From Lactiplantibacillus plantarum (GTDB taxonomy: Bacteria; Bacillota; Bacilli; Lactobacillales; Lactobacillaceae): a stretch of 64,000 bases of DNA. The notes below the pieces were generated by a model. It saw nothing but the letters and a program-made list of their open reading frames with translations. It was not told the origin of the DNA and did no database searches. The position numbers and the translations under genes were made by a program. Location: positions 1,736,001-1,800,000 of the forward strand of contig NZ_CP039121.1 in assembly GCF_014131735.1 (NCBI RefSeq), read 5' to 3'. This document shows positions 1 through 64,000 of this stretch, piece by piece; position 1 is the stretch's first letter; every line of letters starts with the position of its first letter.

Positions 1-519
1 CAACACTTGCGCCAGGCCCACCCGCTTCTGTTGGCCCCCCGACATCTGACTGACGGTCTGCGTCAGGTCGGTAATGTGCAGTTGTGTCAAAATCGTTTTG
101 ACATCACTTTCAGCCGTCCAAGCATCTTCTTGGTTCATTCGATCCTCAGCGGCCACGTAAGCTTTTTGGGTCGCTTGGTCTTCGGGATGATCAGCATAAG
201 CGGCCAACGTTTGCTCGTAGTGGCGAATCGTTCGAAAGACTTGCTGACTACCGGCCAAAACGGCATCAATGACTGTCAGATTCTGGTCAAGTTCCGGCTT
301 TTGCTTTAAATAACCAATCGTATAATTTTTGGGCATCACCAGTTGACCGGCTTCCGGTGCCGTAATCCCGGCTAATACGTCTAATAAATTCGTTTTCCCG
401 GACCCGTTAACGCCAATGACACCAATCCGGTCATGTTCATTCACAATAAATGAAATATCGTGAAATAACGTCTTCTCACCATAAGTTCGGGTCAGATTTT
501 CTGCTCTTAAAGTTTGCAT
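1..519 (-). CDS. ABC-F family ATPase, Uup/YfmR type (3' end beyond window)
   Basis: This is the N-terminal 173 codons of a soluble, duplicated ABC ATPase of the ABC-F family. The family acts on ribosomes as translation factors rather than as transporters. It begins MQTLRAENLTRTYGEKTLF, has a Walker A (GVNGSGKT, about residues 38-45) and ends just after the signature MSGGQQKRVGLAQVL. The insert after Walker A and the overall wording resemble Bacillus YfmR more than antibiotic-resistance ABC-F proteins; that resemblance is from memory. The start is the ATG at 519. The gene is cut by the window edge, so it should not be read as a pseudogene. The exact ABC-F subgroup is inferred. Confidence 0.85.
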   Translation of the reverse strand, partial: MQTLRAENLTRTYGEKTLFHDISFIVNEHDRIGVIGVNGSGKTNLLDVLAGITAPEAGQLVMPKNYTIGYLKQKPELDQNLTVIDAVLAGSQQVFRTIRHYEQTLAAYADHPEDQATQKAYVAAEDRMNQEDAWTAESDVKTILTQLHITDLTQTVSQMSGGQQKRVGLAQVL

Positions 520-652
520 TGTTACGATCCACCCTTTTTTTACATCATTAAGTTCTATCTTAGCTAGAATCGGCTTAAAACACAACTGACAAACGCGCAA
601 ATCAACGTTAATATTTCCTAACGATCATCGATTCGATTGGGTCGTGAGTCAC

Positions 653-687
653 AAAAAACTCCTGAGGCTCACTCGGCCCCAAGAGTT
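653..687 (-). terminator. intrinsic terminator after the 150-aa gene
   Basis: On the minus strand an 8-bp stem (AACTCTTG / CAGGAGTT, one G-U pair) with a GGC/GCC inner stem is followed by six T. It lies 17 bases past the stop of the 150-aa gene. Confidence 0.7.
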
Positions 688-703
688 GTTTGGCAACACC
701 TTA

Positions 704-1156
704 TTAGTTATGATCACCATAAACATCAAAGACGGTCCGTTCATCATCAACGACTAAGTGTAATTTTCCATCGCTGGCTAATGAGCTCGTCTGATAAATG
801 TTGTCGATACCATCCGCATCCCGTGGCTTGAATGGCAAGTAAATTTGTTCACTACCACGTTCGTCGCCAAACAGGATATCAATTTTTTCAATGTCTTGAT
901 AATGTGTCACCCGTTCAAACATCCCACTTGTCACGGATGATAGTTGGGTCGTGTCCGGATCGATCGCATCAGCGTCAGGTTTAAATTCAGCCTTAAATGA
1001 TTTACAAGGATGAATGATGGTCATATGGCCACCCTTAATTCGACCGTAACTCGTCGTTACCCGGCCGATCCACAGGTCAGAGATATCTTGATGATGAACT
1101 GTCCAAGTGTCACCATTCCGAAAATGAAATTTCAATGCTTCTAATGCTCGTTCCAT
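704..1156 (-). CDS. conserved hypothetical protein, 150 aa
   Basis: I do not recognise a characterised family. The product is a soluble acidic protein with no signal peptide or membrane segment. It reads as alternating short beta-strands (FHFRNGDTWTV, DLWIGRVTTSYGRI, KLHLVVDDERTVFDVYG), suggesting a small beta-rich fold. The start is the ATG at 1156 with a GGTGATTTG-like Shine-Dalgarno upstream. It follows cca by 56 bases in the same direction and ends at a terminator, so it may be the last gene of the dapB-cca transcript. Function unknown. Confidence 0.75.
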   Translation of the reverse strand: MERALEALKFHFRNGDTWTVHHQDISDLWIGRVTTSYGRIKGGHMTIIHPCKSFKAEFKPDADAIDPDTTQLSSVTSGMFERVTHYQDIEKIDILFGDERGSEQIYLPFKPRDADGIDNIYQTSSLASDGKLHLVVDDERTVFDVYGDHN

Positions 1157-1212
1157 TCAAATCACCTCATTGAATTAGTTTCACTTTAATCGTAACAGAT
1201 TCATAGAAAATA

Positions 1213-2436
1213 TCAATGGTTTTTTGAATCCGCTACCATCCTTGCAAAATCAAGCAAAGCATCCTGCTGATTTGGGACCTGTTTCATCACCACGGCCTGT
1301 AAGCAAGCCGCTAGAATTTGACCCATCATTGGCCCAGGCGTCACCAATTTAGCTTTCAATAAATCGCCACCGTTAATGGCCAATTCATGCTTGTCATGGA
1401 TTGGTAAGCTAGCATAAGATTGCACCAATTGTGCTTGGCCCTGGCCAAAGCCTAAAATCGTAGCCACCTGATTAGCCGTTTTCAGCGCCTCTAAGCCCGT
1501 ATAAAAGTTCTCCTGCGCAGTTAACTGACCGTTGTGTTTTAACGCCATCAGCGCTTTAATAGCGGCCGTCACGTGATTAATCAGCTCATTGCTCGTCTTC
1601 CACGTCTTTAACAACTGGCGAACAGCCGCTTCGTCAGTCCGTTGCATGGTCCAGCTAAGCAAGGTCCAAGTACTTTCAATACTCGGCAAATGCCAAGCTG
1701 GAAGTGCCATTAACTGCCGCAGCATCGCTTCTTGATCAGCCATTGCGGGCATATAACGATACAAGTCAGTGGTCAGCAAGCCGGTCAAACCAGCAACTGG
1801 GTGCTGACCCATCAGCAGCTTCTCCCACTCGACACGCGTCCGTTCCACGGCAATTTTCGCCAACAACGCCGCATTATCGGCAATCGCTTGTTCGGTCTGC
1901 GATTCAATGGTAAAGCCTAACTGACTTGCAAACCGAACGGCACGCATCATCCGCAACGCATCTTCGTGAAACCGTTCTTCAGCCACTCCAACGGCGCGTA
2001 AGATTCCTTGTTCCATATCTGCTAACCCGTCAAACAGATCAATCACTTCACCGTTAGCAGTCATGGCTAAGGCGTTGATTGTGAAATCCCGGCGCTTCAG
2101 GTCCTCTTTCAATGATCGGACGAACGTAACCTGATCAGGGCGGCGAAAATCTTGGTAACCAGATTCAGTCCGAAACGTCGTCGTTTCATAACCATTGCCG
2201 TGATCTAAGATCATCACCGTTCCGTGCTCGATTCCCGTATCAACCGTCCGTTTAAATAATTGTTTGACTTCAGCCGGAAACGCGCTGGTCGCAATATCGA
2301 CGTCATGTAGGGGCTTGCCCAAAATCGTATCGCGAACACACCCACCAACAAAGTACGCCTCATAGCCGGCCGCTTCGATCGTCTCAATAATCGGCTTAGC
2401 TGCTTGAAACTCAGCTGGCAACTGCGTCAAAATCAT
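1213..2436 (-). CDS. cca: CCA tRNA nucleotidyltransferase
   Basis: This cytoplasmic enzyme adds or repairs the 3' CCA end of tRNAs using CTP and ATP. The class II nucleotidyltransferase head is clear: GGCVRD at residues 31-36, the metal-binding pair in HDVDIATSA (44-52), then [11 protein letters not shown] and the tRNA-binding head with [21 protein letters not shown]. The 407-residue length is normal for Firmicutes. Its ATG overlaps the dapB stop by four bases (ATGA), so the two are translationally coupled. The dapB-cca pairing is common in Firmicutes. Confidence 0.95.
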
Positions 2437-3218
2437 AGTAAGTGCTCCAAACCAACAAAGAGTTCGTGATACTGGTTAACTTTTTCAACCGCCACTTTGA
2501 CACCAGTCATAAATGAGATCCGATCAAAGGAATCTTGGCGAATCGTTAACCCTTCACCAGGGCCGCCAAACATGACCTCTTCGTGCGCCACTAGTCCAGG
2601 TAACCGAACCGCGTGAATCCGCATCCCTTCATATTCGGCACCCCGTGCGCCAGGTAGAGTTTCAGTTGCGTCAGGATTACCTTGTTCCTTTGGTTGCCGA
2701 ACTTCAGCAATCTTCTTAGCAGTACTGATAGCAGTACCACTTGGCGAGTCAATCTTATCGTCATGATGCATCTCGATAATTTCAACATCTGGGAAGTACT
2801 TCGCTGCTTGTTGGGCAAATTGCATGAGTAAGACGGCACTGATCCCAAAGTTAGGCGCAATGAGGCCGCCCACTTGCTTGTCCTTTGCTAATTTTTGCAA
2901 CTCGGCAACTTGTTCATCGGTCATCCCAGTAGTCCCAATAACAGGCGAAATACCATGGTTAAGTGCAAACTTTGCATTTTCATAAACGGCGGTTGGAATC
3001 GTAAAGTCGATCCAGACCGTGGCATCCGTCTTAATTTGGTCTAAATCATGAAAAGCTGGCACGTCTTGACCCTTAAAGCGGTCGTCCTCACCTAGATTTT
3101 GTTCTCCACTGCGCGCGTCATAGACCCCAACTAATTCAAAATCAGGATTATCAATGACCATCTGAGCAGCCGTACTACCCATCCGACCCTTATAGCCGGC
3201 AACAATTACTTTTACCAC
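2433..3218 (-). CDS. dapB: 4-hydroxy-tetrahydrodipicolinate reductase
   Basis: DapB reduces 4-hydroxy-tetrahydrodipicolinate with NAD(P)H in the diaminopimelate/lysine pathway, which feeds peptidoglycan synthesis. Seen: the Rossmann motif VAGYKGRMG (6-14), the active-site segment [15 protein letters not shown] with HH at 151-152 and Lys155, and a C-terminal [15 protein letters not shown] block. Its 261 residues match the family. The start is a GTG at 3218 with a strong GAGGAGG Shine-Dalgarno eight bases away. The gene is the head of the dapB-cca pair. No lysine riboswitch is visible upstream. Confidence 0.95.
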
Positions 3219-3413
3219 AATAAATTCCTCCTCAAGATTAAGCTAATTATATTTTAGCAGACAATTGCCAAATTAGGCAGGAGAATCCTCGCTGAACCTG
3301 TTTAAACTGTTAAACTAGCCCCATTTTGTTCATGACCAATGGCTAAAACGGTCCCGCTAATTAACTTGCTACTTTGTGGGACGAGCCACGTCCGTCCTAT
3401 AACACTGATATGA

Positions 3414-3466
3414 ATAAAAAATAGTGTCTGACTCAAAGCGTAGTCCCGCTCGGTCGAACACTATTT
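3414..3466 (-). terminator. intrinsic terminator after the HAD phosphatase gene
   Basis: A 9-bp stem, AAATAGTGT (3458-3466 read on the minus strand) with ACACTATTT (3419-3427), is extended inward by GTC/GAC pairs and followed by a T-run. The same AATAGTGT core is used in the terminator at 35066-35114. Confidence 0.7.
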
Positions 3467-3503
3467 GCTTATATATTTCGGCCGCCAACAATACCTGGTG
3501 ACG

Positions 3504-4301
3504 CTAAATTAACGTGTCAATCGTCGCTAACACCCCATCATGATTATTGTCATGTGACGTAAGATACGTAGCCATCTCTTTGACGGGTGTAATCGCATTT
3601 TGCATCGCAAAACTGTAATCAGCCTCCCGTAGCATTTCAAGATCATTACCGTTATCACCGAACGCGGCCGTTTGACTAGGGGCAACGTGCCAATGCTGCT
3701 GGAGATAAGCAAGCCCGGTTGCCTTGTTAACATGTGGTGGAATGACGTCAAGCCCATTACCACCGCTGACAGTCGCACGTAACCGGCCAGCAAATTGCTG
3801 ATTGATCAAAGCGGCGTGCGCATCAGCATCCGTGGCTTGCCAACTAAAAGTCGCTTTATAGATATGGTCATCAATTGCTGATAGCGATGGCACCACTTGC
3901 AGCCGGCTCAAATAGTACCGCATGATTGGACTGTCATCTTGGGGCCGAATATATGCCCCTTGCTTGCCGGAGACCGAGATCTCAGCACCAGCCAGTGCTG
4001 GTTCAGTCGCCACGTAAACTAACAGTTCCTGATAAAGCGCCGGCTCAATCAAGCTTTCAGCCAACACGTTGCCGTGATTATCAATGACTAACCCGCCATT
4101 TTCAGCCACATAGGTCAATTCACCGTTGATCCCGTCAAAAACATCAATACAATGTTGCAGCTGATTGCCGCTCGCCACAACAAAGTGCTGGCCCTGAGCA
4201 TTCATTTGATCCAACTGGGCCTGAAACCGATGGTGATCAAACTGATGGTCGTCTCTCAAAAACGTGCCATCTAAATCGGTGGCAATAATAGCTACTTTCA
4301 C
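3504..4301 (-). CDS. Cof-type HAD-superfamily phosphatase
   Basis: This is a cytoplasmic haloacid-dehalogenase phosphatase of the Cof/YidA group, which dephosphorylates sugar phosphates and similar small molecules; its own substrate is unknown. The nucleophile motif DLDGT spans residues 9-13 and the C-terminal magnesium motif GDNGNDLEML is present, with a C2-type cap between them. The 265-residue length is typical. The start is a GTG at 4301 (MKVAIIATD) after a GTGAGGCG Shine-Dalgarno. It appears monocistronic, with a TTGAAA/TAAAAT promoter near 4336-4363 and its own terminator. Confidence 0.88.
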   Translation of the reverse strand: MKVAIIATDLDGTFLRDDHQFDHHRFQAQLDQMNAQGQHFVVASGNQLQHCIDVFDGINGELTYVAENGGLVIDNHGNVLAESLIEPALYQELLVYVATEPALAGAEISVSGKQGAYIRPQDDSPIMRYYLSRLQVVPSLSAIDDHIYKATFSWQATDADAHAALINQQFAGRLRATVSGGNGLDVIPPHVNKATGLAYLQQHWHVAPSQTAAFGDNGNDLEMLREADYSFAMQNAITPVKEMATYLTSHDNNHDGVLATIDTLI

Positions 4302-4412
4302 GATAGTAAACGCCTCACTTAAATTTGGTATACGTTCATTTTACCAAAATTGAAAGTGGTTTCAATAACTTTAGAAATGAAACCTCTCAGCAAACGGCGA
4401 AGAACTAAAGGC

Positions 4413-5681
4413 CTAGTAGCCCTGATCCTCGTAGTCTTCTAGCATCGCAACCATTTCACCATCATCTGGTTCAATCGTTAGATAATTCCGCAACGCTACC
4501 ACGGCACTGTCGGCCATTCCTGCTTCGCGGAAGAAATAAATTGCTGGCTTAAGGAAATCCTTGTTATGTTCAAAGAACGGATAAGCCGCTTCGTAATTAT
4601 CCTTAGCCGCCTGAAAATGATCGAGCCGGTCATTAGAGATTGCCAAGTTCCAGTAGAACTGTGGATCAAACTCATTACTTTGCAAATATTGATCCAACAA
4701 GTCGATATTGTCTTGATAACGGTCCCGCTGAACTAACAAATTAGACAGTTCCAGTACCGTAGTCAAATTATCAGGGTCAATACTCAAGCCTTCCCGTAAA
4801 TACTTTTCAGCTAATTCCTGATCGTCTAATTTCAAGGCTAAGCGGGCAGTTTGCAAGTACAGCTGCTCATTGTATTGGTCGACCGCTAAACCTTCTTGTA
4901 AGGTCAATAACGCCTTGTCCAGTTGATGAAGTTGCTCTTGGGCCTGGGCCAAGTATGGATACAGGGACGCATACTGATTGTCTTGTTCCCGCAGTTTGTC
5001 GAAGATATCAACAGCCTTCTGGGGTTCGTTTAATTGCAAATAAGTGAAGCCTAATTCAAACTGGCTGTCCGGCGTGAGCTTGGCAGGCTTGATTTGTTCT
5101 AAATAACCCACCGCCTGCTCAAAGCGCCCGGACTCAGCATAAGCCACCCCTAGTCGTTCAACTAAGTTAACTTTAGAGATCTCTAGTTGTCCCTGCTTGA
5201 TCAAGTCCAAGTAGAAGCGAGTCGCCTGACCGTAGTTACGAATCAAGAAGTAAAATTCTGCGAGCGCAAATTCGACAACTGGTTCGTCCGGTGCCAGCTG
5301 ATAGGCTTCCTTGAGTTTTTGCTCACTGACTTCAAATAACTCTTGGGTCTGGTATAGATCGGCCTCAACTAACAACGCTTGAACGTATGCCGGTGAGTCT
5401 GGCTTAACTTGTTGTAAATAGTCGAGTGCCAGGTCCGTATCGTCCTCATCGATGGCAATATCAGCCAGACTTGTCCGTAAGTCGTCCTCATCGGGATACT
5501 TAGCCAGTAACTTCTTATAAGTCCGTTCCGCTTGCTTTAAAAAGCCCAAACCGTACAATTCTTCAGCCAGACTATACAGCGTCTGGTCATCGTCCTTACG
5601 TAAGGCCCATGCAAAGTGCTTTTTGGCCGTGTCAATTTGCCCGTTTGATAGTGCTGCGAGCATTTTTTCTGAATAACTCAT
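4413..5681 (-). CDS. tetratricopeptide repeat protein
   Basis: The product is a 422-residue all-helical protein made of about ten TPR units, for example DDQTLYSLAEELYGLGFLKQAERTY, with recurring A, Y, L and acidic positions. TPR arrays are protein-protein scaffolds; no catalytic domain, signal peptide or membrane segment is seen. An upstream ATG at 5690 is possible, but AAAGGA sits eight bases before the ATG at 5681, giving MSYSEKML. The gene lies between the HAD phosphatase and HU with long gaps on both sides. Its partner is unknown. Confidence 0.85.
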   Translation of the reverse strand: MSYSEKMLAALSNGQIDTAKKHFAWALRKDDDQTLYSLAEELYGLGFLKQAERTYKKLLAKYPDEDDLRTSLADIAIDEDDTDLALDYLQQVKPDSPAYVQALLVEADLYQTQELFEVSEQKLKEAYQLAPDEPVVEFALAEFYFLIRNYGQATRFYLDLIKQGQLEISKVNLVERLGVAYAESGRFEQAVGYLEQIKPAKLTPDSQFELGFTYLQLNEPQKAVDIFDKLREQDNQYASLYPYLAQAQEQLHQLDKALLTLQEGLAVDQYNEQLYLQTARLALKLDDQELAEKYLREGLSIDPDNLTTVLELSNLLVQRDRYQDNIDLLDQYLQSNEFDPQFYWNLAISNDRLDHFQAAKDNYEAAYPFFEHNKDFLKPAIYFFREAGMADSAVVALRNYLTIEPDDGEMVAMLEDYEDQGY

Positions 5682-5827
5682 TACACCCATCCTTTAAACC
5701 ACTAAGAAACGACTTCATTTAGTCGCCATGGTTTCATCATTTATTTCAATAGTCAGCCTGATATCGTCACATGGGATACCAGCTGTTAATCGCTTGACCT
5801 GACAGTCTATCATACCGCAGACGACAG

Positions 5828-5863
5828 CAAAAAAGCCAGTATAACGGTCGCTATACTGGCTTT
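5828..5863 (-). terminator. intrinsic terminator after HU gene
   Basis: A 12-bp stem (5832-5843 with 5852-5863, core AAAGCCAGTATA) and an eight-base loop are followed by TTTTTT on the minus strand. Confidence 0.85.
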
Positions 5864-5892
5864 CATGTTTGCATTTCATTAACTGATATGCA

Positions 5893-6168
5893 TTATTTAA
5901 CTGCGTCCTTTAAAGCTTTCCCTGGCTTAAATGCAGGTACTTTGCTTGCAGGAATTTGGATTTCGTCACCAGTTTGTGGGTTACGGCCCTTACGAGCTGC
6001 ACGTTCACGTACTTCAAAGTTACCAAATCCGATCAGTTGAACTTTTTCACCCTTTGCAAGAGTGTCTTGGATTGATGCAAAGACTGCGTCAACTGCAGCA
6101 GTTGCGTCTTTCTTCGTTAAGTTAGTTGCCGCAGCAACGTTGTTAACTAATTCAGCTTTGTTTGCCAT
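5893..6168 (-). CDS. hup: HU-family nucleoid DNA-binding protein
   Basis: This small histone-like protein (91 aa) bends and compacts DNA as a dimer. The HU signature [21 protein letters not shown] occupies about residues 47-67, with the beta-arm [19 protein letters not shown] after it. It begins [12 protein letters not shown] after a GGGGAGGTGA Shine-Dalgarno. It has its own promoter far upstream (6293-6321), a long structured leader and its own terminator, so it is a single-gene unit, as expected for an abundant nucleoid protein. Confidence 0.96.
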
Positions 6169-6235
6169 GTTTGATTCACCTCCCCGTTACAGAGTGAAGG
6201 ATCGCCGTGCTTTTTAACATCGTTGATCCAGATGA

Positions 6236-6260
6236 TCATTTTTGAGTGGTCCAAAAATGA
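6236..6260 (-). other. hairpin in the HU mRNA leader
   Basis: Nine-base inverted repeats TCATTTTTG (6236-6244) and CAAAAATGA (6252-6260) enclose a seven-base loop in the roughly 120-base leader of hup. No T-run follows, so it is not a terminator. A role in mRNA stability is only a guess. Confidence 0.5.
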
Positions 6261-6292
6261 GAGAAACGATAACAAGCATCATTTCTTCATCA

Positions 6293-6321
6293 AAGATAGC
6301 ATAGGAATGCTGTAATAGCAA
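6293..6321 (-). promoter_or_regulatory. sigma-70 promoter of hup
   Basis: On the minus strand a -35 TTGCTA (6316-6321), a 17-base spacer and a -10 TATCTT (6293-6298) are seen. It would give a leader of about 120 bases. Confidence 0.55.
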
Positions 6322-6418
6322 GCTTTTTTAGCCTTTTCAGCGAAAATAGCGCAAAAAGATGATAATCGTTTACATCAATCAAATAATGTGCTAAAATGCT
6401 GATTTTACGCGCTTTAGC

Positions 6419-7729
6419 CTACTTACGTCGCCGTTCGATCATGTGGATCGGCGTACCACTAAAATCAAAGGCATTCCGAATTTGATTTTCAAGGAACCGT
6501 TCATATGAAAAGTGCATCATATCAGGGTCATTCACAAAGACCACAAAAGTTGGGGGTTGAATCGCCACCTGAGTGGCATAGTAAACCCGTAGCCGCTTAC
6601 CATTGTCACTCGGTGTCGGATTCATCGCAATCGCATCCATAATAACGTCATTTAAAACGGACGACTGAATCCGCCGCATATGGTTCGTATTGACTTTCTT
6701 AATCAACGCGGGTAGTTGCTCCAAACGTTGATTAGTCTTAGCAGAGACAAAAATAATCGGCGCATAGCTCAAGTAAACGAACTGATCACGAATATACGCT
6801 TCGAATTCTTGCATGGTGTGGTTGTCTTTCTTAACCAGATCCCACTTATTGACCACGATGATAATACCCTTACCCGCTTCATGCGCATAACCAGCAACCC
6901 GCTTATCCTGCTCACGAATGCCTTCTTCACCATTGATGACAAAGAGTGCCACGTCACTATTATCGATTGCCTTGAGCGCACGCATAACGCTATAACGTTC
7001 GGTATTTTCGTAAACTTTTCCTTTTTTACGGATACCGGCCGTATCGACCATCACAAACCGGTCACCATCCTGATCAGTAAACTTGGTATCAATGGCATCC
7101 CGGGTTGTCCCGGCCACGTCAGAAACGATGACCCGGTCTTCACCCAGCAAGGCGTTGACAATTGATGACTTACCCACGTTCGGGCGGCCAATCAAACTGA
7201 AACGAATCGTCCCCGGTTCGTCCTCCCCACTTTTTTCAGGAAAGTTTTTGATAACAGCATCGAGCAAGTCCCCAAGTCCGAGTCCATGCGCACCTGAGAT
7301 AGGGTACGGATCGCCAAAGCCAAGGGAATAAAAGTCATAGACTTCACTCCGAAGTTCAGGATTATCGACTTTATTAACACCCAGCACGACCGGTTTGTTC
7401 GACCGGTACAAGATTTGGGCAACGTGTTCATCAGCGTCCGTGACGCCTTCTTTGATGCTAACTAAATAAATAATGACATCAGCTTCATCGATTGCAATTT
7501 CGGCTTGCTGTGTAATCTGTTTAATGAATGGGGCATCTTCGATATCGATCCCACCCGTATCGATCAAACTGAATTCTTGACCAAGCCATTCACTGTTGGC
7601 GTAAATCCGGTCACGAGTCACACCCGGTGTATCTTCAACAATCGAGATCCGATCACCCGCAATCCGATTAAAAATCGTTGATTTACCAACGTTTGGTCGC
7701 CCAACAATGGCGACGACTGGTTTTGCCAT
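6419..7729 (-). CDS. der: ribosome biogenesis GTPase Der (EngA)
   Basis: Der is an essential GTPase with two tandem G domains that helps assemble the 50S ribosomal subunit. Both G1 motifs read GRPNVGKS (about residues 10-17 and 182-189), followed by DTPGVTRD and DVAGTTRD switch regions, DTGG and DTAG G3 motifs, and NKVD and NKWD G4 motifs. A KH-like C-terminal domain closes the 436-residue protein. The start is the ATG at 7729 behind AAAGGAGG. It follows rpsA but a terminator lies between them, so it is at least partly transcribed separately. Confidence 0.97.
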
Positions 7730-7811
7730 ATTAATTCCTCCTTTACCCTCGTAGCGTCAGGTTCCTGCTACAAGTCTCAAATTAATTGGTAACACCAACT
7801 AATCTGTTCCT

Positions 7812-7850
7812 AAAAAAATATCCTTCAAGGCAAGCTTGAAGGGTATTTTT
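7812..7850 (-). terminator. intrinsic terminator between rpsA and der
   Basis: A stem of ACCCTTCAAG paired with CTTGAAGGAT, closed further by A/T pairs, is followed by seven T on the minus strand just past the rpsA stop. Confidence 0.8.
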
Positions 7851-7863
7851 AATCAATCAATGA

Positions 7864-9153
7864 TTAGTTTTCATCATTGTTGCTTTCAGCATTCTTCAAT
7901 TCGTCACCGATCAAATCACCTAAAGTGAAACCAGTTGATTCTTCAGGAGCATTAGCCGTTGAACGTTCGCTAGCAGTCCGGTTGTCCCGGTTGTTGTTAC
8001 GACGACGGTTATTGTTACTCCGACGTTCTGGTTGACTTTCGTTGTCATCGTCAGCAGTTTGTGGCTTTTCTTCCAAAGCTTTAATTGATAAAGCTAACCG
8101 CTTTTCGTCTGGACGAACGTCTAAGACTTTGACTTTGATTTCTTGACCAACTTTTAAGACATCGTTTGGTGTTGCAATGTGTTGGTGTGAGATTTGTGAA
8201 ATGTGAACTAACCCTTCAACACCAGGGAAGACTTCCACAAAGGCACCAAAACTCGTCAAACGCTTAACTTTACCATCAAGTACAGCCCCTTGTGGTGCTT
8301 TTTCTTCAATACCATCCCAAGGTTCTGGTAAGGTTGCTTTGATTGATAATGAAACCCGTTCGCGGTCAGCATCAACGGATAAAATCTTAACCGTGACTTC
8401 TTGACCAACCTTCAATACATCAGCAGGCTTTTCAACCCGTTCGTATGAGATTTCTGAAACGTGAACCAAACCATCAATCCCGCCGAGGTCAACAAAGGCA
8501 CCGAAGTTCGTCAAACGAGCAACTTTACCTTCAACGACATCACCAGCTTGTAAGGTCTTCAAAGCTTCTTCACGTTGTGCTTCGCGTTGCTTTTCAACAA
8601 CGGCACGGTGTGATAAGATCAAGCGATTTTCGCTAGGTTCAATTTCAATAATCTTAAGTTCAAGTTCTTGGCCTTTATAGGCATTTAAATCTTCAACATA
8701 ATGATCATCAATCATTGAGGCAGGGATGAAGCCACGAACACCAGCGTCAACGACTAACCCGCCCTTAACAACTTGCGTTACCGGAGCTTTAATCGTATGA
8801 CCTGCTTCGTATTCTTTTTCAACATCGTCCCAAACTTTGCGAGCTTCTAACCGACGATGTGACAGTAAATAACTGCCGTTTTCCTTGTCGCTGCCAATTC
8901 GAGAAATGACAACCAAGTCTAATACATCACCGACTTTAGCGGCTTCGTTGACATCGTCAACCCGTTGTGTTGAGAGTTCCTTCAAAGGAACGACCCCTTC
9001 AACACCGGTACCTTGGATACCAACAATTACTTGTTTGTCGTCGTCGATTGCTAAGACTTCACCCTTAACAACGTCACCGACGTTTACTTCTTCAACGCTG
9101 TTTAAAGCGTCTAAAAGTTCATTTTTCTCTTGGCTGTTTTCGTTTTCACTCAT
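7864..9153 (-). CDS. rpsA: 30S ribosomal protein S1 (four S1 domains)
   Basis: S1-type RNA-binding protein that helps mRNA bind the 30S subunit; low-GC Gram-positive versions are shorter than in E. coli. Four OB-fold S1 repeats are visible, beginning near residues 24, 110, 200 and 283. The last two carry clear VARLTNFGAFVDLGG.DGLVHVSEIS and VKRLTSFGAFVEVFPGVEGLVHISQIS patterns. The tail is rich in N, R, D and E and looks disordered. The length is 429. It sits between cmk and der, the usual Firmicutes order, with a strong terminator downstream. Confidence 0.94.
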   Translation of the reverse strand: MSENENSQEKNELLDALNSVEEVNVGDVVKGEVLAIDDDKQVIVGIQGTGVEGVVPLKELSTQRVDDVNEAAKVGDVLDLVVISRIGSDKENGSYLLSHRRLEARKVWDDVEKEYEAGHTIKAPVTQVVKGGLVVDAGVRGFIPASMIDDHYVEDLNAYKGQELELKIIEIEPSENRLILSHRAVVEKQREAQREEALKTLQAGDVVEGKVARLTNFGAFVDLGGIDGLVHVSEISYERVEKPADVLKVGQEVTVKILSVDADRERVSLSIKATLPEPWDGIEEKAPQGAVLDGKVKRLTSFGAFVEVFPGVEGLVHISQISHQHIATPNDVLKVGQEIKVKVLDVRPDEKRLALSIKALEEKPQTADDDNESQPERRSNNNRRRNNNRDNRTASERSTANAPEESTGFTLGDLIGDELKNAESNNDEN

Positions 9154-9242
9154 GCAAATTTCCTCCTGTCAACAATAACTCTAACCTATATCATAGCTGA
9201 AAATGCAATGAAAAGCTAGCTAAAAGCATTAAGTTAATGCAA

Positions 9243-9929
9243 TTAGATTGTTGAACTTTGTTTTTTTGTAATAATTTTGGCAATGGCAGCAACAACTTCA
9301 TCGATTGACATTGGCGTCGTATCAACAAGTGTGGCGTCCGTTGCTTGTGTTAATGGTGACACTTTACGCGTTGAATCTTTGTGGTCACGTAATTCAATCT
9401 CAGCCTGTAGCTGAGCCAAGGGCGTATCGATCCCTTTTTTTACATTTTCGGCGTATCGACGCTTAGCCCGTTCAGCCGCTGAAGCAACTAAAAAGATCTT
9501 AACTTCAGCATTGGGCAATACCGTTGTCCCAATATCACGACCGTCCATCACGATCCCACCTGCATTGGCCATCTCTCGCTGTTGTTCAGTTAAAATCGTA
9601 CGCACCTGTGGTAACGCCGCAATCGTCGAGACGTTATTCGTCACGTCTGGTTGGCGTATCGCCGCCGTAATATCTTCCTGATTAGCAAAAACCAGTTGAT
9701 CCGGCTCGCCGGGTTTAAAACTGATCTTGAGCGACTTCATTGCCGTAATCACAGCCGCTTCGTCTGCTAAATCAACGTGCTGTTGCATTGCCCAGTACGT
9801 GACTGCCCGATACATGGCACCAGTATCCACATAAATATAGCCAAACCGTTTTGCAACGAGTTTGGCTACGGTACTCTTGCCAGCTGAAGCCGGACCATCG
9901 ATGGCCACCTGTAATGCTTGCTTAGCCAT
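9243..9929 (-). CDS. cmk: cytidylate kinase
   Basis: Cytidylate kinase phosphorylates CMP and dCMP with ATP, recycling pyrimidine nucleotides. The P-loop GPASAGKST covers residues 12-20, followed by VDTGAMYRAVTYWA for the NMP-binding region, MDGRDIGTTVLPNAEVKIFLVASAAERAKRRY for the CMP-specific Asp/Arg contacts, and a RDHKDSTRKVSPL segment. The length (228) is standard. The start is the ATG at 9929 behind GAGGGG. It lies between the LysM gene and rpsA in the same direction. Confidence 0.96.
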   Translation of the reverse strand: MAKQALQVAIDGPASAGKSTVAKLVAKRFGYIYVDTGAMYRAVTYWAMQQHVDLADEAAVITAMKSLKISFKPGEPDQLVFANQEDITAAIRQPDVTNNVSTIAALPQVRTILTEQQREMANAGGIVMDGRDIGTTVLPNAEVKIFLVASAAERAKRRYAENVKKGIDTPLAQLQAEIELRDHKDSTRKVSPLTQATDATLVDTTPMSIDEVVAAIAKIITKKQSSTI

Positions 9930-9963
9930 TAACTAACCCCTCACAATCTGAAAAAATCGTGTA

Positions 9964-10596
9964 TTAACGGACACGTAACCGTTGACCAGCCGAAATCGTT
10001 GCATCAGATGATAACCCATTTAATTCCAATAGCTTATCCACTGAGATTCCAGCATTCGTAGCGACCCGATAGACCCCTTGACCGGCTTCTACCGTGACGT
10101 ACTTAGTCCCTGAAGATGATTCTGAGGAGCTACTACTACTGCTAGCGCTGCTGTCGTCAGTACTCGCACTTTCTTCCGAGCTGGCAGCAGTAGAACTAGC
10201 AGCCTTGGAACTGGCAGCTTTAGAGCTAGCCAAGGCTAAGCTACTACTTTTAGCAGCCGCCTTTTTCGACGATGCGGCCGCCTTCTTCTTGCTAGCAGCA
10301 GTCGATGACTTACTGGCAGCAACACTGGCCGATGACTTCTTCGAGCTCGAACTAGCAACTTGTTCAGTCTGTTGCGGATTATTAAGCGAATTCTTTTTCA
10401 CCAAGAAATAACCAATTGGTGCCAAAGCAAGCAACAATATTAGTACGACTAACACGGTCGTTAGCGTAGAGTTGCTACTGTCTTGTTTTCGTTTTTGAGT
10501 TCGCGATAAATTGCCCGAGTCATCCCGATCGTCTTCAAAAGTTTTGTCCCACGGCTTATCCGCTTGGGATTTGTCATTATCATTTTTTTGACTCAT
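9964..10596 (-). CDS. membrane-anchored LysM-domain protein
   Basis: The product (210 aa) has an acidic and polar cytoplasmic N-terminus (1-42), one membrane segment (about 44-66, TTVLVVLILLLALAPIGYFL) and a long low-complexity Ser/Ala/Lys stretch (about 80-165). A C-terminal LysM peptidoglycan-binding domain follows (about 166-208: YVTVEAGQGVYRVATNAGI ... ISAGQRLRV). It is probably a type II membrane protein that reaches into the wall. The position between recQ and cmk matches Bacillus ypbE, which also has LysM. Its start has a GAGGAGG-like Shine-Dalgarno. Function beyond wall binding is unknown. Confidence 0.85.
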   Translation of the reverse strand: MSQKNDNDKSQADKPWDKTFEDDRDDSGNLSRTQKRKQDSSNSTLTTVLVVLILLLALAPIGYFLVKKNSLNNPQQTEQVASSSSKKSSASVAASKSSTAASKKKAAASSKKAAAKSSSLALASSKAASSKAASSTAASSEESASTDDSSASSSSSSSESSSGTKYVTVEAGQGVYRVATNAGISVDKLLELNGLSSDATISAGQRLRVR

Positions 10597-10657
10597 AGGG
10601 TGTTCCTCCTCAAAAAACTTTCAACCAATATTGTAACATAACCCGGAATTGATTTCT

Positions 10658-12097
10658 TTAAGAATTTGGTAAAAACAATTGAGCTAAGTGCTGATCCCAC
10701 GACATTATCGTGGCTGTTGACTCATCATGCGTCGCCATCAACCCTAACGCAGCCAGCGGTAGTGGTTCACCAGCCAACTGACAACACTGATCTGTATGGG
10801 TAACAGCTGGCTCACCAAAGTAAGTTAACATCACGGTCCGATGACAAATTGTCGTTTGGACGTAACTCATGAGCGCCCGCAATTCTCGTTCCTTAGCTAC
10901 TTGGCGATCAGCAAAAATCGTTGCCACGGTCGTTGGGGGAGTTCCTTGTAGCCAGTATGACTGCAAAACCTTACTACGATCATCAGTCGGTGGCTGCTGC
11001 GCTTGATAGCGGCTATAATCTTGCTGAATTTCATTGGGAGTCGCAGCCGTCAATTCGTTCAAATTCCGCACCAGGTTTTCGTCACCTGGTGCGTACAACA
11101 TAATCGCCATCGCCTGCTGACCATCACGACCTGCGCGCCCAATTTCTTGAACATAGTCGGCCAAAGTCGTCGGTAAATGATAGTGGATCACTAAGCGAAT
11201 ATCAGCTTTGTTGATACCCATTCCAAAAGCAGATGTAGCACAGATCACATCCAATTGTCCTGCCATGAACTGCTGCTGGATCTTGAAACGGTCATCAGTC
11301 GCTAAGCCGGCATGATAAGCCGCGACCCGTAACGTGGTTGTCGTTCGTAGCCATTCCGCTATCAAATCAGTTTGCCGCTTGGAAGTAAAGTAAACGATGA
11401 CTGGTCCGCGCGCACTTGTCACTAAATGTTGCAAGGTCGCGCGTTTACTAGCTTCATCATTGACCTGTTCGACTGCTAAGTAAATATTAGGACGATTAAC
11501 CGAATATAAGATTTGCTGGGCATCTGGAACGGTTAATTGTGTCAAAATATCTTGTCGAACGCGTTGTGTAGCCGTTGCCGTGAGCATTAGCGTTGTCGGT
11601 GCCTGTAACCGTTGTCGAATTTGACCAAGGCGACGGTAGTCAGGGCGAAAATCTGGTCCCCAAGTTGAAATGCAGTGGGCCTCGTCGATAACTAATAACG
11701 CCAGTTGCACTTGCATCAGCGCTGTTTGAATAATGTCTTGACCCAACATTTCCGGCGAAATGAACAAGAATTTAAGCTGCCCTAAATGATTCAACAGATA
11801 CTGGCGAGCACCATAATCTAGTTGGGAGGTCAAAGCAGCAACTTGCTTTTCGCCTTGATAGTTTAAGCGTGCCACCTGATCTTGCATCAAGGAAATCAGC
11901 GGTGAAACCACCACAACTAGCCCGGGCAGTGCGGTTCCAACGAGTTGATAGATCAATGATTTGCCGGTCCCAGTTGGTAACACTGCCAAGACATCTTGAC
12001 CTGCTAATAATTTCTGAATGACGGCTAGCTGCCCGGGGCGAAATTCATCGAAGCCATATTTCGTTTTCAACAGCTCATATAATTCATCTTCTGACAT
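10658..12097 (-). CDS. recQ: RecQ-type ATP-dependent DNA helicase (short form)
   Basis: A superfamily 2, 3'-5' DNA helicase. Motif I is LPTGTGKSLIYQL (about 39-51), motif II VIDEAHCIS, motif III TATAT, and motif VI QEIGRAGRDGQQAMAI. At 479 residues it has the helicase core and only a short zinc/RQC-like part (LMSYVQTTICHRTVMLTYFGE ... QCCQL, where the Cys residues are plausible zinc ligands). There is no HRDC domain. This resembles Bacillus RecS rather than full-length RecQ. Its start overlaps the upstream ypbB-like gene by 14 bases, so the two are co-translated. Confidence 0.92.
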   Translation of the reverse strand: MSEDELYELLKTKYGFDEFRPGQLAVIQKLLAGQDVLAVLPTGTGKSLIYQLVGTALPGLVVVVSPLISLMQDQVARLNYQGEKQVAALTSQLDYGARQYLLNHLGQLKFLFISPEMLGQDIIQTALMQVQLALLVIDEAHCISTWGPDFRPDYRRLGQIRQRLQAPTTLMLTATATQRVRQDILTQLTVPDAQQILYSVNRPNIYLAVEQVNDEASKRATLQHLVTSARGPVIVYFTSKRQTDLIAEWLRTTTTLRVAAYHAGLATDDRFKIQQQFMAGQLDVICATSAFGMGINKADIRLVIHYHLPTTLADYVQEIGRAGRDGQQAMAIMLYAPGDENLVRNLNELTAATPNEIQQDYSRYQAQQPPTDDRSKVLQSYWLQGTPPTTVATIFADRQVAKERELRALMSYVQTTICHRTVMLTYFGEPAVTHTDQCCQLAGEPLPLAALGLMATHDESTATIMSWDQHLAQLFLPNS

Positions 12098-13127
12098 GCT
12101 GACACCTCATAATCTGAAATAGCCGAAATTCAAAAAAATCTAGCGTGGGTAGCGCAGTTTGGGCCTCTTGGAATGACCAGTTTGCAATGTCGGACTGGGC
12201 TGCAAAGATGGTGGCCAACTGCTGAGTTAATTCATGATTCAACACCATTTCAAACGGAAAATCAGGCGACCAAATCGCCACCTCCAACAAGTGCTCCCGT
12301 ACCGTACTCATCTTTAAGTGCCGCGTCTGCGCAATTGCTGCAAGTTGCTGGGTCTTCAAGAAAGCTTGGTAAGTTTGCTCAGCGCTTTGACTGATGGCAC
12401 TCGCTTGAGTGAGCACTGACAACAACTGGGAAAATGGATCACGCGGGTGTCGCTGAATCCAAGCAATCCATTGGCATATCACGTCTGTGTGCATCAAGCT
12501 AGCCTCCCAGGGTTGTCGACCTAATTGTGCCGCTAATTGCTCATTAGTCAGTCCCGGTTCTTGATACCCCGTTATACCTTGAACAAACACCGTTGGCAAC
12601 TCTGGGTCTGCCAAACTCGTCAAGAAGGCAGTCAAGGCCGCATGAATTTGCTCGCCAAGTTCCACCTTCGACTGCTGACGTAGCCATTGTTTGACCTGGG
12701 CTTGAATCCCCGGATCAGTCGTCACCGGATAATAATGGCGATTATGATGTACGAGTTCGGAAACGACTTGTAGGGCTAGCTGACTGACGATTCTAAATCG
12801 GCGGACATCAGTGGTTTGAAATACTTCAAAATTTTGGGGCATGTATAAAGTTTGTCGGAGTTTGGCTTGCCGATGTTCCCCCGCCTGCGTTAATTGCCAG
12901 CATCCCGTGGCCGTACTCGTCAATTGACCGTTTTCAGTCAAAGCCGCAGTTGCTGCCATGAAATCTTCCAAGGGAACCTCGTGGCAACTGTCGAGCAAAT
13001 CCAAGTAGCCGGCAGTTAACCCCGCAAAAAGCGTGGAGACCGTACGGCGACCGCGCAAGACATTGAATAGGCCCTTTGCTCGTCGCGGCGTCGTACTGAA
13101 TAACAATAAAACGTAGTCTGTAAACAC
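12084..13127 (-). CDS. YpbB-like helix-turn-helix protein, partner of RecQ
   Basis: A 347-residue soluble protein with a C-terminal helix-turn-helix segment (QLAAIAQTRHLKMSTVREHLLEVAIW). Bacillus ypbB has the same kind of C-terminal domain and also lies directly upstream of recQ-type recS. The start is a GTG at 13127 with GGGAGG seven bases upstream. It overlaps recQ by 14 bases, suggesting the proteins act together in DNA repair; that is inference from context. No enzymatic motif is visible. Confidence 0.8.
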   Translation of the reverse strand: MFTDYVLLLFSTTPRRAKGLFNVLRGRRTVSTLFAGLTAGYLDLLDSCHEVPLEDFMAATAALTENGQLTSTATGCWQLTQAGEHRQAKLRQTLYMPQNFEVFQTTDVRRFRIVSQLALQVVSELVHHNRHYYPVTTDPGIQAQVKQWLRQQSKVELGEQIHAALTAFLTSLADPELPTVFVQGITGYQEPGLTNEQLAAQLGRQPWEASLMHTDVICQWIAWIQRHPRDPFSQLLSVLTQASAISQSAEQTYQAFLKTQQLAAIAQTRHLKMSTVREHLLEVAIWSPDFPFEMVLNHELTQQLATIFAAQSDIANWSFQEAQTALPTLDFFEFRLFQIMRCQHVRR

Positions 13128-13462
13128 GCTAAGGCCTCCCTTAAGTCTTGCTATTGTAATTGTTAATTGCGCACTAAATGTGCCAGTTTTTAAATTAAGT
13201 CGTGATCAGCCCAAATTTACGTGCGTCAGTGTCGCTGACAGTGACCCGCGACAAAGCATAGCGGCCAACAGCTTTTTAATCTTTCTAAGCCTTAATTGAA
13301 GCTTCAAATTCATCAACTTACTGCCACATTAAAGCTCATGGATAACCATCCGCCAACCGGCAGTGTGCGTCTTTAAGAATATCACGGTGGCACCAATATA
13401 AAAAGGCAGTCACCCTGCAGTTACGCAATTAGTGACCACCCACATTATTTTAACGACTTAGA
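13128..13462. other. intergenic region between ypbB-like and ribU genes
   Basis: This 335-base gap holds the ribU terminator at its right end, the Shine-Dalgarno of the ypbB-like gene at its left end, and a small GTCAG/CTGAC inverted repeat near 13226-13240. I see no convincing coding region. Confidence 0.5.
13398..13440 (-). terminator. intrinsic terminator after ribU
   Basis: A 9-bp stem GGTGGTCAC / GTGACTGCC (with two G-U pairs) is followed by TTTTTATAT on the minus strand. Confidence 0.65.
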
Positions 13463-14017
13463 TTAAATTCGGCTCATAAGCTGATTATGGTTGCCTAACC
13501 ACTTAGCTAATCGCTGATAGACCAGCCAGAAGACGTTGCCCACTAGCAATCCCTTGATCAAGTTAAATGGAATGACTGCCACTAACACCACTGTATTCAG
13601 CGACATGCTGAGCTTCATACCCATTACTTGCAAATAGAATGGCAGAACAAACGTTAAGTTAGCCAACGATTCAATCGCCACAGGCATTCGCCACTTGGGA
13701 TTGCCCCGATAGTAACGAAGTACTAATGCAAATGCTAAAATCAATACTGCCGTACCTAAAAAACTAGCAAAAGAACCGATTAAGTCATAGATGGCAAAGC
13801 CCATCATGGCCGAATGTAGGAGCAGTTTGATGATAGTGATGACAAACGCGCCCCCGACACCAAAGAGAAAGAGCCCAATCAGAATTGGGATATCTGAAAA
13901 ATCAATCTTCATCCATGGCGCTACCGGTAAAATCGGAAACTCCAGTAACATTAAAATATACGCAATGGCACCGAGTAAGGCTATGCCCACTAGTCGGTGT
14001 AACGTTGTATGTTGCAT
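13463..14017 (-). CDS. ribU: riboflavin ECF transporter substrate-binding subunit RibU
   Basis: A 184-residue integral membrane protein with five to six hydrophobic helices. It carries the RibU-type features LEFPILPVAPWMKIDFSDIP and LIGLFLFGVGGAFVITIIKLL. RibU is the S-component that binds riboflavin and is driven by the shared ECF ATPase module, which is not in this window. The assignment rests on the family sequence and on the FMN riboswitch directly in front of it. It starts with MQHTTLH after an AGGAGGG Shine-Dalgarno. It is monocistronic with its own terminator. Confidence 0.93.
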   Translation of the reverse strand: MQHTTLHRLVGIALLGAIAYILMLLEFPILPVAPWMKIDFSDIPILIGLFLFGVGGAFVITIIKLLLHSAMMGFAIYDLIGSFASFLGTAVLILAFALVLRYYRGNPKWRMPVAIESLANLTFVLPFYLQVMGMKLSMSLNTVVLVAVIPFNLIKGLLVGNVFWLVYQRLAKWLGNHNQLMSRI

Positions 14018-14071
14018 AACGCACCCTCCTATGGGTCATCTTCAATGAACCGCATTACCATTTGTTCAACT

Positions 14072-14117
14072 AAAAAAGTCCGCCCGATCACACTAACTGT
14101 CATCTGGGGGCGGACTT
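14072..14117 (-). terminator. riboswitch expression-platform terminator
   Basis: AGTCCGCCC (14108-14116) pairs with GGGCGGACT (14077-14085) on the minus strand, followed by a T-run. It lies between the FMN aptamer and ribU, so FMN binding probably favours this terminator. Confidence 0.85.
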
Positions 14118-14144
14118 ACTTGCAACGCTTGGCAAATAAGCTCG

Positions 14145-14262
14145 ATCTTCTTTATACCAGACTTTACTGTCGACTTTGGAATTGCACCAAATCACTATGC
14201 ACACGCATAGGTCGCGGGTTATTACCGCCGGTCGGGAATCACACCCTGCCCTGAAGATGAAC
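14145..14262 (-). promoter_or_regulatory. FMN riboswitch (RFN element) controlling ribU
   Basis: On the minus strand the conserved blocks appear in order: ATCTTCAGGGCAGGGTG, TTCCCGACCGGCGGTAATA, GCCTATGC-type variable stem, AAATCACTATGC complement region, then GTCGACAGTAAAGTCTGG and a closing GAAGAT that pairs with the 5' ATCTTC. This is the classical FMN aptamer. A terminator follows before the ribU start, so control is by transcription attenuation: high FMN should switch ribU off. Confidence 0.95.
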
Positions 14263-14316
14263 CAATATTTATTTTTACAAATTCATTTTAACGGCTTTCG
14301 TTCAAAAATGCAAGCG

Positions 14317-15033
14317 CTATCGTTCACCTTTTAACTTACTAATTTCAATCGGCTTCAATTTACGGTATTCGCCCGGTTGTAAGCTTTGCAAATCGAGAAC
14401 CCCATAACGTTCACGTTTCAACTTAGTCACTGGGTGACCCACTGCAGCCAACATCTTTTTCACTTGGTGGTTATGACCCTCGTGAATCGTTAGTTGGACC
14501 AGCGCATTATTCTTCTTGTGATCACTATCTAACAAGTTCGACTTCGCTGGAGCTGTCTTACGGCCATCGATTTCAACACCCAAGCGCAATTGCTTGAGAT
14601 CAGCATTGGTTGGTACCCCTTCAACTTTGGCCAAATAAGTTTTTTTGACTTCGTACTTCGGATGAGTTAGCCGATTAGCGAGAGCCCCATCATTTGTCAT
14701 GATCAACAAACCTGAAGTATCGTAATCCAAACGTCCCACCGGATAGATTCGTTCCGGTACGTCTTCAAAGAAGTCTAATACCGTTTTACGGCCCTTCTCA
14801 TCATGAACAGTTGTAACGACCCCCCGCGGCTTATAAAATAAATAATACACGAGTTTTTCTGCATTCAATGGCACGCCATCAACCTCGACATGGTCACTAG
14901 GCTCAACCTTTACACCGAGCGTGGTGACCGTCTTCCCATTCACCTTAACGTGACCAGACGTGATCAACACTTCTGATTTACGCCGCGAAGCGATGCCCGC
15001 TTCCGCCATTACCTTTTGTAATCGTTCTGCCAT
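14317..15033 (-). CDS. rluB: 23S rRNA pseudouridine synthase RluB
   Basis: A 238-residue RsuA/RluB/E/F-family enzyme that isomerises a uridine in 23S rRNA to pseudouridine. It has an N-terminal S4 RNA-binding domain (about 1-60: RLQKVMAEAGIASRRKSEVLI) and the catalytic motif VGRLDYDTSGLLIMTNDG, whose first Asp is the nucleophile. A C-terminal NHQVKKMLAAVGHPVTKLKRERYG block follows. The ATG overlaps the scpB stop by one base (TAATG). It is the last gene of the cvfB-xerD-ribT-scpA-scpB-rluB run. Confidence 0.93.
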   Translation of the reverse strand: MAERLQKVMAEAGIASRRKSEVLITSGHVKVNGKTVTTLGVKVEPSDHVEVDGVPLNAEKLVYYLFYKPRGVVTTVHDEKGRKTVLDFFEDVPERIYPVGRLDYDTSGLLIMTNDGALANRLTHPKYEVKKTYLAKVEGVPTNADLKQLRLGVEIDGRKTAPAKSNLLDSDHKKNNALVQLTIHEGHNHQVKKMLAAVGHPVTKLKRERYGVLDLQSLQPGEYRKLKPIEISKLKGER

Positions 15034-15632
15034 TATTCATCCTCACGTTCTGCTTGTAATTTATCCTGAAATGCATTTAAAAAGAGGTCTGTCTCTGGTG
15101 CCGGATGCTCAGCGTCACTTAAAGCAGCTAAGTCAATCGCTGGTAAGTCATCCAAAGACTTTAGTCCAAAATAATCTAAGAACAGTTCCGTCGTTCCGTA
15201 TAAAATTGGTCGTCCTGGCTCACTTAAACGCCCCGTCTCGGTAACTAGTTGTCGCAAAACCAGCTTTTGAATCGTTGACCCACTGTGTACGCCACGAATC
15301 TCATCAATTTCAATCCGCGTCAAGGGTTGCCGATACGCAATGATTGCTAACACTTCCAACGATGCTTGCGACAAACTCGTGGTGAGTGGTGCTTCAAAGT
15401 AGCGCTTTAACACCGGCGCCACCGCGGCCTTAGTTGCTAACCGGTAAGTATTCGCCGTTGATAAGATCATTAAGGCACTGTCTGGGTCGGCTTGATACTT
15501 CGTGGCCAGTTGTGTGAGCATCGTTGTAATCGCCGGCTTAGCAAACCCCGTGGCGTGCTCGATTTCGGCGACCGTGATGCCCTCATCGCCAGCCACAAAT
15601 AATAGTCCTTCAATTTGTTCAATGTTCGTCAT
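15033..15632 (-). CDS. scpB: segregation and condensation protein B
   Basis: ScpB is the winged-helix partner of ScpA in the SMC-ScpAB condensin complex, which compacts and segregates the chromosome. Seen: [24 protein letters not shown] at the N-terminus and the second winged helix with [23 protein letters not shown]. The protein is 199 aa from the ATG at 15632. That ATG has AGGA eight bases upstream and is better placed than the ATG at 15641. It overlaps the end of scpA by 14 bases and ends on the rluB start. Confidence 0.94.
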
Positions 15633-16386
15633 GCTGTTCATCCTGTCGTAAATATAAATGAATCGGACTCAGTGGCTCAGCTTGCTGCAGCGCCACTTGA
15701 TCCTGCTTGGTTAATTCTAACACAGCCATAAAGGTTGTCACTAACATTTCATCGCTGGCACTAACCGTAAATAGGTCGGCAAAATCCAGTCCTTGTGGTT
15801 GATGTTGCAATTGCGTCGTAATTTGTGTCATCCGCTCATCAATGTTGATGGTTTCAGCCACAACCGTTTTCGTTAGTGGCCGTACCCGCCGCCGTTTAGC
15901 CACTAATTGCCGAAAAGCCGCTTGCAGATCATCTAATGTAATCCCCGCAGTCAGCTTGGGCGCACTCAGATCAGCTGGTACTAACATCGCTTCACGCGTA
16001 AAATGTTGATGGCGCGCCTGTTCTTTTTCTCGCAATTCACCAGCGGCTTCCTGATAAACCTTGTAAGCCAACAGTTCAGCTACAAGTGAGTCACGAGGAT
16101 CATCGTCCTCATTATCTTCGTCCATCTCATCTGGTTCAGGCTGTGGCAATAAGAAACGGCTCTTGATCGTCATCAAAGTCGCAGCCATAACCAAATAATC
16201 ACCAGCAATATCTAATTTTAGCGCTCGCATAGAGTGTAAGTAATCCAAATATTGCTGCGTAATTGCCGCAATTGGAATGTCATAAATATCCATCTTGTTT
16301 TGGCGAATGAGGTGCAACAGCAAGTCGAGTGGCCCCTCAAACTCCGAAATCTTAATGGTGATTGGTTGTTGTTGGTTGTTTGTCAC
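15619..16386 (-). CDS. scpA: segregation and condensation protein A
   Basis: ScpA is the kleisin that bridges SMC heads and binds ScpB. The N-terminal signature [36 protein letters not shown] is clear, followed by an acidic linker (about 90-105) and a C-terminal winged helix. I prefer the GTG at 16386, which has GGGAG seven bases upstream and gives 255 residues. A TTG at 16407 in the same frame lacks a ribosome site. The 5' end overlaps ribT by 35 bases in another frame. Confidence 0.93.
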
Positions 16387-16735
16387 GATTACGCTCCCAC
16401 GCGCCAATGATTGGCGCCATTTCTAAAGTTCCCATGACCCGTTGTTTGGGATACAACGCGGCCAACTCATCCAACATTTGATACTGGTTGGCCGCCGTCC
16501 GTTCCTCGGGTGATAATGAATCGTGATGCAGTAGAATAAAGTCACTGCCGACTTCAATGCCGATAATACCACAGAAATCGCCGTCACCTTGCCGCCATAG
16601 TAATAGTTGATGGTCTTCCGTTGACTGATACCACTGCATCTCAGTTTGTAGATGAATTAGGTCCTTAAAATCTGGAATAAATGACAGTAGCCCCATTGCT
16701 ACCTTTTCATAATCCTTCCGATATTTAACGAGCAC
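16352..16735 (-). CDS. ribT: RibT-like GNAT-fold protein
   Basis: The N-terminus VKYRKDYEKVAMGLLSFIPDFKDL closely recalls Bacillus RibT, a small GNAT-like protein once linked to riboflavin synthesis but without a proven reaction. The start is a GTG at 16735 with GGGAGG seven bases upstream, giving 127 aa; the ATG at 16768 lies too close to the xerD stop and has no site. In Bacillus ribT also sits between the rib operon and scpAB. Here the biosynthetic rib genes are absent and the gene remains between xerD and scpA. Confidence 0.8.
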   Translation of the reverse strand: MLVKYRKDYEKVAMGLLSFIPDFKDLIHLQTEMQWYQSTEDHQLLLWRQGDGDFCGIIGIEVGSDFILLHHDSLSPEERTAANQYQMLDELAALYPKQRVMGTLEMAPIIGAWERNRDKQPTTTNHH

Positions 16736-16773
16736 GGTATTGCCTCCCTTGACTGCTTGATTCCGCACCGCAT

Positions 16774-17697
16774 CTATGCCCGCGGATGATATTTATTATA
16801 AACCTCAGCTAGGCGTTTTTTCGAAATATGCGTATAAATTTGAGTCGTCGAAATATCGGCATGCCCTAAAAGCTCCTGAACGACACGCAAGTCCGCACCA
16901 TTTTCTAAGATGTGAGTCGCAAACGAGTGGCGCAACGTATGCGGCGTCACGTTTTTTTCGATGCCAGCCGCCTTGACTTCTGCCTTCAGATTTTTCCAAA
17001 CCCCTTGCCGACTTAATTTACCACCGTGATTATTAATAAACAAATAGCTATTCCGGCGTTTGGCAGAGACGAGTTTGGGCCGAGCCGTTTTTAAATAACG
17101 GGTAATAAAATCAATGGCAACATCACCGATAGGAATGATCCGCTCTTTATCACCCTTACCGATTGTTTGAATCAATCCCAAGTCTAAGTGCAGATCATCC
17201 ATCGTTAAATTAATTGTCTCGCTGACTCGCAGACCGGTCGCATACATCACTTCTAACAGAGTTCGGTCTCGTAATCCTAACGGGGTATTCAACTTAGGCA
17301 CCGCTAGCAACCGTTCGACCTCGCGTGGTGACAATACTTGCGGTAAATGCTGCGCCCGCTTAGGCGTGTCGATTTTTAGCATCGGATCAGTATCGATAGC
17401 GTGCATCTGTGCTAAATATTGAAAAAACTTACGTAAACTAGAAACACTGTGAATGATTGTATTTCGCGATTTACCAGCCTCATCTAGATACTGTAAATAA
17501 TTCAATAGGACGTACCGATCAACCACCCGATAGTCCGTGATTTGCTGACTCATCAAGTATTCGCTAAACGTAGTCAGGTCCTGAGAATAACTCTTAATCG
17601 TATTTTCAACTAACCCCCGTTCAACACGCAAAAAATGCAGGTAATCAGCAAGCTGGTCCTGCATTTTTTGATCAATCGTCGGCTTGCTCATCCGCAT
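16774..17697 (-). CDS. xerD: tyrosine recombinase XerD
   Basis: XerD resolves chromosome dimers at dif together with a partner recombinase. The N-terminal SAM-like DNA-binding domain covers about residues 11-105. The catalytic residues are all present: Arg157 (GLRVSE), Lys181 (GKGDKERIIP), His253 and Arg256 (HTLRHSFATH), His279 (LLGHADIS) and the Tyr288 nucleophile (TTQIYTH). The length is 307. The ATG at 17697 or the one two codons later are both possible; it overlaps the end of cvfB. No dif site was recognised nearby. Confidence 0.95.
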   Translation of the reverse strand: MRMSKPTIDQKMQDQLADYLHFLRVERGLVENTIKSYSQDLTTFSEYLMSQQITDYRVVDRYVLLNYLQYLDEAGKSRNTIIHSVSSLRKFFQYLAQMHAIDTDPMLKIDTPKRAQHLPQVLSPREVERLLAVPKLNTPLGLRDRTLLEVMYATGLRVSETINLTMDDLHLDLGLIQTIGKGDKERIIPIGDVAIDFITRYLKTARPKLVSAKRRNSYLFINNHGGKLSRQGVWKNLKAEVKAAGIEKNVTPHTLRHSFATHILENGADLRVVQELLGHADISTTQIYTHISKKRLAEVYNKYHPRA

Positions 17698-18559
17698 TTT
17701 CCAGTAACTTGATCTCGCCTGGTTGTTGACTGATCAAGCGTTGCTTCAAGAGATTACCCACAGCGCGCTTAAATTGTGATTTGCTGATACCAAAGTAATT
17801 CCGAATATCATCGGGATCACTCTTATCCCAAAATGGTAGCGCGTGGTCAGCTTGATGTTGCAATGCTGCTAATAACATTTGGGCATCATCGCCAATCTCT
17901 TCGTATCCCCGCGGCTTCAAGGACAAATTCAATTCACCATCGCGCAAGAAACCAATGACCCGCGCCTTGACGTGTTGCCCCATGCGTGGTTCCTGTTCAC
18001 GTTCTGACGGATGAACAAAGCCCAGATGATTGTCATCTGTAATAACCGACGTACCGGCCATCTTCAAACGAAAAACGGTCGCCATGGTATCCGTATTCTT
18101 AACTTGGGCCCGATCATATGGCTTGGCAATTGCTTCAAAATCCGTCAATTCTGCCAGAGTCGCCCATAGCCGTTGTTTATTGTCACGGGCTAACTTAACG
18201 TATAAACGATCATCTTTTTTAGGCCATAGTCGACTGATGGTCGGTAATTCGTCTAATGACACCACCAAGTCCTTATTCGGTAACCCAACATCGACAAAGA
18301 CACCCAGATCATGCCGCGTCCGGACAACCGTTCCCCATACAAAGTGATCAAACGAAATTTCCGGGACAAACCGCGTCATCTGCAGATGATGATCTTCATT
18401 CTCATAAACAAAACCTTCGTAAAGCCCGCCAATGTGCAATGGCTTCTCTGGTTCAGTTTTATCGACCCACAACGTCTGTCCATCAATCTGTACGAAGTAT
18501 GCTTCATCGTTTTCATCGGTTACCTTCGCCGTAACCACTGTTCCAATAATACTATCCAT
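17672..18559 (-). CDS. cvfB: S1-domain RNA-binding protein CvfB
   Basis: A 295-residue cytoplasmic protein of the CvfB/YitL family. These proteins have several S1-like OB folds and a C-terminal winged helix, and bind RNA; in staphylococci CvfB influences virulence and RNA turnover. Seen: IIGTVVTAKVTDENDEAYFVQIDGQTLWV (first OB fold), FDHFVWGTVVRTRHDLGVFVDVGLPNKDLVV (S1) and the C-terminal helix-turn-helix (DIRNYFGISKSQFKRAVGNLLKQRLI). It is the first gene of the six-gene overlapping run and overlaps xerD by 26 bases. Confidence 0.9.
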   Translation of the reverse strand: MDSIIGTVVTAKVTDENDEAYFVQIDGQTLWVDKTEPEKPLHIGGLYEGFVYENEDHHLQMTRFVPEISFDHFVWGTVVRTRHDLGVFVDVGLPNKDLVVSLDELPTISRLWPKKDDRLYVKLARDNKQRLWATLAELTDFEAIAKPYDRAQVKNTDTMATVFRLKMAGTSVITDDNHLGFVHPSEREQEPRMGQHVKARVIGFLRDGELNLSLKPRGYEEIGDDAQMLLAALQHQADHALPFWDKSDPDDIRNYFGISKSQFKRAVGNLLKQRLISQQPGEIKLLENADEQADD

Positions 18560-18614
18560 GTGATAACTCCTCTAATATATCCGTCTATAAATATCAACGG
18601 ATGGTTCTTTTAAA

Positions 18615-19073
18615 TTACTGTAAGCTCAAATGTAAGACTTGAATAATGCAATACGTTATACCAGCCGCAATAATTGGCCCGGCCGCGATTCCCTTGAGCA
18701 AAACAACACCCATAATGGTCCCGAATACTAATGCCACGGTAATCTCTGGTGTCGCTGACAAAAGCCCGACACCGTGAAATGAGAGCACTGAAACCAACAC
18801 TCCACATGCAACCGCAATCCAGCCAACTGGCGACTTAAACGCATGCCAAAGGTCCCGAAATCCAATCTGACCAGTCGCAATCGGAATTAAAATTGCGACG
18901 GTAATCACCGTCACACCCCAATTGATTCCCTTCTGACCAATCGTCGTCAGCAATTTACTCGTATTAGGAATCAATTTGATAAGCAACACAACCACGGTCG
19001 CAATTTGTAAGGACTGATTTTTTCCTAACCATGCCACCACTAAAATCGCTAATAAAAATAACCAACTTTCCAT
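18615..19073 (-). CDS. DUF441 (UPF0756) membrane protein
   Basis: A 152-residue, very hydrophobic protein with four to five membrane helices, starting [21 protein letters not shown], the typical N-terminus of the UPF0756/YtwI family of unknown function. The ATG at 19073 has GAGGTG six bases upstream; the upstream GTG at 19085 does not. In many Firmicutes this family lies near pyk and pfkA, and here it follows pyk across the large structured gap. Confidence 0.85.
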
Positions 19074-19207
19074 ACGACACCTCACGTGTTATCAATTGTA
19101 ACTGAAAATGGCCCGAATTACGAGGGGTGTTGGTCGTTACTCACCAATTTCACTATCCCCCCCCTGATCAATAACCGATTCCTGTTCTTTAATTTAGGCG
19201 GGAACAG

Positions 19208-19228
19208 GGTTAAAAGGTGCCAAATCGT
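19208..19228 (+). repeat. left arm of a 21-bp perfect inverted repeat
   Basis: The arm starts GGTTAAAAGGTGCCAAATCG and is the exact reverse complement of 19940-19960. The two arms bound a 711-base interior. Confidence 0.85.
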
Positions 19229-19262
19229 TTGGATTCCAGCTCGTCAGCAAGGTTCGTCCTAT

Positions 19263-19432
19263 TCCGACTTACGGGGCTGGGTGACAATTGCCGGAACGTA
19301 GCCGACGTCGATTTGAGCTCACGCAGCAACCCACTGTGCAATCTCAAATACGAGTCTTATTCTAGGCCGGAAGCAACCCACTTCCAGCCAAGAATAATTT
19401 GGCTACTGAGCATTGTCACCCAACCCCTCCAG
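19263..19432. repeat. imperfect inverted repeat with CCGACT ... TGGGTGACAAT arms
   Basis: The left arm (about 19263-19288) reads CCGACT, three variable bases, GGGG, one variable base, then TGGGTGACAAT. The reverse complement of about 19412-19436 has the same pattern. A direct repeat AGCAACCCACT lies between them (19325-19335 and 19372-19382), the second inside a GGAAG/CTTCC hairpin. Confidence 0.65.
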
Positions 19433-19712
19433 TCGGTAAGCCAGTCGAATGGCTGATGAACGACCACCTAACTTGGTGCAACTTGTCGCTGAACGGGTTT
19501 ACTACTTAGAATTTTGAACATGCGTTAATGCTGTCTCAATTGTTTTGGACACCTCAGTACTAATACGGTGGAATTAGAAATAATCGTACAATCACAATTA
19601 TATTATCAAACTAACTGTTGTATGATAAAATCGCTGTTTTAAAATAGCAACATCTAATTCGTTCAATGCTGGGTCCACTCATGTCAGCCATTCGAATACC
19701 ATCCCGACTGGA
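19429..19712. repeat. spaced inverted repeat CCAGTCGG-N9-CGAATGGCTGA
   Basis: The left copy (about 19429-19456) and the reverse complement of about 19683-19712 share CCAGTCGG, a nine-base variable gap and CGAATGGCTGA with identical spacing. Confidence 0.6.
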
Positions 19713-19858
19713 AGGCGTTTCGGCCAATGCTCAGCGGTGAAATTCCACTTAGCAAGCGTTTTTGGCTTGGTTAGTGGAAGACCAGTATTTAAGACGTGAT
19801 TTTCGGCTTAAATCTGTGTCCACCGCGTTCCAGCAATTGGCCGAAATGCCTGGAAGTC
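19703..19858. repeat. imperfect inverted repeat with GGCCGAAA core and inner hairpins
   Basis: The left arm near 19703-19728 (CCGACT, three bases, AGGCGTTTCGGCCAAT) matches the reverse complement of 19834-19858 with about 21 of 25 bases. Inside are a TTCCACT/AGTGGAA hairpin with CAAGC/GGCTTG (about 19743-19779) and an ATTTAAG/CTTAAAT hairpin (about 19787-19813). Confidence 0.65.
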
Positions 19859-19939
19859 GGTGCAGGACGCAGCTAGCTAAGCAAATTTCCGCTAAGTAGA
19901 TCTTTTTCCAGCGGGCTTAAGCTGGATCATTTGACGTTG

Positions 19940-19960
19940 ACGATTTGGCACCTTTTAACC
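19940..19960 (-). repeat. right arm of the 21-bp perfect inverted repeat
   Basis: Reverse complement of 19208-19228. It lies 46 bases beyond the pyk terminator. Confidence 0.85.
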
Positions 19961-20005
19961 ATGTTTCATACTAATTTAACTGGGAGTGAAGCACTTTATG
20001 TAATA

Positions 20006-20034
20006 TAAAAAGCCGCCGCAAAGCGACGACTTTT
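20006..20034 (-). terminator. intrinsic terminator after pyk
   Basis: An 11-bp GC-rich stem AAAGTCGTCGC / GCGGCGGCTTT with a three-base loop is followed by TTTTTATA on the minus strand, 23 bases past the pyk stop. Confidence 0.9.
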
Positions 20035-20056
20035 CAATATCAAATTAGATTTGATC

Positions 20057-21817
20057 TTAAAGGGCGTTTGAAGCACCGCGGTATACAAGGCCACGACGTG
20101 AATCAACTGTGATCAATTGACCATCAGCAATAACACTAGTAGCGTCCTTAACACCAACGATAACAGGAATTCCCATTGAGATACCAACAACAGCAGCGTG
20201 TGAAGTTAAACCACCGTTTTCAACAACTAAAGCACTAGACTTTTCGATTGCTGGTAAGTAGTCTTTGTCAGTCGTCTTAGTAACTAAGACGCCACCTTCA
20301 ACGGCCTTGTCGATAGCTTCTTGAGCAGACGTTGCGATTACGGCTTTACCGATAACCGTTTCATCACCGACACCTTGACCATCAGCTAACTTAGAACCAA
20401 TTAATTGGATCTTCATGATGTTAGTCGTACCGCGTTCGCCAACTGGCACACCGGCAGTAATCAAGATTAAGTCGCCTTCCTTGGCAAAGCCAAGTTCAAC
20501 AGCCTTAGAAGCAGCTAAATCAAACATGTCATCAGTGGTTTCTGGTTTTTCAGCCACGATTGGTTGAACACCCCAGTTAACCATTAAGCCACGTTGAGTC
20601 CGTTCGTCAAAAGTGATTGCTAAGATATCAGCATTTGGACGGTACTTCGAAATCATCTTAGCAGTGTAGCCAGATTCAGTCGCAGCAACAATCGTCTTAA
20701 TGTTCAAGTTCTTAGCTGCCCGAGCAATCGCAATACCGATTGTTTCAGTAACACTAGTCTTGTCGAAACGGTTTAATTGTAACGTACCGTTTTCAGCCAA
20801 AGTGTTTTCAGCCTTTTCGTCAATCTTAGCCATCATGGCAACAGATTCAACAGGGTAAAGACCGTTAGCACTTTCACCAGAAAGCATCGTTGCGTCAGTA
20901 CCATCAAAGACAGCGTTGGCAACGTCAGAAGCTTCGGCACGAGTAGGACGTGGGTTTTCTTGCATTGAGTCTAACATTTGAGTAGCCGTGATAACAGGCA
21001 TACCTAAAGCATTACACTTCTTGATTAAACTCTTTTGTACCAATGGCACATTTTCAGCAGGAATTTCAACACCCATGTCACCACGAGCAACCATCAAACC
21101 ATCACAAACCTTAAGAATTTCATCGGCGTTGTCGATACCTTCTTGTGATTCGATCTTAGGGAAGATTTGAACGTGTTCCATGTGCTTTTCTTCAAGTAAT
21201 TCACGAATGTCTAAGACATCTTGTGGCTTACGAACGAATGAAGCAGCGATGTAGTTGATTTCATGATCCAAACCAAAGCGAATATCACTTGAGTCTTTTT
21301 CAGTGATCCCAGGTAAGTTGATTGAAACGCCAGGAGCGTTAACACCCTTACGTGAGCCTAAAACGCCGGCGTTTTGAACAGTTGTAACCAATTCGCGGTT
21401 AGCTTCGTCCTTTTCGTCGATCTTCATATCTAATAAACCATCATCAAAGAGGACATGGCCACCTACATGAACATCATCATAGAGGTTCTTGTAAGTAACG
21501 GCAATCTTATCATGGGTCGTATCTAATGAATCATCCATGGTGATACGAACCTTGTCACCGATCTTGTATTCAGATTTTCCGTTAGCTTGAACGGTCGTCC
21601 GAATTTCAGCACCCTTAGTATCAAGCATGATACCAACGGTCTTACCCGTAATCTTTTCTGCTTCGTGAACTTTGTTTAAGCGATCTAAATGTTCTTCATG
21701 ATCACCATGTGAAAAGTTAAAGCGGAAAATATTTGCGCCGGCTTCGATTAATTTAACAATAGTGTCAGTATCGGTGCTGGCAGGACCAAGTGTTGAAACA
21801 ATCTTGGTTTTTTTCAT
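20057..21817 (-). CDS. pyk: pyruvate kinase
   Basis: Pyruvate kinase turns phosphoenolpyruvate and ADP into pyruvate and ATP, the last step of glycolysis. Seen: KIVSTLGPAS near the N-terminus, the signature around KIESQEGIDNADEIL with the catalytic Lys, MVARGDMGVEIP, and TQMLDSMQENPRPTRAEASDVANAVFDGTDATMLSGESANG. The 586-residue length includes the extra C-terminal PEP-utiliser-like domain (about 480-586, with GGLTSHAAVVGISMGIPVIVG) typical of Bacillus and lactobacilli. It follows pfkA by 85 bases with no terminator, so the two form an operon. Confidence 0.97.
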   Translation of the reverse strand: MKKTKIVSTLGPASTDTDTIVKLIEAGANIFRFNFSHGDHEEHLDRLNKVHEAEKITGKTVGIMLDTKGAEIRTTVQANGKSEYKIGDKVRITMDDSLDTTHDKIAVTYKNLYDDVHVGGHVLFDDGLLDMKIDEKDEANRELVTTVQNAGVLGSRKGVNAPGVSINLPGITEKDSSDIRFGLDHEINYIAASFVRKPQDVLDIRELLEEKHMEHVQIFPKIESQEGIDNADEILKVCDGLMVARGDMGVEIPAENVPLVQKSLIKKCNALGMPVITATQMLDSMQENPRPTRAEASDVANAVFDGTDATMLSGESANGLYPVESVAMMAKIDEKAENTLAENGTLQLNRFDKTSVTETIGIAIARAAKNLNIKTIVAATESGYTAKMISKYRPNADILAITFDERTQRGLMVNWGVQPIVAEKPETTDDMFDLAASKAVELGFAKEGDLILITAGVPVGERGTTNIMKIQLIGSKLADGQGVGDETVIGKAVIATSAQEAIDKAVEGGVLVTKTTDKDYLPAIEKSSALVVENGGLTSHAAVVGISMGIPVIVGVKDATSVIADGQLITVDSRRGLVYRGASNAL

Positions 21818-21902
21818 AAGAAAAATCTCTCCCTTGAAAGTTTTTATAAAAAGACATTAACGTCATTTTTATCAAATTAAAATAAGAACTAACATGCCAT
21901 GA

Positions 21903-22865
21903 TTACTTGAATGAAATTTCTTCATTCAACTTATCTAATGACACTTCAACGTCATGCTTAGATTCAAATAAATCTAAGATGTTGTGGTTGACTAATTGGT
22001 TGTTTTGAATCCCAACCGCTAAGCCACCCTTGCCGGCAAGCAAGAGTTCCACAGCGTAGGCACCCATCTTGCTGGCCATGACACGGTCTTTAGCAGTTGG
22101 ATTCCCACCACGTTGCATATGAGCAATGGTATTCCCACGAGCATCAAAGTCACCATATTCGGATAACTTCTCAACAAACTCCTGGGCACCCATCACACCT
22201 TCGGCTAACACAATCAAGTTGCTCCGATGACCATTGGCCCGGTTATGCTTAATCTTGTTGGCGATTTCTTCCATGTCCCAATCAACTTCGGGGACCACGA
22301 TAGCAGTCGCGCCGATTGAAACACCGGACCATAAGGCTACGTCACCAGCGCCACGACCCATAACTTCCACAACGAAAGTCCGGTCATGACTATGAGCCGT
22401 ATCATAAATCCGGTCAAGAGCTTGCACGTTGGTGTTGACAGCAGTGTCAAAACCAATTGTGAAGTCCGTGTAAGGAATATCATTATCGATCGTCCCTGGA
22501 AGACCAATCGTGTTGTAGCCGTGTTCCGTTAAGCGCAATGCGCCATGGTAAGAACCGTCGCCACCGATAACAACTAAAGCATCAATCCCAAACCGCTTCA
22601 ATTGTTCGATCCCTTTTAATTGACCTTCTTCATGGGCAAATTCTGGATAACGTGCGGAGTATAGTAAAGTTCCGCCGCGTTGAATCACACCATCTAAGTC
22701 GGCTGCTTCTATTTTGTGAATGTCACCGGCAACTAATCCAGCAAAGCCGTAATTGATGCCGTATGCTTCCAACCCTTCAGCCATTGCTTTACCAGCAACT
22801 GCACGAACGGCCGCATTCATACCAGGAGCGTCGCCGCCACTGGTTAAAATACCAATGCGTTTCAT
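21903..22865 (-). CDS. pfkA: ATP-dependent 6-phosphofructokinase
   Basis: Phosphofructokinase phosphorylates fructose 6-phosphate with ATP, committing sugar to glycolysis. Seen: [19 protein letters not shown] at the N-terminus for ATP binding, [15 protein letters not shown], the catalytic [21 protein letters not shown] with the proton-accepting Asp, and [17 protein letters not shown] in place of the usual MGRHAG. The 320 residues match bacterial PfkA. It has a GAGGTGA Shine-Dalgarno and is first in the pfkA-pyk operon. Confidence 0.97.
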
Positions 22866-22909
22866 TTTTTCACCTCAGGCAATAAATTGAGTTCGTAACT
22901 CCATAAGTG

Positions 22910-22937
22910 ATTCTAACACTTTTCACGTGGATTGTCT
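22910..22937 (-). promoter_or_regulatory. candidate promoter of pfkA-pyk
   Basis: On the minus strand a weak -35 (AGACAA, 22932-22937), a 16-base spacer and a -10 TAGAAT (22910-22915) are seen about 45 bases before the pfkA start. I saw no clear cre box. Confidence 0.4.
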
Positions 22938-22978
22938 GTTATTTTCTAAAATTAAATGCGTTAAAAAACGCCGTCGTA

Positions 22979-25900
22979 TCAAGGGATAGCGTTCTTCATC
23001 ACCACATTATCGCGACCTAATAAGGTTGTAAGCGCTCCAACCAAATCTGGATTTTCTGCGACCCAATACTGTGAATTTAGTTCAACCGTTCGATGTGCTG
23101 CTACCGAGTAAATTAGAACTGGATTAGGACCTCGATATTGACTTAAGATCCTTAAAATTTCCTTTTGCACAGTCGCCGTTGCTTGCTCAGGTTGCAACCG
23201 CAAAAAGAGTTGGCCGGTTGGTTTGGGTAATTGTTCCGCCAACTGCCAGGTGTTTACGATCACTTGCAAATCCCGCTGTTGCTCGACCTTACCAGTAATT
23301 AACACGATTGCTTCTGGTTTCAATTCCGCCTGAATCCGTTGATAGGTATTGGGAAAAATCGTCAAGTCAATTTCGCCGGACAAATCACTTCCCGTTGCGA
23401 ATGCCATTGGTTGACCACGTTTGGTCCGAATCGTTCGGACCTTAGTAATATAGACCAGTATTTGTGCCGGTTGTTCACTCGTGAGCGTGCTGACTAATTG
23501 TGTATGTCGTTGTTGCGCGAGCCAATCATACGTTTCCACAGGGTGCCCTGAAACGTACACACCAAGATACTCCGCTTCTTTGGCCAATCGCTCACCTAAC
23601 GAAAGCTCCGGCTGTTTTTTGATCTTAGGGGCTAATGATTCAAATAAACTCATACTGCCACCGGCTAACTCGGCACTTGACATCAATTCAGGCACACTGG
23701 TCAGTAGCTCTGCACGGTTCAAACCAAAGTGGTCAAAAGCCCCCGCATAGATCAGTGCATCCATCAAATCGGCTTTGAGCCACTTCGCGTCAATCCGTTG
23801 CATGAACTGCTGAAGACTTTTAAACGGTCCGTTCGCCTGCCGCTCGTCTAACACACTCGCAATAAAGTCACGGCGCAACCCTTTGATTGAGCTGAGTCCA
23901 AACACAATGGCTTGACCATTCCAATCAAAGTATTGACCGCTCCGATTAATATCCGGGGGAATAATCGCCACTTGGTGCTGACGAGCTTCCGCTAGATACT
24001 GTTTCAGCTTCGTTCCATTGCCCAACACAGAATTCATCAATGAGGTAAAGAACGCTCCGGAATAATGGACTTTCAAGTAAGCAAGTTCAAAAGCCATCTT
24101 ACTGTAGGCAATCGCGTGTGAGCGGTTGAAACCATAGTTCGCAAATTGTTCAATATATTGATAAACCTGTGTCGCAACTGCTTCGGAATAACCATTCTGT
24201 TGTGCACCAGCGATAAATTGTTGCCGCATTTTATCAATCACAGCACGTTTTTTCTTGCTCATCGCCCGCCGCAATAAGTCGGCTTCACCTAGTGTAAAAC
24301 CACCCATGACCGCGGCGACTTGCATGACTTGTTCTTGATAGACCAGAATACCGTACGTTGGTCCTAAGATGGGCGCAAGTTGTTCCGCCGGATAACTGAC
24401 CGGTTCTTGGCCTTGTTTGCGGGCAATAAAATGGTCGATATTTTCCATGGGCCCCGGCCGGTAAAGTGCATTGACCGCGGCGACCAATTCAAAGTTATCC
24501 GGGTGCAGACGCCGTAACACGTTTCGAATTCCCGCCGATTCAAATTGGAAGACTCCGGTCGTGTCGCCCGCCTGAAATAATTTCAGGGTCGCTGGATCGT
24601 TCAAATCGATTTTAGTAATAGCCAGTGGCTTGCCAGTTTGACGCTGCACATAATGTAGCGCACTTGCCATCAAAGACAAATTCCGTAATCCTAAGAAATC
24701 CATCTTTAACAAACCAACCGCTTCAACAGTGTCCTTAGTATACTGGGTCATCATCATAGTTTCACTACCTGCTTGTAGTGGTACGATCTGAATTAATGGC
24801 TTTTGGCTTAATACCACCCCAGCCGCGTGTGTTGAATAATGTCGTGGCAACCCTTCCAAACGGCGAGCTGTTTCAAATAATAATTTATTTTTAGATGAAT
24901 CAGCAACGAGGTTTTGTAACCGTTGTGAGCCCTGGTAGGCCTGGTCAAGTGTAATATGCAATTGGTTTGGGATTGCGGCACTCCAGTCACTCATCTCGTA
25001 AGTTGAGAGGCCAAACACACGGCCAACATCGCGCAGTGCTTGCTTTGCTGCCAAGGTCCCAAACGTAATGATTTGTGCGACGCGGTCATGACCATACTTA
25101 TCATGAACATAATTAAGTACCTGTTCACGGCGATTATCTGGAATATCCAAGTCAATATCTGGCATATTCGCCCGTTTAGCGTTCAAGAAACGTTCAAATA
25201 GCAAGTCATATTTTAAGGGATCGACATCCGTAATATTGAGTGCATAAGCAACTAATGAGCCTGCTGCAGAACCTCGCCCAGGTCCAGTTGTAATCTGGGC
25301 CTCATGCGCAAAATTCATGACATCCCACACGATCAAAAAGTAATCATCAAAGCCCATCTGATCGATCACGGTCAGTTCGTGATCCAAACGGTCCTGGTAA
25401 GCCTGCTGATCAACCGACGGCGTTATTGCCGCCAATCGCTCCGTTAGACCAGCCGTGCATAACTGCCGTAAATAAACGTTCGCTGGTTGTCCAGCGGGCG
25501 TTGGAAATTGCGGCAACTGTGGCTGTTGAAATTGTAATTCAACTTGACACTGTGCCGCAATTTCGGCCGTAGCCGCCACCGCCGTCGTCAATCCCAGTTG
25601 CTCATAGTCAGCCGTTACGGTGTTGGCCGGCCGTAAGTAGTGACTGCCTTCGATACCTTGTAACGATTCGGGCTGTTCGATCTGTTGGCCCCGATCGATT
25701 GCTCGCAAAACTGAAACGGCAAAGTAATCCTTTGCTTGGACATAGTCGACTGGATCTAACGCAACTACCGGCAATTGATGCTGTTGCGCAAAGGCCGTCA
25801 TTGTTGTTCGCAACGCAGGGGCCTGATCCAAGGAAATCCCTAAGTAAAGGCTAGCAGAATCGACCACCTGCCTCAGCGTGGTAATCCAATCAGCAGCTCG

Positions 25901-26329
25901 CTCAGCGGTGTTTTGTAACAACAGCGCAGCTAGTTCACTGTCTTTAGCCGGGGTTAAGACCATTAAATGGTTCAAATAAGGTAATACGGCTGTTAGCGAC
26001 AATCCTGCATCCGTCGCCGTCTGCTTCATCGTCGACAACCGCATCAAGTTTTGATAGCCAGCTTGATCTTTCGCAAGCACGACCAGACTAAACGTTTGCG
26101 CCGTTAGTTCACGCCCTAATAAGTTCAATGTTATTCCCAATATCGGGGTAATTTCTGCCTGGCGACAGGCATTATAAAAATCAACAATACCGTACATGAT
26201 ATCAACGTCTGTTAAAGCCAACGCGGAATACCCCTGTTGCTTGGCAGTTTGGACTAGCTCACTAACTGTACTAGTGCTGTGAAGTAAACTAAAAGTACTC
26301 AATACTTGCAATGGAACATATTGTGCCAC
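22979..26329 (-). CDS. dnaE: DNA polymerase III subunit alpha, DnaE
   Basis: A C-family replicative polymerase. In Firmicutes DnaE extends primers before PolC takes over and is also used in repair. At 1116 residues it has an N-terminal PHP domain, the polymerase core (GPGRGSAAGSLVAYAL, about residue 350, and PDIDLDIPDNRR with the catalytic Asp residues, about 395), the tandem helix-hairpin-helix region and a C-terminal OB fold. The PHP metal-binding residues look degraded: the usual HxHS and TDHG positions read LSTFS and TDVD, so the domain is probably inactive. It lies upstream of pfkA. Confidence 0.95.
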   Translation of the reverse strand: MAQYVPLQVLSTFSLLHSTSTVSELVQTAKQQGYSALALTDVDIMYGIVDFYNACRQAEITPILGITLNLLGRELTAQTFSLVVLAKDQAGYQNLMRLSTMKQTATDAGLSLTAVLPYLNHLMVLTPAKDSELAALLLQNTAERAADWITTLRQVVDSASLYLGISLDQAPALRTTMTAFAQQHQLPVVALDPVDYVQAKDYFAVSVLRAIDRGQQIEQPESLQGIEGSHYLRPANTVTADYEQLGLTTAVAATAEIAAQCQVELQFQQPQLPQFPTPAGQPANVYLRQLCTAGLTERLAAITPSVDQQAYQDRLDHELTVIDQMGFDDYFLIVWDVMNFAHEAQITTGPGRGSAAGSLVAYALNITDVDPLKYDLLFERFLNAKRANMPDIDLDIPDNRREQVLNYVHDKYGHDRVAQIITFGTLAAKQALRDVGRVFGLSTYEMSDWSAAIPNQLHITLDQAYQGSQRLQNLVADSSKNKLLFETARRLEGLPRHYSTHAAGVVLSQKPLIQIVPLQAGSETMMMTQYTKDTVEAVGLLKMDFLGLRNLSLMASALHYVQRQTGKPLAITKIDLNDPATLKLFQAGDTTGVFQFESAGIRNVLRRLHPDNFELVAAVNALYRPGPMENIDHFIARKQGQEPVSYPAEQLAPILGPTYGILVYQEQVMQVAAVMGGFTLGEADLLRRAMSKKKRAVIDKMRQQFIAGAQQNGYSEAVATQVYQYIEQFANYGFNRSHAIAYSKMAFELAYLKVHYSGAFFTSLMNSVLGNGTKLKQYLAEARQHQVAIIPPDINRSGQYFDWNGQAIVFGLSSIKGLRRDFIASVLDERQANGPFKSLQQFMQRIDAKWLKADLMDALIYAGAFDHFGLNRAELLTSVPELMSSAELAGGSMSLFESLAPKIKKQPELSLGERLAKEAEYLGVYVSGHPVETYDWLAQQRHTQLVSTLTSEQPAQILVYITKVRTIRTKRGQPMAFATGSDLSGEIDLTIFPNTYQRIQAELKPEAIVLITGKVEQQRDLQVIVNTWQLAEQLPKPTGQLFLRLQPEQATATVQKEILRILSQYRGPNPVLIYSVAAHRTVELNSQYWVAENPDLVGALTTLLGRDNVVMKNAIP

Positions 26330-26498
26330 TATCGCCGCCCCCTTTCATAAAATATCAGCTTTCAACTCGCATCGAAAACGTAACATCAGATCAGCTACGT
26401 CAAGCCCGCTCCCAATTGATGGGTAAACAAAGAATTTACCAGTCTATTCAATGCCAGTTGATGACCAATCTTGTCCTCAGATATATTCGTTACTATTC

Positions 26499-26504
26499 AT
26501 TATA
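26499..26504 (-). promoter_or_regulatory. extended -10 promoter of dnaE
   Basis: The minus strand reads TGGTATAAT, a perfect -10 with the TGN extension, about 170 bases before the dnaE start. The -35 is weak. Confidence 0.5.
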
Positions 26505-26636
26505 CCAAACAGTTGTTCTAAGCGGCAGTTTTAAGTCATCAGATAACGTGCACGGTTATGTTTACTAGGGTTTCACCGCCGTCTCGTCGTAATTATATCA
26601 GCCTAATTAAAGCCTTAATATCCCGTTATTACCTAA

Positions 26637-26664
26637 TTGCTTTTTCCTGTCGGTGTGTTAAAAT
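26637..26664 (+). promoter_or_regulatory. promoter of the DUF2929 gene
   Basis: -35 TTGCTT (26637-26642), 16-base spacer, -10 TAAAAT (26659-26664), 25 bases before the start codon. Confidence 0.55.
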
Positions 26665-26689
26665 AATTTTCATTGGGAGGTGTCGGAAA

Positions 26690-26890
26690 ATGATGAGACA
26701 ACTTACGATTATCTTTTGGAGTGTCCTCTTCGGTGAAGTCATCGGCTATATCGGTGGCGCCCTCGAACAACTCTCCTATAATCCTGGTGAAATTGGCATC
26801 GTTGCCGCAATTTTTGCGCTAATCGTGGTCAACAGCATCACTTATATTACTAATCATTCCCAACCCGCTAAAGGTTCAGATAATAAGTAA
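26690..26890 (+). CDS. YjzD-like DUF2929 small membrane protein
   Basis: A 66-residue protein starting MMRQLTIIFWSVLFGEVIGY with two predicted membrane helices (about 4-20 and 33-52). The pattern fits the DUF2929/YjzD family of small Firmicutes membrane proteins of unknown function. The start is set by GGGAGGTG upstream and by the promoter at 26637-26664; the longer open frame reaching back to 26558 includes untranslated sequence. It is a monocistronic gene closed by a very strong terminator. Confidence 0.75.
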   Translation: MMRQLTIIFWSVLFGEVIGYIGGALEQLSYNPGEIGIVAAIFALIVVNSITYITNHSQPAKGSDNK

Positions 26891-26928
26891 TTAAAAACAA
26901 CCAGAGGCTTTGCTTCGCTTAGTCTCAG

Positions 26929-26983
26929 CACAACAAAAAAAGACGAGTATCCCGATTGCGGTTACTCGTCTTTTTTTGTTGTG
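26929..26983. terminator. strong bidirectional terminator
   Basis: A 21-bp perfect stem built from CACAACAAAAAAAGACGAGT and its complement encloses a 13-base loop. A run of T follows on either strand, so it can end the DUF2929 gene and the opposite small gene. Confidence 0.9.
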
Positions 26984-27049
26984 TGCTTGACGCGCCAGCC
27001 AACTAGAATGCTGGTACATACCCGACCCTAACATTCAGATTAATGACGC

Positions 27050-27190
27050 TTACGATCCATCACTTGCTTTGAGCATTTGCAGCGTTTTGGCATATTTCTG
27101 CTTTGCGCGTTGTGCTGCTGCCCAAAATGCCAAATCGGCCGCTGATAAAGAACCACGTTGTACATTAATTTTTCGATTCATTTTTTGCAT
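27050..27190 (-). CDS. putative 46-aa small basic protein
   Basis: A short open frame coding for MQKMNRKINVQRGSLSAADL followed by a helix-forming, Ala/Lys/Gln-rich segment ending KASDGS. It is basic, with no membrane segment. AAAGG lies ten bases before the ATG at 27190, and a strong terminator lies 67 bases past the stop. An overlapping 18-codon frame in another phase starts at about 27220 after a better GAGGAG site. Either that is a leader peptide or one of the two is spurious. I do not recognise a family. Confidence 0.5.
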   Translation of the reverse strand: MQKMNRKINVQRGSLSAADLAFWAAAQRAKQKYAKTLQMLKASDGS

Positions 27191-27545
27191 ACTGGTCAAA
27201 CCTTTTACGATCGTCGTCCATGTTCGCTTACTCCTCGATTTTGGAGTAGCTTAACACGACAGCGTCGGCGGTAACAACTCTTTTCTCAGTATGAGGTTAA
27301 ACGCACGGGCGCAAGGTCCCCCTCGTCCGAAGCTAAGCGCGGCTACCATCATCATAAACCAAAGATAGCTGCCTCACACCTACACGATCAAGCCATCCAG
27401 AATCATAGGCTCAACCAAGTCACAATAATAATCCGCCTAAAAGAAGCTGGACCGTGAGCATCGCAAGGTGCTCACGGTCCAGTTTTTATTGGCCCAATTA
27501 TCGTCACTGAAACGCATTATCACGCGTTCAAATCAGTGATTACGC
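27191..27545. other. intergenic region downstream of clpB
   Basis: A 355-base gap holding the clpB terminator (27447-27482) and an ACTCC...GGAGT hairpin near 27230-27248. Nothing else coding is recognised. Confidence 0.45.
27447..27482. terminator. terminator after clpB
   Basis: A 14-bp perfect stem starting CTGGACCGTGAGCA with an eight-base loop. The T-run is stronger on the plus strand (AGTTTTTATT) than on the clpB strand (CTTCTTTT), but only clpB reads into it from a known gene. Confidence 0.7.
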
Positions 27546-30149
27546 TTATGCCGGCTGGGTCGATTGGTTTTCGAAGACTAAGTGATCGTCCATCAAATTA
27601 ATGGCGACTGTCGATTTTGGTGCCACGCGCCCCGCAATGATCTCTTTTGCCAGCGGTGTTTCGACGTGATTCGTGATAAAGCGCCGGAGCGGCCGGGCAC
27701 CGTATGCCGGTTCATACCCCTGCTTAGCGATCCACTTCTTCGCTTCGTCAGAAATTTTCAGTGTAATCTCACGATCTTGGAGACGGGCAGACAACCGATC
27801 AATCAATTTCACCACAATTTCCTCAATTGCGCCCAATTGTAGTGGCGTGAACATAATGATGTCATCGATTCGGTTCAAAAATTCCGGTTTGAATCGACTT
27901 TGAACCAGCTGCATAACCTGTTGATGGGTGTCGGCCGACAAGTGACCCTGGTCATCAACCCCCGCCAGTAGCAACTCTGATCCTAAGTTCGACGTCATAA
28001 TCAAGATGGTATTTTTGAAGTCGACGGTCCGTCCTTGACCATCCGTCAACCGACCGTCATCCAATACTTGTAACAAGATGTTAAACACATCTGGATGCGC
28101 CTTTTCAATTTCATCGAATAACACGATCGAGTACGGATTACGCCGGACAGCTTCGGTCAACTGACCGCCTTCTTCGTAACCAACGTAGCCCGGTGCCGCC
28201 CCGACCAATCGCGAAACGGACTCTTTCTCCATATATTCACTCATATCGATCCGAACCATATGATCATCGGCGTCAAACAAATTCTCAGCCAATGCTTTCG
28301 CTAATTCCGTCTTACCAACCCCAGTTGGGCCTAAAAACATAAAAGAACCCAGGGGACGATTAGGATCTTGCAAACCGGCCCGCGAACGTAATACGGCATC
28401 CGAAACGGCATCGACCGCCGCATCCTGACCAACCACTCGTTCATGCAAATGGTCCGCCAAGTGTAATAATTTCTCCCGCTCACCGGCAACCAGTTTGGCT
28501 ACTGGGATTCCTGTCATCCGGGAAACCACGTTTGCAATCTGATCTGGCGTGACGGATTCCTCAACTAACCAATCTTCATGATGATCATTGGCTTCCATGG
28601 CCTTCAACTCTTGTTCCAGCTTGGGAATCGTCCCGTGCTGCAACTTAGCTGCTTGTTCCAGATCATAATTATTTTCAGCATTTTCCAAGTCGTGCTTAGC
28701 TTTGTCTAACGCCGACTTTTTGTCGCTTAACGCTTGGAGGCTCTTCTTTTCACTGTCCCAGCGTTCGGATAAAGCCCGCTGTTTTTCTTTTGCGCTGGCG
28801 AGTTCTTTTTGCACATCCGCTAGCCGTTTAACGGAGGCATCGTCAGTTTCATTCTTTAAGGCGGCTTCCTCGACCTCTAAACGCATTAATTGTCGGTTGA
28901 CTTGGTCTAATTCCGTTGGGTTGGAGTTCATTTCGACCCGGATTTCAGCAGAAGCCTCATCTACTAAATCTAAGGCCTTATCTGGCAAGTAACGATCCGT
29001 AATATAACGATCAGATAACTTGGCAGCGGCCACTAAGGCGTTATCATGAATCCGAACACCATGATGGATTTCAAAGCGTTCCTTTAAGCCACGTAAAATA
29101 CTGATTGTATCTTCAACACTCGGTTCAGCAACCAATACTTTTTGGAACCGCCGCTCGAGTGCCTTGTCCTTTTCCATGTACTGACGATATTCATCTAACG
29201 TCGTGGCCCCGATCAAATGAAGTTCTCCCCGCGCCAACATTGGTTTCAACAAGTTACCGGCGTCCATACTGCCTTCTGTCTTACCAGCACCAACGATATT
29301 ATGGATTTCATCGATGAACATGATGATCTGCCCATCGCTCTTCTTGATTTCCTTGAGGACGGCTTTGAGTCGTTCTTCAAATTCACCACGATACTTCGCC
29401 CCGGCAATCAGAGACCCCATATCTAGTGAGAACAACGTCTTATCTTTTAAGTTCTCCGGCACATCACCACGAACAATTCGTTGTGCTAGACCTTCCACGA
29501 TGGCCGTTTTCCCAACTCCCGGTTCACCAATCAAGACAGGATTGTTTTTCGTCTTTCGTGACAAGATCCGAATAACGTCCAGAATCTCTTCGTCCCGGCC
29601 AATTACTGGATCTTGATTCCCCTGGCGCGCCTGTTTAACCAAGTCGACGCCGTACTTTTCCAAAGCTTGATACTGATCTTCCTGATTACGTGACGTGACC
29701 CGTTGACCCCCGCGAATACGATCAACGGCATTCTTGACTTGTCCTGCCATGATGCCTTGCTGATTCAAGTATTTGGTCAACTGATCACCAGTTTGATCCA
29801 TCAGCGCTAAAGCCAAAGTGTCGGTCGCAAGGTAATCATCACCTAACGCTTTGCGCTTAGCATCGGCAGCCTGCATCAGCGTAGCTAGACTACTGCTCAT
29901 ACTGCCACCGTACTGAACGTTACCACCGCTAACAACGGCAATGTCATCCAGCTCACGGTCGAGCTCTGTTTGTAATTGGTCTAAATCAGCGCCGGCCTCA
30001 CTAAAGATCTGCCGAACCAGTTCGCCTGGTTGCGTTAAAAATTTAAATAGATGGGGCACCCCAATTTCTTGATGGCGCCGTGTTTGTGCGATTTGTTGTG
30101 CCTGTTGTAAGGCTTGTTGTAAACTTTCTGTAAATTGTTCTGGATTCAT
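27546..30149 (-). CDS. clpB: ATP-dependent chaperone ClpB
   Basis: ClpB is a hexameric AAA+ disaggregase that rescues aggregated proteins with DnaK. Seen: the Clp N domain, first Walker [10 protein letters not shown] (about 190-200), the long coiled-coil middle domain (about 390-510), second Walker [21 protein letters not shown] and the [20 protein letters not shown] segment. The length is 867 from the ATG at 30149, with GAGGAGG ahead of it; the open frame extends further upstream but no ribosome site supports that. CtsR operators sit in the promoter, so it is a heat-shock gene. Confidence 0.96.
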
Positions 30150-30209
30150 ATTTACGTACCTCCTCAAAAACGGTAGCAAAAAGGCAGCCGTCATAGCTGC
30201 CAATTTTTG

Positions 30210-30226
30210 TTTGACCTTTATTGACT
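30210..30226 (-). promoter_or_regulatory. CtsR operator 2 of clpB
   Basis: Minus strand AGTCAAT AAA GGTCAAA matches the CtsR heptad repeat (GGTCAAA, three bases, GGTCAAA) in 12 of 14 key positions, just downstream of the -10. Confidence 0.7.
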
Positions 30227-30231
30227 ATTAG

Positions 30232-30261
30232 AGTATAACCCGTAAGGTCAAACAAGGTCAA
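30232..30261 (-). promoter_or_regulatory. promoter of clpB
   Basis: -35 TTGACC (30256-30261), 18-base spacer, -10 TATACT (30232-30237). The -35 lies within CtsR operator 1. Confidence 0.75.
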
Positions 30262-30262
30262 G
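30246..30262 (+). promoter_or_regulatory. CtsR operator 1 of clpB
   Basis: GGTCAAA CAA GGTCAAG on the plus strand, one base from the CtsR consensus, overlapping the -35 of clpB. Together with the site at 30210-30226 it flanks the promoter. The ctsR gene is not in this window. Confidence 0.85.
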
Positions 30263-30265
30263 GAT

Positions 30266-31504
30266 TTAGTCCTGGTCATAATTATCCTGAACGATTTGTA
30301 AGACAACGTCCACGGCTTGGGCCATCACTTGTTCTGAAACGTATTCAAACCGACCGTGCATGTTCTCACCACCAGCAAACAAGTTCGGTGTCGGCAAGCC
30401 CATAAATGAGATCTTGGAGCCATCCGTCCCACCACGAACCGGATAAATGGCTGGCGTGATACCGAGATTGAGCATGGCTTGTTTGGCCAATTCAACGACC
30501 CGCATATCTTTTTCAATGATTTCGCGCATATTGTAATACTGGTCCTTCATGTCGACCTTGATCCGGGCCACACCGTCAGCCAAATTCAGCCGATCCGCAA
30601 CCGCCATAAATAACCGTTTACGTGCTTCGAACTTATCGCGGTCATGATCACGAATAATGTAAGTCATCTTAGCGCTGTCAACGGTCCCGTCTAAACTAAG
30701 CAAGAAGAAGAACCCTTCACGGCCTTCCGTGTGTTCCGGGACATCATGTGCGGGTAACGCCGATTGAAAATCAACGGCTAACTGCAAGGCGTTGACCATC
30801 TTATCCTTAGCTTCCCCTGGATGAACGTTGACACCTGTAATCGTCACCGTCGCTTGGGCCGCGTTGAACGTTTCATACTCCAGTTCACCAAGCGGACCAC
30901 CATCAACGGTGTAGGCATAATCGGCGCCAAAGGCAGGCACATTAAAGTGATCAGCACCAGTCCCAATTTCTTCATCGGGACCAAAAGCTAACCGAATCTT
31001 GCCATGTTTGATCTCAGGATGGGCCAACAAATATTCCGCAGCACTAATGATTTCAGCAACGCCAGACTTATCATCAGCTCCAAGCAGCGTGGTTCCATCA
31101 GTTGTGATCAGCGTGTGACCAGCATAGTTCTTTAAGTTTGGGAAGACCGCCGGATCCAGCACATAGTCCCCGTTTCCGAGCTTAATAACTGATTCACCGT
31201 CATAATTGTCAACAATTTGTGGATTGACATTTTCCGCGTTAAAGTCAGCCGTATCAATATGTGAAATAAAGCCAAGAGTTTTAACAGCTTTGTCACTATT
31301 CGCAGGAATCGTCGCAAAAACGTACGCACTTTGCGCATCCTGTTCAACATCGCTCAAGCCTAAATCAGTGAGCTTACTCATTAATTGCTTTAAAAAGGCC
31401 GTTTCACGTGGTGACGAAGGAATTGTCGTTGATTCCTCATCTGAACGACTATTAATTTTGACAAAGGTTAAAAAATCTGAAATTAAGTTTGGATATTTTG
31501 ACAT
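30266..31504 (-). CDS. pepT: peptidase T (tripeptidase)
   Basis: PepT is a cytoplasmic zinc aminopeptidase of the M20B family that removes the N-terminal residue from tripeptides, part of peptide use in lactic acid bacteria. Metal ligands are visible: His82 and Asp84 in HIDTAD, the bridging Asp in [12 protein letters not shown], the catalytic Glu in [14 protein letters not shown] and the last His in [13 protein letters not shown]. The 412-residue length is typical. The start is the ATG at 31504 after AAAGGAAG. The clpB promoter lies just beyond its stop. Confidence 0.95.
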
Positions 31505-31542
31505 ATGATAACTTCCTTTCCTTATTAAAGTTCATGATTAAC

Positions 31543-32565
31543 TTAGATGAAGGTAAACGGATCAGTATTCAGCTGAGACGCCACAATCTCGATTGGCCAG
31601 CCAGCTTGTACACGCCACTGATCAAACAGCTTAGTGAGTTGTGACTTACAAATACTCTCGATATGGTGGCCTGGATCAATGACCGTCAACCCGGCTGCCA
31701 GCATATCATGACCGGTGTGATAATAGACATCCCCGGTCACGTAAGCTTGTGCACCTGCTCGCAACGCTTGGGGATAGAACTTACCACCATCGCCGCCCAG
31801 GACGGCCACACGGGTAATCCGTTGTCGGGGATCGGCACTGACTAGTCGCAGGCCGCTGACACCAAATACTTGCTTACACTGTTCGGCAAACGCCTGCGCT
31901 GATAACGGTGTCGGCAAATCACCGACTCGGCCCATATAATACTGATGACCGCCAGACAACAGTGGCACGACCTGGTAATCCCACGTGTCAGCGGCTAAGT
32001 CATTAATGCCCGCTACCGCAGTTGGAATCTGATCGGCTAGTAAGTCGACGCTGAACTGTTCACCCGAGTTGACACCGTAACGATCTAGCGTGGCACCCAC
32101 GGTATTCGTTAAGTATTCCTGTACCGTTTCAACTTGATTGGTCGGTACCGTTAAAGTCAACTTAACAGCCTGTGCCCGATACCCAGGAACCAACCCCTGC
32201 ACATTTTGCAAGTCTAGGGCCGCCGCCAGCCAATCGTTCATGCCGCCCTCAGCACAGTCCAGATTCGTATGGGCCGCGTACACCAAGATGTGGTGAGCTG
32301 CAAGTTCTGCATACATTGCTTTCTGAGGATCCTGATAATCAAGATTGTTAGCCGGTCGAAACATGACGGGATGATGAGCAAAAATCATGTCAGCACCGAT
32401 CGTGATGGCTTCTTGGACAACTTCCGGCCGCACATCCAGGGTAACTAACACCTTGTGGATGTCCTGATGAGGATCGCCGATTTGTAATCCGGTGGGATCA
32501 TGCTCCCACTTCAACTTGAGTGGCGCAAATTTTTCAAAACGCGCAATTAATTCACTTGCTTGCAT
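31543..32565 (-). CDS. Nif3-like dinuclear metal protein (DUF34)
   Basis: A Nif3/YqfO-family protein. The family forms hexamers with a two-metal site; GTP cyclohydrolase-like or metal-handling functions have been proposed but none is settled. Seen: TGLQIGDPHQDIHKVLVTLDVRPEVV, MIFAHHPVMF and VYAAHTNLDCAEGGMNDWLA as the N-terminal metal-binding motifs, the middle insert with LPTPLSAQAFAEQ, and GGKFYPQALRAGAQAYVTGDVYYHTGHDML at the C-terminus. It is 340 aa, starting 14 bases before the end of trmK, so the two are coupled; this pairing is conserved in Firmicutes. Confidence 0.9.
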   Translation of the reverse strand: MQASELIARFEKFAPLKLKWEHDPTGLQIGDPHQDIHKVLVTLDVRPEVVQEAITIGADMIFAHHPVMFRPANNLDYQDPQKAMYAELAAHHILVYAAHTNLDCAEGGMNDWLAAALDLQNVQGLVPGYRAQAVKLTLTVPTNQVETVQEYLTNTVGATLDRYGVNSGEQFSVDLLADQIPTAVAGINDLAADTWDYQVVPLLSGGHQYYMGRVGDLPTPLSAQAFAEQCKQVFGVSGLRLVSADPRQRITRVAVLGGDGGKFYPQALRAGAQAYVTGDVYYHTGHDMLAAGLTVIDPGHHIESICKSQLTKLFDQWRVQAGWPIEIVASQLNTDPFTFI

Positions 32566-33259
32566 CCGTCAAGACTCCTTCAATCAATTTGATTTTAGCG
32601 TGAGCCAGCGCTAACTGTTCCTCTGGTATCACTTTAGCCCGTTGCATTTGCGCAACCGCCGCATTTACTCGTTGTAACTCACGTTGCCACTTAGCGATAA
32701 ACACCGGCGACTTCTCAGCTAGCAGAAACGGGCCAAACATCTGTTCAGCCGTCGTATACGTCACCTGATGATCAACCCGATCAGCACAAAGAATCTCATA
32801 AGTATGGCCATCTTCAGCTAGAATTCGTTCAGCTACAATTTGAAACTGATTGGCCGCCAGCCATTCCCGCACGGTCGCTTCACCAACATTAGGCTCGAGT
32901 ACCAACCGTTGAACACCGGCGAGCTGGGTCGGCCCCTGTTCAAGAATATGGCGAATCAAAGGGCCCCCCATCCCGGCAATCGTGACCGTATCAATACGAT
33001 CAGCTGGTTCAATCGCAGCAAGACCGTCAGCTAGACGGGCCACTAAGCGATCCGTTAACCCCAGTTTTTGAATCTCATGACGCGCATTTTCAAAGGGCCC
33101 CCGGACGACTTCACCAGCTACACCATAACTAATTTGATGATTTAATGCGAGATTAGCTGGCAAATAAGCGTGATCTGACCCAATATCGGCCACGCGGGCG
33201 CCCGGCTGAACGAAAGCGCCAACCGTTGCTAATCGTTTTGATAATTGTTTTGCATCCAC
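32552..33259 (-). CDS. trmK: tRNA (adenine(22)-N(1))-methyltransferase
   Basis: TrmK methylates adenine 22 of tRNA with S-adenosylmethionine. The methyltransferase motif is VADIGSDHAYLPANLAL (about 22-38), followed by TVTIAGMGGPLIRHIL and LVLEPNVGEATVREWL, characteristic of the TrmK/YqfN family. A GTG at 33259 with AAAGGGGA upstream gives 235 aa and starts VDAKQLSKRL; the longer frame to 33295 lacks a site. It overlaps the Nif3-like gene. Confidence 0.92.
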   Translation of the reverse strand: MDAKQLSKRLATVGAFVQPGARVADIGSDHAYLPANLALNHQISYGVAGEVVRGPFENARHEIQKLGLTDRLVARLADGLAAIEPADRIDTVTIAGMGGPLIRHILEQGPTQLAGVQRLVLEPNVGEATVREWLAANQFQIVAERILAEDGHTYEILCADRVDHQVTYTTAEQMFGPFLLAEKSPVFIAKWQRELQRVNAAVAQMQRAKVIPEEQLALAHAKIKLIEGVLTDASK

Positions 33260-33295
33260 ATACAGTTCCCCTTTAATTCGGGAAGATTTACCCAC

Positions 33296-33812
33296 ACGAC
33301 TAACTTTCAGTGGTTGTGGTCAAATCCACCCGGTTCAATTGTTTTAATTATTCAGTTTAACTAACCACGCACGTCACTCGCTATCCTTAGTATGCACCAA
33401 AATCGAAACGTGCTGGTCGTTGAATTACGGGTCGGCTCTTTATCAGAAATACCCAACGAGGTTCAACTAAGATCATGGCAATACCCAATGGCCTGGAAGT
33501 TAGCAGTCTGAACAAAGGTCGCACACTAGATTAGACCTTTGTTGGCCAATCATCTTTGACCTTAAAAACCAACGCATTTCAATGGTGATTCAGGATAGCA
33601 CCCGTATCACCGTACGTTACTAATCATATTTTACCATGCTTCACTGTGAATACGCATTCAGCTGGTTAAATTTTCCTGAAAATCCCTAAGCTTTGTTCAA
33701 ACTAACTAAAATTCTATTAATGCAAGTTTGGATGACAGGCAGACATGCCATAATATGGCTAATGTCGACTGGCAAGCGACATATTATTTAATGAGAGAAA
33801 GTTTGATTAACC
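33296..33812. other. intergenic region before the polymerase-like gene
   Basis: About 500 bases without a recognised gene. It holds a 10-bp inverted repeat (AACAAAGGTC 33511-33520 / GACCTTTGTT 33534-33543) without a T-run and the promoter at 33728-33756. The rest shows nothing I can name. Confidence 0.45.
33728..33756 (+). promoter_or_regulatory. promoter of the polymerase-like gene
   Basis: -35 TTGGAT (33728-33733), 17-base spacer, -10 TAATAT (33751-33756), 57 bases before the start. Confidence 0.5.
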
Positions 33813-35018
33813 ATGCGAAAACGTCTTTTAACGACGTCGCCATTTTTGACTGGCCTAAAATTATTAGCTATTCTGCCGCCGGTAGGTATCGGATGGCTGA
33901 TTTATTTAAGCCGGTGGCAATGGCTGGCGTTACTCAAACATCCACGACAATTCAGTCGGCACGACCCGTTGCTAGGTTTTATCGTCCTATTAATGGGCAT
34001 CACGACGCTCAATCTCAATCACCACGATTATCGTAGTGTTATTCTGTCTGTCTTAATGCTTTTTGTATTGGGCAATCTTTGGTTGTTGTGTCGTGAGTCC
34101 ACGCAGTCGATTGCTTGGCACGAGCTTCGTAAATTTATCATCCAATTTGGCTTGTATATTACAATTAGTGGTTTTGCTTTCCACTGGCTTAACCAAGTAT
34201 TGACATTACCAACGTGGCTGAAGTTCATGCTGGGTGACCTATTATGGGGCTATGCTGCTAATCAGAATCGCTTGTTCGGGTCCGCCTATAATCCAAATGA
34301 TGCCTGCTGTTTATTATTGATTGCCCTCGGCTTACTATTGACACAGTTAAGTCATGGAAGCGTTCACCCCTTCACGCGCTGGCCGCTCATAAACTGGTTT
34401 TTGGTTGGCTTACTTTGTGTGGGCATTTATCAAACCAAATCGCGCACAGGGCTCATGATCATGATAGCCATTCTGATCATGACGACTTACCAGCTTTGCC
34501 GTCACCATCGCATTTTGGTTACAACAATATTGATTGCTGGCAGTTTAGTTGTCTGGCACGTTTTCCCCAGAAGTGCTTCGACCATCACCGCGCTTCAAAG
34601 TCGCTTGACGATTTGGCACAACAGCTTCACCGTTTTCAAACAAGCCCCGTACCTCGGCGTGACGTATTTTGGCTTTGCCCGGCACTATTTGCAATTGACG
34701 GGAACCTACGTCCCACACGCCCACGATATTTTGCTCATGCTACTAGCTTCTTTTGGTATCCTAGGCGGTGCCGGCTTTATTTACTTAGTCCTCAGCAGTG
34801 GCTGGCACTTAACCAAATATTGGCACCAGTATCGTACGCCAAATTTGCGTTACTTTATGATGACTTTGCCCATCATTCTAGCCTATGGATTGACGGACTT
34901 CGTTTTATCTTCTATGCAAGTATTGATTATTATTTTGCTCATTATCGCTTGTTGGCACCACGAACAACAATTGCGGCCAATCATTAGCCCTCACAAGTAT
35001 CAGTCTCCACTTATCTGA
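33813..35018 (+). CDS. O-antigen ligase/polymerase (Wzy_C) family membrane protein
   Basis: A 401-residue protein with about ten membrane helices. The Wzy_C/O-antigen-ligase signature is recognisable: NRLFGSAYNPNDACCLLLIA, then YQTKSRTGLMIMIAIL and the large loop YVPHAHDILLMLLASFGILGG with His residues that are conserved in ligases. Such proteins polymerise or transfer polysaccharide outside the membrane. No glycosyltransferases, flippase or chain-length genes are adjacent, so it stands alone; its substrate is unknown. The start at 33813 has only a weak ribosome site. Confidence 0.78.
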   Translation: MRKRLLTTSPFLTGLKLLAILPPVGIGWLIYLSRWQWLALLKHPRQFSRHDPLLGFIVLLMGITTLNLNHHDYRSVILSVLMLFVLGNLWLLCRESTQSIAWHELRKFIIQFGLYITISGFAFHWLNQVLTLPTWLKFMLGDLLWGYAANQNRLFGSAYNPNDACCLLLIALGLLLTQLSHGSVHPFTRWPLINWFLVGLLCVGIYQTKSRTGLMIMIAILIMTTYQLCRHHRILVTTILIAGSLVVWHVFPRSASTITALQSRLTIWHNSFTVFKQAPYLGVTYFGFARHYLQLTGTYVPHAHDILLMLLASFGILGGAGFIYLVLSSGWHLTKYWHQYRTPNLRYFMMTLPIILAYGLTDFVLSSMQVLIIILLIIACWHHEQQLRPIISPHKYQSPLI

Positions 35019-35065
35019 CACTTTTCATCGCCATCAATTTCGAACGGGCAGTAATGCCCCATTTC

Positions 35066-35114
35066 AAAAATAGTGTGCGCTGTCGGTCATCAAGCCGCAA
35101 CACACACTATTTTT
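35066..35114. terminator. bidirectional terminator
   Basis: Stem AAAAATAGTGTG / CACACTATTTTT (with the loop between) separates the convergent polymerase-like gene (plus) and the ABC permease gene (minus). T-runs flank it on both strands. Confidence 0.8.
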
Positions 35115-35123
35115 AGCGTACCG

Positions 35124-35894
35124 TTAACCAAATCGGCGATATGCCAACACAGTTAACGGCATAAAAATCACAATAATAAGGAAACCACTTAACAGTACAC
35201 CAAATGCATCGGGCCCCCAATGGCCAGTCCGCAAAATTGTGCGCATCGCGGTAATTGTTAGACTGACCGGATTCAATCGGACAATTGTTTGCAACAAATG
35301 TGGTAACGTCTTAGTCGGAATAAAGGCGTTAGATAAAAAGGTCAGCACTAAAATAATGATCATTGACAGGCTGCCAATCAGGGCCGCATTTTTGACCATT
35401 AAACCAACTAAAGCAAAGACCCATGAAAGCGACCATCCAACAAATACTGCCAGCAGTAAAACGCCGATCAATACTAGTGGACTAACAATGGGTCGCCAGC
35501 CCATCATAAAAGCTGTCACCAGTGCCATCAAGCCAGAAATAAGCAATCGGAAAACATCCCCCACTAACTGACCGGCTAACGGTACGATCGGTGAAATCGG
35601 TAGCGTCTTGAAGCGGTCAAACACCCCCGCGTTAATGTCTTCACGTAATTGCTGTCCGGATCCCGATGCTGCATTCAAAATACTTTGAATCAAAATACCG
35701 GTAACTAGCATTGGTAAATAGGCCTGGACACTGCCCGCAATGGCCCCACCAAACAAGTAACCGAATAATAGGGTAAAAATAATTGGTTGTATCACCACGT
35801 CACTAACATTATCTGGATTATGCCACATTTTTAATAAGTTCCGATGCGTCATTGTCAAAACATGACTTAACTCTGCTGGTTGTTTGATTTCCAT
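35124..35894 (-). CDS. ABC-2 type exporter permease (DrrB-like)
   Basis: A 256-residue ABC-2 membrane protein with six helices, the permease of a two-gene exporter. It has the family layout: cytoplasmic N-terminus (TMTHRNLLKMWHNPDNV), a motif GVFDRFKTLPISPIVPLAGQLVGDV after the second membrane segment, and YRRFG at the C-terminus. DrrAB exporters move antibiotics, lipids or other hydrophobic compounds; the substrate here is unknown. It begins 14 bases after the ATPase gene, in the same operon. Confidence 0.9.
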   Translation of the reverse strand: MEIKQPAELSHVLTMTHRNLLKMWHNPDNVSDVVIQPIIFTLLFGYLFGGAIAGSVQAYLPMLVTGILIQSILNAASGSGQQLREDINAGVFDRFKTLPISPIVPLAGQLVGDVFRLLISGLMALVTAFMMGWRPIVSPLVLIGVLLLAVFVGWSLSWVFALVGLMVKNAALIGSLSMIIILVLTFLSNAFIPTKTLPHLLQTIVRLNPVSLTITAMRTILRTGHWGPDAFGVLLSGFLIIVIFMPLTVLAYRRFG

Positions 35895-35908
35895 CGCTTT
35901 GACCTCCT

Positions 35909-36850
35909 CTAATTTGTGCCCACGGTCAGTTTAAAAAACACATCATCGAGCGACGGCGCGTGCATCGCAAAGTTAGTGACCGTGATTTGAGCAGCTTGTA
36001 ACCGCATCAGAATTTCAGTGACCGGCGTCAAGTTAGCGGTATCCAACGGCACTGTTAGGGTCCGTTCCGCAACACGGACATCTTGACCGAGCATGACTTG
36101 TAAGATATCCTTAGCCGGTGGGACGGCCGTCGTCGCACTGACTTCCAATTCAAGCTCTTGACCCCCTACTGTTTGTTTCAAAGCGGTGGGTGTCCCACTG
36201 GCAACTAACTGGCCATGATCTATGAGCGCAATGTGGTCGGCTAACTGGTCAGCTTCCTCTAAGTACTGAGTCGTTAGCACCACAGTCGAACCATCGGCCA
36301 CCAGTTGACGAATCGCTTGCCACATCTGCGCTCTTGTCCGCGGATCCAAGCCCGTGGTCGGTTCATCGAGAAAAAGAATGGCCGGTTTACCAATCAAGCT
36401 AACCGCCAAATCTAATCGTCGCCGCATCCCGCCAGAAAATGTGGCCAAAACGTGATCCGCAGAATGCTTCAAATCAAAATCCGTCAGTAATTCCATCGCT
36501 CGATGCTTCGCCGCCGCACGGCTTAAACCATTCAAGCGCCCAAAAATCTGCAAGTTTTCCCGCGCACTCAGGTCCTGATCGATACTAGCGGTTTGACCGG
36601 TCAAACCAAACTGCTGGCGAACGCGTCGGGCTTGCGACAATGAATCAAAGCCATTGACTAAGATTTTCCCAGCATCTTGTCGCAATAGGGTCGTCATCAT
36701 CCTGATGACCGTCGTTTTACCCGCACCATTAGGACCCAATAAGCCAAAAATTTCACCCCGTTGGACTTGCAGTGACAAGTCTTGAACGGCGACTTTCGTT
36801 CCAAATCGCTTCTGAACATGGGTCATTTGAATCATCATTTCTTCATCCAA
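35909..36850 (-). CDS. ABC exporter ATP-binding protein (DrrA-like)
   Basis: A 313-residue ABC ATPase with Walker A GPNGAGKT (39-46), Q-loop, signature TFSGGMRRRLDLAVSL, Walker B ILFLDEPTTGLDPRTR and a C-terminal DrrA extension (about 230-313). The start is a TTG at 36850 with GGGAGG seven bases upstream. It pairs with the downstream permease, and the promoter carries two copies of a repeat that is probably bound by the divergent MarR regulator. Confidence 0.92.
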   Translation of the reverse strand: MDEEMMIQMTHVQKRFGTKVAVQDLSLQVQRGEIFGLLGPNGAGKTTVIRMMTTLLRQDAGKILVNGFDSLSQARRVRQQFGLTGQTASIDQDLSARENLQIFGRLNGLSRAAAKHRAMELLTDFDLKHSADHVLATFSGGMRRRLDLAVSLIGKPAILFLDEPTTGLDPRTRAQMWQAIRQLVADGSTVVLTTQYLEEADQLADHIALIDHGQLVASGTPTALKQTVGGQELELEVSATTAVPPAKDILQVMLGQDVRVAERTLTVPLDTANLTPVTEILMRLQAAQITVTNFAMHAPSLDDVFFKLTVGTN

Positions 36851-36879
36851 GTTAAAACCTCCCGCAAATTAATCAGGTG

Positions 36880-36922
36880 CCCTGACTAAATATATGTTAA
36901 GGCCCCCTGACTAAATTGTCAA
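36880..36922 (-). promoter_or_regulatory. DrrAB promoter with two CCCTGACTAAAT repeats (candidate MarR operator)
   Basis: -35 TTGACA (36917-36922), 17-base spacer and -10 TAACAT (36894-36899) on the minus strand. The plus-strand 12-mer CCCTGACTAAAT occurs at 36880-36891 and 36905-36916, 25 bases apart: one fills the spacer, the other lies at the expected transcription start. This is a sensible arrangement for repression by the MarR protein encoded at 37025. Confidence 0.65.
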
Positions 36923-37024
36923 CGACTAATTATTGACCATCAATCTAAAAATCAACTAACCTTAACGTACCGCATACCAAAGAATGTTGTATACTTAAGA
37001 AAAGAACGAATGGAATGATCAATC

Positions 37025-37531
37025 GTGACAACGAATATTAAGGCGGAACTAGTCGCCGGAAAATTGGCCGAGTACGAACAACTAAGCAAAATTTATGATG
37101 ACATTGTCAAGCAGGCCCGTCCAAGAATAACTGTTGAAGGTCAGGGCAAGATTCTACTAGCACTAGCCGATGAGGACCACCTCTCACAAAAACAGTTGGC
37201 AAGTCGCCTTGGCATGTCGCCGCAATCAACGAGCGAGTTCGTCTATAAACTTGTCAATCGTCAGCTGGTCACTTTATCCAAGTCCACCAAAGATCGCCGC
37301 GTCAACCTTGTGAACTTAACGGCTGCTGGTCGCAAAGAGATTGCATCCGCAGCCCAGGAGGTCCCCCCATTTGTCAATACGCTTTCTGACGACGAGCTCG
37401 ATCAACTGGCACCCTTGTTAACCAAAATTACCACCGCGATGTATGCGGATATTGACGCTGCCAACCCGACTTTGAGCGTTAAGTTTCACAAATTATTTGC
37501 TAGTCGGTACTTGAAACAGTTTAAAAAGTAA
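37025..37531 (+). CDS. MarR-family transcriptional regulator
   Basis: A 168-residue winged-helix regulator. The HTH reads LSQKQLASRLGMSPQSTSEFVYKLVNRQLVTLSKSTKDRRVNLVNLTAAG (about 57-106), with flanking helices for dimerisation. The start is a GTG at 37025 after GGA. It is transcribed away from the DrrAB genes, and the repeat pair between them is a good candidate operator. MarR proteins often sense the compound that the neighbouring exporter removes, so I infer control of DrrAB. Confidence 0.88.
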   Translation: MTTNIKAELVAGKLAEYEQLSKIYDDIVKQARPRITVEGQGKILLALADEDHLSQKQLASRLGMSPQSTSEFVYKLVNRQLVTLSKSTKDRRVNLVNLTAAGRKEIASAAQEVPPFVNTLSDDELDQLAPLLTKITTAMYADIDAANPTLSVKFHKLFASRYLKQFKK

Positions 37532-37614
37532 ATCATATGCCACCTGCCCGTCATTTTTAGATGACCTCTTGCTCCGAATTAACCCTGAATCAGTATTTGG
37601 CTCTAAACAAACTT

Positions 37615-37652
37615 AAAGGCGGACCAATTCAGTTACGAATTGGTTCGCCTTT
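37615..37652. terminator. terminator between MarR and pps genes
   Basis: A 16-bp stem (AAAGGCGGACCAATTC with GAATTGGTTCGCCTTT, one mismatch) with a six-base loop separates the convergent genes. T-runs are modest on both strands. Confidence 0.7.
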
Positions 37653-37685
37653 AGTGATTATTTAACTTTTAACAGGAATCATAGT

Positions 37686-40082
37686 TTACCATTTATAATC
37701 AATTGGGTCCTGTAAGCCCCGGCCAGTCGCTTTGTCCAACATAATGCGTTGTTCAAAGTGCGCCACATTTCGTTTAGTCTCCTTGACCATATCCGGATTG
37801 ACTGAAACATAGTCGATGCCGCTTTGAATCAGGAAGTTAGTAAACTCTGGGTACTCTGATGGTGCTTGACCACAAATCGAAACCGTCTTGCCATCTTTAT
37901 GGGCTGTCTTAATCAGGTGCCGAATCGCTCGTTTAACGGCCAAGTTCCGCTCATCAAAGAGGTGAGCCACCGTATCATTATTACGATCACAACCCAGAAT
38001 CAACATTGCAAGGTCATTCGAACCGATCGAATAGCCATCAACGAATTGATTGAATTGGTCGGCCAAAATAATGTTGGTTGGGATTTCAGCCATCATATAG
38101 ACTTTGAAGTCAGCACTCCGAGCTAGGCCTTCATCGCGCATAATGGTCGTTACTTTTTGTGCTTCGTCAACGGTTCGTACGAATGGAATCATGACATTTA
38201 AATTCTTCAACCCAAATTCGTTCCGAACTTTCTTGACCGCAGCCAGTTCCAACTTGAAGGCCTCGATATACTTGGAATCATAGTACCGAGATGCACCCCG
38301 CCAACCCAGTAAATCAGCTGGTTCATGCGGCTCGTATTTGTCGCCACCCTTTAGATTACGATATTCGCTCGACTTAAAGTCTGAGAAGCGTAGGACGACT
38401 GGCCGTGGTGCCATTGCCCGAACAACCTTCGCGATACCATCCGCCAGCATATTGACCACCTTTTCAGGGTGACCCTGCTCGATCAAGTATAGTGGATGTT
38501 CATGAATAAAGGTTGTCCATAGGAACTCTTCGCGCATTAAGCCGATTCCATCAGCTGGTAAACTTGAATATTTGTCAGCCAAATCAGGATCACCCAAATT
38601 CATCATCACGCCCGTAGCAGTTGGAGCAAAGCTCTCGGCCGCAATCACCTGACCAGCAACCGCCGTAGCACCACTCTTTGGCTTCAACATGCCAGCGACT
38701 TTACCTTGATAAACAACCCCGTTCTTAGCATCGACGGTTACGACATCGCCGGTCTTCAAGACGTCGGTTGCCGCGACTTTCTTACTTTTAGTGCCGACAA
38801 TACATGGAATCTGCATCTCACGAGAAACGATCGCAGCGTGACAAGTCATGCCGCCGTTATTAGTCACGATCGCTGCAGCTTTCTTCATTGCCGGTACCCA
38901 ATCTGGTGATGTCATTAACGTCACTAACACTTCGCCTTGCTTGAACTGATCAATGTCTTTCGGATTATCAATGACATGCACGACCCCACTGGCTAAGCCC
39001 GGACTAGCTGGTAACCCCCGGACGATAACTTTAGCATCCGCCTCATCCACAACATCTTCATCGTCAGCTGCATCTTTGTGCTTATTACGCTGTGACCAAA
39101 CTGTTTCTGGCCGCGCTTGAACGATCCATAGCCGGTTGGTATTCGTGTCCAAAGCGTATTCCATGTCCATATAACAACCGTAATGCCGTTCGATTTCTTT
39201 AGCGTAGCCGGCCAATTCAATGACTTGCGCATCTGTTAATACTGGCTGACCCTGTAATTCATCGGGGACGGACTCTTCCTTAGTCCCGCCACCCGGTAAC
39301 CGCATTAATTGGACAGGTTGTTTGATAATATTCTTTTCAACGATTTTCATTGATTGTTTATCGATAACAAAGTGATCCGGCGTAACTTTGCCCAACACAA
39401 TATATTCACCCAAACCATAAATGGCATCGATCACGATCTTGGAAGCATCCCCATCCGCTACATTGACGGAGAACATGATCCCGGAAGCCTTAGAAAAGAC
39501 CATCATTTGAATCGCCGCTGAGAGGGCCACTTTTTCGTGTGGAAAATGCTGTTTGTGCCGATAATATGTCGCGCGATCCGTGAACAGTGACGAGTAACAT
39601 TGTTGAACCCGATTAACGACATCGGCAGCACCTTTAATATTTAAGTAAGATTCTTGTTGGCCGGCAAATGAAGCGTTTGGTAAGTCTTCCGCAGTCGCTG
39701 AAGAGCGAATCGCCACGAACGGATCAGTTTGCCCCATTTTCTTAGCGAGATCCGCATAGGCTTGTTCAATATCAGCCGCCAGATCTGCGGGCATTGTCGC
39801 ATTCACGATCAAGTTACGAATTTGTTCGCACGCAGTATGCAATTCATCAGAATTTTCATAATCCTGAATGCTGGCTAACAAATCATTGACCTTATCATTC
39901 AATCCCGTCTGGGTCATGAAGTACTGATACGCCCGGGCGGTGGTCGCAAAGCCATATGGGACTGGAACATCCATCGATGACGTCATTTCACCCAGTGAAG
40001 ACGACTTACCGCCCACTAGGTTCACATCTTCGCGGTGTAATTCATCAAACCATAAAACGTTTGCCGTATCACGACTACTCAT
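37686..40082 (-). CDS. ppsA: phosphoenolpyruvate synthase
   Basis: PpsA makes phosphoenolpyruvate from pyruvate, ATP and water, giving AMP and phosphate: a gluconeogenic bypass of pyruvate kinase. At 798 residues it has the N-terminal ATP-binding domain (GGKSSSLGEM, IRSSATAEDLPNASFAGQQES), the phospho-histidine swivel domain with TNNGGMTCHAAIVSREMQIPCIVGT, and the C-terminal PEP-binding barrel ending in CGQAPSEYPEF. It appears monocistronic. A perfect cre box lies between its promoter and start, so CcpA should repress it on glucose. Confidence 0.95.
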   Translation of the reverse strand: MSSRDTANVLWFDELHREDVNLVGGKSSSLGEMTSSMDVPVPYGFATTARAYQYFMTQTGLNDKVNDLLASIQDYENSDELHTACEQIRNLIVNATMPADLAADIEQAYADLAKKMGQTDPFVAIRSSATAEDLPNASFAGQQESYLNIKGAADVVNRVQQCYSSLFTDRATYYRHKQHFPHEKVALSAAIQMMVFSKASGIMFSVNVADGDASKIVIDAIYGLGEYIVLGKVTPDHFVIDKQSMKIVEKNIIKQPVQLMRLPGGGTKEESVPDELQGQPVLTDAQVIELAGYAKEIERHYGCYMDMEYALDTNTNRLWIVQARPETVWSQRNKHKDAADDEDVVDEADAKVIVRGLPASPGLASGVVHVIDNPKDIDQFKQGEVLVTLMTSPDWVPAMKKAAAIVTNNGGMTCHAAIVSREMQIPCIVGTKSKKVAATDVLKTGDVVTVDAKNGVVYQGKVAGMLKPKSGATAVAGQVIAAESFAPTATGVMMNLGDPDLADKYSSLPADGIGLMREEFLWTTFIHEHPLYLIEQGHPEKVVNMLADGIAKVVRAMAPRPVVLRFSDFKSSEYRNLKGGDKYEPHEPADLLGWRGASRYYDSKYIEAFKLELAAVKKVRNEFGLKNLNVMIPFVRTVDEAQKVTTIMRDEGLARSADFKVYMMAEIPTNIILADQFNQFVDGYSIGSNDLAMLILGCDRNNDTVAHLFDERNLAVKRAIRHLIKTAHKDGKTVSICGQAPSEYPEFTNFLIQSGIDYVSVNPDMVKETKRNVAHFEQRIMLDKATGRGLQDPIDYKW

Positions 40083-40138
40083 AAGATTACCTCCCTATGT
40101 TCCTGCACTTGAATATCATCATTATCAAACTTAAGTTC

Positions 40139-40152
40139 TGTAAGCGTTTACA
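40139..40152. promoter_or_regulatory. CcpA binding site (cre) of ppsA
   Basis: TGTAAGCGTTTACA is a perfect 14-base palindrome matching the cre consensus TGWAANCGNTNWCA. It lies 12 bases downstream of the -10, a position that blocks transcription when CcpA binds. Confidence 0.9.
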
Positions 40153-40164
40153 TTAACCATTTAT

Positions 40165-40192
40165 ATTGTAGTTCATTTTTACACAAAGTAAA
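40165..40192 (-). promoter_or_regulatory. promoter of ppsA
   Basis: -35 TTTACT (40187-40192), 16-base spacer, -10 TACAAT (40165-40170) on the minus strand. Confidence 0.6.
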
Positions 40193-40411
40193 ACCCATTT
40201 TCATTATTTTATCGGCAAAATATAGTTGGTGATGTTGACTGGTTACGCCCGTTAAAGTTCAACACAGGCTTGAAAGAAAAGGCATTTAATGGGGACATGT
40301 TTTCAAATCAACTCGGATTATAATGATAAACTGTAAGGCCAACTAATTAACGAACTTATTTCACAATATACGAAATCAACTCATTGTGGACGACGCAACC
40401 CAGTGTTTATC

Positions 40412-40464
40412 AAAAAAACGCAAAGTAGCCAGCGGTGATTACTTTCATCACCGCTGGCTACTTT
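40412..40464 (-). terminator. terminator after the MarR-rhodanese operon
   Basis: An 18-bp perfect stem (40422-40439 with 40447-40464; sequence begins AAAGTAGCCAGCGG) with a seven-base loop, followed by GCGTTTTTTT on the minus strand. Confidence 0.9.
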
Positions 40465-40511
40465 AAGCGTCTAGCACTACAACTATGACTTAAGTCTAAA
40501 TCGATATTTCA

Positions 40512-40880
40512 CTAATCCGCAAGCGTTTCAACTGGTAGTTGCATCCCTTTCCAGCCTTCCAGTGCTCCTGCCAATTCGTATGCTTCAAAACCTGCGGATA
40601 GTAGCACGAGTAACGCCGTCTTGCCAAGGGTTGTTCCCCCCGTCCAATCATACACGACATAGGTCTTCGCCGGATCCAGTTCACCGATTCTGGTTGCCAG
40701 ATCCTTGGCAGGCATCGCGATTGCACCCTTGATTTGATCTTTCTTCACTTGGGCCGGTGCATTCCGAACATCTAAGACGACGTACTTGCCCGTCGCATTT
40801 TGCATATCGGCTAAAACGGTGTGATGATCGATGTATAAGCTTAAATATGTTGTTAACAATTCAATTTTCTTGTCATTCAT
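40512..40880 (-). CDS. rhodanese-like protein lacking the catalytic cysteine
   Basis: A single rhodanese domain of 122 aa: VVLDVRNAPAQVKKDQIKGAIAMPAKDL, then VVYDWTGGTTLGKTALLVLLSAGFEAYELAGALEGWKGM. Where active rhodaneses have the persulphide Cys (VVYC), this one has Asp78, so sulphur transfer is unlikely; a binding or signalling role is more plausible. The start is the ATG at 40880 with GAGG upstream; it overlaps the end of the MarR gene by eight bases. The ATG at 40895 in frame has no site. Confidence 0.82.
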   Translation of the reverse strand: MNDKKIELLTTYLSLYIDHHTVLADMQNATGKYVVLDVRNAPAQVKKDQIKGAIAMPAKDLATRIGELDPAKTYVVYDWTGGTTLGKTALLVLLSAGFEAYELAGALEGWKGMQLPVETLAD

Positions 40881-41406
40881 GATTAATTGCCTCACTTTTT
40901 AATTGTTGGGTGCCTTGCTTGATTTTATCCAATAAGCCTTTAAACTGCTGCTGCTCTTGAACCGTAAACGACGCAAAAATTGTTGTAACCGCCTTAAAAT
41001 TGGCCGGTAAAAATTGCGTCAAAACACTACTACCGGCGGCGGTCAAATGAATGGCAACCGTCCGCTTATCATCTTGTGGATGCTGCTTTTCCACCCAGCC
41101 TCGCTTTTGCAAGCCGACCAGTAACTTGCTCACAGTCGCCCGAGCAGACCCTAGCTTTGTGGCTAACTCCGACGGCAATAGCGTGTGATCAGTTTCATTT
41201 TCCAGCAACATTAAAATAATAAACTTGGATTCTGAAAGTTGATATTGATCGAGTAATTGTTCATAGGTGGCTTGCATGGTTCGAAATGTCCACTGAAAAT
41301 CCAGAAAAGCCAACACCTGCTCAGCATCCGCCGAGCTACTTGCTTTGCCCAGTGTCAATTGCACTCGCTGTTTATCTGGTCGATCACGAAACGAAAAGTC
41401 AGGCAT
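40873..41406 (-). CDS. MarR-family regulator coupled to a rhodanese
   Basis: A 177-residue MarR protein with the winged helix LLPSELATKLGSARATVSKLLVGLQKRGWVEKQHPQDDKRTVAIHLTAAG (about 76-125) and an N-terminal extension of about 35 residues. It is translated with the rhodanese gene in a two-gene operon. A 12-bp palindrome lies just downstream of its -10, suggesting autoregulation. Its signal is unknown; the pairing with a sulphur-type domain hints at redox or sulphur stress, but that is a guess. Confidence 0.85.
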   Translation of the reverse strand: MPDFSFRDRPDKQRVQLTLGKASSSADAEQVLAFLDFQWTFRTMQATYEQLLDQYQLSESKFIILMLLENETDHTLLPSELATKLGSARATVSKLLVGLQKRGWVEKQHPQDDKRTVAIHLTAAGSSVLTQFLPANFKAVTTIFASFTVQEQQQFKGLLDKIKQGTQQLKSEAINHE

Positions 41407-41430
41407 TGAAATCCTTCTTTCTAAAGTTAA

Positions 41431-41442
41431 TTAGCCGGCTAA
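41431..41442. promoter_or_regulatory. palindromic operator candidate TTAGCCGGCTAA
   Basis: A perfect 12-base palindrome, 12 bases downstream of the -10 (AGTATA on plus, 41454-41459), suitable for binding by the MarR dimer encoded just downstream. Confidence 0.65.
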
Positions 41443-41453
41443 CTACTTTTAGA

Positions 41454-41481
41454 AGTATACACGCTTTTTCATCATCGTCAA
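41454..41481 (-). promoter_or_regulatory. promoter of the MarR-rhodanese operon
   Basis: -35 TTGACG (41476-41481), 16-base spacer, -10 TATACT (41454-41459) on the minus strand. Confidence 0.65.
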
Positions 41482-41748
41482 CCCTTAAATCGGACTAGCC
41501 GTTATTCGAAACACTCACCATTCAAATAACCCTAGCCATCAAGCACCACGACATTTTTCGTTTAAACTGATGCAGATTGAAATCAATAGATTAGCGTGCG
41601 CGACTCAACAGAAAACAAGCAGTCAGTTGTGAAACCTCCCAACACTCATGAACCCTGCGCACACCAGGTCCAGTACAATTGACACTCACCATAATCGCAT
41701 ATGCTATACTGATGATCACGATACCTATTGATTTGGAGGAGTACCCTA

Positions 41749-42894
41749 ATGCACAAATTAGCTATTTTGGTGATGACAATTGGCCTTGCACTTGCTGGTT
41801 GTACGACCCAAACATTCGCTCCAGTGAAGCATCATCGGTCCGTCAAAGCGACGACCCAAAAAGTGATTCAAGCACCAACCAAAACATGGACTTTTGGTCA
41901 AGTCGTTAGTTCCAGCCAAACAAAACACGGCGTCGCCAGCAATTTAGACATTTCCGTGGTTGACAAAACTACTGCCCAATCAAGCTGGACCACTAGTAAC
42001 GGCCAATTTTTGTCCGCCGGCGTCAAACATCGTCAAGTTTCGTACGCCAAATGGCACCATGATCAGCAACGCCATATCATGAAAAGTTACCGACACCGGC
42101 TGCATCACATGTCAGTTAGTCAAATCAACGCGGTTTTGAAAAAGCTCGGTGCCTCAATCCAGATTAACAAACTGACTGACTTAATTTACTTGGAATCCGG
42201 CAATCACACCGATCCGTTACCAGTCAACACCGCCTTTGCTGCTAAGGGGCACCACCTTTACGCTGTCAACATTCAATATTCAGATACTGAGCAGGCAACG
42301 ACCATTGAACTGGGCCGCGATTTCACTGATACCAGTGCCAAGGCTGCGCCTAAACACGTCAACGTAACGAATTTGAATGGTACCTGGATCGCTGCCGAAA
42401 CTACGACTAGCGCTAGCGATACAGGCAAGTTGCTGATCAAAGATGGCTACCTATATCAGCATCGTTATGATAGTTATGAACGATCTGCTATCCAGGACCT
42501 CAGTCACTATTCATTAGGCTCACTGAATCAAAACGTGACCTATGCGGCCTTCAAAACCGATGCAGCCCACGCTGGCTATCAATTAACACATACCGCCGTT
42601 GCCAGTGGTGATAGTACCGGTATGTTATATCTCATCATCAACGCTAATAAAATCATCCGTATCAATCAGCAGATTGTTACGACCTATACGAAAACCAGTG
42701 CCGTTGTCGCTGCTAACGACCTACCGAAAACAGACGTTGATTTATTTAAGCAAATGGATCAAAAAAAAGCTGGTGAAGTCGCCACGACGATTACGGTAAA
42801 GGCCGGTCCCGCGCAAGTTGGCATGACCAATAGTATTAACTATCTAACCGACCCCAATGCTGGTCAAATTACAGAGACAATCGTGGTCAACTAA
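41749..42894 (+). CDS. predicted lipoprotein of unknown function
   Basis: A 381-residue secreted protein with a type II signal peptide: MHKLAILVMTIGLALAGC, lipobox LAGC with the lipidated Cys18. Positive N-terminus and hydrophobic core are typical. The mature part has many His, Lys and Thr residues near its start, then beta-rich sequence (LTDLIYLESGNH, HHLYAVNIQYSD, GKLLIKDGYLYQHRYD). I recognise no enzyme family. GGAGG lies upstream of the ATG at 41749. A strong bidirectional terminator follows. Confidence 0.8.
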   Translation: MHKLAILVMTIGLALAGCTTQTFAPVKHHRSVKATTQKVIQAPTKTWTFGQVVSSSQTKHGVASNLDISVVDKTTAQSSWTTSNGQFLSAGVKHRQVSYAKWHHDQQRHIMKSYRHRLHHMSVSQINAVLKKLGASIQINKLTDLIYLESGNHTDPLPVNTAFAAKGHHLYAVNIQYSDTEQATTIELGRDFTDTSAKAAPKHVNVTNLNGTWIAAETTTSASDTGKLLIKDGYLYQHRYDSYERSAIQDLSHYSLGSLNQNVTYAAFKTDAAHAGYQLTHTAVASGDSTGMLYLIINANKIIRINQQIVTTYTKTSAVVAANDLPKTDVDLFKQMDQKKAGEVATTITVKAGPAQVGMTNSINYLTDPNAGQITETIVVN

Positions 42895-43219
42895 CAACCA
42901 GGCGCTTCATTTGAAAAATTATCAGGTAGTCACTTATCAAAAACGCTACTTCATAAAGCGCGCAGCAAAAGCCCTGTTGACCTAATTCCCACATCAAAAT
43001 AAGCACGTTGTAAAACCACACTCTGGTGATTTTTACAACGTGCTTATTTTGTCATCGAACATCTGCACAGCATCAATAATTTTATGATTAACACAGTAAC
43101 GCAATTTCACGACACCTCAAGCCGATTCAGAAAGTGGTCTGGTCAACTTACATCCCAGTTTGACACGACAATTGTCCCGCTTTAATCATGAAGAATACGA
43201 CTAATTACGAGGTTAGCCC
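42895..43219. other. convergent intergenic region
   Basis: 325 bases between the lipoprotein gene (plus) and the acyltransferase gene (minus). Apart from the terminator at 42996-43050 nothing is recognised. Confidence 0.45.
42996..43050. terminator. strong bidirectional terminator
   Basis: A stem of about 20 bp, beginning AAAATAAGCACGTTGTAAAA, with a 15-base loop and T-runs on both strands. Confidence 0.9.
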
Positions 43220-44326
43220 CTAATCATGCTCGTATTCACGTTTTAGTCGCATCCATCCTGCATGCAGACCCAAAGCCGTTGTAAAGGACAATAACCAGGT
43301 CAAACCATAACACAGCGCAATGCTCAGCCAGGGAGCCTTGACCATCAAAGTACGACCAAAACCGCGCCACAACAATTCAGACCAGAAAACATTCGCTAAG
43401 TATGCCTTATAGGCCATACCAGCAAAGAAATGTACAAATTTGCTAAAAGGCCGTTGACGACGAACTTGAATCTCACACAATGCCGCCAACAGGCCGATGA
43501 CTGCTAGCGCATACCCCGTCATTGATGGTTTGTAATACGGGGCGTTGCGCAAATTAACCGGGAAGCCGTAACTGAACAGTTCCCAATTAGTCCAGATCAG
43601 GCCAACTAACCATAGACCAAGTAATCCCGGCCACCACTTGTTAAGCATGCGCTGAAAGGTATCTCGAAACACCCAAGCTAACATGCCATAGAACCCGAAA
43701 ATCTGGAAACTGATAAAAAGCCGGTCCAGTAAATACCAACCACGGCTGTGAGGACCATGGAAAACTTGTTGGTTATAAAACCACAACCAAAGAACGGCGA
43801 CCAGTGTTGTACCGCCAAATACGATCCAGCCGCGTCGAGGTCGAGACTGACACCAACGGCCAAGCGCCCAGAATAACGGCATTAATATGATAAATTGTAG
43901 CATCATGGTGTTATACCACAGATGAGGCGCTGCATTACCATTAACGAACTGCCAGAAAAATCCCCGCCAGTCATGATACTGGCTACCTTGCTGCAATTGT
44001 GGCATCAAGATTAAGTAGATCGTGGTCCACCAAATCGTTGGAATAAACAGCGCATGCCATTGCTGGCGCAGATAGTCGGTATAGGTCAACGCGGTCTGAT
44101 TAAGCGTCAAACGCGTCGTCGTATAGAGAATGCCAAAAATAAAGGCCGGTGCCGTATACTTGACCAGATTATAAACAACACCAATCCCAGTTTGCATGGC
44201 AATCGACGGCCCACTTGCCAATGCGTCTGTGAGAATCGGTTGGGCCATCACCGCAGTACAGGCCCCTAGTTTGAGGTAATCGCCAACGTCAGTGACCTCC
44301 ATCGACGGACTAGAAATCATCGTCAC
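43220..44326 (-). CDS. membrane acyltransferase (acyltransferase 3 family)
   Basis: A 368-residue protein with about ten membrane helices. It belongs to the broad acyltransferase-3 family, whose members acetylate sugars of the wall, capsule or secreted polymers. Typical of the lactobacillar branch are DYLKLGACTAVMAQPIL, APAFIFGILYTTTR and NGNAAPHLWYNTMMLQFIILMPLFW. The canonical His near the first helix is not obvious, so activity is uncertain. I chose the GTG at 44326 because AGAGG lies eight bases before it; the ATG at 44320 is the alternative. No partner genes are adjacent. Confidence 0.8.
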   Translation of the reverse strand: MTMISSPSMEVTDVGDYLKLGACTAVMAQPILTDALASGPSIAMQTGIGVVYNLVKYTAPAFIFGILYTTTRLTLNQTALTYTDYLRQQWHALFIPTIWWTTIYLILMPQLQQGSQYHDWRGFFWQFVNGNAAPHLWYNTMMLQFIILMPLFWALGRWCQSRPRRGWIVFGGTTLVAVLWLWFYNQQVFHGPHSRGWYLLDRLFISFQIFGFYGMLAWVFRDTFQRMLNKWWPGLLGLWLVGLIWTNWELFSYGFPVNLRNAPYYKPSMTGYALAVIGLLAALCEIQVRRQRPFSKFVHFFAGMAYKAYLANVFWSELLWRGFGRTLMVKAPWLSIALCYGLTWLLSFTTALGLHAGWMRLKREYEHD

Positions 44327-44656
44327 TGCTAACACCTCTTCGAATTTTTACCAGATCAACCGATGGTCAACCTTAAACCCAGTCTAATAGATTCCCATGG
44401 GATTACAAGTACACTTCGCGAACATTACCAGCTAATGATTGTATTTTTTGATACGATTCCAACTGCTTTACCCTTCAAGCAAACCATACACTTAAGCGAC
44501 CATTTAGGCAAAAAATCGCGTCAGACCAGTCAGCATTAGCCGATTTACGGTCAGATACGATCGTGATTTCTTTATTATAGATTCCTTTACAGATTTCAAT
44601 CCGGTGGTCTAAGTCCAACTTGCAAGTACTAGGCTGAGCAGTATCCAACCACCAGA
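44327..44656. other. intergenic region
   Basis: About 330 bases upstream of the acyltransferase gene and downstream of the oxidoreductase gene. No clear terminator or known RNA was recognised. Confidence 0.4.
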
Positions 44657-45631
44657 TTACTCAGCGTTTTGGTCCAACAACACAATGGCCTTTCCAAAAC
44701 TGTCTGCCGCTTGCAAATAAGCATGGGCCGCCGGTACCTGATTAAAGTTAAAAATCCGAGCAGGGGCGACCGACACATGATATGCTGCGATGAAGTCAAA
44801 TAAATCTTGCAACAATGTCTGAGAAACATCGCCAGAGGAAAAGCCCGTTAAATAACACCCATTCGGAATATCACTAATCGGGTCAAAATCAGGAACGGTC
44901 CACAGCCCACCTAATTCGCCCGTCATATTTACAATGCCGCCTTCGTTGAGATGCGACAACGAATCTTTGACACTGAGCGGACCAATCAAGTCGACAATTT
45001 TATCAAAATGAGCCGTTGCGGCTGGTAAACGAGCGCTATCCGGAGCGACAATGACCTCATCAAAGCCAGCATCAATTAATTGTTGGCGCTTAACTAGCCG
45101 CCGAGTAGTCCCGGCCACATGGATCTTCGGATTATAAGCCTTGATCAGATTTAAATCAGCAATCCCAACCCCACTAGTAGCTGCTCGAATTAGCACCCGG
45201 TCCGTCGCTTTAAGCTGCAAAGACTTAAAAATGCCATAGGCCGTGTAGTAGGTCTCAGGGGTTGCCACCAATGAGGCAATCGATAGATTCGTTTTGATCG
45301 GATAAACCTGCTCGTTCGGTAATAATACGTATTCGGCATAACTACCATCATATGCCCGACCCATCTCACCCATGATTGAAACCACACGTTGCCCAGACGT
45401 GAATGTTGCTGGCGCACTGGTCTCATCGACCACACCAACTACTTCGATTCCGAGCACTCGTGGGAACTGCACGCTCGGTGACTTGCCTTCCCGCGTAAAG
45501 ATTTCTGAGTGGTTGATACCAAAACCTAAAACTTTTACCCGGGTCCACCCCGGTTTGACGTTCGGTTTAGGAAGCGTCGTTAATTGTAACGCTTCTGGTC
45601 CACCTGGTTGGTTCACGACGTATACTTGCAA
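44657..45631 (-). CDS. zinc-independent alcohol dehydrogenase / quinone oxidoreductase
   Basis: A 324-residue medium-chain dehydrogenase/reductase of the quinone-oxidoreductase kind. It reads GFGINHSEIFTREGKSPSVQFPRVLGIEVVGVV near residues 33-66, then the NADPH motif AATSGVGIADLNLIKA (about 148-163). The cysteine cluster of structural-zinc alcohol dehydrogenases is missing. It reduces a quinone, enone or aldehyde with NADPH; the substrate is unknown. The start is a TTG at 45631 behind GGAGG. It is downstream of the P-type ATPase gene in the same direction, 110 bases away. Confidence 0.87.
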   Translation of the reverse strand: MQVYVVNQPGGPEALQLTTLPKPNVKPGWTRVKVLGFGINHSEIFTREGKSPSVQFPRVLGIEVVGVVDETSAPATFTSGQRVVSIMGEMGRAYDGSYAEYVLLPNEQVYPIKTNLSIASLVATPETYYTAYGIFKSLQLKATDRVLIRAATSGVGIADLNLIKAYNPKIHVAGTTRRLVKRQQLIDAGFDEVIVAPDSARLPAATAHFDKIVDLIGPLSVKDSLSHLNEGGIVNMTGELGGLWTVPDFDPISDIPNGCYLTGFSSGDVSQTLLQDLFDFIAAYHVSVAPARIFNFNQVPAAHAYLQAADSFGKAIVLLDQNAE

Positions 45632-45741
45632 CTTTGCTACCTCCGTTCGTTTTTAATGCCAATTTAACGATAGCTGAGATTCACGCTTTTCGCAATTAAT
45701 TAATCCCCTGCGGAATATCACCGTTAATATCAGCATTGTAA

Positions 45742-48018
45742 TCATTTAGTCAATCGTCGCCAGAGGTCGCCGGCCACCGTCAAACCGATACCAGTCATTA
45801 ACACTAATACGATCACTATTAAAGTTAGCCAGCCACTAATAGCCGGCACTCCCCAATCACTGCTAGCTAATCCGATGGTCAACAAACAGTTCAAGCCGAT
45901 GGTCACCCCAACTGCGCGACTAGGCCGTCCCCGCCAAAATGGACCACTAGTACGAGTCATCAAGATTGTTAACATTGCACTAAATATGAGATAGACGTAA
46001 AGACTAGTGCTCAACTGACCGGCAGACAACCCCAAACCATGCAGCCAGACTATCAAACCAACACCCACAGCTGTCCAACCAGTCGCTAGGAACCCCGCAA
46101 TTTTGCTTAAGCGGGGCATATCCCACTGTTCGGGACGATGGCGAATGGTTGTGCGATCAGTGCCAAGGACCAATGTTACTAAATCATTCAGAATAGCCAC
46201 TAATACCATCGCATTCAGCGACAATGGCACGTAATCTAGCCATAAATAGCCGATTGTTAAAAGCACGGTCAGTTCGACCGTCCGAGTGAGTTTGGTAATT
46301 GTCCAAGTCAGCATCCGCTGGTAGACGCGATGACCATTGTCTAAAATCGTCAGAATATTTGCCAAACCACCCGTTAACAGGACGAACTTAGCACTTCGTT
46401 TGGCTAAATCAGTGGCATTGTCAACGGCAATCCCAACCTCCGACTGCTTTAATGCTGGCGCATCATTAACACCATCGCCCGTCATCCCCACCACGTAACC
46501 CGCGCGCTGCATAGCTTTGACAATTGCCAATTTATTCTCTGGAACAACTTCGGCAATCCCGGCAACTTGCGCTAACGGTCGCGAGTGCGTTTTAAAGGTC
46601 TGGTAGGAAACCACTTGGCCCTTTAATCCAACCGCATCAGCCACAGCCTGTGCTGTTTTTAAATTATCGCCTGTCAGCATAATCGTTTTAACGCCCCGGT
46701 GTTGAATCCTTTTTAAGGCCGCCGCACTATCTGGGCGCGGTTGATCTTGCAAAATCAACACACCTTGTAAAACATTATTAATCATGACCGCCACTGAACG
46801 GCCCCGGGTCAAATCCAGTTGGTCGATTGCTAAAGCCGGTTGCTGTGCGGTTAACTCGTACAAACGACTAAGTGCACCAATACGTACCCGCACAACTGTT
46901 GGCGCTTCACCAACTAGCGCTTCGGCATAACCAACACTTGCATCAAATGGCTTAAATTCCTGCTGTGGCAGCCGTTTCAACTGATAGCGATGAGCAAAGT
47001 TCACAATTGCTTGATCCACCACGCTAGGATGTCGCGAATCGGTCGCGCTAGCTGCTAACCGCAACAATTGCTGATCTGATCTGGCCGACAAATTTTTAAA
47101 CTGCACGACTTGCGGCTGATTTGTCGTTATCGTTCCCGTTTTGTCAACAAGTAATAAATTCAAATTGGCAGCTTCCTGAATACCCGTTAATTCACTGACC
47201 AGAATCCGCTGCCGGCTAAGTTCACGGGCTTCTACCGAATTTGCAACTGCAAAACTTGACGGCATTGCAATCGGAATCGTCGCAATGAACAGCATCGCTA
47301 GAAACGGTAACATCTGAATCATATCTGCATGGCGAATTAACGCTATCCCAACAATGATGAGTGCTAGAGCACTATCTAACAATGCCAAATAACCAATAAT
47401 TTTACCCAATAATCGTTGTAAATGACCAGGCGCATTGTTTTGATTAATCAAACTGACTGTTTTTCCAGCCCGACTATGACTTCCAGTCGCCAGTACGCGT
47501 GCTAAAGTTTCCCCGGCTACCACCATTGTGCCTGCAAAGGCCGTTTCACCCGACGTATGGATAACTGCAACGGATTCACCGGTTATTGAGCTTTCATCCG
47601 TATAAATTGGATTCGTCAACACACGAATATCAGCCGGGATTACACTCCCTACCTGTAAACTAATCAGATCACCCACAACTAAAGCCTTCGCATCAATCAA
47701 CTGCCAATGACCAGCACGACGTACCGAACTGGTTGGCGTCAATTGATGCGCCAGCTCCTGTAAAACCAAGGCCGCACGTCGCGATTGAATTGCACCATTG
47801 ACGGCTGCAAAGACCAGCATTAACGCAATAAAGCCAGCCTGAATTTCTTTACCCAAAACAACTTCAATAACTAAGGCTCCCTCCAAAATCCATGCCGATG
47901 GTTCCCATAGACGACTGACTACGGCCTTAAAAAAGTTAAACGTTGGTTCTGGGACATCATTAAATCCATCTGCCGCTAGTTTAGCGGCTGCTTGTTGCTC
48001 CGTTAAATCTTCAATCAT
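45742..48018 (-). CDS. P-type ATPase, plasma-membrane proton-pump-like (P3A)
   Basis: A 758-residue P-type ATPase with the phosphorylation motif VDKTGTITTN (Asp292), the dephosphorylation motif TGES (146-149), the TM4 motif ATIPIAMP (246-253) and the hinge GDGVNDAPALKQSEVGIAV. Overall wording (FFKAVVSRLWEPSAWILEGALVIEVVL) resembles fungal/plant-type H+ pumps (P3A) found in some lactobacilli. Cation specificity cannot be read from this. It starts 68 bases after the enolase stop with no terminator between, so the two are probably co-transcribed. Confidence 0.88.
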   Translation of the reverse strand: MIEDLTEQQAAAKLAADGFNDVPEPTFNFFKAVVSRLWEPSAWILEGALVIEVVLGKEIQAGFIALMLVFAAVNGAIQSRRAALVLQELAHQLTPTSSVRRAGHWQLIDAKALVVGDLISLQVGSVIPADIRVLTNPIYTDESSITGESVAVIHTSGETAFAGTMVVAGETLARVLATGSHSRAGKTVSLINQNNAPGHLQRLLGKIIGYLALLDSALALIIVGIALIRHADMIQMLPFLAMLFIATIPIAMPSSFAVANSVEARELSRQRILVSELTGIQEAANLNLLLVDKTGTITTNQPQVVQFKNLSARSDQQLLRLAASATDSRHPSVVDQAIVNFAHRYQLKRLPQQEFKPFDASVGYAEALVGEAPTVVRVRIGALSRLYELTAQQPALAIDQLDLTRGRSVAVMINNVLQGVLILQDQPRPDSAAALKRIQHRGVKTIMLTGDNLKTAQAVADAVGLKGQVVSYQTFKTHSRPLAQVAGIAEVVPENKLAIVKAMQRAGYVVGMTGDGVNDAPALKQSEVGIAVDNATDLAKRSAKFVLLTGGLANILTILDNGHRVYQRMLTWTITKLTRTVELTVLLTIGYLWLDYVPLSLNAMVLVAILNDLVTLVLGTDRTTIRHRPEQWDMPRLSKIAGFLATGWTAVGVGLIVWLHGLGLSAGQLSTSLYVYLIFSAMLTILMTRTSGPFWRGRPSRAVGVTIGLNCLLTIGLASSDWGVPAISGWLTLIVIVLVLMTGIGLTVAGDLWRRLTK

Positions 48019-48085
48019 GTCTGCACCTCGAATTTGACAAGCACCACTGGCAACCTAACTGTCGAATCAGGTTTATCACAAATAA

Positions 48086-49375
48086 TTAGTCAAACATCAC
48101 GTTATTTGGGAAGTGTGCCAACCGAGCACCGTCAGCACCTAATTCTTCCTCAATCCGCAATAATTGATTATATTTTTCAACGCGTTCAGAGCGGGCTGGC
48201 GCACCAGCTTTTAGCTGAGCCGCATTGGTGGCCACTGTGAAATCAGCGACGAAAGTATCACCAGTTTCGCCAGATCGGTGTGACATCATCGTGGCATAAC
48301 CATTTTTGCGAGCTAGCCGAATCGCGGCCAAAGTTTCGGTAACGGTCCCGATTTGATTTAATTTAATTAAAATATTGTTAGCCATCCCCCGCTGAATTGC
48401 TTGCCGAATTAATTGCGGATTAGTGCAAACCGGATCGTCAGCCACAATCTGAAGCTGGTCACCATGAGCAGCTGTAAAGCTTGCAAAGTTATCCCAGTCC
48501 TCTTCCCCGTATGGGTCCTCAATTGAAACGATTTCTGGAAATTTCGCTAATAACTGCAGATAATAATCGCCAAGAGCTGCCGGCGTGTACGTTTTGCCTT
48601 CAAAGTCATAATTGTGGGTCGTTCGATTATAAAAATACGAGGCCGCCGCGTCAAAAGCAATCGCAATTTCTTTACCAGGTGTATAACCAGCTTTAATAAT
48701 CGCATCATGTAATATTTGCAAGGCTTCTTCTGAGTTTTTAAGATCAGGCGCAAAGCCACCCTCATCACCTAAACCAGTCGTGTACCCGGCATCTTCGATA
48801 ACTTTTTTCAAAGTATGATAAGTATTCACGATCTTTTCAAAACCGTCCCGAAAACTGGTTCGTTCGACCGGTGTAATCATGAATTCTTGAATATCAATGC
48901 CATTATCTGCATGCTCCCCACCATTGATCACGTTATGAAATGTTTGGGGTAGCTCTAAATCAGTGCCACCTAAGTAACGATAAAGCGGCTGCTGTAATGC
49001 GTTTGCCGCCGCTCGTGCCGTTGCCATTGAAACACCCAAAATAGCATTCGCACCCAGACGCGCTTTGTTAGGCGTACCATCTAGGTCAATCATGATTTGA
49101 TCAATATGGGCTTGGTTAAACGGGTCAGCACCATGTAAAGCATGATTAATGACCGTATTAACATTATTAACAGCCTTAAGAACACCTTTGCCGGCTAAAC
49201 GATCACCACCATCGCGTAATTCAACTGCCTCTTTTTCTCCAGTCGAAGCTCCCGATGGTACTTCCGCGCGTCCTAGCGTCCCATCTGACAAAATAACGTC
49301 AGCCTCAACTGTTGGATTACCCCGTGAATCAAAAATTTCGCGAGCCTTTACCGTTTCAATAACTTGTTTTTCCAT
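48086..49375 (-). CDS. eno: enolase (second paralogue inferred)
   Basis: Enolase interconverts 2-phosphoglycerate and phosphoenolpyruvate. Seen: AREIFDSRGNPTVEADV, GEHADNGIDIQEFMI, the metal Asp in IAFDAAASYFY, SIEDPYGEEDWD, VADDPVCTNPQLI, catalytic Lys in ILIKLNQIGTVTET, and SHRSGETGDTFVADF. At 429 residues it is full length. L. plantarum WCFS1 is known to have two enolase genes; this one is outside the usual gap-pgk-tpi-eno cluster, so I take it as the second copy. A hairpin/terminator leader lies directly before it. Confidence 0.94.
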   Translation of the reverse strand: MEKQVIETVKAREIFDSRGNPTVEADVILSDGTLGRAEVPSGASTGEKEAVELRDGGDRLAGKGVLKAVNNVNTVINHALHGADPFNQAHIDQIMIDLDGTPNKARLGANAILGVSMATARAAANALQQPLYRYLGGTDLELPQTFHNVINGGEHADNGIDIQEFMITPVERTSFRDGFEKIVNTYHTLKKVIEDAGYTTGLGDEGGFAPDLKNSEEALQILHDAIIKAGYTPGKEIAIAFDAAASYFYNRTTHNYDFEGKTYTPAALGDYYLQLLAKFPEIVSIEDPYGEEDWDNFASFTAAHGDQLQIVADDPVCTNPQLIRQAIQRGMANNILIKLNQIGTVTETLAAIRLARKNGYATMMSHRSGETGDTFVADFTVATNAAQLKAGAPARSERVEKYNQLLRIEEELGADGARLAHFPNNVMFD

Positions 49376-49395
49376 ATCAATCTCTCCTTCTTAAC

Positions 49396-49441
49396 CAAAA
49401 AGAAAAGACGCCTACTGTCTGAAAAACAAACAGTAGACGTC
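49396..49441 (-). terminator. intrinsic terminator in the enolase leader
   Basis: Stem GACGTCTACTGT (49430-49441) with ACAGTAGGCGTC (49407-49418), one G-U, 11-base loop, then TTTTCTTTTTGG. It ends about 20 bases before the enolase start and downstream of the promoter at 49505-49532, so it must be read through for enolase to be made. It also ends the upstream MFS gene. Confidence 0.8.
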
Positions 49442-49467
49442 ATCAAATTGATTATCAATTATTATGT

Positions 49468-49483
49468 GGCGAACGTCATCGCC
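49468..49483 (-). other. hairpin in the enolase leader
   Basis: GGCGA TGACGT TCGCC: a 5-bp stem with a six-base loop. The loop TGACGT can pair with ACGTC(T) in the 5' arm of the downstream terminator, which offers a possible antitermination pairing. Speculative. Confidence 0.5.
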
Positions 49484-49504
49484 GATTAACTTTTGAACAA
49501 CTAA

Positions 49505-49532
49505 AGATTACACCTTCTCAAAACAATGTCAA
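49505..49532 (-). promoter_or_regulatory. promoter of the enolase-ATPase unit
   Basis: -35 TTGACA (49527-49532), 16-base spacer, -10 TAATCT (49505-49510). Transcription would start near 49498, giving a leader of about 123 bases that contains the hairpin and the terminator. Confidence 0.7.
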
Positions 49533-49548
49533 TCTTTTTATAACATTT

Positions 49549-50943
49549 TTATCGTTGACCAGCTTGACGCGTCTTCATTGCCAATATCATGGTCCCCAAT
49601 TCAATCAGCACTAAAATCAGCAATAACCCCAACGCCATGGTTGACCCTAACGCTGTCCGATGCGCACTAGTTCCAGTCGTCTGTACTTGAACTAACGTGA
49701 TAACGGCGGACACGACTGAAGTCCCAATGGCCCCTGCAAACTGCTGCATGGTATTGAACACGGCATTGCCATCAGCTTGATGCTCAGCTGACAACTGCTG
49801 TAAGCCACTCGTCATCGTATTACCCATGGTTAAGCCAATACCAATCATTAATAAAATGTAAATGGCTAAAATCAAACCGCCTGACAGGTGCATCCCCAAC
49901 ACCGTAAACAGTGCCATGGCAATAACCAAAATTGTTGAACCCGTTAGGACTGGTTTGGCTGCACCCAGACTGTCTAGAATACGTCCACCTAGTGGGGCAA
50001 AAACAGCCCCGATTGCCGCGCCAGGTAGTACAAACAAGCCAGCTAACAAAGCACTCTTGCCGTTCACTAACTGGATGTAGTTGGGCAATATGAAGGCCAA
50101 CCCGAGGGCACAGATTTGAACCAAAAAGTACGCCATTAAGTGCAAATCATAAGATTTTGTGGTAAAAATCGCCAGATTGATTAGCTGTTGTGCCGCTCGA
50201 CGTGTGCGGATAACGAACCCCACAAGACCAATCAGACCGACTACTAGCCAAGCCACAAAAATCAGTGGTTGCGTGGTAATCGTGGCTAATTTGCTAAATC
50301 CAATTGTAAAGCCAACGAATAAGAGGACGATCATCAGCCAACCGACCACATCAAATCCAACTTTAACTGTCGGCTGGGCTTGCCGAATCGCATATAGCCC
50401 TAACACAAGTGAAATCACGAGTACCGGGATCAGCAGCACGAAAATCCAATGCCAATCCATCCAACTAACGATCAAGCCCCCAAAAGTCGGCCCCAGTGCT
50501 GGGGCGATTGCGGTAATCAGCGTGCCAATTCCCATCAAGGTCCCTTTCTGCCGTGCCGGTGCCCAATCAATAATAATATTAAACATCAACGGTAAAGCAA
50601 TCCCAGTTCCCAGTCCTTGAATGATTCGTCCAGTGACTAAAACGGGAAAACTGGTCGCGGTCGCGTCAACGACCAATCCCAGTATAAACAATAAATTGGC
50701 TGTCACAAACAGCGTTTTAGTGCGAAAACGGCGTTTCAGAAACGCCGAAATTGGTACAATAATTGCAACTACTAACAAGTAAGCCGTGGTCATCCACTGG
50801 ACCGTCGCCGTATTGAGTGCAAATTCTCGCATCAACTTAGGGAAAGTGATATTCATCGCAGTCTCCACGATCACTCCGCAAAATGAAAGTAATCCGGCAG
50901 CCACGATTGCAAGAATCAATTTGAGGTCAACACGTTTTTCCAT
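49549..50943 (-). CDS. 14-TM MFS drug exporter (DHA2 / EmrB-QacA type)
   Basis: A 464-residue major facilitator with 14 membrane helices. Family motifs: MTTAYLLVVAIIVPISAFLKRRF in the loop after helix 2, VTGRIIQGLGTGIALPLMF in helix 4-5, and GPTFGGLIVSWMDWHWIFVLLIPV (motif C region). DHA2 pumps expel drugs and other hydrophobic compounds using the proton gradient. A MarR gene is divergent from it and two copies of a palindrome lie between them, so I infer control by that regulator. Confidence 0.9.
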   Translation of the reverse strand: MEKRVDLKLILAIVAAGLLSFCGVIVETAMNITFPKLMREFALNTATVQWMTTAYLLVVAIIVPISAFLKRRFRTKTLFVTANLLFILGLVVDATATSFPVLVTGRIIQGLGTGIALPLMFNIIIDWAPARQKGTLMGIGTLITAIAPALGPTFGGLIVSWMDWHWIFVLLIPVLVISLVLGLYAIRQAQPTVKVGFDVVGWLMIVLLFVGFTIGFSKLATITTQPLIFVAWLVVGLIGLVGFVIRTRRAAQQLINLAIFTTKSYDLHLMAYFLVQICALGLAFILPNYIQLVNGKSALLAGLFVLPGAAIGAVFAPLGGRILDSLGAAKPVLTGSTILVIAMALFTVLGMHLSGGLILAIYILLMIGIGLTMGNTMTSGLQQLSAEHQADGNAVFNTMQQFAGAIGTSVVSAVITLVQVQTTGTSAHRTALGSTMALGLLLILVLIELGTMILAMKTRQAGQR

Positions 50944-50967
50944 ACTTAAAATCAGCTCCTTAACCTA

Positions 50968-50985
50968 TAGTTCGAATACGAACTA
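50968..50985. promoter_or_regulatory. palindromic operator copy 1 (MFS side)
   Basis: TAGTTCGAATACGAACTA: seven-base arms around AATA, just downstream of the probable MFS -10 (TAAAAT on the minus strand). Confidence 0.7.
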
Positions 50986-51032
50986 ATTAACTATTTTAGC
51001 ACACTATTTCAAAATTTTAAGTCCTATTTTAA

Positions 51033-51061
51033 TTGACTTTTTAACAATTAGTTCTTATAAT
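51033..51061 (+). promoter_or_regulatory. promoter of the MarR gene at 51109
   Basis: -35 TTGACT (51033-51038), 17-base spacer, -10 TATAAT (51056-51061). Confidence 0.8.
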
Positions 51062-51067
51062 TCACTT

Positions 51068-51085
51068 TAGTTAGAATACGTACCA
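51068..51085. promoter_or_regulatory. operator copy 2 (MarR side)
   Basis: TAGTTAGAATACGTACCA resembles copy 1 (14 of 18 bases) and lies seven bases after the -10 of the MarR promoter, so one regulator could repress both divergent promoters. Confidence 0.6.
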
Positions 51086-51108
51086 TAATATCATTAAGGA
51101 GTCCTCCC

Positions 51109-51558
51109 ATGCAAGATTCATTAGGAATCATGATTAAGAAAGCGAACAATGCATTAGCCAGGGACTCAGACCATTATGCAAAATCACTGGGACTAACTGG
51201 CATGCAAATCAGTACGATCAACTTTATTGCCAACAATGAACAGCATCACGACCTCTTCCAACGGGACTTAGAATTAGAGTTCAATATTCGTAAAGCAACC
51301 TGTTCCAGCCTCGTTTCCAAAATGGAAGCCGCTGATTTACTCATTCGCGTGCCAGCAAAGGACGATGGTCGCTACAAACGACTACTCCTAACACCCAAGG
51401 CCCGCCAATTAGCCACCAAGATCGAACGTTTCTTTGAAACCAGTGAACAACGAATGGCGACAATTTTAGGGGTAAATACCGCCGAAACTTACGAAGCCCT
51501 GCGACAAATTGCCGTTGCTTTTTCAACACCGACCCATGCACCTGAAAATTGGTACTAA
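51109..51558 (+). CDS. MarR-family regulator divergent from an MFS exporter
   Basis: A 149-residue MarR protein with wing and recognition helix (about 45-100: DLFQRDLELEFNIRKATCSSLVSKMEAADLLIRVPAKDDGRYKRLLLTPKAR). The ATG at 51109 follows AAGGAG. One Cys (Cys66, in KATCSS) could sense oxidants as in OhrR, but this is only a possibility. The gene faces away from the MFS gene, with operator-like palindromes between. Confidence 0.88.
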   Translation: MQDSLGIMIKKANNALARDSDHYAKSLGLTGMQISTINFIANNEQHHDLFQRDLELEFNIRKATCSSLVSKMEAADLLIRVPAKDDGRYKRLLLTPKARQLATKIERFFETSEQRMATILGVNTAETYEALRQIAVAFSTPTHAPENWY

Positions 51559-51564
51559 CCGTTC

Positions 51565-51603
51565 AAAGACCCGCTGACAGTCACTGACTGCCAGCGGGTC
51601 TTT
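51565..51603. terminator. terminator between MarR and M20 genes
   Basis: AAAGACCCGCTG / CAGCGGGTCTTT: 12-bp perfect stem with a 15-base loop, T-rich on the plus side (TTTGATTTT), separating convergent genes. Confidence 0.85.
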
Positions 51604-51627
51604 GATTTTACGATCGATCAACACCGA

Positions 51628-52773
51628 TTACTCGGCCAAAAAACGTGTAAACAGCTGTTGATAAATTGCAATAAAGTCATAAAACATCTGTTTTGGTAAA
51701 CTTTCATTGACCTGATGTTGGGTCATATTACCCGGTCCATAAACCGCAAAGGGAAAAGCGGCTGGTTGACGCTTAGCCAAATTAGAAGCATCGGTAATTC
51801 CCGGACTTGAGGCAACGACAACATCGCGGCCAGCATAAGGCTTGCCAATGGCCTGCACTAACTTTACTAACCGATTATCAGCCGTGGTTGCAATTGGTGA
51901 CTCATTCATGATAACGGTCATCTTAATGTCAGCACCTTGCTGATTATATGCCGCGATCAGGTCCGTTAATTTTTGGGTCACTTGGTCATTATCGTATTCC
52001 GGAATCGTCCGCACATTAACGAGTGCAGTCGCTAAATCGGGTAACGAATTTACTTGGTCCCCACCGTTTAACACGTCAATGTTAAATCTGACCGGTCCCA
52101 TCTCGCCTGCCGGAATCGTTTCAAAGTAGTCATTGGCTTCATTGAGTAATTTAATCAGCGGGACTAAGGCATTATAGCCGCGTTCGGGTGTCGAACTGTG
52201 TACTGCCTTACCCTTAGACGTCAATTTTAAGTCATAAGACCCCTTCTGCTCAGCCGCTGTTCCATAAACCGTTGAAGGTTCAGCAATCAGTAAACCAGCT
52301 GCATCTTGCATCGCCCCTTGTTGATAAAAGGCAGCAGAACCAGCTTCACCAACTTCTTCGCCCATTGTCGCCAACAAGCGAATGGTGCCATGTTTAGGGC
52401 CACCTTGCTGCTGAATATTGATCATCGCAACGACTAATGCGACTAAACCAGCCTTCATATCCGTGACACCCCGACCAAATAACTGACCGGATTTTTCTAC
52501 TAAGGTGAAAGGATCGGTGTCCCACGCCGCCAGGTCACCCGCCGCAACCACATCCATATGACCGGAAACTGCTAAAACAGGCTTCCCATGACCAATCTCA
52601 GCAACTAGATTTGCACGATCACCGGTAATGGGGTGAATTTTAGCTGAAATATCATACTTCGCCAACAGGGCTTGCAAATATTTTGCGACCGTCAACTCAT
52701 GGTCGTTAACTGATGGAATCTTAATCACATCCGCTAGAATCTTAAGCGCTGCATCGTCTTCAATCGTTCGCAT
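51628..52773 (-). CDS. M20 family deacylase (ArgE/DapE type)
   Basis: A 381-residue zinc hydrolase. Metal ligands: SGHMDVVAAG (His, Asp), GRGVTDMKAGL (Asp), and the catalytic Glu in MGEEVGEAGSAAF; the dimerisation domain follows. Members include N-acetylornithine deacetylase, succinyl-diaminopimelate desuccinylase and dipeptidases, which cannot be separated with certainty by eye. Annotation as DapE is common in lactobacilli. The start is the ATG at 52773. It stands alone between two terminators. Confidence 0.86.
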   Translation of the reverse strand: MRTIEDDAALKILADVIKIPSVNDHELTVAKYLQALLAKYDISAKIHPITGDRANLVAEIGHGKPVLAVSGHMDVVAAGDLAAWDTDPFTLVEKSGQLFGRGVTDMKAGLVALVVAMINIQQQGGPKHGTIRLLATMGEEVGEAGSAAFYQQGAMQDAAGLLIAEPSTVYGTAAEQKGSYDLKLTSKGKAVHSSTPERGYNALVPLIKLLNEANDYFETIPAGEMGPVRFNIDVLNGGDQVNSLPDLATALVNVRTIPEYDNDQVTQKLTDLIAAYNQQGADIKMTVIMNESPIATTADNRLVKLVQAIGKPYAGRDVVVASSPGITDASNLAKRQPAAFPFAVYGPGNMTQHQVNESLPKQMFYDFIAIYQQLFTRFLAE

Positions 52774-52934
52774 ATTTTGCCACCAACTTTTTTATCTTTT
52801 ATTTTAGTGTAGCACGAGACCCAGTCATTTCAATCATTAATTGGATTAACGACACTAAAAATAGGGATTGTTCAATAAGGGTTGCCAAAGCATTTAGGAA
52901 CTACATCACGAACACGCTCGTTGACACTGATACT

Positions 52935-52981
52935 AAAAAACGTGGTGCCATCAGAAATTGGTTTCTAATAGCACCACGTTT
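52935..52981 (-). terminator. terminator after the tannase-like gene
   Basis: AAACGTGGTGC / GCACCACGTTT (11 bp) with an inner AGAAA/TTTCT pairing, followed by TTTTTTAG on the minus strand. Confidence 0.85.
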
Positions 52982-53034
52982 AAATATTAATTAATTATTT
53001 CAGGAATAACCTGTTACAGTTATGTTGGATTAAC

Positions 53035-54915
53035 TTACTTCAAGCTCTTGTTGACCCACTTAATAAAGTTGGTTTCATTGTTACCCTTGCGTTCTGCTTC
53101 GGTATGGCCCTGGCCCCAAACCGTCGCAAAATCAACACTTTTAACTTGTGAATTTTGTTTTAGCGTCAATGCTAAGTTGGTCTCAACAGTCAACGCAGTA
53201 TCACTCTGATTGATACCCGTCCGAATCCGCCAGTACTTGGCTACCTTGCTCGTGTTATAACCGTCATAATAACTGGTTAGATAATATAGTGGGTTATATA
53301 AGTTCATCCGCTTCTGAATCGAACTTCCCTGGGCATCCGTCTTCTTCAAATCCGACCGGTAAGCTTTGGCGTAGCTTGCTTTGTAGTTCTTCAACTTGGC
53401 ATACTTCGACTGATTAGTCGTTAATAACTTGCTGATAGTTGCGTCAAAATGGTTAGCACTACTCCCATTCGTGGCAAATAGCTTATTTTCTGTTTGTTGG
53501 CGCGTCAAGCCATCAAAAGCCCCAACATCCTTTGAAGCCGTCTTACAATGCTTGACGAATGCTTTCACGCTCGTAATCGTTGCCGTGTTTTTCTTAGCAT
53601 TATACGTGATCCATTTGCCGTTCTTATTGAGCGCCTTAATATAAGCAGTCGCCGTCTTATAAGTCTCACCACTCGTGGACGAACTGTTAGTCGCCGTGCC
53701 AGATGGCGCACTGCCAGACGGCTTACTCCCGCTCTTAGCCGTACCGCTTGGCTTCGACCCACTAGGCATTTTACCACTCGTTAAAGTTTGTGACGCTGCG
53801 CCACTTGGTCCTTCGTTGCTAGTGGCTTTATATGGGAAAGTCGTGTCCTTCAAAAAATTATTCAGTGATTGCTCAACTTCTTTTTTCAGATATGTCGCAT
53901 AAGTCCCCGAAGTATAAATACCACTCGTCGATTTTTTGAGCGTCAAGGTCTTGCCGTTGGCATCTTTCAACCCTAATTTATTGATATATTGTGCATAACT
54001 CGTCGCCATATCATTCGACAAAGCTTTGGTCCACGTACCTTGTTTACGAGTACCAGAATTCGAGTATTGCCCCATATTCCATTCATAAGCTTCATTGGCC
54101 GTATCTAGGCTAGTGATTGGGCACCAGGCCATCGCACCGGCCACTGCATCACTAGTAGATTTACCCGTTGTTGTCGCTAACGGGGCCCCAATTGCTTTCA
54201 AGTAAGTGGTGTACTTTTTGCTGTCACCGGTGGCACCCATTAACGCACTTTGGGCACCCCCACCACTATGGCCAAACGTGAAAACTCGGTTGGTGTTACC
54301 AGCAATACGGCTACGATTCAAACGCAAGGTGCGCACCGCGGCCTTCAAATCAGTCACACCCCATGGCGACGAACCATTGGATTTATCTGACTGACTCAAA
54401 CCACGACAACCAGCGGCAACGTATATAAAGCCAGCCTTAGTATACTTGTTCGCACTGCTATCATAACCCGTTGGTGCCGTTTGCGCAGCATAACCAGGTG
54501 TATTCACGGGCATCACGATTGGGGCAGTTTTAGCCGTGTACCCCTTAACCTTAGCCTTGTTATTGAACGTAATCGTGTAAGTCTTCTGTCCACTAGCCTT
54601 GGCATTCACGTACTTTGCCGGAATAAAGATTCCCATTGATTCATACGTACTACTCGTTGTTTTAGTACCATACTTAACGCCAACCTGATAATACACTTTA
54701 TTAGTGGCATTGTAGTGCCATTGCTTTTGGTTGATCAACAGTTTCTTGGCATTTTTCACATCAGCCTTTGTGACCGTCTGTTTCGTTGCTTTAGCAACTT
54801 TCGCCACTGTGCTCGTTGGATGTTTAGTCTTCGTTTCGGAGTGTCCGCAAGCCGCTAACCCAACACTCATTACTAACAAACCACTCATCAGGGGCACAAT
54901 TTTTCTGAATTGCAT
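53035..54915 (-). CDS. lipoprotein alpha/beta hydrolase, tannase-like
   Basis: A 626-residue lipoprotein: signal peptide MQFRKIVPLMSGLLVMSVGL with lipobox AAC (Cys23). The nucleophile elbow is GHSGGG (Ser217). The C-terminal stretch YWRIRTGINQSDTALTVE ... VDFATVWGQGHTEAER carries an Asp (572) and His (604) in the positions found in bacterial tannases, which cleave gallate esters. A Ser/Gly/Pro/Lys-rich low-complexity insertion (about 365-425) interrupts the catalytic domain. Substrate is inferred; it may be another ester or peptide. An inverted repeat lies in front of its promoter. Confidence 0.8.
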   Translation of the reverse strand: MQFRKIVPLMSGLLVMSVGLAACGHSETKTKHPTSTVAKVAKATKQTVTKADVKNAKKLLINQKQWHYNATNKVYYQVGVKYGTKTTSSTYESMGIFIPAKYVNAKASGQKTYTITFNNKAKVKGYTAKTAPIVMPVNTPGYAAQTAPTGYDSSANKYTKAGFIYVAAGCRGLSQSDKSNGSSPWGVTDLKAAVRTLRLNRSRIAGNTNRVFTFGHSGGGAQSALMGATGDSKKYTTYLKAIGAPLATTTGKSTSDAVAGAMAWCPITSLDTANEAYEWNMGQYSNSGTRKQGTWTKALSNDMATSYAQYINKLGLKDANGKTLTLKKSTSGIYTSGTYATYLKKEVEQSLNNFLKDTTFPYKATSNEGPSGAASQTLTSGKMPSGSKPSGTAKSGSKPSGSAPSGTATNSSSTSGETYKTATAYIKALNKNGKWITYNAKKNTATITSVKAFVKHCKTASKDVGAFDGLTRQQTENKLFATNGSSANHFDATISKLLTTNQSKYAKLKNYKASYAKAYRSDLKKTDAQGSSIQKRMNLYNPLYYLTSYYDGYNTSKVAKYWRIRTGINQSDTALTVETNLALTLKQNSQVKSVDFATVWGQGHTEAERKGNNETNFIKWVNKSLK

Positions 54916-55078
54916 GATAAAACTCCTCTACAATATCTGACTTTATTAGTTGGTGAACACGTTTCACTCCCATTGCCGCTAAAAAATCAGTGCAAAAGAA
55001 CGACGGATGATACGGTAGTCGTAATGACCACGTTACCAGCTATCAATAATTAGAATTAGTCCCTTTACTGGTAAGGTT

Positions 55079-55108
55079 ATTTTATCATCGCCATCATAGC
55101 CCCAGCAA
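55079..55108 (-). promoter_or_regulatory. candidate promoter of the tannase-like gene
   Basis: -35 TTGCTG (55103-55108), 18-base spacer, -10 TAAAAT (55079-55084). Confidence 0.4.
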
Positions 55109-55114
55109 CACATC

Positions 55115-55136
55115 ACACCTTAAACTTTCAAGGTGT
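55115..55136. promoter_or_regulatory. operator-like inverted repeat before the tannase-like gene
   Basis: ACACCTT (55115-55121) and AAGGTGT (55130-55136) are perfect seven-base arms around eight bases, directly upstream of the -35. The position suits an activator. Confidence 0.5.
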
Positions 55137-55288
55137 ACAACGAAACGGTCAAGCTGACATTTTCGCAAACAATTCATTCAAAATCCTGCATGCTTCGGTC
55201 TCAAAAAGCGCTTAACACCCTATTTCAACGCAGTATTATTCATAATTAAGTGGCGTGTTGCCCGTGATTGTCAGGGTTTAATATTTTT

Positions 55289-56980
55289 TTACGCCCGTGT
55301 CAAAATTGAGGTTCGCCCTGTTGTCTGATCATTAAAATATTCATACTGAACTAGTTCGGCATACGACCCAGCAATGTTGACCACATTCGTATAGCCGCGC
55401 TGAAGTAACGCGCGGACCATATTGTAACTTCGCTGTCCGGTCTGACAATGAATATAAACTGGCTGATTGGTTGGAATTTCCACTAAGCGCTGTCGAAACT
55501 GACTCAGTGGAATATTATGCGCGCCCTTGATGTGTCCATCAGCATACTCTTGTGGTTCACGGGCATCGATAATAAACGCTCCCGCCAAGACCAGCTGTCG
55601 AACCTGCGTCACCGCAACCTGCTTAAATTCATCATTCAGGACGTTTTCCGCCACTAAGCCAACCATGTTGACGACATTTTTGGCGGTACTGACCCATGGC
55701 GAATAACATAATTCAACATCTGTCAGGTCACTGACTCGACCGTGCATCGTGATTAGACTAGCGATAATATCAATCGGTTTGTCGACGTCCGATTGACCAA
55801 TGGCCTGTGCGCCCAAAATCTCACCGGTCGGATAACTGAATATCAACTTAAGAAAGACGGCTGTTGTCCCTGGCATCACGCTGACCCGATTCTGTGGTGC
55901 CACCGTTGCGAACCGATAATCAAGTTGCTGGTGCTCACACTCAGTAGCGTTCAGGCCCGTTGACGCCACGTTTAACGTAAAGACGTGAAGAACCTGCGAT
56001 CCGATCACACCCTGATACTGTGGCGTCCGCCCGTATAAATGATCCACCATGTGTCGGGCCTGCATTTGTGCAGGAAATGCCAATGCTAGCCGCGTAGATT
56101 GACGTGTAAGCCGATTAGTCACTTCAATGGCATCACCCACCGCATAAATGTCGGCCACGGACGTCTGGTAACGATGATCAACCTTGATACCACCGGTCAC
56201 GCCTAACGCACAACCCGCTTGAACCGCTAATTCAGTTACTGGTGTAACCCCAATTGCCACAATCACTAACTGGCTGGTCACGGCGCGTCCCGAGGCGAGC
56301 TGCACTTGTGTTGCACCAATGGCCGTCACTTGTTCTTGCAGTATCACCTGCACACCGTGATCGTATAGTTCCTTGTGTACTAGCTGAGCAAACTCGTCAT
56401 CCAAAGTGCCCAAGACGTGCTCGGCAGCCTCAATGATTGTGATCTGATAGCCAGCCTGTTGTAAATTTTCAGCCATCTCTAGTCCGATAAAGCCGCCGCC
56501 AACAATCGTCACATCATGAACGTGTTGTTCAGTCAGATACGCTTGAATCGTTCGGACATCTTGAACATTGCGGACCGTTTTAACATTGGGCCGGTCGATT
56601 CCCGCAATCACTGCGGGTAGTATCGGTCGAGCACCAGGTGAAAGAATCAGTGTATCATATGGGACGATCGTCGTTGCTACCTGTCCTTGCCGTTTGATCA
56701 TCACTGTCTTAGCCTGCGCATCAATGGCGACAACCGTTGTATTCACTTGAACGTCAATATTGTACTGTTGCTCGAATTGCATCGGTGTCTTTAAAATCAC
56801 GTCATCGGGCTGGTCAATCACATCACTGAATGTGTACGGTAAGGCACAATTGGAAAATGAGACATCCGGCCCCTTTTCAAAAATTGTAATCTGGGCGAAC
56901 TCGTCCAATCGACGCACGCGGGCCGCCGCTGAAGCACCACCACCAACGCCACCAACAATGACCACTTTTTTCACTTTCAT
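55289..56980 (-). CDS. CoA-disulfide reductase / rhodanese fusion
   Basis: A 563-residue FAD enzyme. The N-terminal part has the Rossmann GGVGGGASAAARVRR, the active-site Cys45 in SFSNCALPY, and a second NAD(P)H motif VGGGFIGLEMAENL; a dimerisation domain follows (about 330-445). The last 110 residues are a rhodanese domain with the catalytic Cys512 in YIHCQTGQRS. This is the CoADR-Rhd architecture, which reduces CoA disulfide, polysulfide or persulfide. The start is the ATG at 56980 after AAAGGA. Divergent from the DeoR gene. Confidence 0.92.
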   Translation of the reverse strand: MKVKKVVIVGGVGGGASAAARVRRLDEFAQITIFEKGPDVSFSNCALPYTFSDVIDQPDDVILKTPMQFEQQYNIDVQVNTTVVAIDAQAKTVMIKRQGQVATTIVPYDTLILSPGARPILPAVIAGIDRPNVKTVRNVQDVRTIQAYLTEQHVHDVTIVGGGFIGLEMAENLQQAGYQITIIEAAEHVLGTLDDEFAQLVHKELYDHGVQVILQEQVTAIGATQVQLASGRAVTSQLVIVAIGVTPVTELAVQAGCALGVTGGIKVDHRYQTSVADIYAVGDAIEVTNRLTRQSTRLALAFPAQMQARHMVDHLYGRTPQYQGVIGSQVLHVFTLNVASTGLNATECEHQQLDYRFATVAPQNRVSVMPGTTAVFLKLIFSYPTGEILGAQAIGQSDVDKPIDIIASLITMHGRVSDLTDVELCYSPWVSTAKNVVNMVGLVAENVLNDEFKQVAVTQVRQLVLAGAFIIDAREPQEYADGHIKGAHNIPLSQFRQRLVEIPTNQPVYIHCQTGQRSYNMVRALLQRGYTNVVNIAGSYAELVQYEYFNDQTTGRTSILTRA

Positions 56981-57172
56981 CTGAACCATCCTTTCGTAGG
57001 TATGCTGTAGCCCTGCCACTAATTAGCTTAATTTTAAGGGTTTCAAGGCGTAACCACAACATCAACGCCGATTAATTCAACCGTTTTCATTAATTGACGT
57101 CATTGGCTTTCTATTTAAGCTAAAATAAGTTAGTATGTGTTTAACACTTAAAAAAACTTAAGGTGATCAATT

Positions 57173-57925
57173 ATGAACCAAAAAACACGCTTAGCATTGA
57201 TTCTTGATGAATTAAAAACCCACCCATCACTGAGTTTAAAAGACATTATGCAATTAACGGGGACTTCACGCGACACTGCCCGGCGCGATATTGTCAAACT
57301 CGCAGCTCATAATTTGGCTGAACGAAACTACGGCGGCATTAGTCGGCCGAATACGTTTAATAAGCTAGATCAGTACCTGGACCGGGATGATGACTTACTG
57401 CAAACTAAACGAGCCCTGGCCCACACTGCCAGTTCGTATTTACTAAATGATGCGTTATTATTTCTAGATATCTCAACCACCGTTGCCTGTCTACCACAAT
57501 ATCTCCAGTCCAAGCACCCCGGCATGATCGTTACGAATTCCCTTGACATTGCTGACCAGGCATTACGACATAGCAATTTTCAAACGCGTATCCTGGGTGG
57601 CACATTAGATGCACAACAACGGTGTGTTCAAGGCGCTGACAGCATTCTAGCACTACACAAATTTCGATTTACGACCACGGTCTTGAGTTGCGCTGGGTTG
57701 ACCGCAGACGGCGTTTATTACGCTTACGAATCTGATATCGCTTTAAAGGAAACGTTACGCGCCCAAAGCGACCGGCTAGTGCTGTTGTTTGACCACACCA
57801 AGGTGAACGTCAGCCACAACTTCAACTTGCTAGCTCTCAGTGATTTTGATTACTTTGTGACTGATCAGCCACTACCGGATAACCTAGCTACTAAAATTGC
57901 ACCTGATAAACTTATTTACCTTTAG
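57173..57925 (+). CDS. DeoR-family transcriptional regulator
   Basis: A 250-residue regulator. N-terminal HTH LSLKDIMQLTGTSRDTARRDIVKLAAHNLAERNYGGIS (about 20-57), then the DeoR C-terminal sensor fold with LLFLDISTTVACLPQYL and GGTLDAQQRCVQGADSI, which usually binds a phosphorylated sugar. It lies just upstream of the NUDIX gene (15 bases) and divergent from the CoA-disulfide reductase. Which of these it controls is unknown. Confidence 0.88.
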   Translation: MNQKTRLALILDELKTHPSLSLKDIMQLTGTSRDTARRDIVKLAAHNLAERNYGGISRPNTFNKLDQYLDRDDDLLQTKRALAHTASSYLLNDALLFLDISTTVACLPQYLQSKHPGMIVTNSLDIADQALRHSNFQTRILGGTLDAQQRCVQGADSILALHKFRFTTTVLSCAGLTADGVYYAYESDIALKETLRAQSDRLVLLFDHTKVNVSHNFNLLALSDFDYFVTDQPLPDNLATKIAPDKLIYL

Positions 57926-57940
57926 AGGAGGATCATTAAC

Positions 57941-58546
57941 ATGCCATCTTCACTATTAACTACTCAACGAGCAATGTTAGCCCTGATTCAAAGCGGATTA
58001 GCCTACACGACTGACCCGTTCGACAAAGATCGCTATCAAAAGTTACAAACCTTATTGATTCAACAAATGGCCGCCGCTGCCAACGTCGCCACTGCTGACC
58101 TGACGGCTGCTCTAACTCAGGACTCTGGCTACATTACCCCCAAAATCGACGTTCGCGGCTTGATACGCCATGGTAATCAGCTACTACTCGTTCAAGATAT
58201 TAAAACGAAACTATGGGCCTTACCAGGCGGCTTTGCTGACGTGGGCTACACGCCGACTGAAAATGTGCAACGCGAGGTGTGGGAAGAGACTGGCCGTCAC
58301 GTCGCGGTTCAGGGGCTCATCACCGTTTTTGATACTGCTCTACGTGTCGATATTCCCCAACCATTTCAGTATTATAAATTGGTCTTTGCTTGTGAAATTA
58401 CTGATGGCCAATTTGAGCCTAACATTGAGGTCGCCCAAACAGCCTACTTTACGCTCGACAACTTGCCACCGTTGTCCCAAAACCGGACAACCGAAGAACA
58501 GTTGGCACAGCTAATGGCATCTTCCACTACCATCACAGTCGACTAA
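57941..58546 (+). CDS. NUDIX hydrolase with N-terminal Nudix_N domain
   Basis: A 201-residue pyrophosphohydrolase. The first 65 residues form a helical Nudix_N domain (TTQRAMLALIQSGLAYTTDPFDKDRYQKL). The catalytic box reads GGFADVGYTPTENVQREVWEETG: the REVWEETG core is intact, but the first Glu of the classic GX5E box is Tyr, as in other members with GG-ADVG-Y. Likely substrates are ADP-ribose or a related nucleoside diphosphate. It has a GAGGAGG site and follows the DeoR gene in one transcript, closed by a terminator. Confidence 0.86.
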   Translation: MPSSLLTTQRAMLALIQSGLAYTTDPFDKDRYQKLQTLLIQQMAAAANVATADLTAALTQDSGYITPKIDVRGLIRHGNQLLLVQDIKTKLWALPGGFADVGYTPTENVQREVWEETGRHVAVQGLITVFDTALRVDIPQPFQYYKLVFACEITDGQFEPNIEVAQTAYFTLDNLPPLSQNRTTEEQLAQLMASSTTITVD

Positions 58547-58566
58547 ATGACTGCTGAAGCGCCAAA

Positions 58567-58606
58567 AACATCCCGACTAGCCTGTCTGCTAGCCGGGATG
58601 TTTTTG
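58567..58606 (+). terminator. terminator after DeoR-NUDIX
   Basis: ACATCCCGACTAGC / GCTAGCCGGGATGT (13 pairs, one mismatch) with a six-base loop followed by TTTTTG. Confidence 0.85.
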
Positions 58607-58745
58607 TTTCTTTATGACGTCTTTCAATCAAGTTAGGCCGCTATTGGCATCAACAATTATGAAAAAGAGCGTCGGATTAACATTAATTTACATCAACCTA
58701 GTAATTACCATTTTCACAATATGGTGGACTTTAAGTCCCCTATCA

Positions 58746-59147
58746 TTACATATCCACCAATCCAACTAAGGTTTGTTGAAAATTCAGTCGCCGAATATGC
58801 CGGGGAATGAATTGGCGAATATCATCATCATTAAAGCCTACTTGCAATTTATTACGACCAACAATAATTGGCCGCCGCAACAACTGGGGTTGTTCGCATA
58901 ACAGCCGGAGCGTCTCATTGAATGACATATCTGGCAGCTTATCAGCAATTGCGGGATAACTTTGTGAACGGGTAGAAATAATATCTTCCAATCCATTCTC
59001 AGTTAGGCACAGAATTTGTTTTAACTCACTAACAGTAGGGGCTGCGCTACTAAAGTTCTTCTCCTCAAATGCAATATCATGATCCCGGAACCATTGGCGG
59101 GCCTTTCGCGATGAGTTACATCCTGCTTGCGTAAACAATTTAATCAT
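58746..59147 (-). CDS. Spx/ArsC-family regulator with CxxS motif
   Basis: A 133-residue Spx-type protein. Spx binds the RNA polymerase alpha C-terminal domain and redirects transcription under thiol stress. Here the redox motif is CNSS (10-13) rather than CxxC, so only one Cys remains. Other family features are present: HDIAFEEKNF, IISTRSQSY, LLRRPIIVGRNKLQVGFND. L. plantarum carries several Spx paralogues; this may be a redox-insensitive one. It is a single gene. Confidence 0.88.
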   Translation of the reverse strand: MIKLFTQAGCNSSRKARQWFRDHDIAFEEKNFSSAAPTVSELKQILCLTENGLEDIISTRSQSYPAIADKLPDMSFNETLRLLCEQPQLLRRPIIVGRNKLQVGFNDDDIRQFIPRHIRRLNFQQTLVGLVDM

Positions 59148-59312
59148 AATTATTTCGCCTCCTTGATTAGTGTTTTTATTATGATAATTATAACTTGTTT
59201 ATTATTGTAGCAGGTTATTCATAACTTTGTAAAGACCTGAACGAAGTAATCGTAAAAAATTCATTGTTTTTTCATATTTATTATTGTTTAAATAATATAA
59301 ATGTTATACGAA

Positions 59313-59702
59313 TCACCGTTGATTTTCATGCTGATCAAACGCGCGCAGCAAGCGTGACGCCAGCAAATAAGCCACTTCGTACTTCACCGTCAACTGCCAC
59401 AAGAACGGCCCAAGCTGATCGTGTGCCGGGGTTAAATTCGTTAGTAAATTCAAGTAACGTTGCTTCTCGGCCAGCGTACACTGCTTTTTAAAATAGCCCC
59501 AGACGTGCTGATAAGCCGTTGTCAACGTGGCTTTAGTTGGCGTAATTTGTTCGGCTTCTGCTAATAATTGTTGGTAGCGTTCCTGTTTTGCAGCTGACCA
59601 ATCATTGTGCCGAGCTAATTGTCGGATGGCATTATAATGCTGCTGTGAGTGTGCCATGACCCAGTACTTTTGGTAAGCCCAATCTTGTTGCCATTGTGAC
59701 AT
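59313..59702 (-). CDS. YbgA-like DUF1722 protein
   Basis: A 129-residue, helix-rich protein starting MSQWQQDWAYQKYWVMAHSQ; the spacing of YWVMAHSQQHYNAIRQLA and TAYQHVWGYFKKQCTLAEKQRYLNLL fits the DUF1722/YbgA family, fused elsewhere to 2-thiouracil desulfurase or found near photolyase genes. Its role is not established. The start is the ATG at 59702 with GGGAGC before it. Single gene. Confidence 0.8.
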   Translation of the reverse strand: MSQWQQDWAYQKYWVMAHSQQHYNAIRQLARHNDWSAAKQERYQQLLAEAEQITPTKATLTTAYQHVWGYFKKQCTLAEKQRYLNLLTNLTPAHDQLGPFLWQLTVKYEVAYLLASRLLRAFDQHENQR

Positions 59703-59820
59703 TGCTCCCATCTCCTCAATCTTTTGATGAATTTACAAATATTGTACCGTCTGGCTCAGAAAAATAGAACCAATTTACATTAGTACACTGGTAACAGTCG
59801 TAAGTTTTGAAACTTAGCAC

Positions 59821-59870
59821 AAAAATGGCGATAGCCCAGTTACCCGTTGGTGCAACTTAGCTATCGCCAT
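59821..59870 (-). terminator. terminator after the SDR-like gene
   Basis: ATGGCGATAGC / GCTATCGCCAT (11 bp) with a 24-base loop followed by TTTTTG on the minus strand. Confidence 0.85.
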
Positions 59871-59931
59871 CAAAACTTATATTTTATGAGTACTACTGTT
59901 GTCAATTAAAGTTGATTAGCCAGAACTGATG

Positions 59932-60564
59932 TTACTTTTCGCCTGGCCAAGCTGAGATCATGAGCTCACGTTGCGGATAATCTTGTGGATGTTCCAACAT
60001 ATCGGTGATCAATGTCGCCAATGAGAATAGACTAAGTGGCCCACCGCTAACAGCATTTCCAGCTGGTTCAACAATTAATTGATCCGCTTCATCATTGTAC
60101 TTGAAAAAATGACAGGCTAGCAATGTATAGTCCAAATCACTATTCCTGATGACTGCGGCCCCGGCCTTTTGCCCCGCCACATAGGTCGTCTCAACTTCAC
60201 GACTAAACCCAAACTCGCGGTGGGCTAAGGTGTACATTGCTTCTGAAATCTGATCATAGTTGATTTGAAACTGGGTCGTCCAAAATAGCCGTTTGACCCC
60301 AACTGCATCCATCGCTTGCACCAATGCCGTGGCAAACTGCGCCGCGTGGGTAATGCCCACCGTTGAGAATACGACGTCAATCCCTCGCAGCGCGCGTTTT
60401 AAATCATCAACATTGCTCGCATCCCCGATTAACTGCGTGGCTAACGAGACATCATGCTCATGTCGGTGATGATCCAACAAAGTCACGTGGTGCTGCGGCA
60501 TCACGGCCACTCGACGATACACTTCATACCCCAATTTACCCGTTCCAATAATCAAAATATTCAT
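59932..60564 (-). CDS. NAD(P)-binding atypical SDR protein
   Basis: A 210-residue single Rossmann-fold protein of the NAD(P)H-binding (atypical short-chain dehydrogenase) type: MNILIIGTGKLGYEVYRRV with the GTGKLG nucleotide loop (7-12), VFSTVGITHAAQF and RLFWTTQFQINYDQIS. The usual YxxxK catalytic pair is not clear, as is common in this atypical group, which can bind NAD(P) as a sensor. The substrate is unknown. Confidence 0.82.
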   Translation of the reverse strand: MNILIIGTGKLGYEVYRRVAVMPQHHVTLLDHHRHEHDVSLATQLIGDASNVDDLKRALRGIDVVFSTVGITHAAQFATALVQAMDAVGVKRLFWTTQFQINYDQISEAMYTLAHREFGFSREVETTYVAGQKAGAAVIRNSDLDYTLLACHFFKYNDEADQLIVEPAGNAVSGGPLSLFSLATLITDMLEHPQDYPQRELMISAWPGEK

Positions 60565-60999
60565 TACTGATCACGTCCTCACATCACTCGCTAATTTATT
60601 CGTAGCAACGGCCGAACCACAAATGACGCCAACAGCGCATATCCACACCCTATGGTTAATCAGTTCGGTCGCTTAAGGCTCATTATACCGGTTCCAAGAT
60701 GATAATTCGGTCATTATTCAAATTTAATTGTGATTCGATGACTGATTAGCCTTATTTTGAATAACAGGGTCAATGACAGCCACCGGTCAGCCATGAGTAT
60801 GGACAGCTATTAATAACTTTGAAATAGACTAACGTCCTACCATTTTAGCTTGGCCAGGATGACCGAGGCCCCAAAGACAATTTATTATGCCCGCAGTTGG
60901 CTATGAAAAAAGCACCGCTAAGTTTGGGGTAGGAACCGATCCTAAACTTAACGATGCGACTCAACTCTGTTCGCGATTGCTGCGCCAACTAACGATCAA
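60565..60999. other. intergenic region between the SDR-like and SWIM genes
   Basis: 435 bases, with the SWIM-gene terminator (60905-60953) near its right end. The rest contains no recognised gene or RNA. Confidence 0.45.
60905..60953 (-). terminator. terminator after the SWIM gene
   Basis: CGTTAAGTTT / AAACTTAGCG (10 pairs, one G-U) followed by GTGCTTTTTT on the minus strand. Confidence 0.75.
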
Positions 61000-62679
61000 T
61001 TACCAGTTTAACCGCGAGAGCTCATCCATCATTGCTGAACGCCGCGGATATTGTTGCTGCCAATCATGTACAATCGCCTGCACGGTCGATTTACCAGCCG
61101 GGTAAGCAAGCATCCGTTTCAATATGCCAACCAATTGTTGATACTTTCGCCGAGTTCCAGTAGTAGTAGCCATTTTCCGCACTTCATGATCATATTTCGC
61201 TAATAGCAGATCTGAAAAACGTGGTTTCAATAACGGCTCATAGATCCGTAAATCCCAGAGTCCGTCCGCGGCCACGACCGCTTTTAATAGCGGGTTCAAT
61301 AAGTTTTCTTGCACGTACAGTGGTTTCAAATCGACATTGGAATTCTTCGCGATCGCTGTCAACAGTTGCTCGCGAACCGCCGGCCAATCCGTGGTCGGGT
61401 AACTCTGCTTCAACTCTGAAAATAGCATCTCATCCGCTGGCGCATATTCAGTCAGCAATTGCCATAATTCCTGACGATACAGTTGTTGTTCACCTAATTG
61501 CTGATAAGCGTCCTTTAGTTGGCGACTAAGTTCCGCTAACATGCTGGGATCGTCCGTGACCAACTTTTTACCATCCTTTAGCAATTGGACCGCGTGCGCC
61601 TCATCTTGATGTTGAAGACAGAACTGGCTATAAAACAAGCGAACTTGCGGTATCGCCAAGTTAGCGCCACAAAATTTAATAATTTGCTTATCAGGCACAT
61701 GAGCCGCAGACATCATTTGTAAATAGTGCTTTAGCCATTTTTTTATCTGCCAGTCATAGTCCCAGAGATCCGGGTGTTTTTGCACCGCACGGAACCGCTT
61801 AGCGGTATACACCAGCTTTGCATCAATAAACGCTGGCGTCTTGAAATATGTGAATAATAAATCGTCAAGCGTATCTTCAATGATATTCAACGACTTCGTT
61901 AATTGTTTGCATAACCAATCAAACACCTGCTGCTGCACATCCGCGTCGGCTTTTGTTAAGACAGCTTCCCACAAGTCGTCACTAGCACTCATGATCATCA
62001 TGATCTCACCATCGGAATCATCAATGTCGACGTGGTCGATTTTAAGCATCAGATGCGCTAAGATTTGAAATACCAAACCATACTCGCCGTGATCGACCAA
62101 CGGTTGCACCTCTTCTTTTAGGAGAGTTAAGGCCTCATCACCGAAGTCCGTCGCCGCGTCATAATCGATAAAACCACCGCCATCCGCGTTTGTGTCAAAT
62201 AAATCATCAACACTCGCGAGATATTCAGGTAAATCTGTCACAACATTAGTCTCACCCATGACCGTCCGGAACAGCTGGACGAGATGCTTGTCATGGGCCA
62301 ACACCACACTCAAAAAGTCCCGGACTTGCCGATCAGTAGCCCGCTCCACCAGCTTAGTGGCAGTCTGTTCAAGACTGTCGAAACTAGTTGGTGCTTTGGA
62401 AACTTGCTGTTGACTGGCAGGTTTATCAGCCGCCGTCGCTTGGCACAAAACGGCCGCCATGTGCTTGCAGTACGGATGACTATTGGCATACGGACACTCA
62501 CACGCGCCACCGTGAAAGTCACCATTAGCGAGATCAATCACCACGCCATAGTCCTGCGTGCCCGTAACCATTGCCGTAATTTGTGTTTTGGTCCGTTTTA
62601 AATCAGTGACATACCCCTGTAAGTAATAATCGTACCCACGTTCAGCGATTGCCGTTGGAAAATAGTCTTCCCAGTCCAT
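61000..62679 (-). CDS. SWIM zinc-finger protein
   Basis: A 559-residue protein with an N-terminal SWIM zinc finger: CECPYANSHPYCKHMAAVL (about 59-77), a CxC...CxH zinc site usually used for DNA or protein binding, in the context DWEDYFPTAIAERGYDYYLQG. The rest is helical with repeat-like segments (tetratricopeptide-like). Such proteins often neighbour SNF2-type helicases, but none is here. Function unknown. Confidence 0.82.
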   Translation of the reverse strand: MDWEDYFPTAIAERGYDYYLQGYVTDLKRTKTQITAMVTGTQDYGVVIDLANGDFHGGACECPYANSHPYCKHMAAVLCQATAADKPASQQQVSKAPTSFDSLEQTATKLVERATDRQVRDFLSVVLAHDKHLVQLFRTVMGETNVVTDLPEYLASVDDLFDTNADGGGFIDYDAATDFGDEALTLLKEEVQPLVDHGEYGLVFQILAHLMLKIDHVDIDDSDGEIMMIMSASDDLWEAVLTKADADVQQQVFDWLCKQLTKSLNIIEDTLDDLLFTYFKTPAFIDAKLVYTAKRFRAVQKHPDLWDYDWQIKKWLKHYLQMMSAAHVPDKQIIKFCGANLAIPQVRLFYSQFCLQHQDEAHAVQLLKDGKKLVTDDPSMLAELSRQLKDAYQQLGEQQLYRQELWQLLTEYAPADEMLFSELKQSYPTTDWPAVREQLLTAIAKNSNVDLKPLYVQENLLNPLLKAVVAADGLWDLRIYEPLLKPRFSDLLLAKYDHEVRKMATTTGTRRKYQQLVGILKRMLAYPAGKSTVQAIVHDWQQQYPRRSAMMDELSRLNW

Positions 62680-63181
62680 ATTGTCACTCCCGTTAACTCG
62701 TTTGTCCTAACCATACTGCGGTATGGCGGATTGGGCAAGACCCGGCAAGCAATTTCTCACCATATCACTCAATACCGACCCTCATTTAGCATACGCTGTG
62801 TCATAACTTTATCTGTTGACACTAAAAAGCTTGTTTTTTCACCGTGGTTTGTGGCTCATTGGCCGCACCAATCCAGTGAATTCTCACTGTTTAACTTTCC
62901 GACCGTTGCCAGTGAGACGCCGTCTTATCGAAATTAGTTAAATCCCGGTTTTATCTTTTTTACAGGTGCTATAACTAATAACGCCAAATAAAATGCCTTT
63001 TCTATCTACGATGGCCCTTACAATATGAAGTTTATACTAATAAAGCAATTGTAAAACATCGTACAATCATACTTTAGGCGCCAAATTAATCCCATTAAAA
63101 AACGCTATAAGATTTCACAATCAGGCTTAATCACTAAAGCAAAATACCACTTTAAATGGACAGAAATGTGACTGACTTATA
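62680..63181. other. intergenic region with change in base composition
   Basis: About 500 bases without a gene. The left part has ordinary composition, but from about 62930 the sequence becomes clearly AT-rich and stays so to the window end. No direct repeat, tRNA or integrase marks the border. Confidence 0.4.
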
Positions 63182-63733
63182 CTACGCGCCAAATATCAAA
63201 TTAAGGGTGTCTGATAATTGATGAATTTCTTTGCTTGATGGGAAGTCATTTGTTTGTAAGTAATATCTTATCATCCCTAACATCATGCCACCAATAACAT
63301 TTATTTCCAAATCTGACTTTGGATGTGTGAGAGCTGCCTGTAAATGATTACTTAAAATATCTTTAAGACCATCCATTAGTTGCATCTTAGCTTGTGGAAT
63401 TGCCATTATTGCGTTTATTGGTCTGCTCCAACACATCAGTAATTGTCTAAGTTCCGGTTCTAATTGACCAACTGCGTTACTTAAGCCAATTCCTTGATTT
63501 ATGAGTAATCGCTTCTTTTTCAATGTCTCATCAAACCACGTTAGAATATCTTGTAGTATTGCGTCTGTCAGTGCAAATTTGTCCTCATAATGTAAATAGA
63601 AAGTTTTACGACTAATCATAGATTTGAGTGCAATATCCGTGACAGTAACGTTGTCAAATCCATTCTCTATGACTAGGTCAACAAATGATTTGGTGATAAC
63701 GTCGTCAGTTTTTTTCATTCTAAAATCCGTCAT
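63182..63733 (-). CDS. TetR/AcrR-family regulator
   Basis: A 183-residue TetR protein. The HTH is in FVDLVIENGFDNVTVTDIALKSMISRKTFYLHYEDKFALTDAIL (about 17-60), and the C-terminus resembles the TetR_C_7/DhaS-like ligand domain. Codon use and composition are AT-rich compared with neighbours, which suggests transfer. It faces away from the partial gene at 63892, which it probably regulates. Confidence 0.88.
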   Translation of the reverse strand: MTDFRMKKTDDVITKSFVDLVIENGFDNVTVTDIALKSMISRKTFYLHYEDKFALTDAILQDILTWFDETLKKKRLLINQGIGLSNAVGQLEPELRQLLMCWSRPINAIMAIPQAKMQLMDGLKDILSNHLQAALTHPKSDLEINVIGGMMLGMIRYYLQTNDFPSSKEIHQLSDTLNLIFGA

Positions 63734-63824
63734 ATCGATTCCTCCATTACCAGTTTTGCCAATTCTGTAACCTTATGGCTCATATGGTTGCCATTTGTAG
63801 CCTTAAGACACAAATCATATTAAT

Positions 63825-63853
63825 TTGACCATGTTTTTTATTTCAATATTAAT
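63825..63853 (+). promoter_or_regulatory. candidate promoter of the partial membrane gene
   Basis: -35 TTGACC (63825-63830), 17-base spacer, -10 ATTAAT (63848-63853). The same divergent gap has an ATGGC/GCCAT inverted repeat (63774-63794) that could bind TetR. Confidence 0.45.
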
Positions 63854-63891
63854 ATAAACTACCCGTAGCATAAAAAAAGGGGGTAGTGAAA

Positions 63892-64000
63892 ATGTTCAAC
63901 GTGTTTAAGAGAAAAAGCATCTGGATCAGTATGTTAGTCGCCACTATATTAATCGGATTATTTGCCTTCGCACAAGTTGGAGCTAGGAGCACAGTTAAGG
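63892..64000 (+). CDS. membrane protein, YhgE/Pip or DUF3533-like (cut by window)
   Basis: Only the first 36 codons are visible: MFNVFKRKSIWISMLVATIL then a hydrophobic run and QVGARSTVK. A short basic start, one membrane helix and an outside segment is the N-terminal layout of YhgE/Pip or DUF3533 membrane proteins, often beside TetR regulators. The ATG at 63892 follows AGGGGG. The family call is tentative. Confidence 0.5.
   Translation, partial: MFNVFKRKSIWISMLVATILIGLFAFAQVGARSTVK

Follow-up and report, generated by a model that had tools for sequence, protein, structure and literature searches.

A fluoride riboswitch in front of a second enolase and a P3A-like ATPase in Lactiplantibacillus plantarum

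Results

The leader described here lies on the minus strand of a 64-kb stretch of the L. plantarum genome (hereafter the window), between an MFS gene (stop at 49549) and the start codon of an enolase gene (ATG at 49375), which is followed by a gene for a P-type ATPase. The features of the locus, in the order of transcription, are as follows:

49505..49532, minus strand: probable promoter, TTGACA (49532-49527), 16 bases, TAATCT (49510-49505); from the sequence
49427..49492, minus strand: fluoride riboswitch aptamer (RF01734, crcB motif); cmscan, 39.9 bits
49468..49483, minus strand: aptamer P1 hairpin GGCG-AU-GACGUU-CGCC; cmscan alignment
49477-49472, minus strand: pseudoknot 5' strand GACGUU; cmscan alignment
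49446..49460, minus strand: second aptamer stem AAUUGA-UAA-UCAAUU; from the sequence, position as in the model, limits by eye
49436..49441, minus strand: pseudoknot 3' strand GACGUC, shared with the terminator 5' arm as its opening six bases; from the sequence
49441-49407 (stem) and 49406-49397 (T-run), minus strand: intrinsic terminator, stem of 15 pairs plus T-run; scan and folding
49384..49389, minus strand: ribosome binding site AAGGAG, between T-run and ATG; from the sequence
48086..49375, minus strand: second-type enolase (ENO2); TIGR01060
45742..48018, minus strand: P-type ATPase, P3A-like (proton-pump-like), separated from the enolase by 67 bases; TIGR01647 and 5ksd

An earlier, sequence-only reading of this leader had described a good promoter, a small hairpin with a TGACGT loop and a strong terminator, all ahead of the enolase. 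The hairpin is present (49483-49468 in the aptamer register) and the terminator is as strong as claimed: the 15-pair stem folds with -22.9 kcal/mol (z -9.7), a stability equalled by none of 200 shuffled sequences, and the leader from 49500 to 49396 folds with a z of -6.2 (0/200 shuffles equally stable). The promoter was overrated in one of its halves. Its -35 box is perfect (6/6), but the -10 box, TAATCT, is weak, matching TATAAT at 3/6 positions, and the TTGACA-16-TAATCT site is absent from the list returned by a promoter-pattern scan of the window. The enolase ATG begins 21 bases after the end of the T-run (about 20 had been estimated), a space too short for a promoter. A five-codon frame, MTFAT (ATGACGTTCGCCACATAA), was also correctly read, at 49479-49462.

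The same reading had recognised no known riboswitch class in the leader, which proved to be wrong. A cmscan search of the whole window matched the leader to the fluoride riboswitch family RF01734 at 39.9 bits, above the gathering score of 34 (E 1.4e-7). T-box and all other Rfam families gave no match at the gathering score in the leader and were ruled out, in agreement with the earlier view that it contains no T-box. Two matches in the window exceed their gathering scores, the other being an FMN riboswitch (RF00050; 14141-14262, minus strand, 99.8 bits). The crcB motif was reportedly identified as a fluoride riboswitch by Baker in 2012.

The small hairpin corresponds to P1 of the aptamer, with 4/4 pairs formed, and the GACGUU strand within it (49477-49472) forms 6/6 pairs, one of them G-U, with GACGUC (49441-49436). 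In the solved aptamers of the class, the position of GACGUC is that of the pseudoknot 3' strand, although the pseudoknot is absent from the Rfam model line. The terminator 5' arm begins at this strand, so that aptamer and terminator are mutually exclusive, and the pairing between loop and terminator arm that had been proposed as a switch is the aptamer pseudoknot, that is, the expression platform of the class itself. A fluoride-defence gene, the enolase, lies downstream in the window. The agreement with the class is complete at the RNA level, where no difference was seen: aptamer, pseudoknot, motif-overlapping terminator, ON logic and a position 5' of a fluoride-response gene are all common to both. 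The difference is in the genes, as the window copy serves an enolase and a P3A-like ATPase and not an exporter. A passage in Weinberg 2010 (PMC2864571) likewise describes predicted terminators that overlap the conserved motif, with the ligand expected to raise expression.

Three RF01734 places were found in the genome from which the window comes. Besides the present leader (39.9 bits), there is one at the head of a second riboswitch-enolase-ATPase operon (46.6 bits; locus L061, 4501-11829, at about 1368500-1375830 of contig C1) and one of 28.6 bits, below the gathering score, that lies divergently near this second operon, ahead of two MutS-like genes. Close to the second operon there are also matches to group II introns (L061 2551-4317). 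The second copy is informative about an alternative raised in the sequence-only reading, namely that the terminator merely ends the upstream MFS transcript and that the enolase has another start. The MFS gene is on the same strand (stop at 49549) and the region from its stop to the leader is free of terminators in the scan, both of which fit that proposal. Against it stand the RF01734 match in the leader, the distance from T-run to ATG (21 bases), too short for a promoter, and the second copy, which has the same leader with only the divergent MutS-like gene, and no MFS gene, upstream. This second leader, together with the recurrence of the arrangement across the family, makes the alternative very unlikely.

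Two CrcB genes are located at C1 3049863-3050569 (loci L161 and L162), far from all three RF01734 places. No RF01734 match was found beside them, so the exporter seems to be outside the switch in this strain.

Conservation was assessed across 397 genomes of the family Lactobacillaceae. RF01734 is present in 89 of them (E at most 1e-3), with 79 over the cut-off. The analysis covered 112 of the 124 listed RF01734 places; the 12 omitted are all below the gathering score, as are 9 of the 112 analysed. With pseudoknot positions in the model fixed in advance, and with leaders counted raw, irrespective of kinship, none of the 112 forms fewer than five of the six pseudoknot pairs and 106 form all six, while P1 has 4/4 pairs in 110. 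The two strands have changed together, as GACGTT/GACGTC (58 leaders), GGTGTT/GACACC (29) and GGTGCT/GGCGCC (3), and the mean of 5.95 pairs compares with 5.53 when the 3' strands were dealt among the leaders (maximum 5.67 in 2000). A terminator placed on the pseudoknot strand, defined by a 5' arm starting 0-3 bases from that strand and then at least 5 T in 9, occurs in 102/112 leaders and in 144/2240 shuffled sequences; nine of the ten leaders that lack it exceed the gathering score.

The same alignment bears on whether the MTFAT frame might act as a leader peptide or in ribosome-mediated attenuation. The frame exists, and an ATG occupies this model position in 108/112 leaders, but this ATG belongs to the aptamer consensus GAUG, the 108 frames encode 75 different peptides, and no ribosome binding site was seen by eye before the frame. 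Even the six leaders of the genus differ: MTFAT and MTFAVTN occur twice each, MTFTVTN and MTFAANNC once each. No conserved short leader peptide was therefore found among the 112 leaders, and since the ATG is fixed and the peptides are not, the frame looks like a by-product of the conserved GAUG of the aptamer. An attenuator working through MTFAT is the least credible of the explanations considered.

Classed by BLAST, the first gene behind the 112 riboswitches is most often an enolase of the window type (48 cases), followed by CrcB (26), a P-type ATPase (10) and a MutS-like gene (4); in the remaining 24 it is another gene, or none lies within reach. Operons were delimited by script (gaps up to 200 bases, first frame no further than 450), and names for members outside the enolase, ATPase, CrcB and MutS-like classes come from single representatives or were given by eye. 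Such representatives of the other first genes include DUF190, a calcineurin-like phosphoesterase, a HAD hydrolase and a histidine phosphatase that by eye resembles a phosphoglycerate mutase. By the same kind of inspection, the 24 seem to include some CrcB genes undetected by BLAST. A 189-residue protein is encoded directly behind a fluoride riboswitch in L079 (5818-6387, minus strand) and L080; its start is pyrophosphatase-like by eye, and a Pfam search with this protein gave no family match. According to the relevant passage of a review, enolase is often found in fluoride riboswitch operons (PMC11139923), and the window leader therefore adds to a known kind of regulon.

The window enolase scores 580 bits against TIGR01060 (cut-off 300) and keeps the 12 catalytic positions, numbered as in the yeast enzyme. 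The same 12 are kept in 43 riboswitch-led enolases, save for one row that differs at a Ser. Three enolases occur in the window genome: two are riboswitch-led and 81% identical to each other, and a third, 55% identical to that of the window and present in every one of the 21 genomes of the genus, is taken as the housekeeping enzyme. In a tree, the 43 full-length riboswitch-led enolases are separated by a fully supported branch from 21 housekeeping enolases, and form one lineage relative to these, all of which are rows of the window's genus. The two ENO2 copies of the window genome are not sisters, so they do not represent a fresh duplication. Near-identical enolases occur under four genus labels (rows G174, G314, G195 and G148). 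Riboswitch, ENO2 and a close ATPase occur together in the same 5/21 genomes of the genus, and none of the three was found in the other 16.

The second gene of the operon is less easily classified. The ATPase scores 468.1 bits against TIGR01647, under the cut-off of 615.5, and for this reason is named P3A-like only. Its best-scoring solved chain is 5ksd ('ATPase 2, plasma membrane-type'). Similarity to TIGR01647 and 5ksd extends over most of the length and includes the phosphorylation Asp and the Asp of transmembrane segment M6; the differences are the score under the curated cut-off and a Glu in place of the M5 Arg of the plant pump. Asp 612 aligns with the Asp of the ILND motif of the plant pump, its proton site (number 684). 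This M6 Asp is kept in 29/29 riboswitch-linked ATPases, including G063. From these comparisons the ATPase probably transports protons. An alternative, compatible with the riboswitch and touching the second gene only, is that it moves a divalent cation, for example Mg2+ or Ca2+ disturbed by fluoride. The low TIGR01647 score leaves room for this, as does the annotation of the short last gene of the FRM operon of Enterobacter cloacae as 'Divalent cation transporting ATPase', given in a passage of PMC5533749; on the other side, the best-scoring family and the best solved relatives are proton pumps, and the M6 Asp is kept in all 29 linked sequences. Divalent-cation transport is judged a serious but rather unlikely alternative.

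In the genus, the five genomes with a close ATPase carry it at 58-100% identity, and the best matches in the other 16 are remote, with at most 31% identity over long alignments. Among the 397 family genomes, the riboswitch is present in 89, an ATPase with 40% identity or more in 75, and both in 53 (kinship ignored). At this threshold there are 81 ATPase places, some of them fragments. RF01734 lies no more than 3.5 kb upstream, on the same strand, at 39 of these places, which belong to 13 genus labels (within 400 bases at 13 of the 39). The remaining 42 lack upstream RF01734 in the family scan, which used stricter filters and so lost weak matches, and 24 of them belong to genus label g38. A cmscan with wider filters, run on 13 ATPase loci (12 unlinked) that included roughly 1.5 kb of flanking sequence at either end of the gene, found RF01734 in one, the already linked L182. 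The ATPase is accordingly not a private partner of the riboswitch, and the linked set, which needs four changes in the ATPase tree, is not one clade. Of the 12 unlinked ATPases (L172, L177, L178, L183-L188 and L190-L192), 4 have Asp at the M6 position and 8 have Asn; the Asn suggests another or a lost transport role for these relatives.

Seen from the riboswitch, a P-type ATPase lies behind 32 of the 112, after an enolase in 22 and as first gene in 10. One of the 22, in G063 (33% identity, 928 aa), is another kind of P-type ATPase and is to be discounted from the 32. In a draw of 398 genomes from the class, 4 match the ATPase (E at most 1e-100), three of them in the family and one beyond (35% identity), and no RF01734 over the gathering score was found at the latter locus. 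A search of named genomes gave no close relatives among the 80 loci listed, which hold remote P-type ATPases (24-39% identity).

A promoter-like site, TTGACG-17-TATAAT (11/12), is present inside the enolase gene (48654-48626, minus strand) and could serve the ATPase alone. The same letters encode FDAAASYFYN, so the site may be a by-product of coding or an extra start for the ATPase.

Comparable gene sets occur on plasmids and probable mobile elements. Eleven Lactobacillaceae plasmid records (Pediococcus, Loigolactobacillus, Levilactobacillus and Secundilactobacillus) match the enolase-CrcB part of one locus of this kind with 93-96% identity; 10 of the 11 have a beer or brewery source, and none covers 80% of the query. 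A brewery plasmid of Loigolactobacillus backii (L275, 3743-7864) has RF01734 before an enolase, two CrcB genes and IS elements. No P-type ATPase is listed on it, the one Lactobacillaceae plasmid that was opened, and a tblastn search with the ATPase against plasmids (E up to 1e-100) returned no Lactobacillaceae record, all 29 records being from Enterobacterales. In L079 (147-14852), one of the loci with near-identical enolases, genes for an integrase of phage type and for Rep_trans replication are found with three fluoride riboswitches and genes for DUF190, a phosphoesterase, two CrcB proteins, enolase, a P-type ATPase and a MutS-like protein. The integrase and Rep_trans genes near the riboswitches make an integrating element likely, and the region looks like a mobile fluoride island.

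Two of the 29 Enterobacterales plasmids were opened (L276, 1725-16342; L277, 1763-16340). Each carries three RF01734 matches, one of them before a row of genes for a pyrophosphatase or DHHA2 protein, a universal stress protein, eno, a gpmA-type mutase, crcB and a full-length P3A-like ATPase; this row adjoins a pair of genes, one or both of them named MutS. The Enterobacter plasmid ATPase is 37% identical to that of the window and reaches 600.3 bits against TIGR01647, short of 615.5, and the enolase of such an Enterobacter plasmid cassette is 50% identical to the window enolase.

Discussion

The aptamer match, the strand common to aptamer and terminator, the conservation of both and the association with particular genes were all obtained by computation. 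The reading that the window leader as a whole is a transcriptional ON fluoride riboswitch for a second enolase and a P3A-like ATPase is held with a probability of about 94%. The earlier proposal of a conditional terminator serving both genes was right, given this identity. The leader is a real and well conserved fluoride riboswitch, an ordinary RNA of its class, and the second gene of its operon is the more interesting part.

Transcription would begin just downstream of 49505. Without fluoride, the terminator 5' arm would take GACGUC (49441-49436), and RNA polymerase would halt in the T-run, near 49397. When fluoride and Mg2+ are present, the aptamer (49492-49427) is predicted to fold, so that GACGUU (49477-49472) holds GACGUC, the terminator is unable to close and polymerase would read through into the second enolase and the P3A-like ATPase. 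A spare enolase could then sustain ATP-yielding glycolysis while fluoride inhibits enolase. The ATPase would most likely export protons that enter as HF, and may maintain the membrane potential that drives fluoride out via Fluc/CrcB channels. The operon would in this way act as an ATP-supply plus proton-pump module.

This particular leader is expected to respond to fluoride. A different possibility is that the aptamer has decayed or been retuned, its fold being kept in a leader that is constitutive or that answers to another ligand. Its 39.9 bits are fewer than the 46.6 of the second own copy, and a passage of PMC2654425 reports that L. plantarum EnoA2 is expressed in standard growth, without added fluoride; should EnoA2 be the window enolase, this would speak against a tight OFF state. 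Set against these points, the score is over the cut-off, and the six pseudoknot pairs and the strand-sharing terminator are intact. Decay or retuning is considered improbable, with a slim chance of being correct. The weak -10 box counts against a working fluoride switch at this locus.

A fluoride-induced riboswitch operon containing an enolase has been demonstrated by experiment in E. cloacae; as given in an excerpt of that study, the FRM operon consists of ppaC-uspA-eno-gpmA-crcB-orf5249, and its last gene, orf05249 (261 bases), the one with the ATPase annotation, was induced 15.5-fold by fluoride (PMC5533749). Upstream RF01734, an enolase within the operon and an ATPase-annotated, fluoride-induced last gene are common to FRM and the window, whereas FRM has more genes and orf05249 has just 261 bases. 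I think that orf05249 is a piece of a gene of the P3A-like ATPase kind. The ATPase is, on the evidence of this excerpt, not wholly new to the fluoride literature. No account of it as the proton pump of a fluoride regulon was found in the literature searched, which comprised parts of papers and did not extend to the gene list of Baker 2012.

A plasmid region of Listeria offers a further parallel, with genes for a cation/proton antiporter, enolase and CrcB according to one passage (PMC8508797). Here too an enolase is next to a proton-linked transporter and CrcB, but an antiporter replaces the P-type ATPase, and a riboswitch is unmentioned in that passage. An idea akin to proton export by the ATPase is backed by experiment: in Streptococcus mutans, more F0F1-ATPase raised fluoride tolerance and the inhibitor DCCD reversed the effect, as reported in a section of PMC8841791.

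More tentatively, at slightly under even odds, the fluoride regulon of Lactobacillaceae may have a recurrent core of ENO2 and a P3A-like proton pump that was moved between genera partly on integrating elements. This core would secure ATP for exporting protons and for membrane potential, which would enable fluoride to be expelled through passive Fluc channels, and a like combination would have been assembled in Enterobacterales plasmids.

What had appeared to be an unknown attenuator is now recognised as an RNA switch that is well understood. The finding suggests a testable explanation for the second enolase of some lactic acid bacteria, and it draws attention to a P-type ATPase that recurs in the fluoride response of Lactobacillaceae and has been little noted as a partner.
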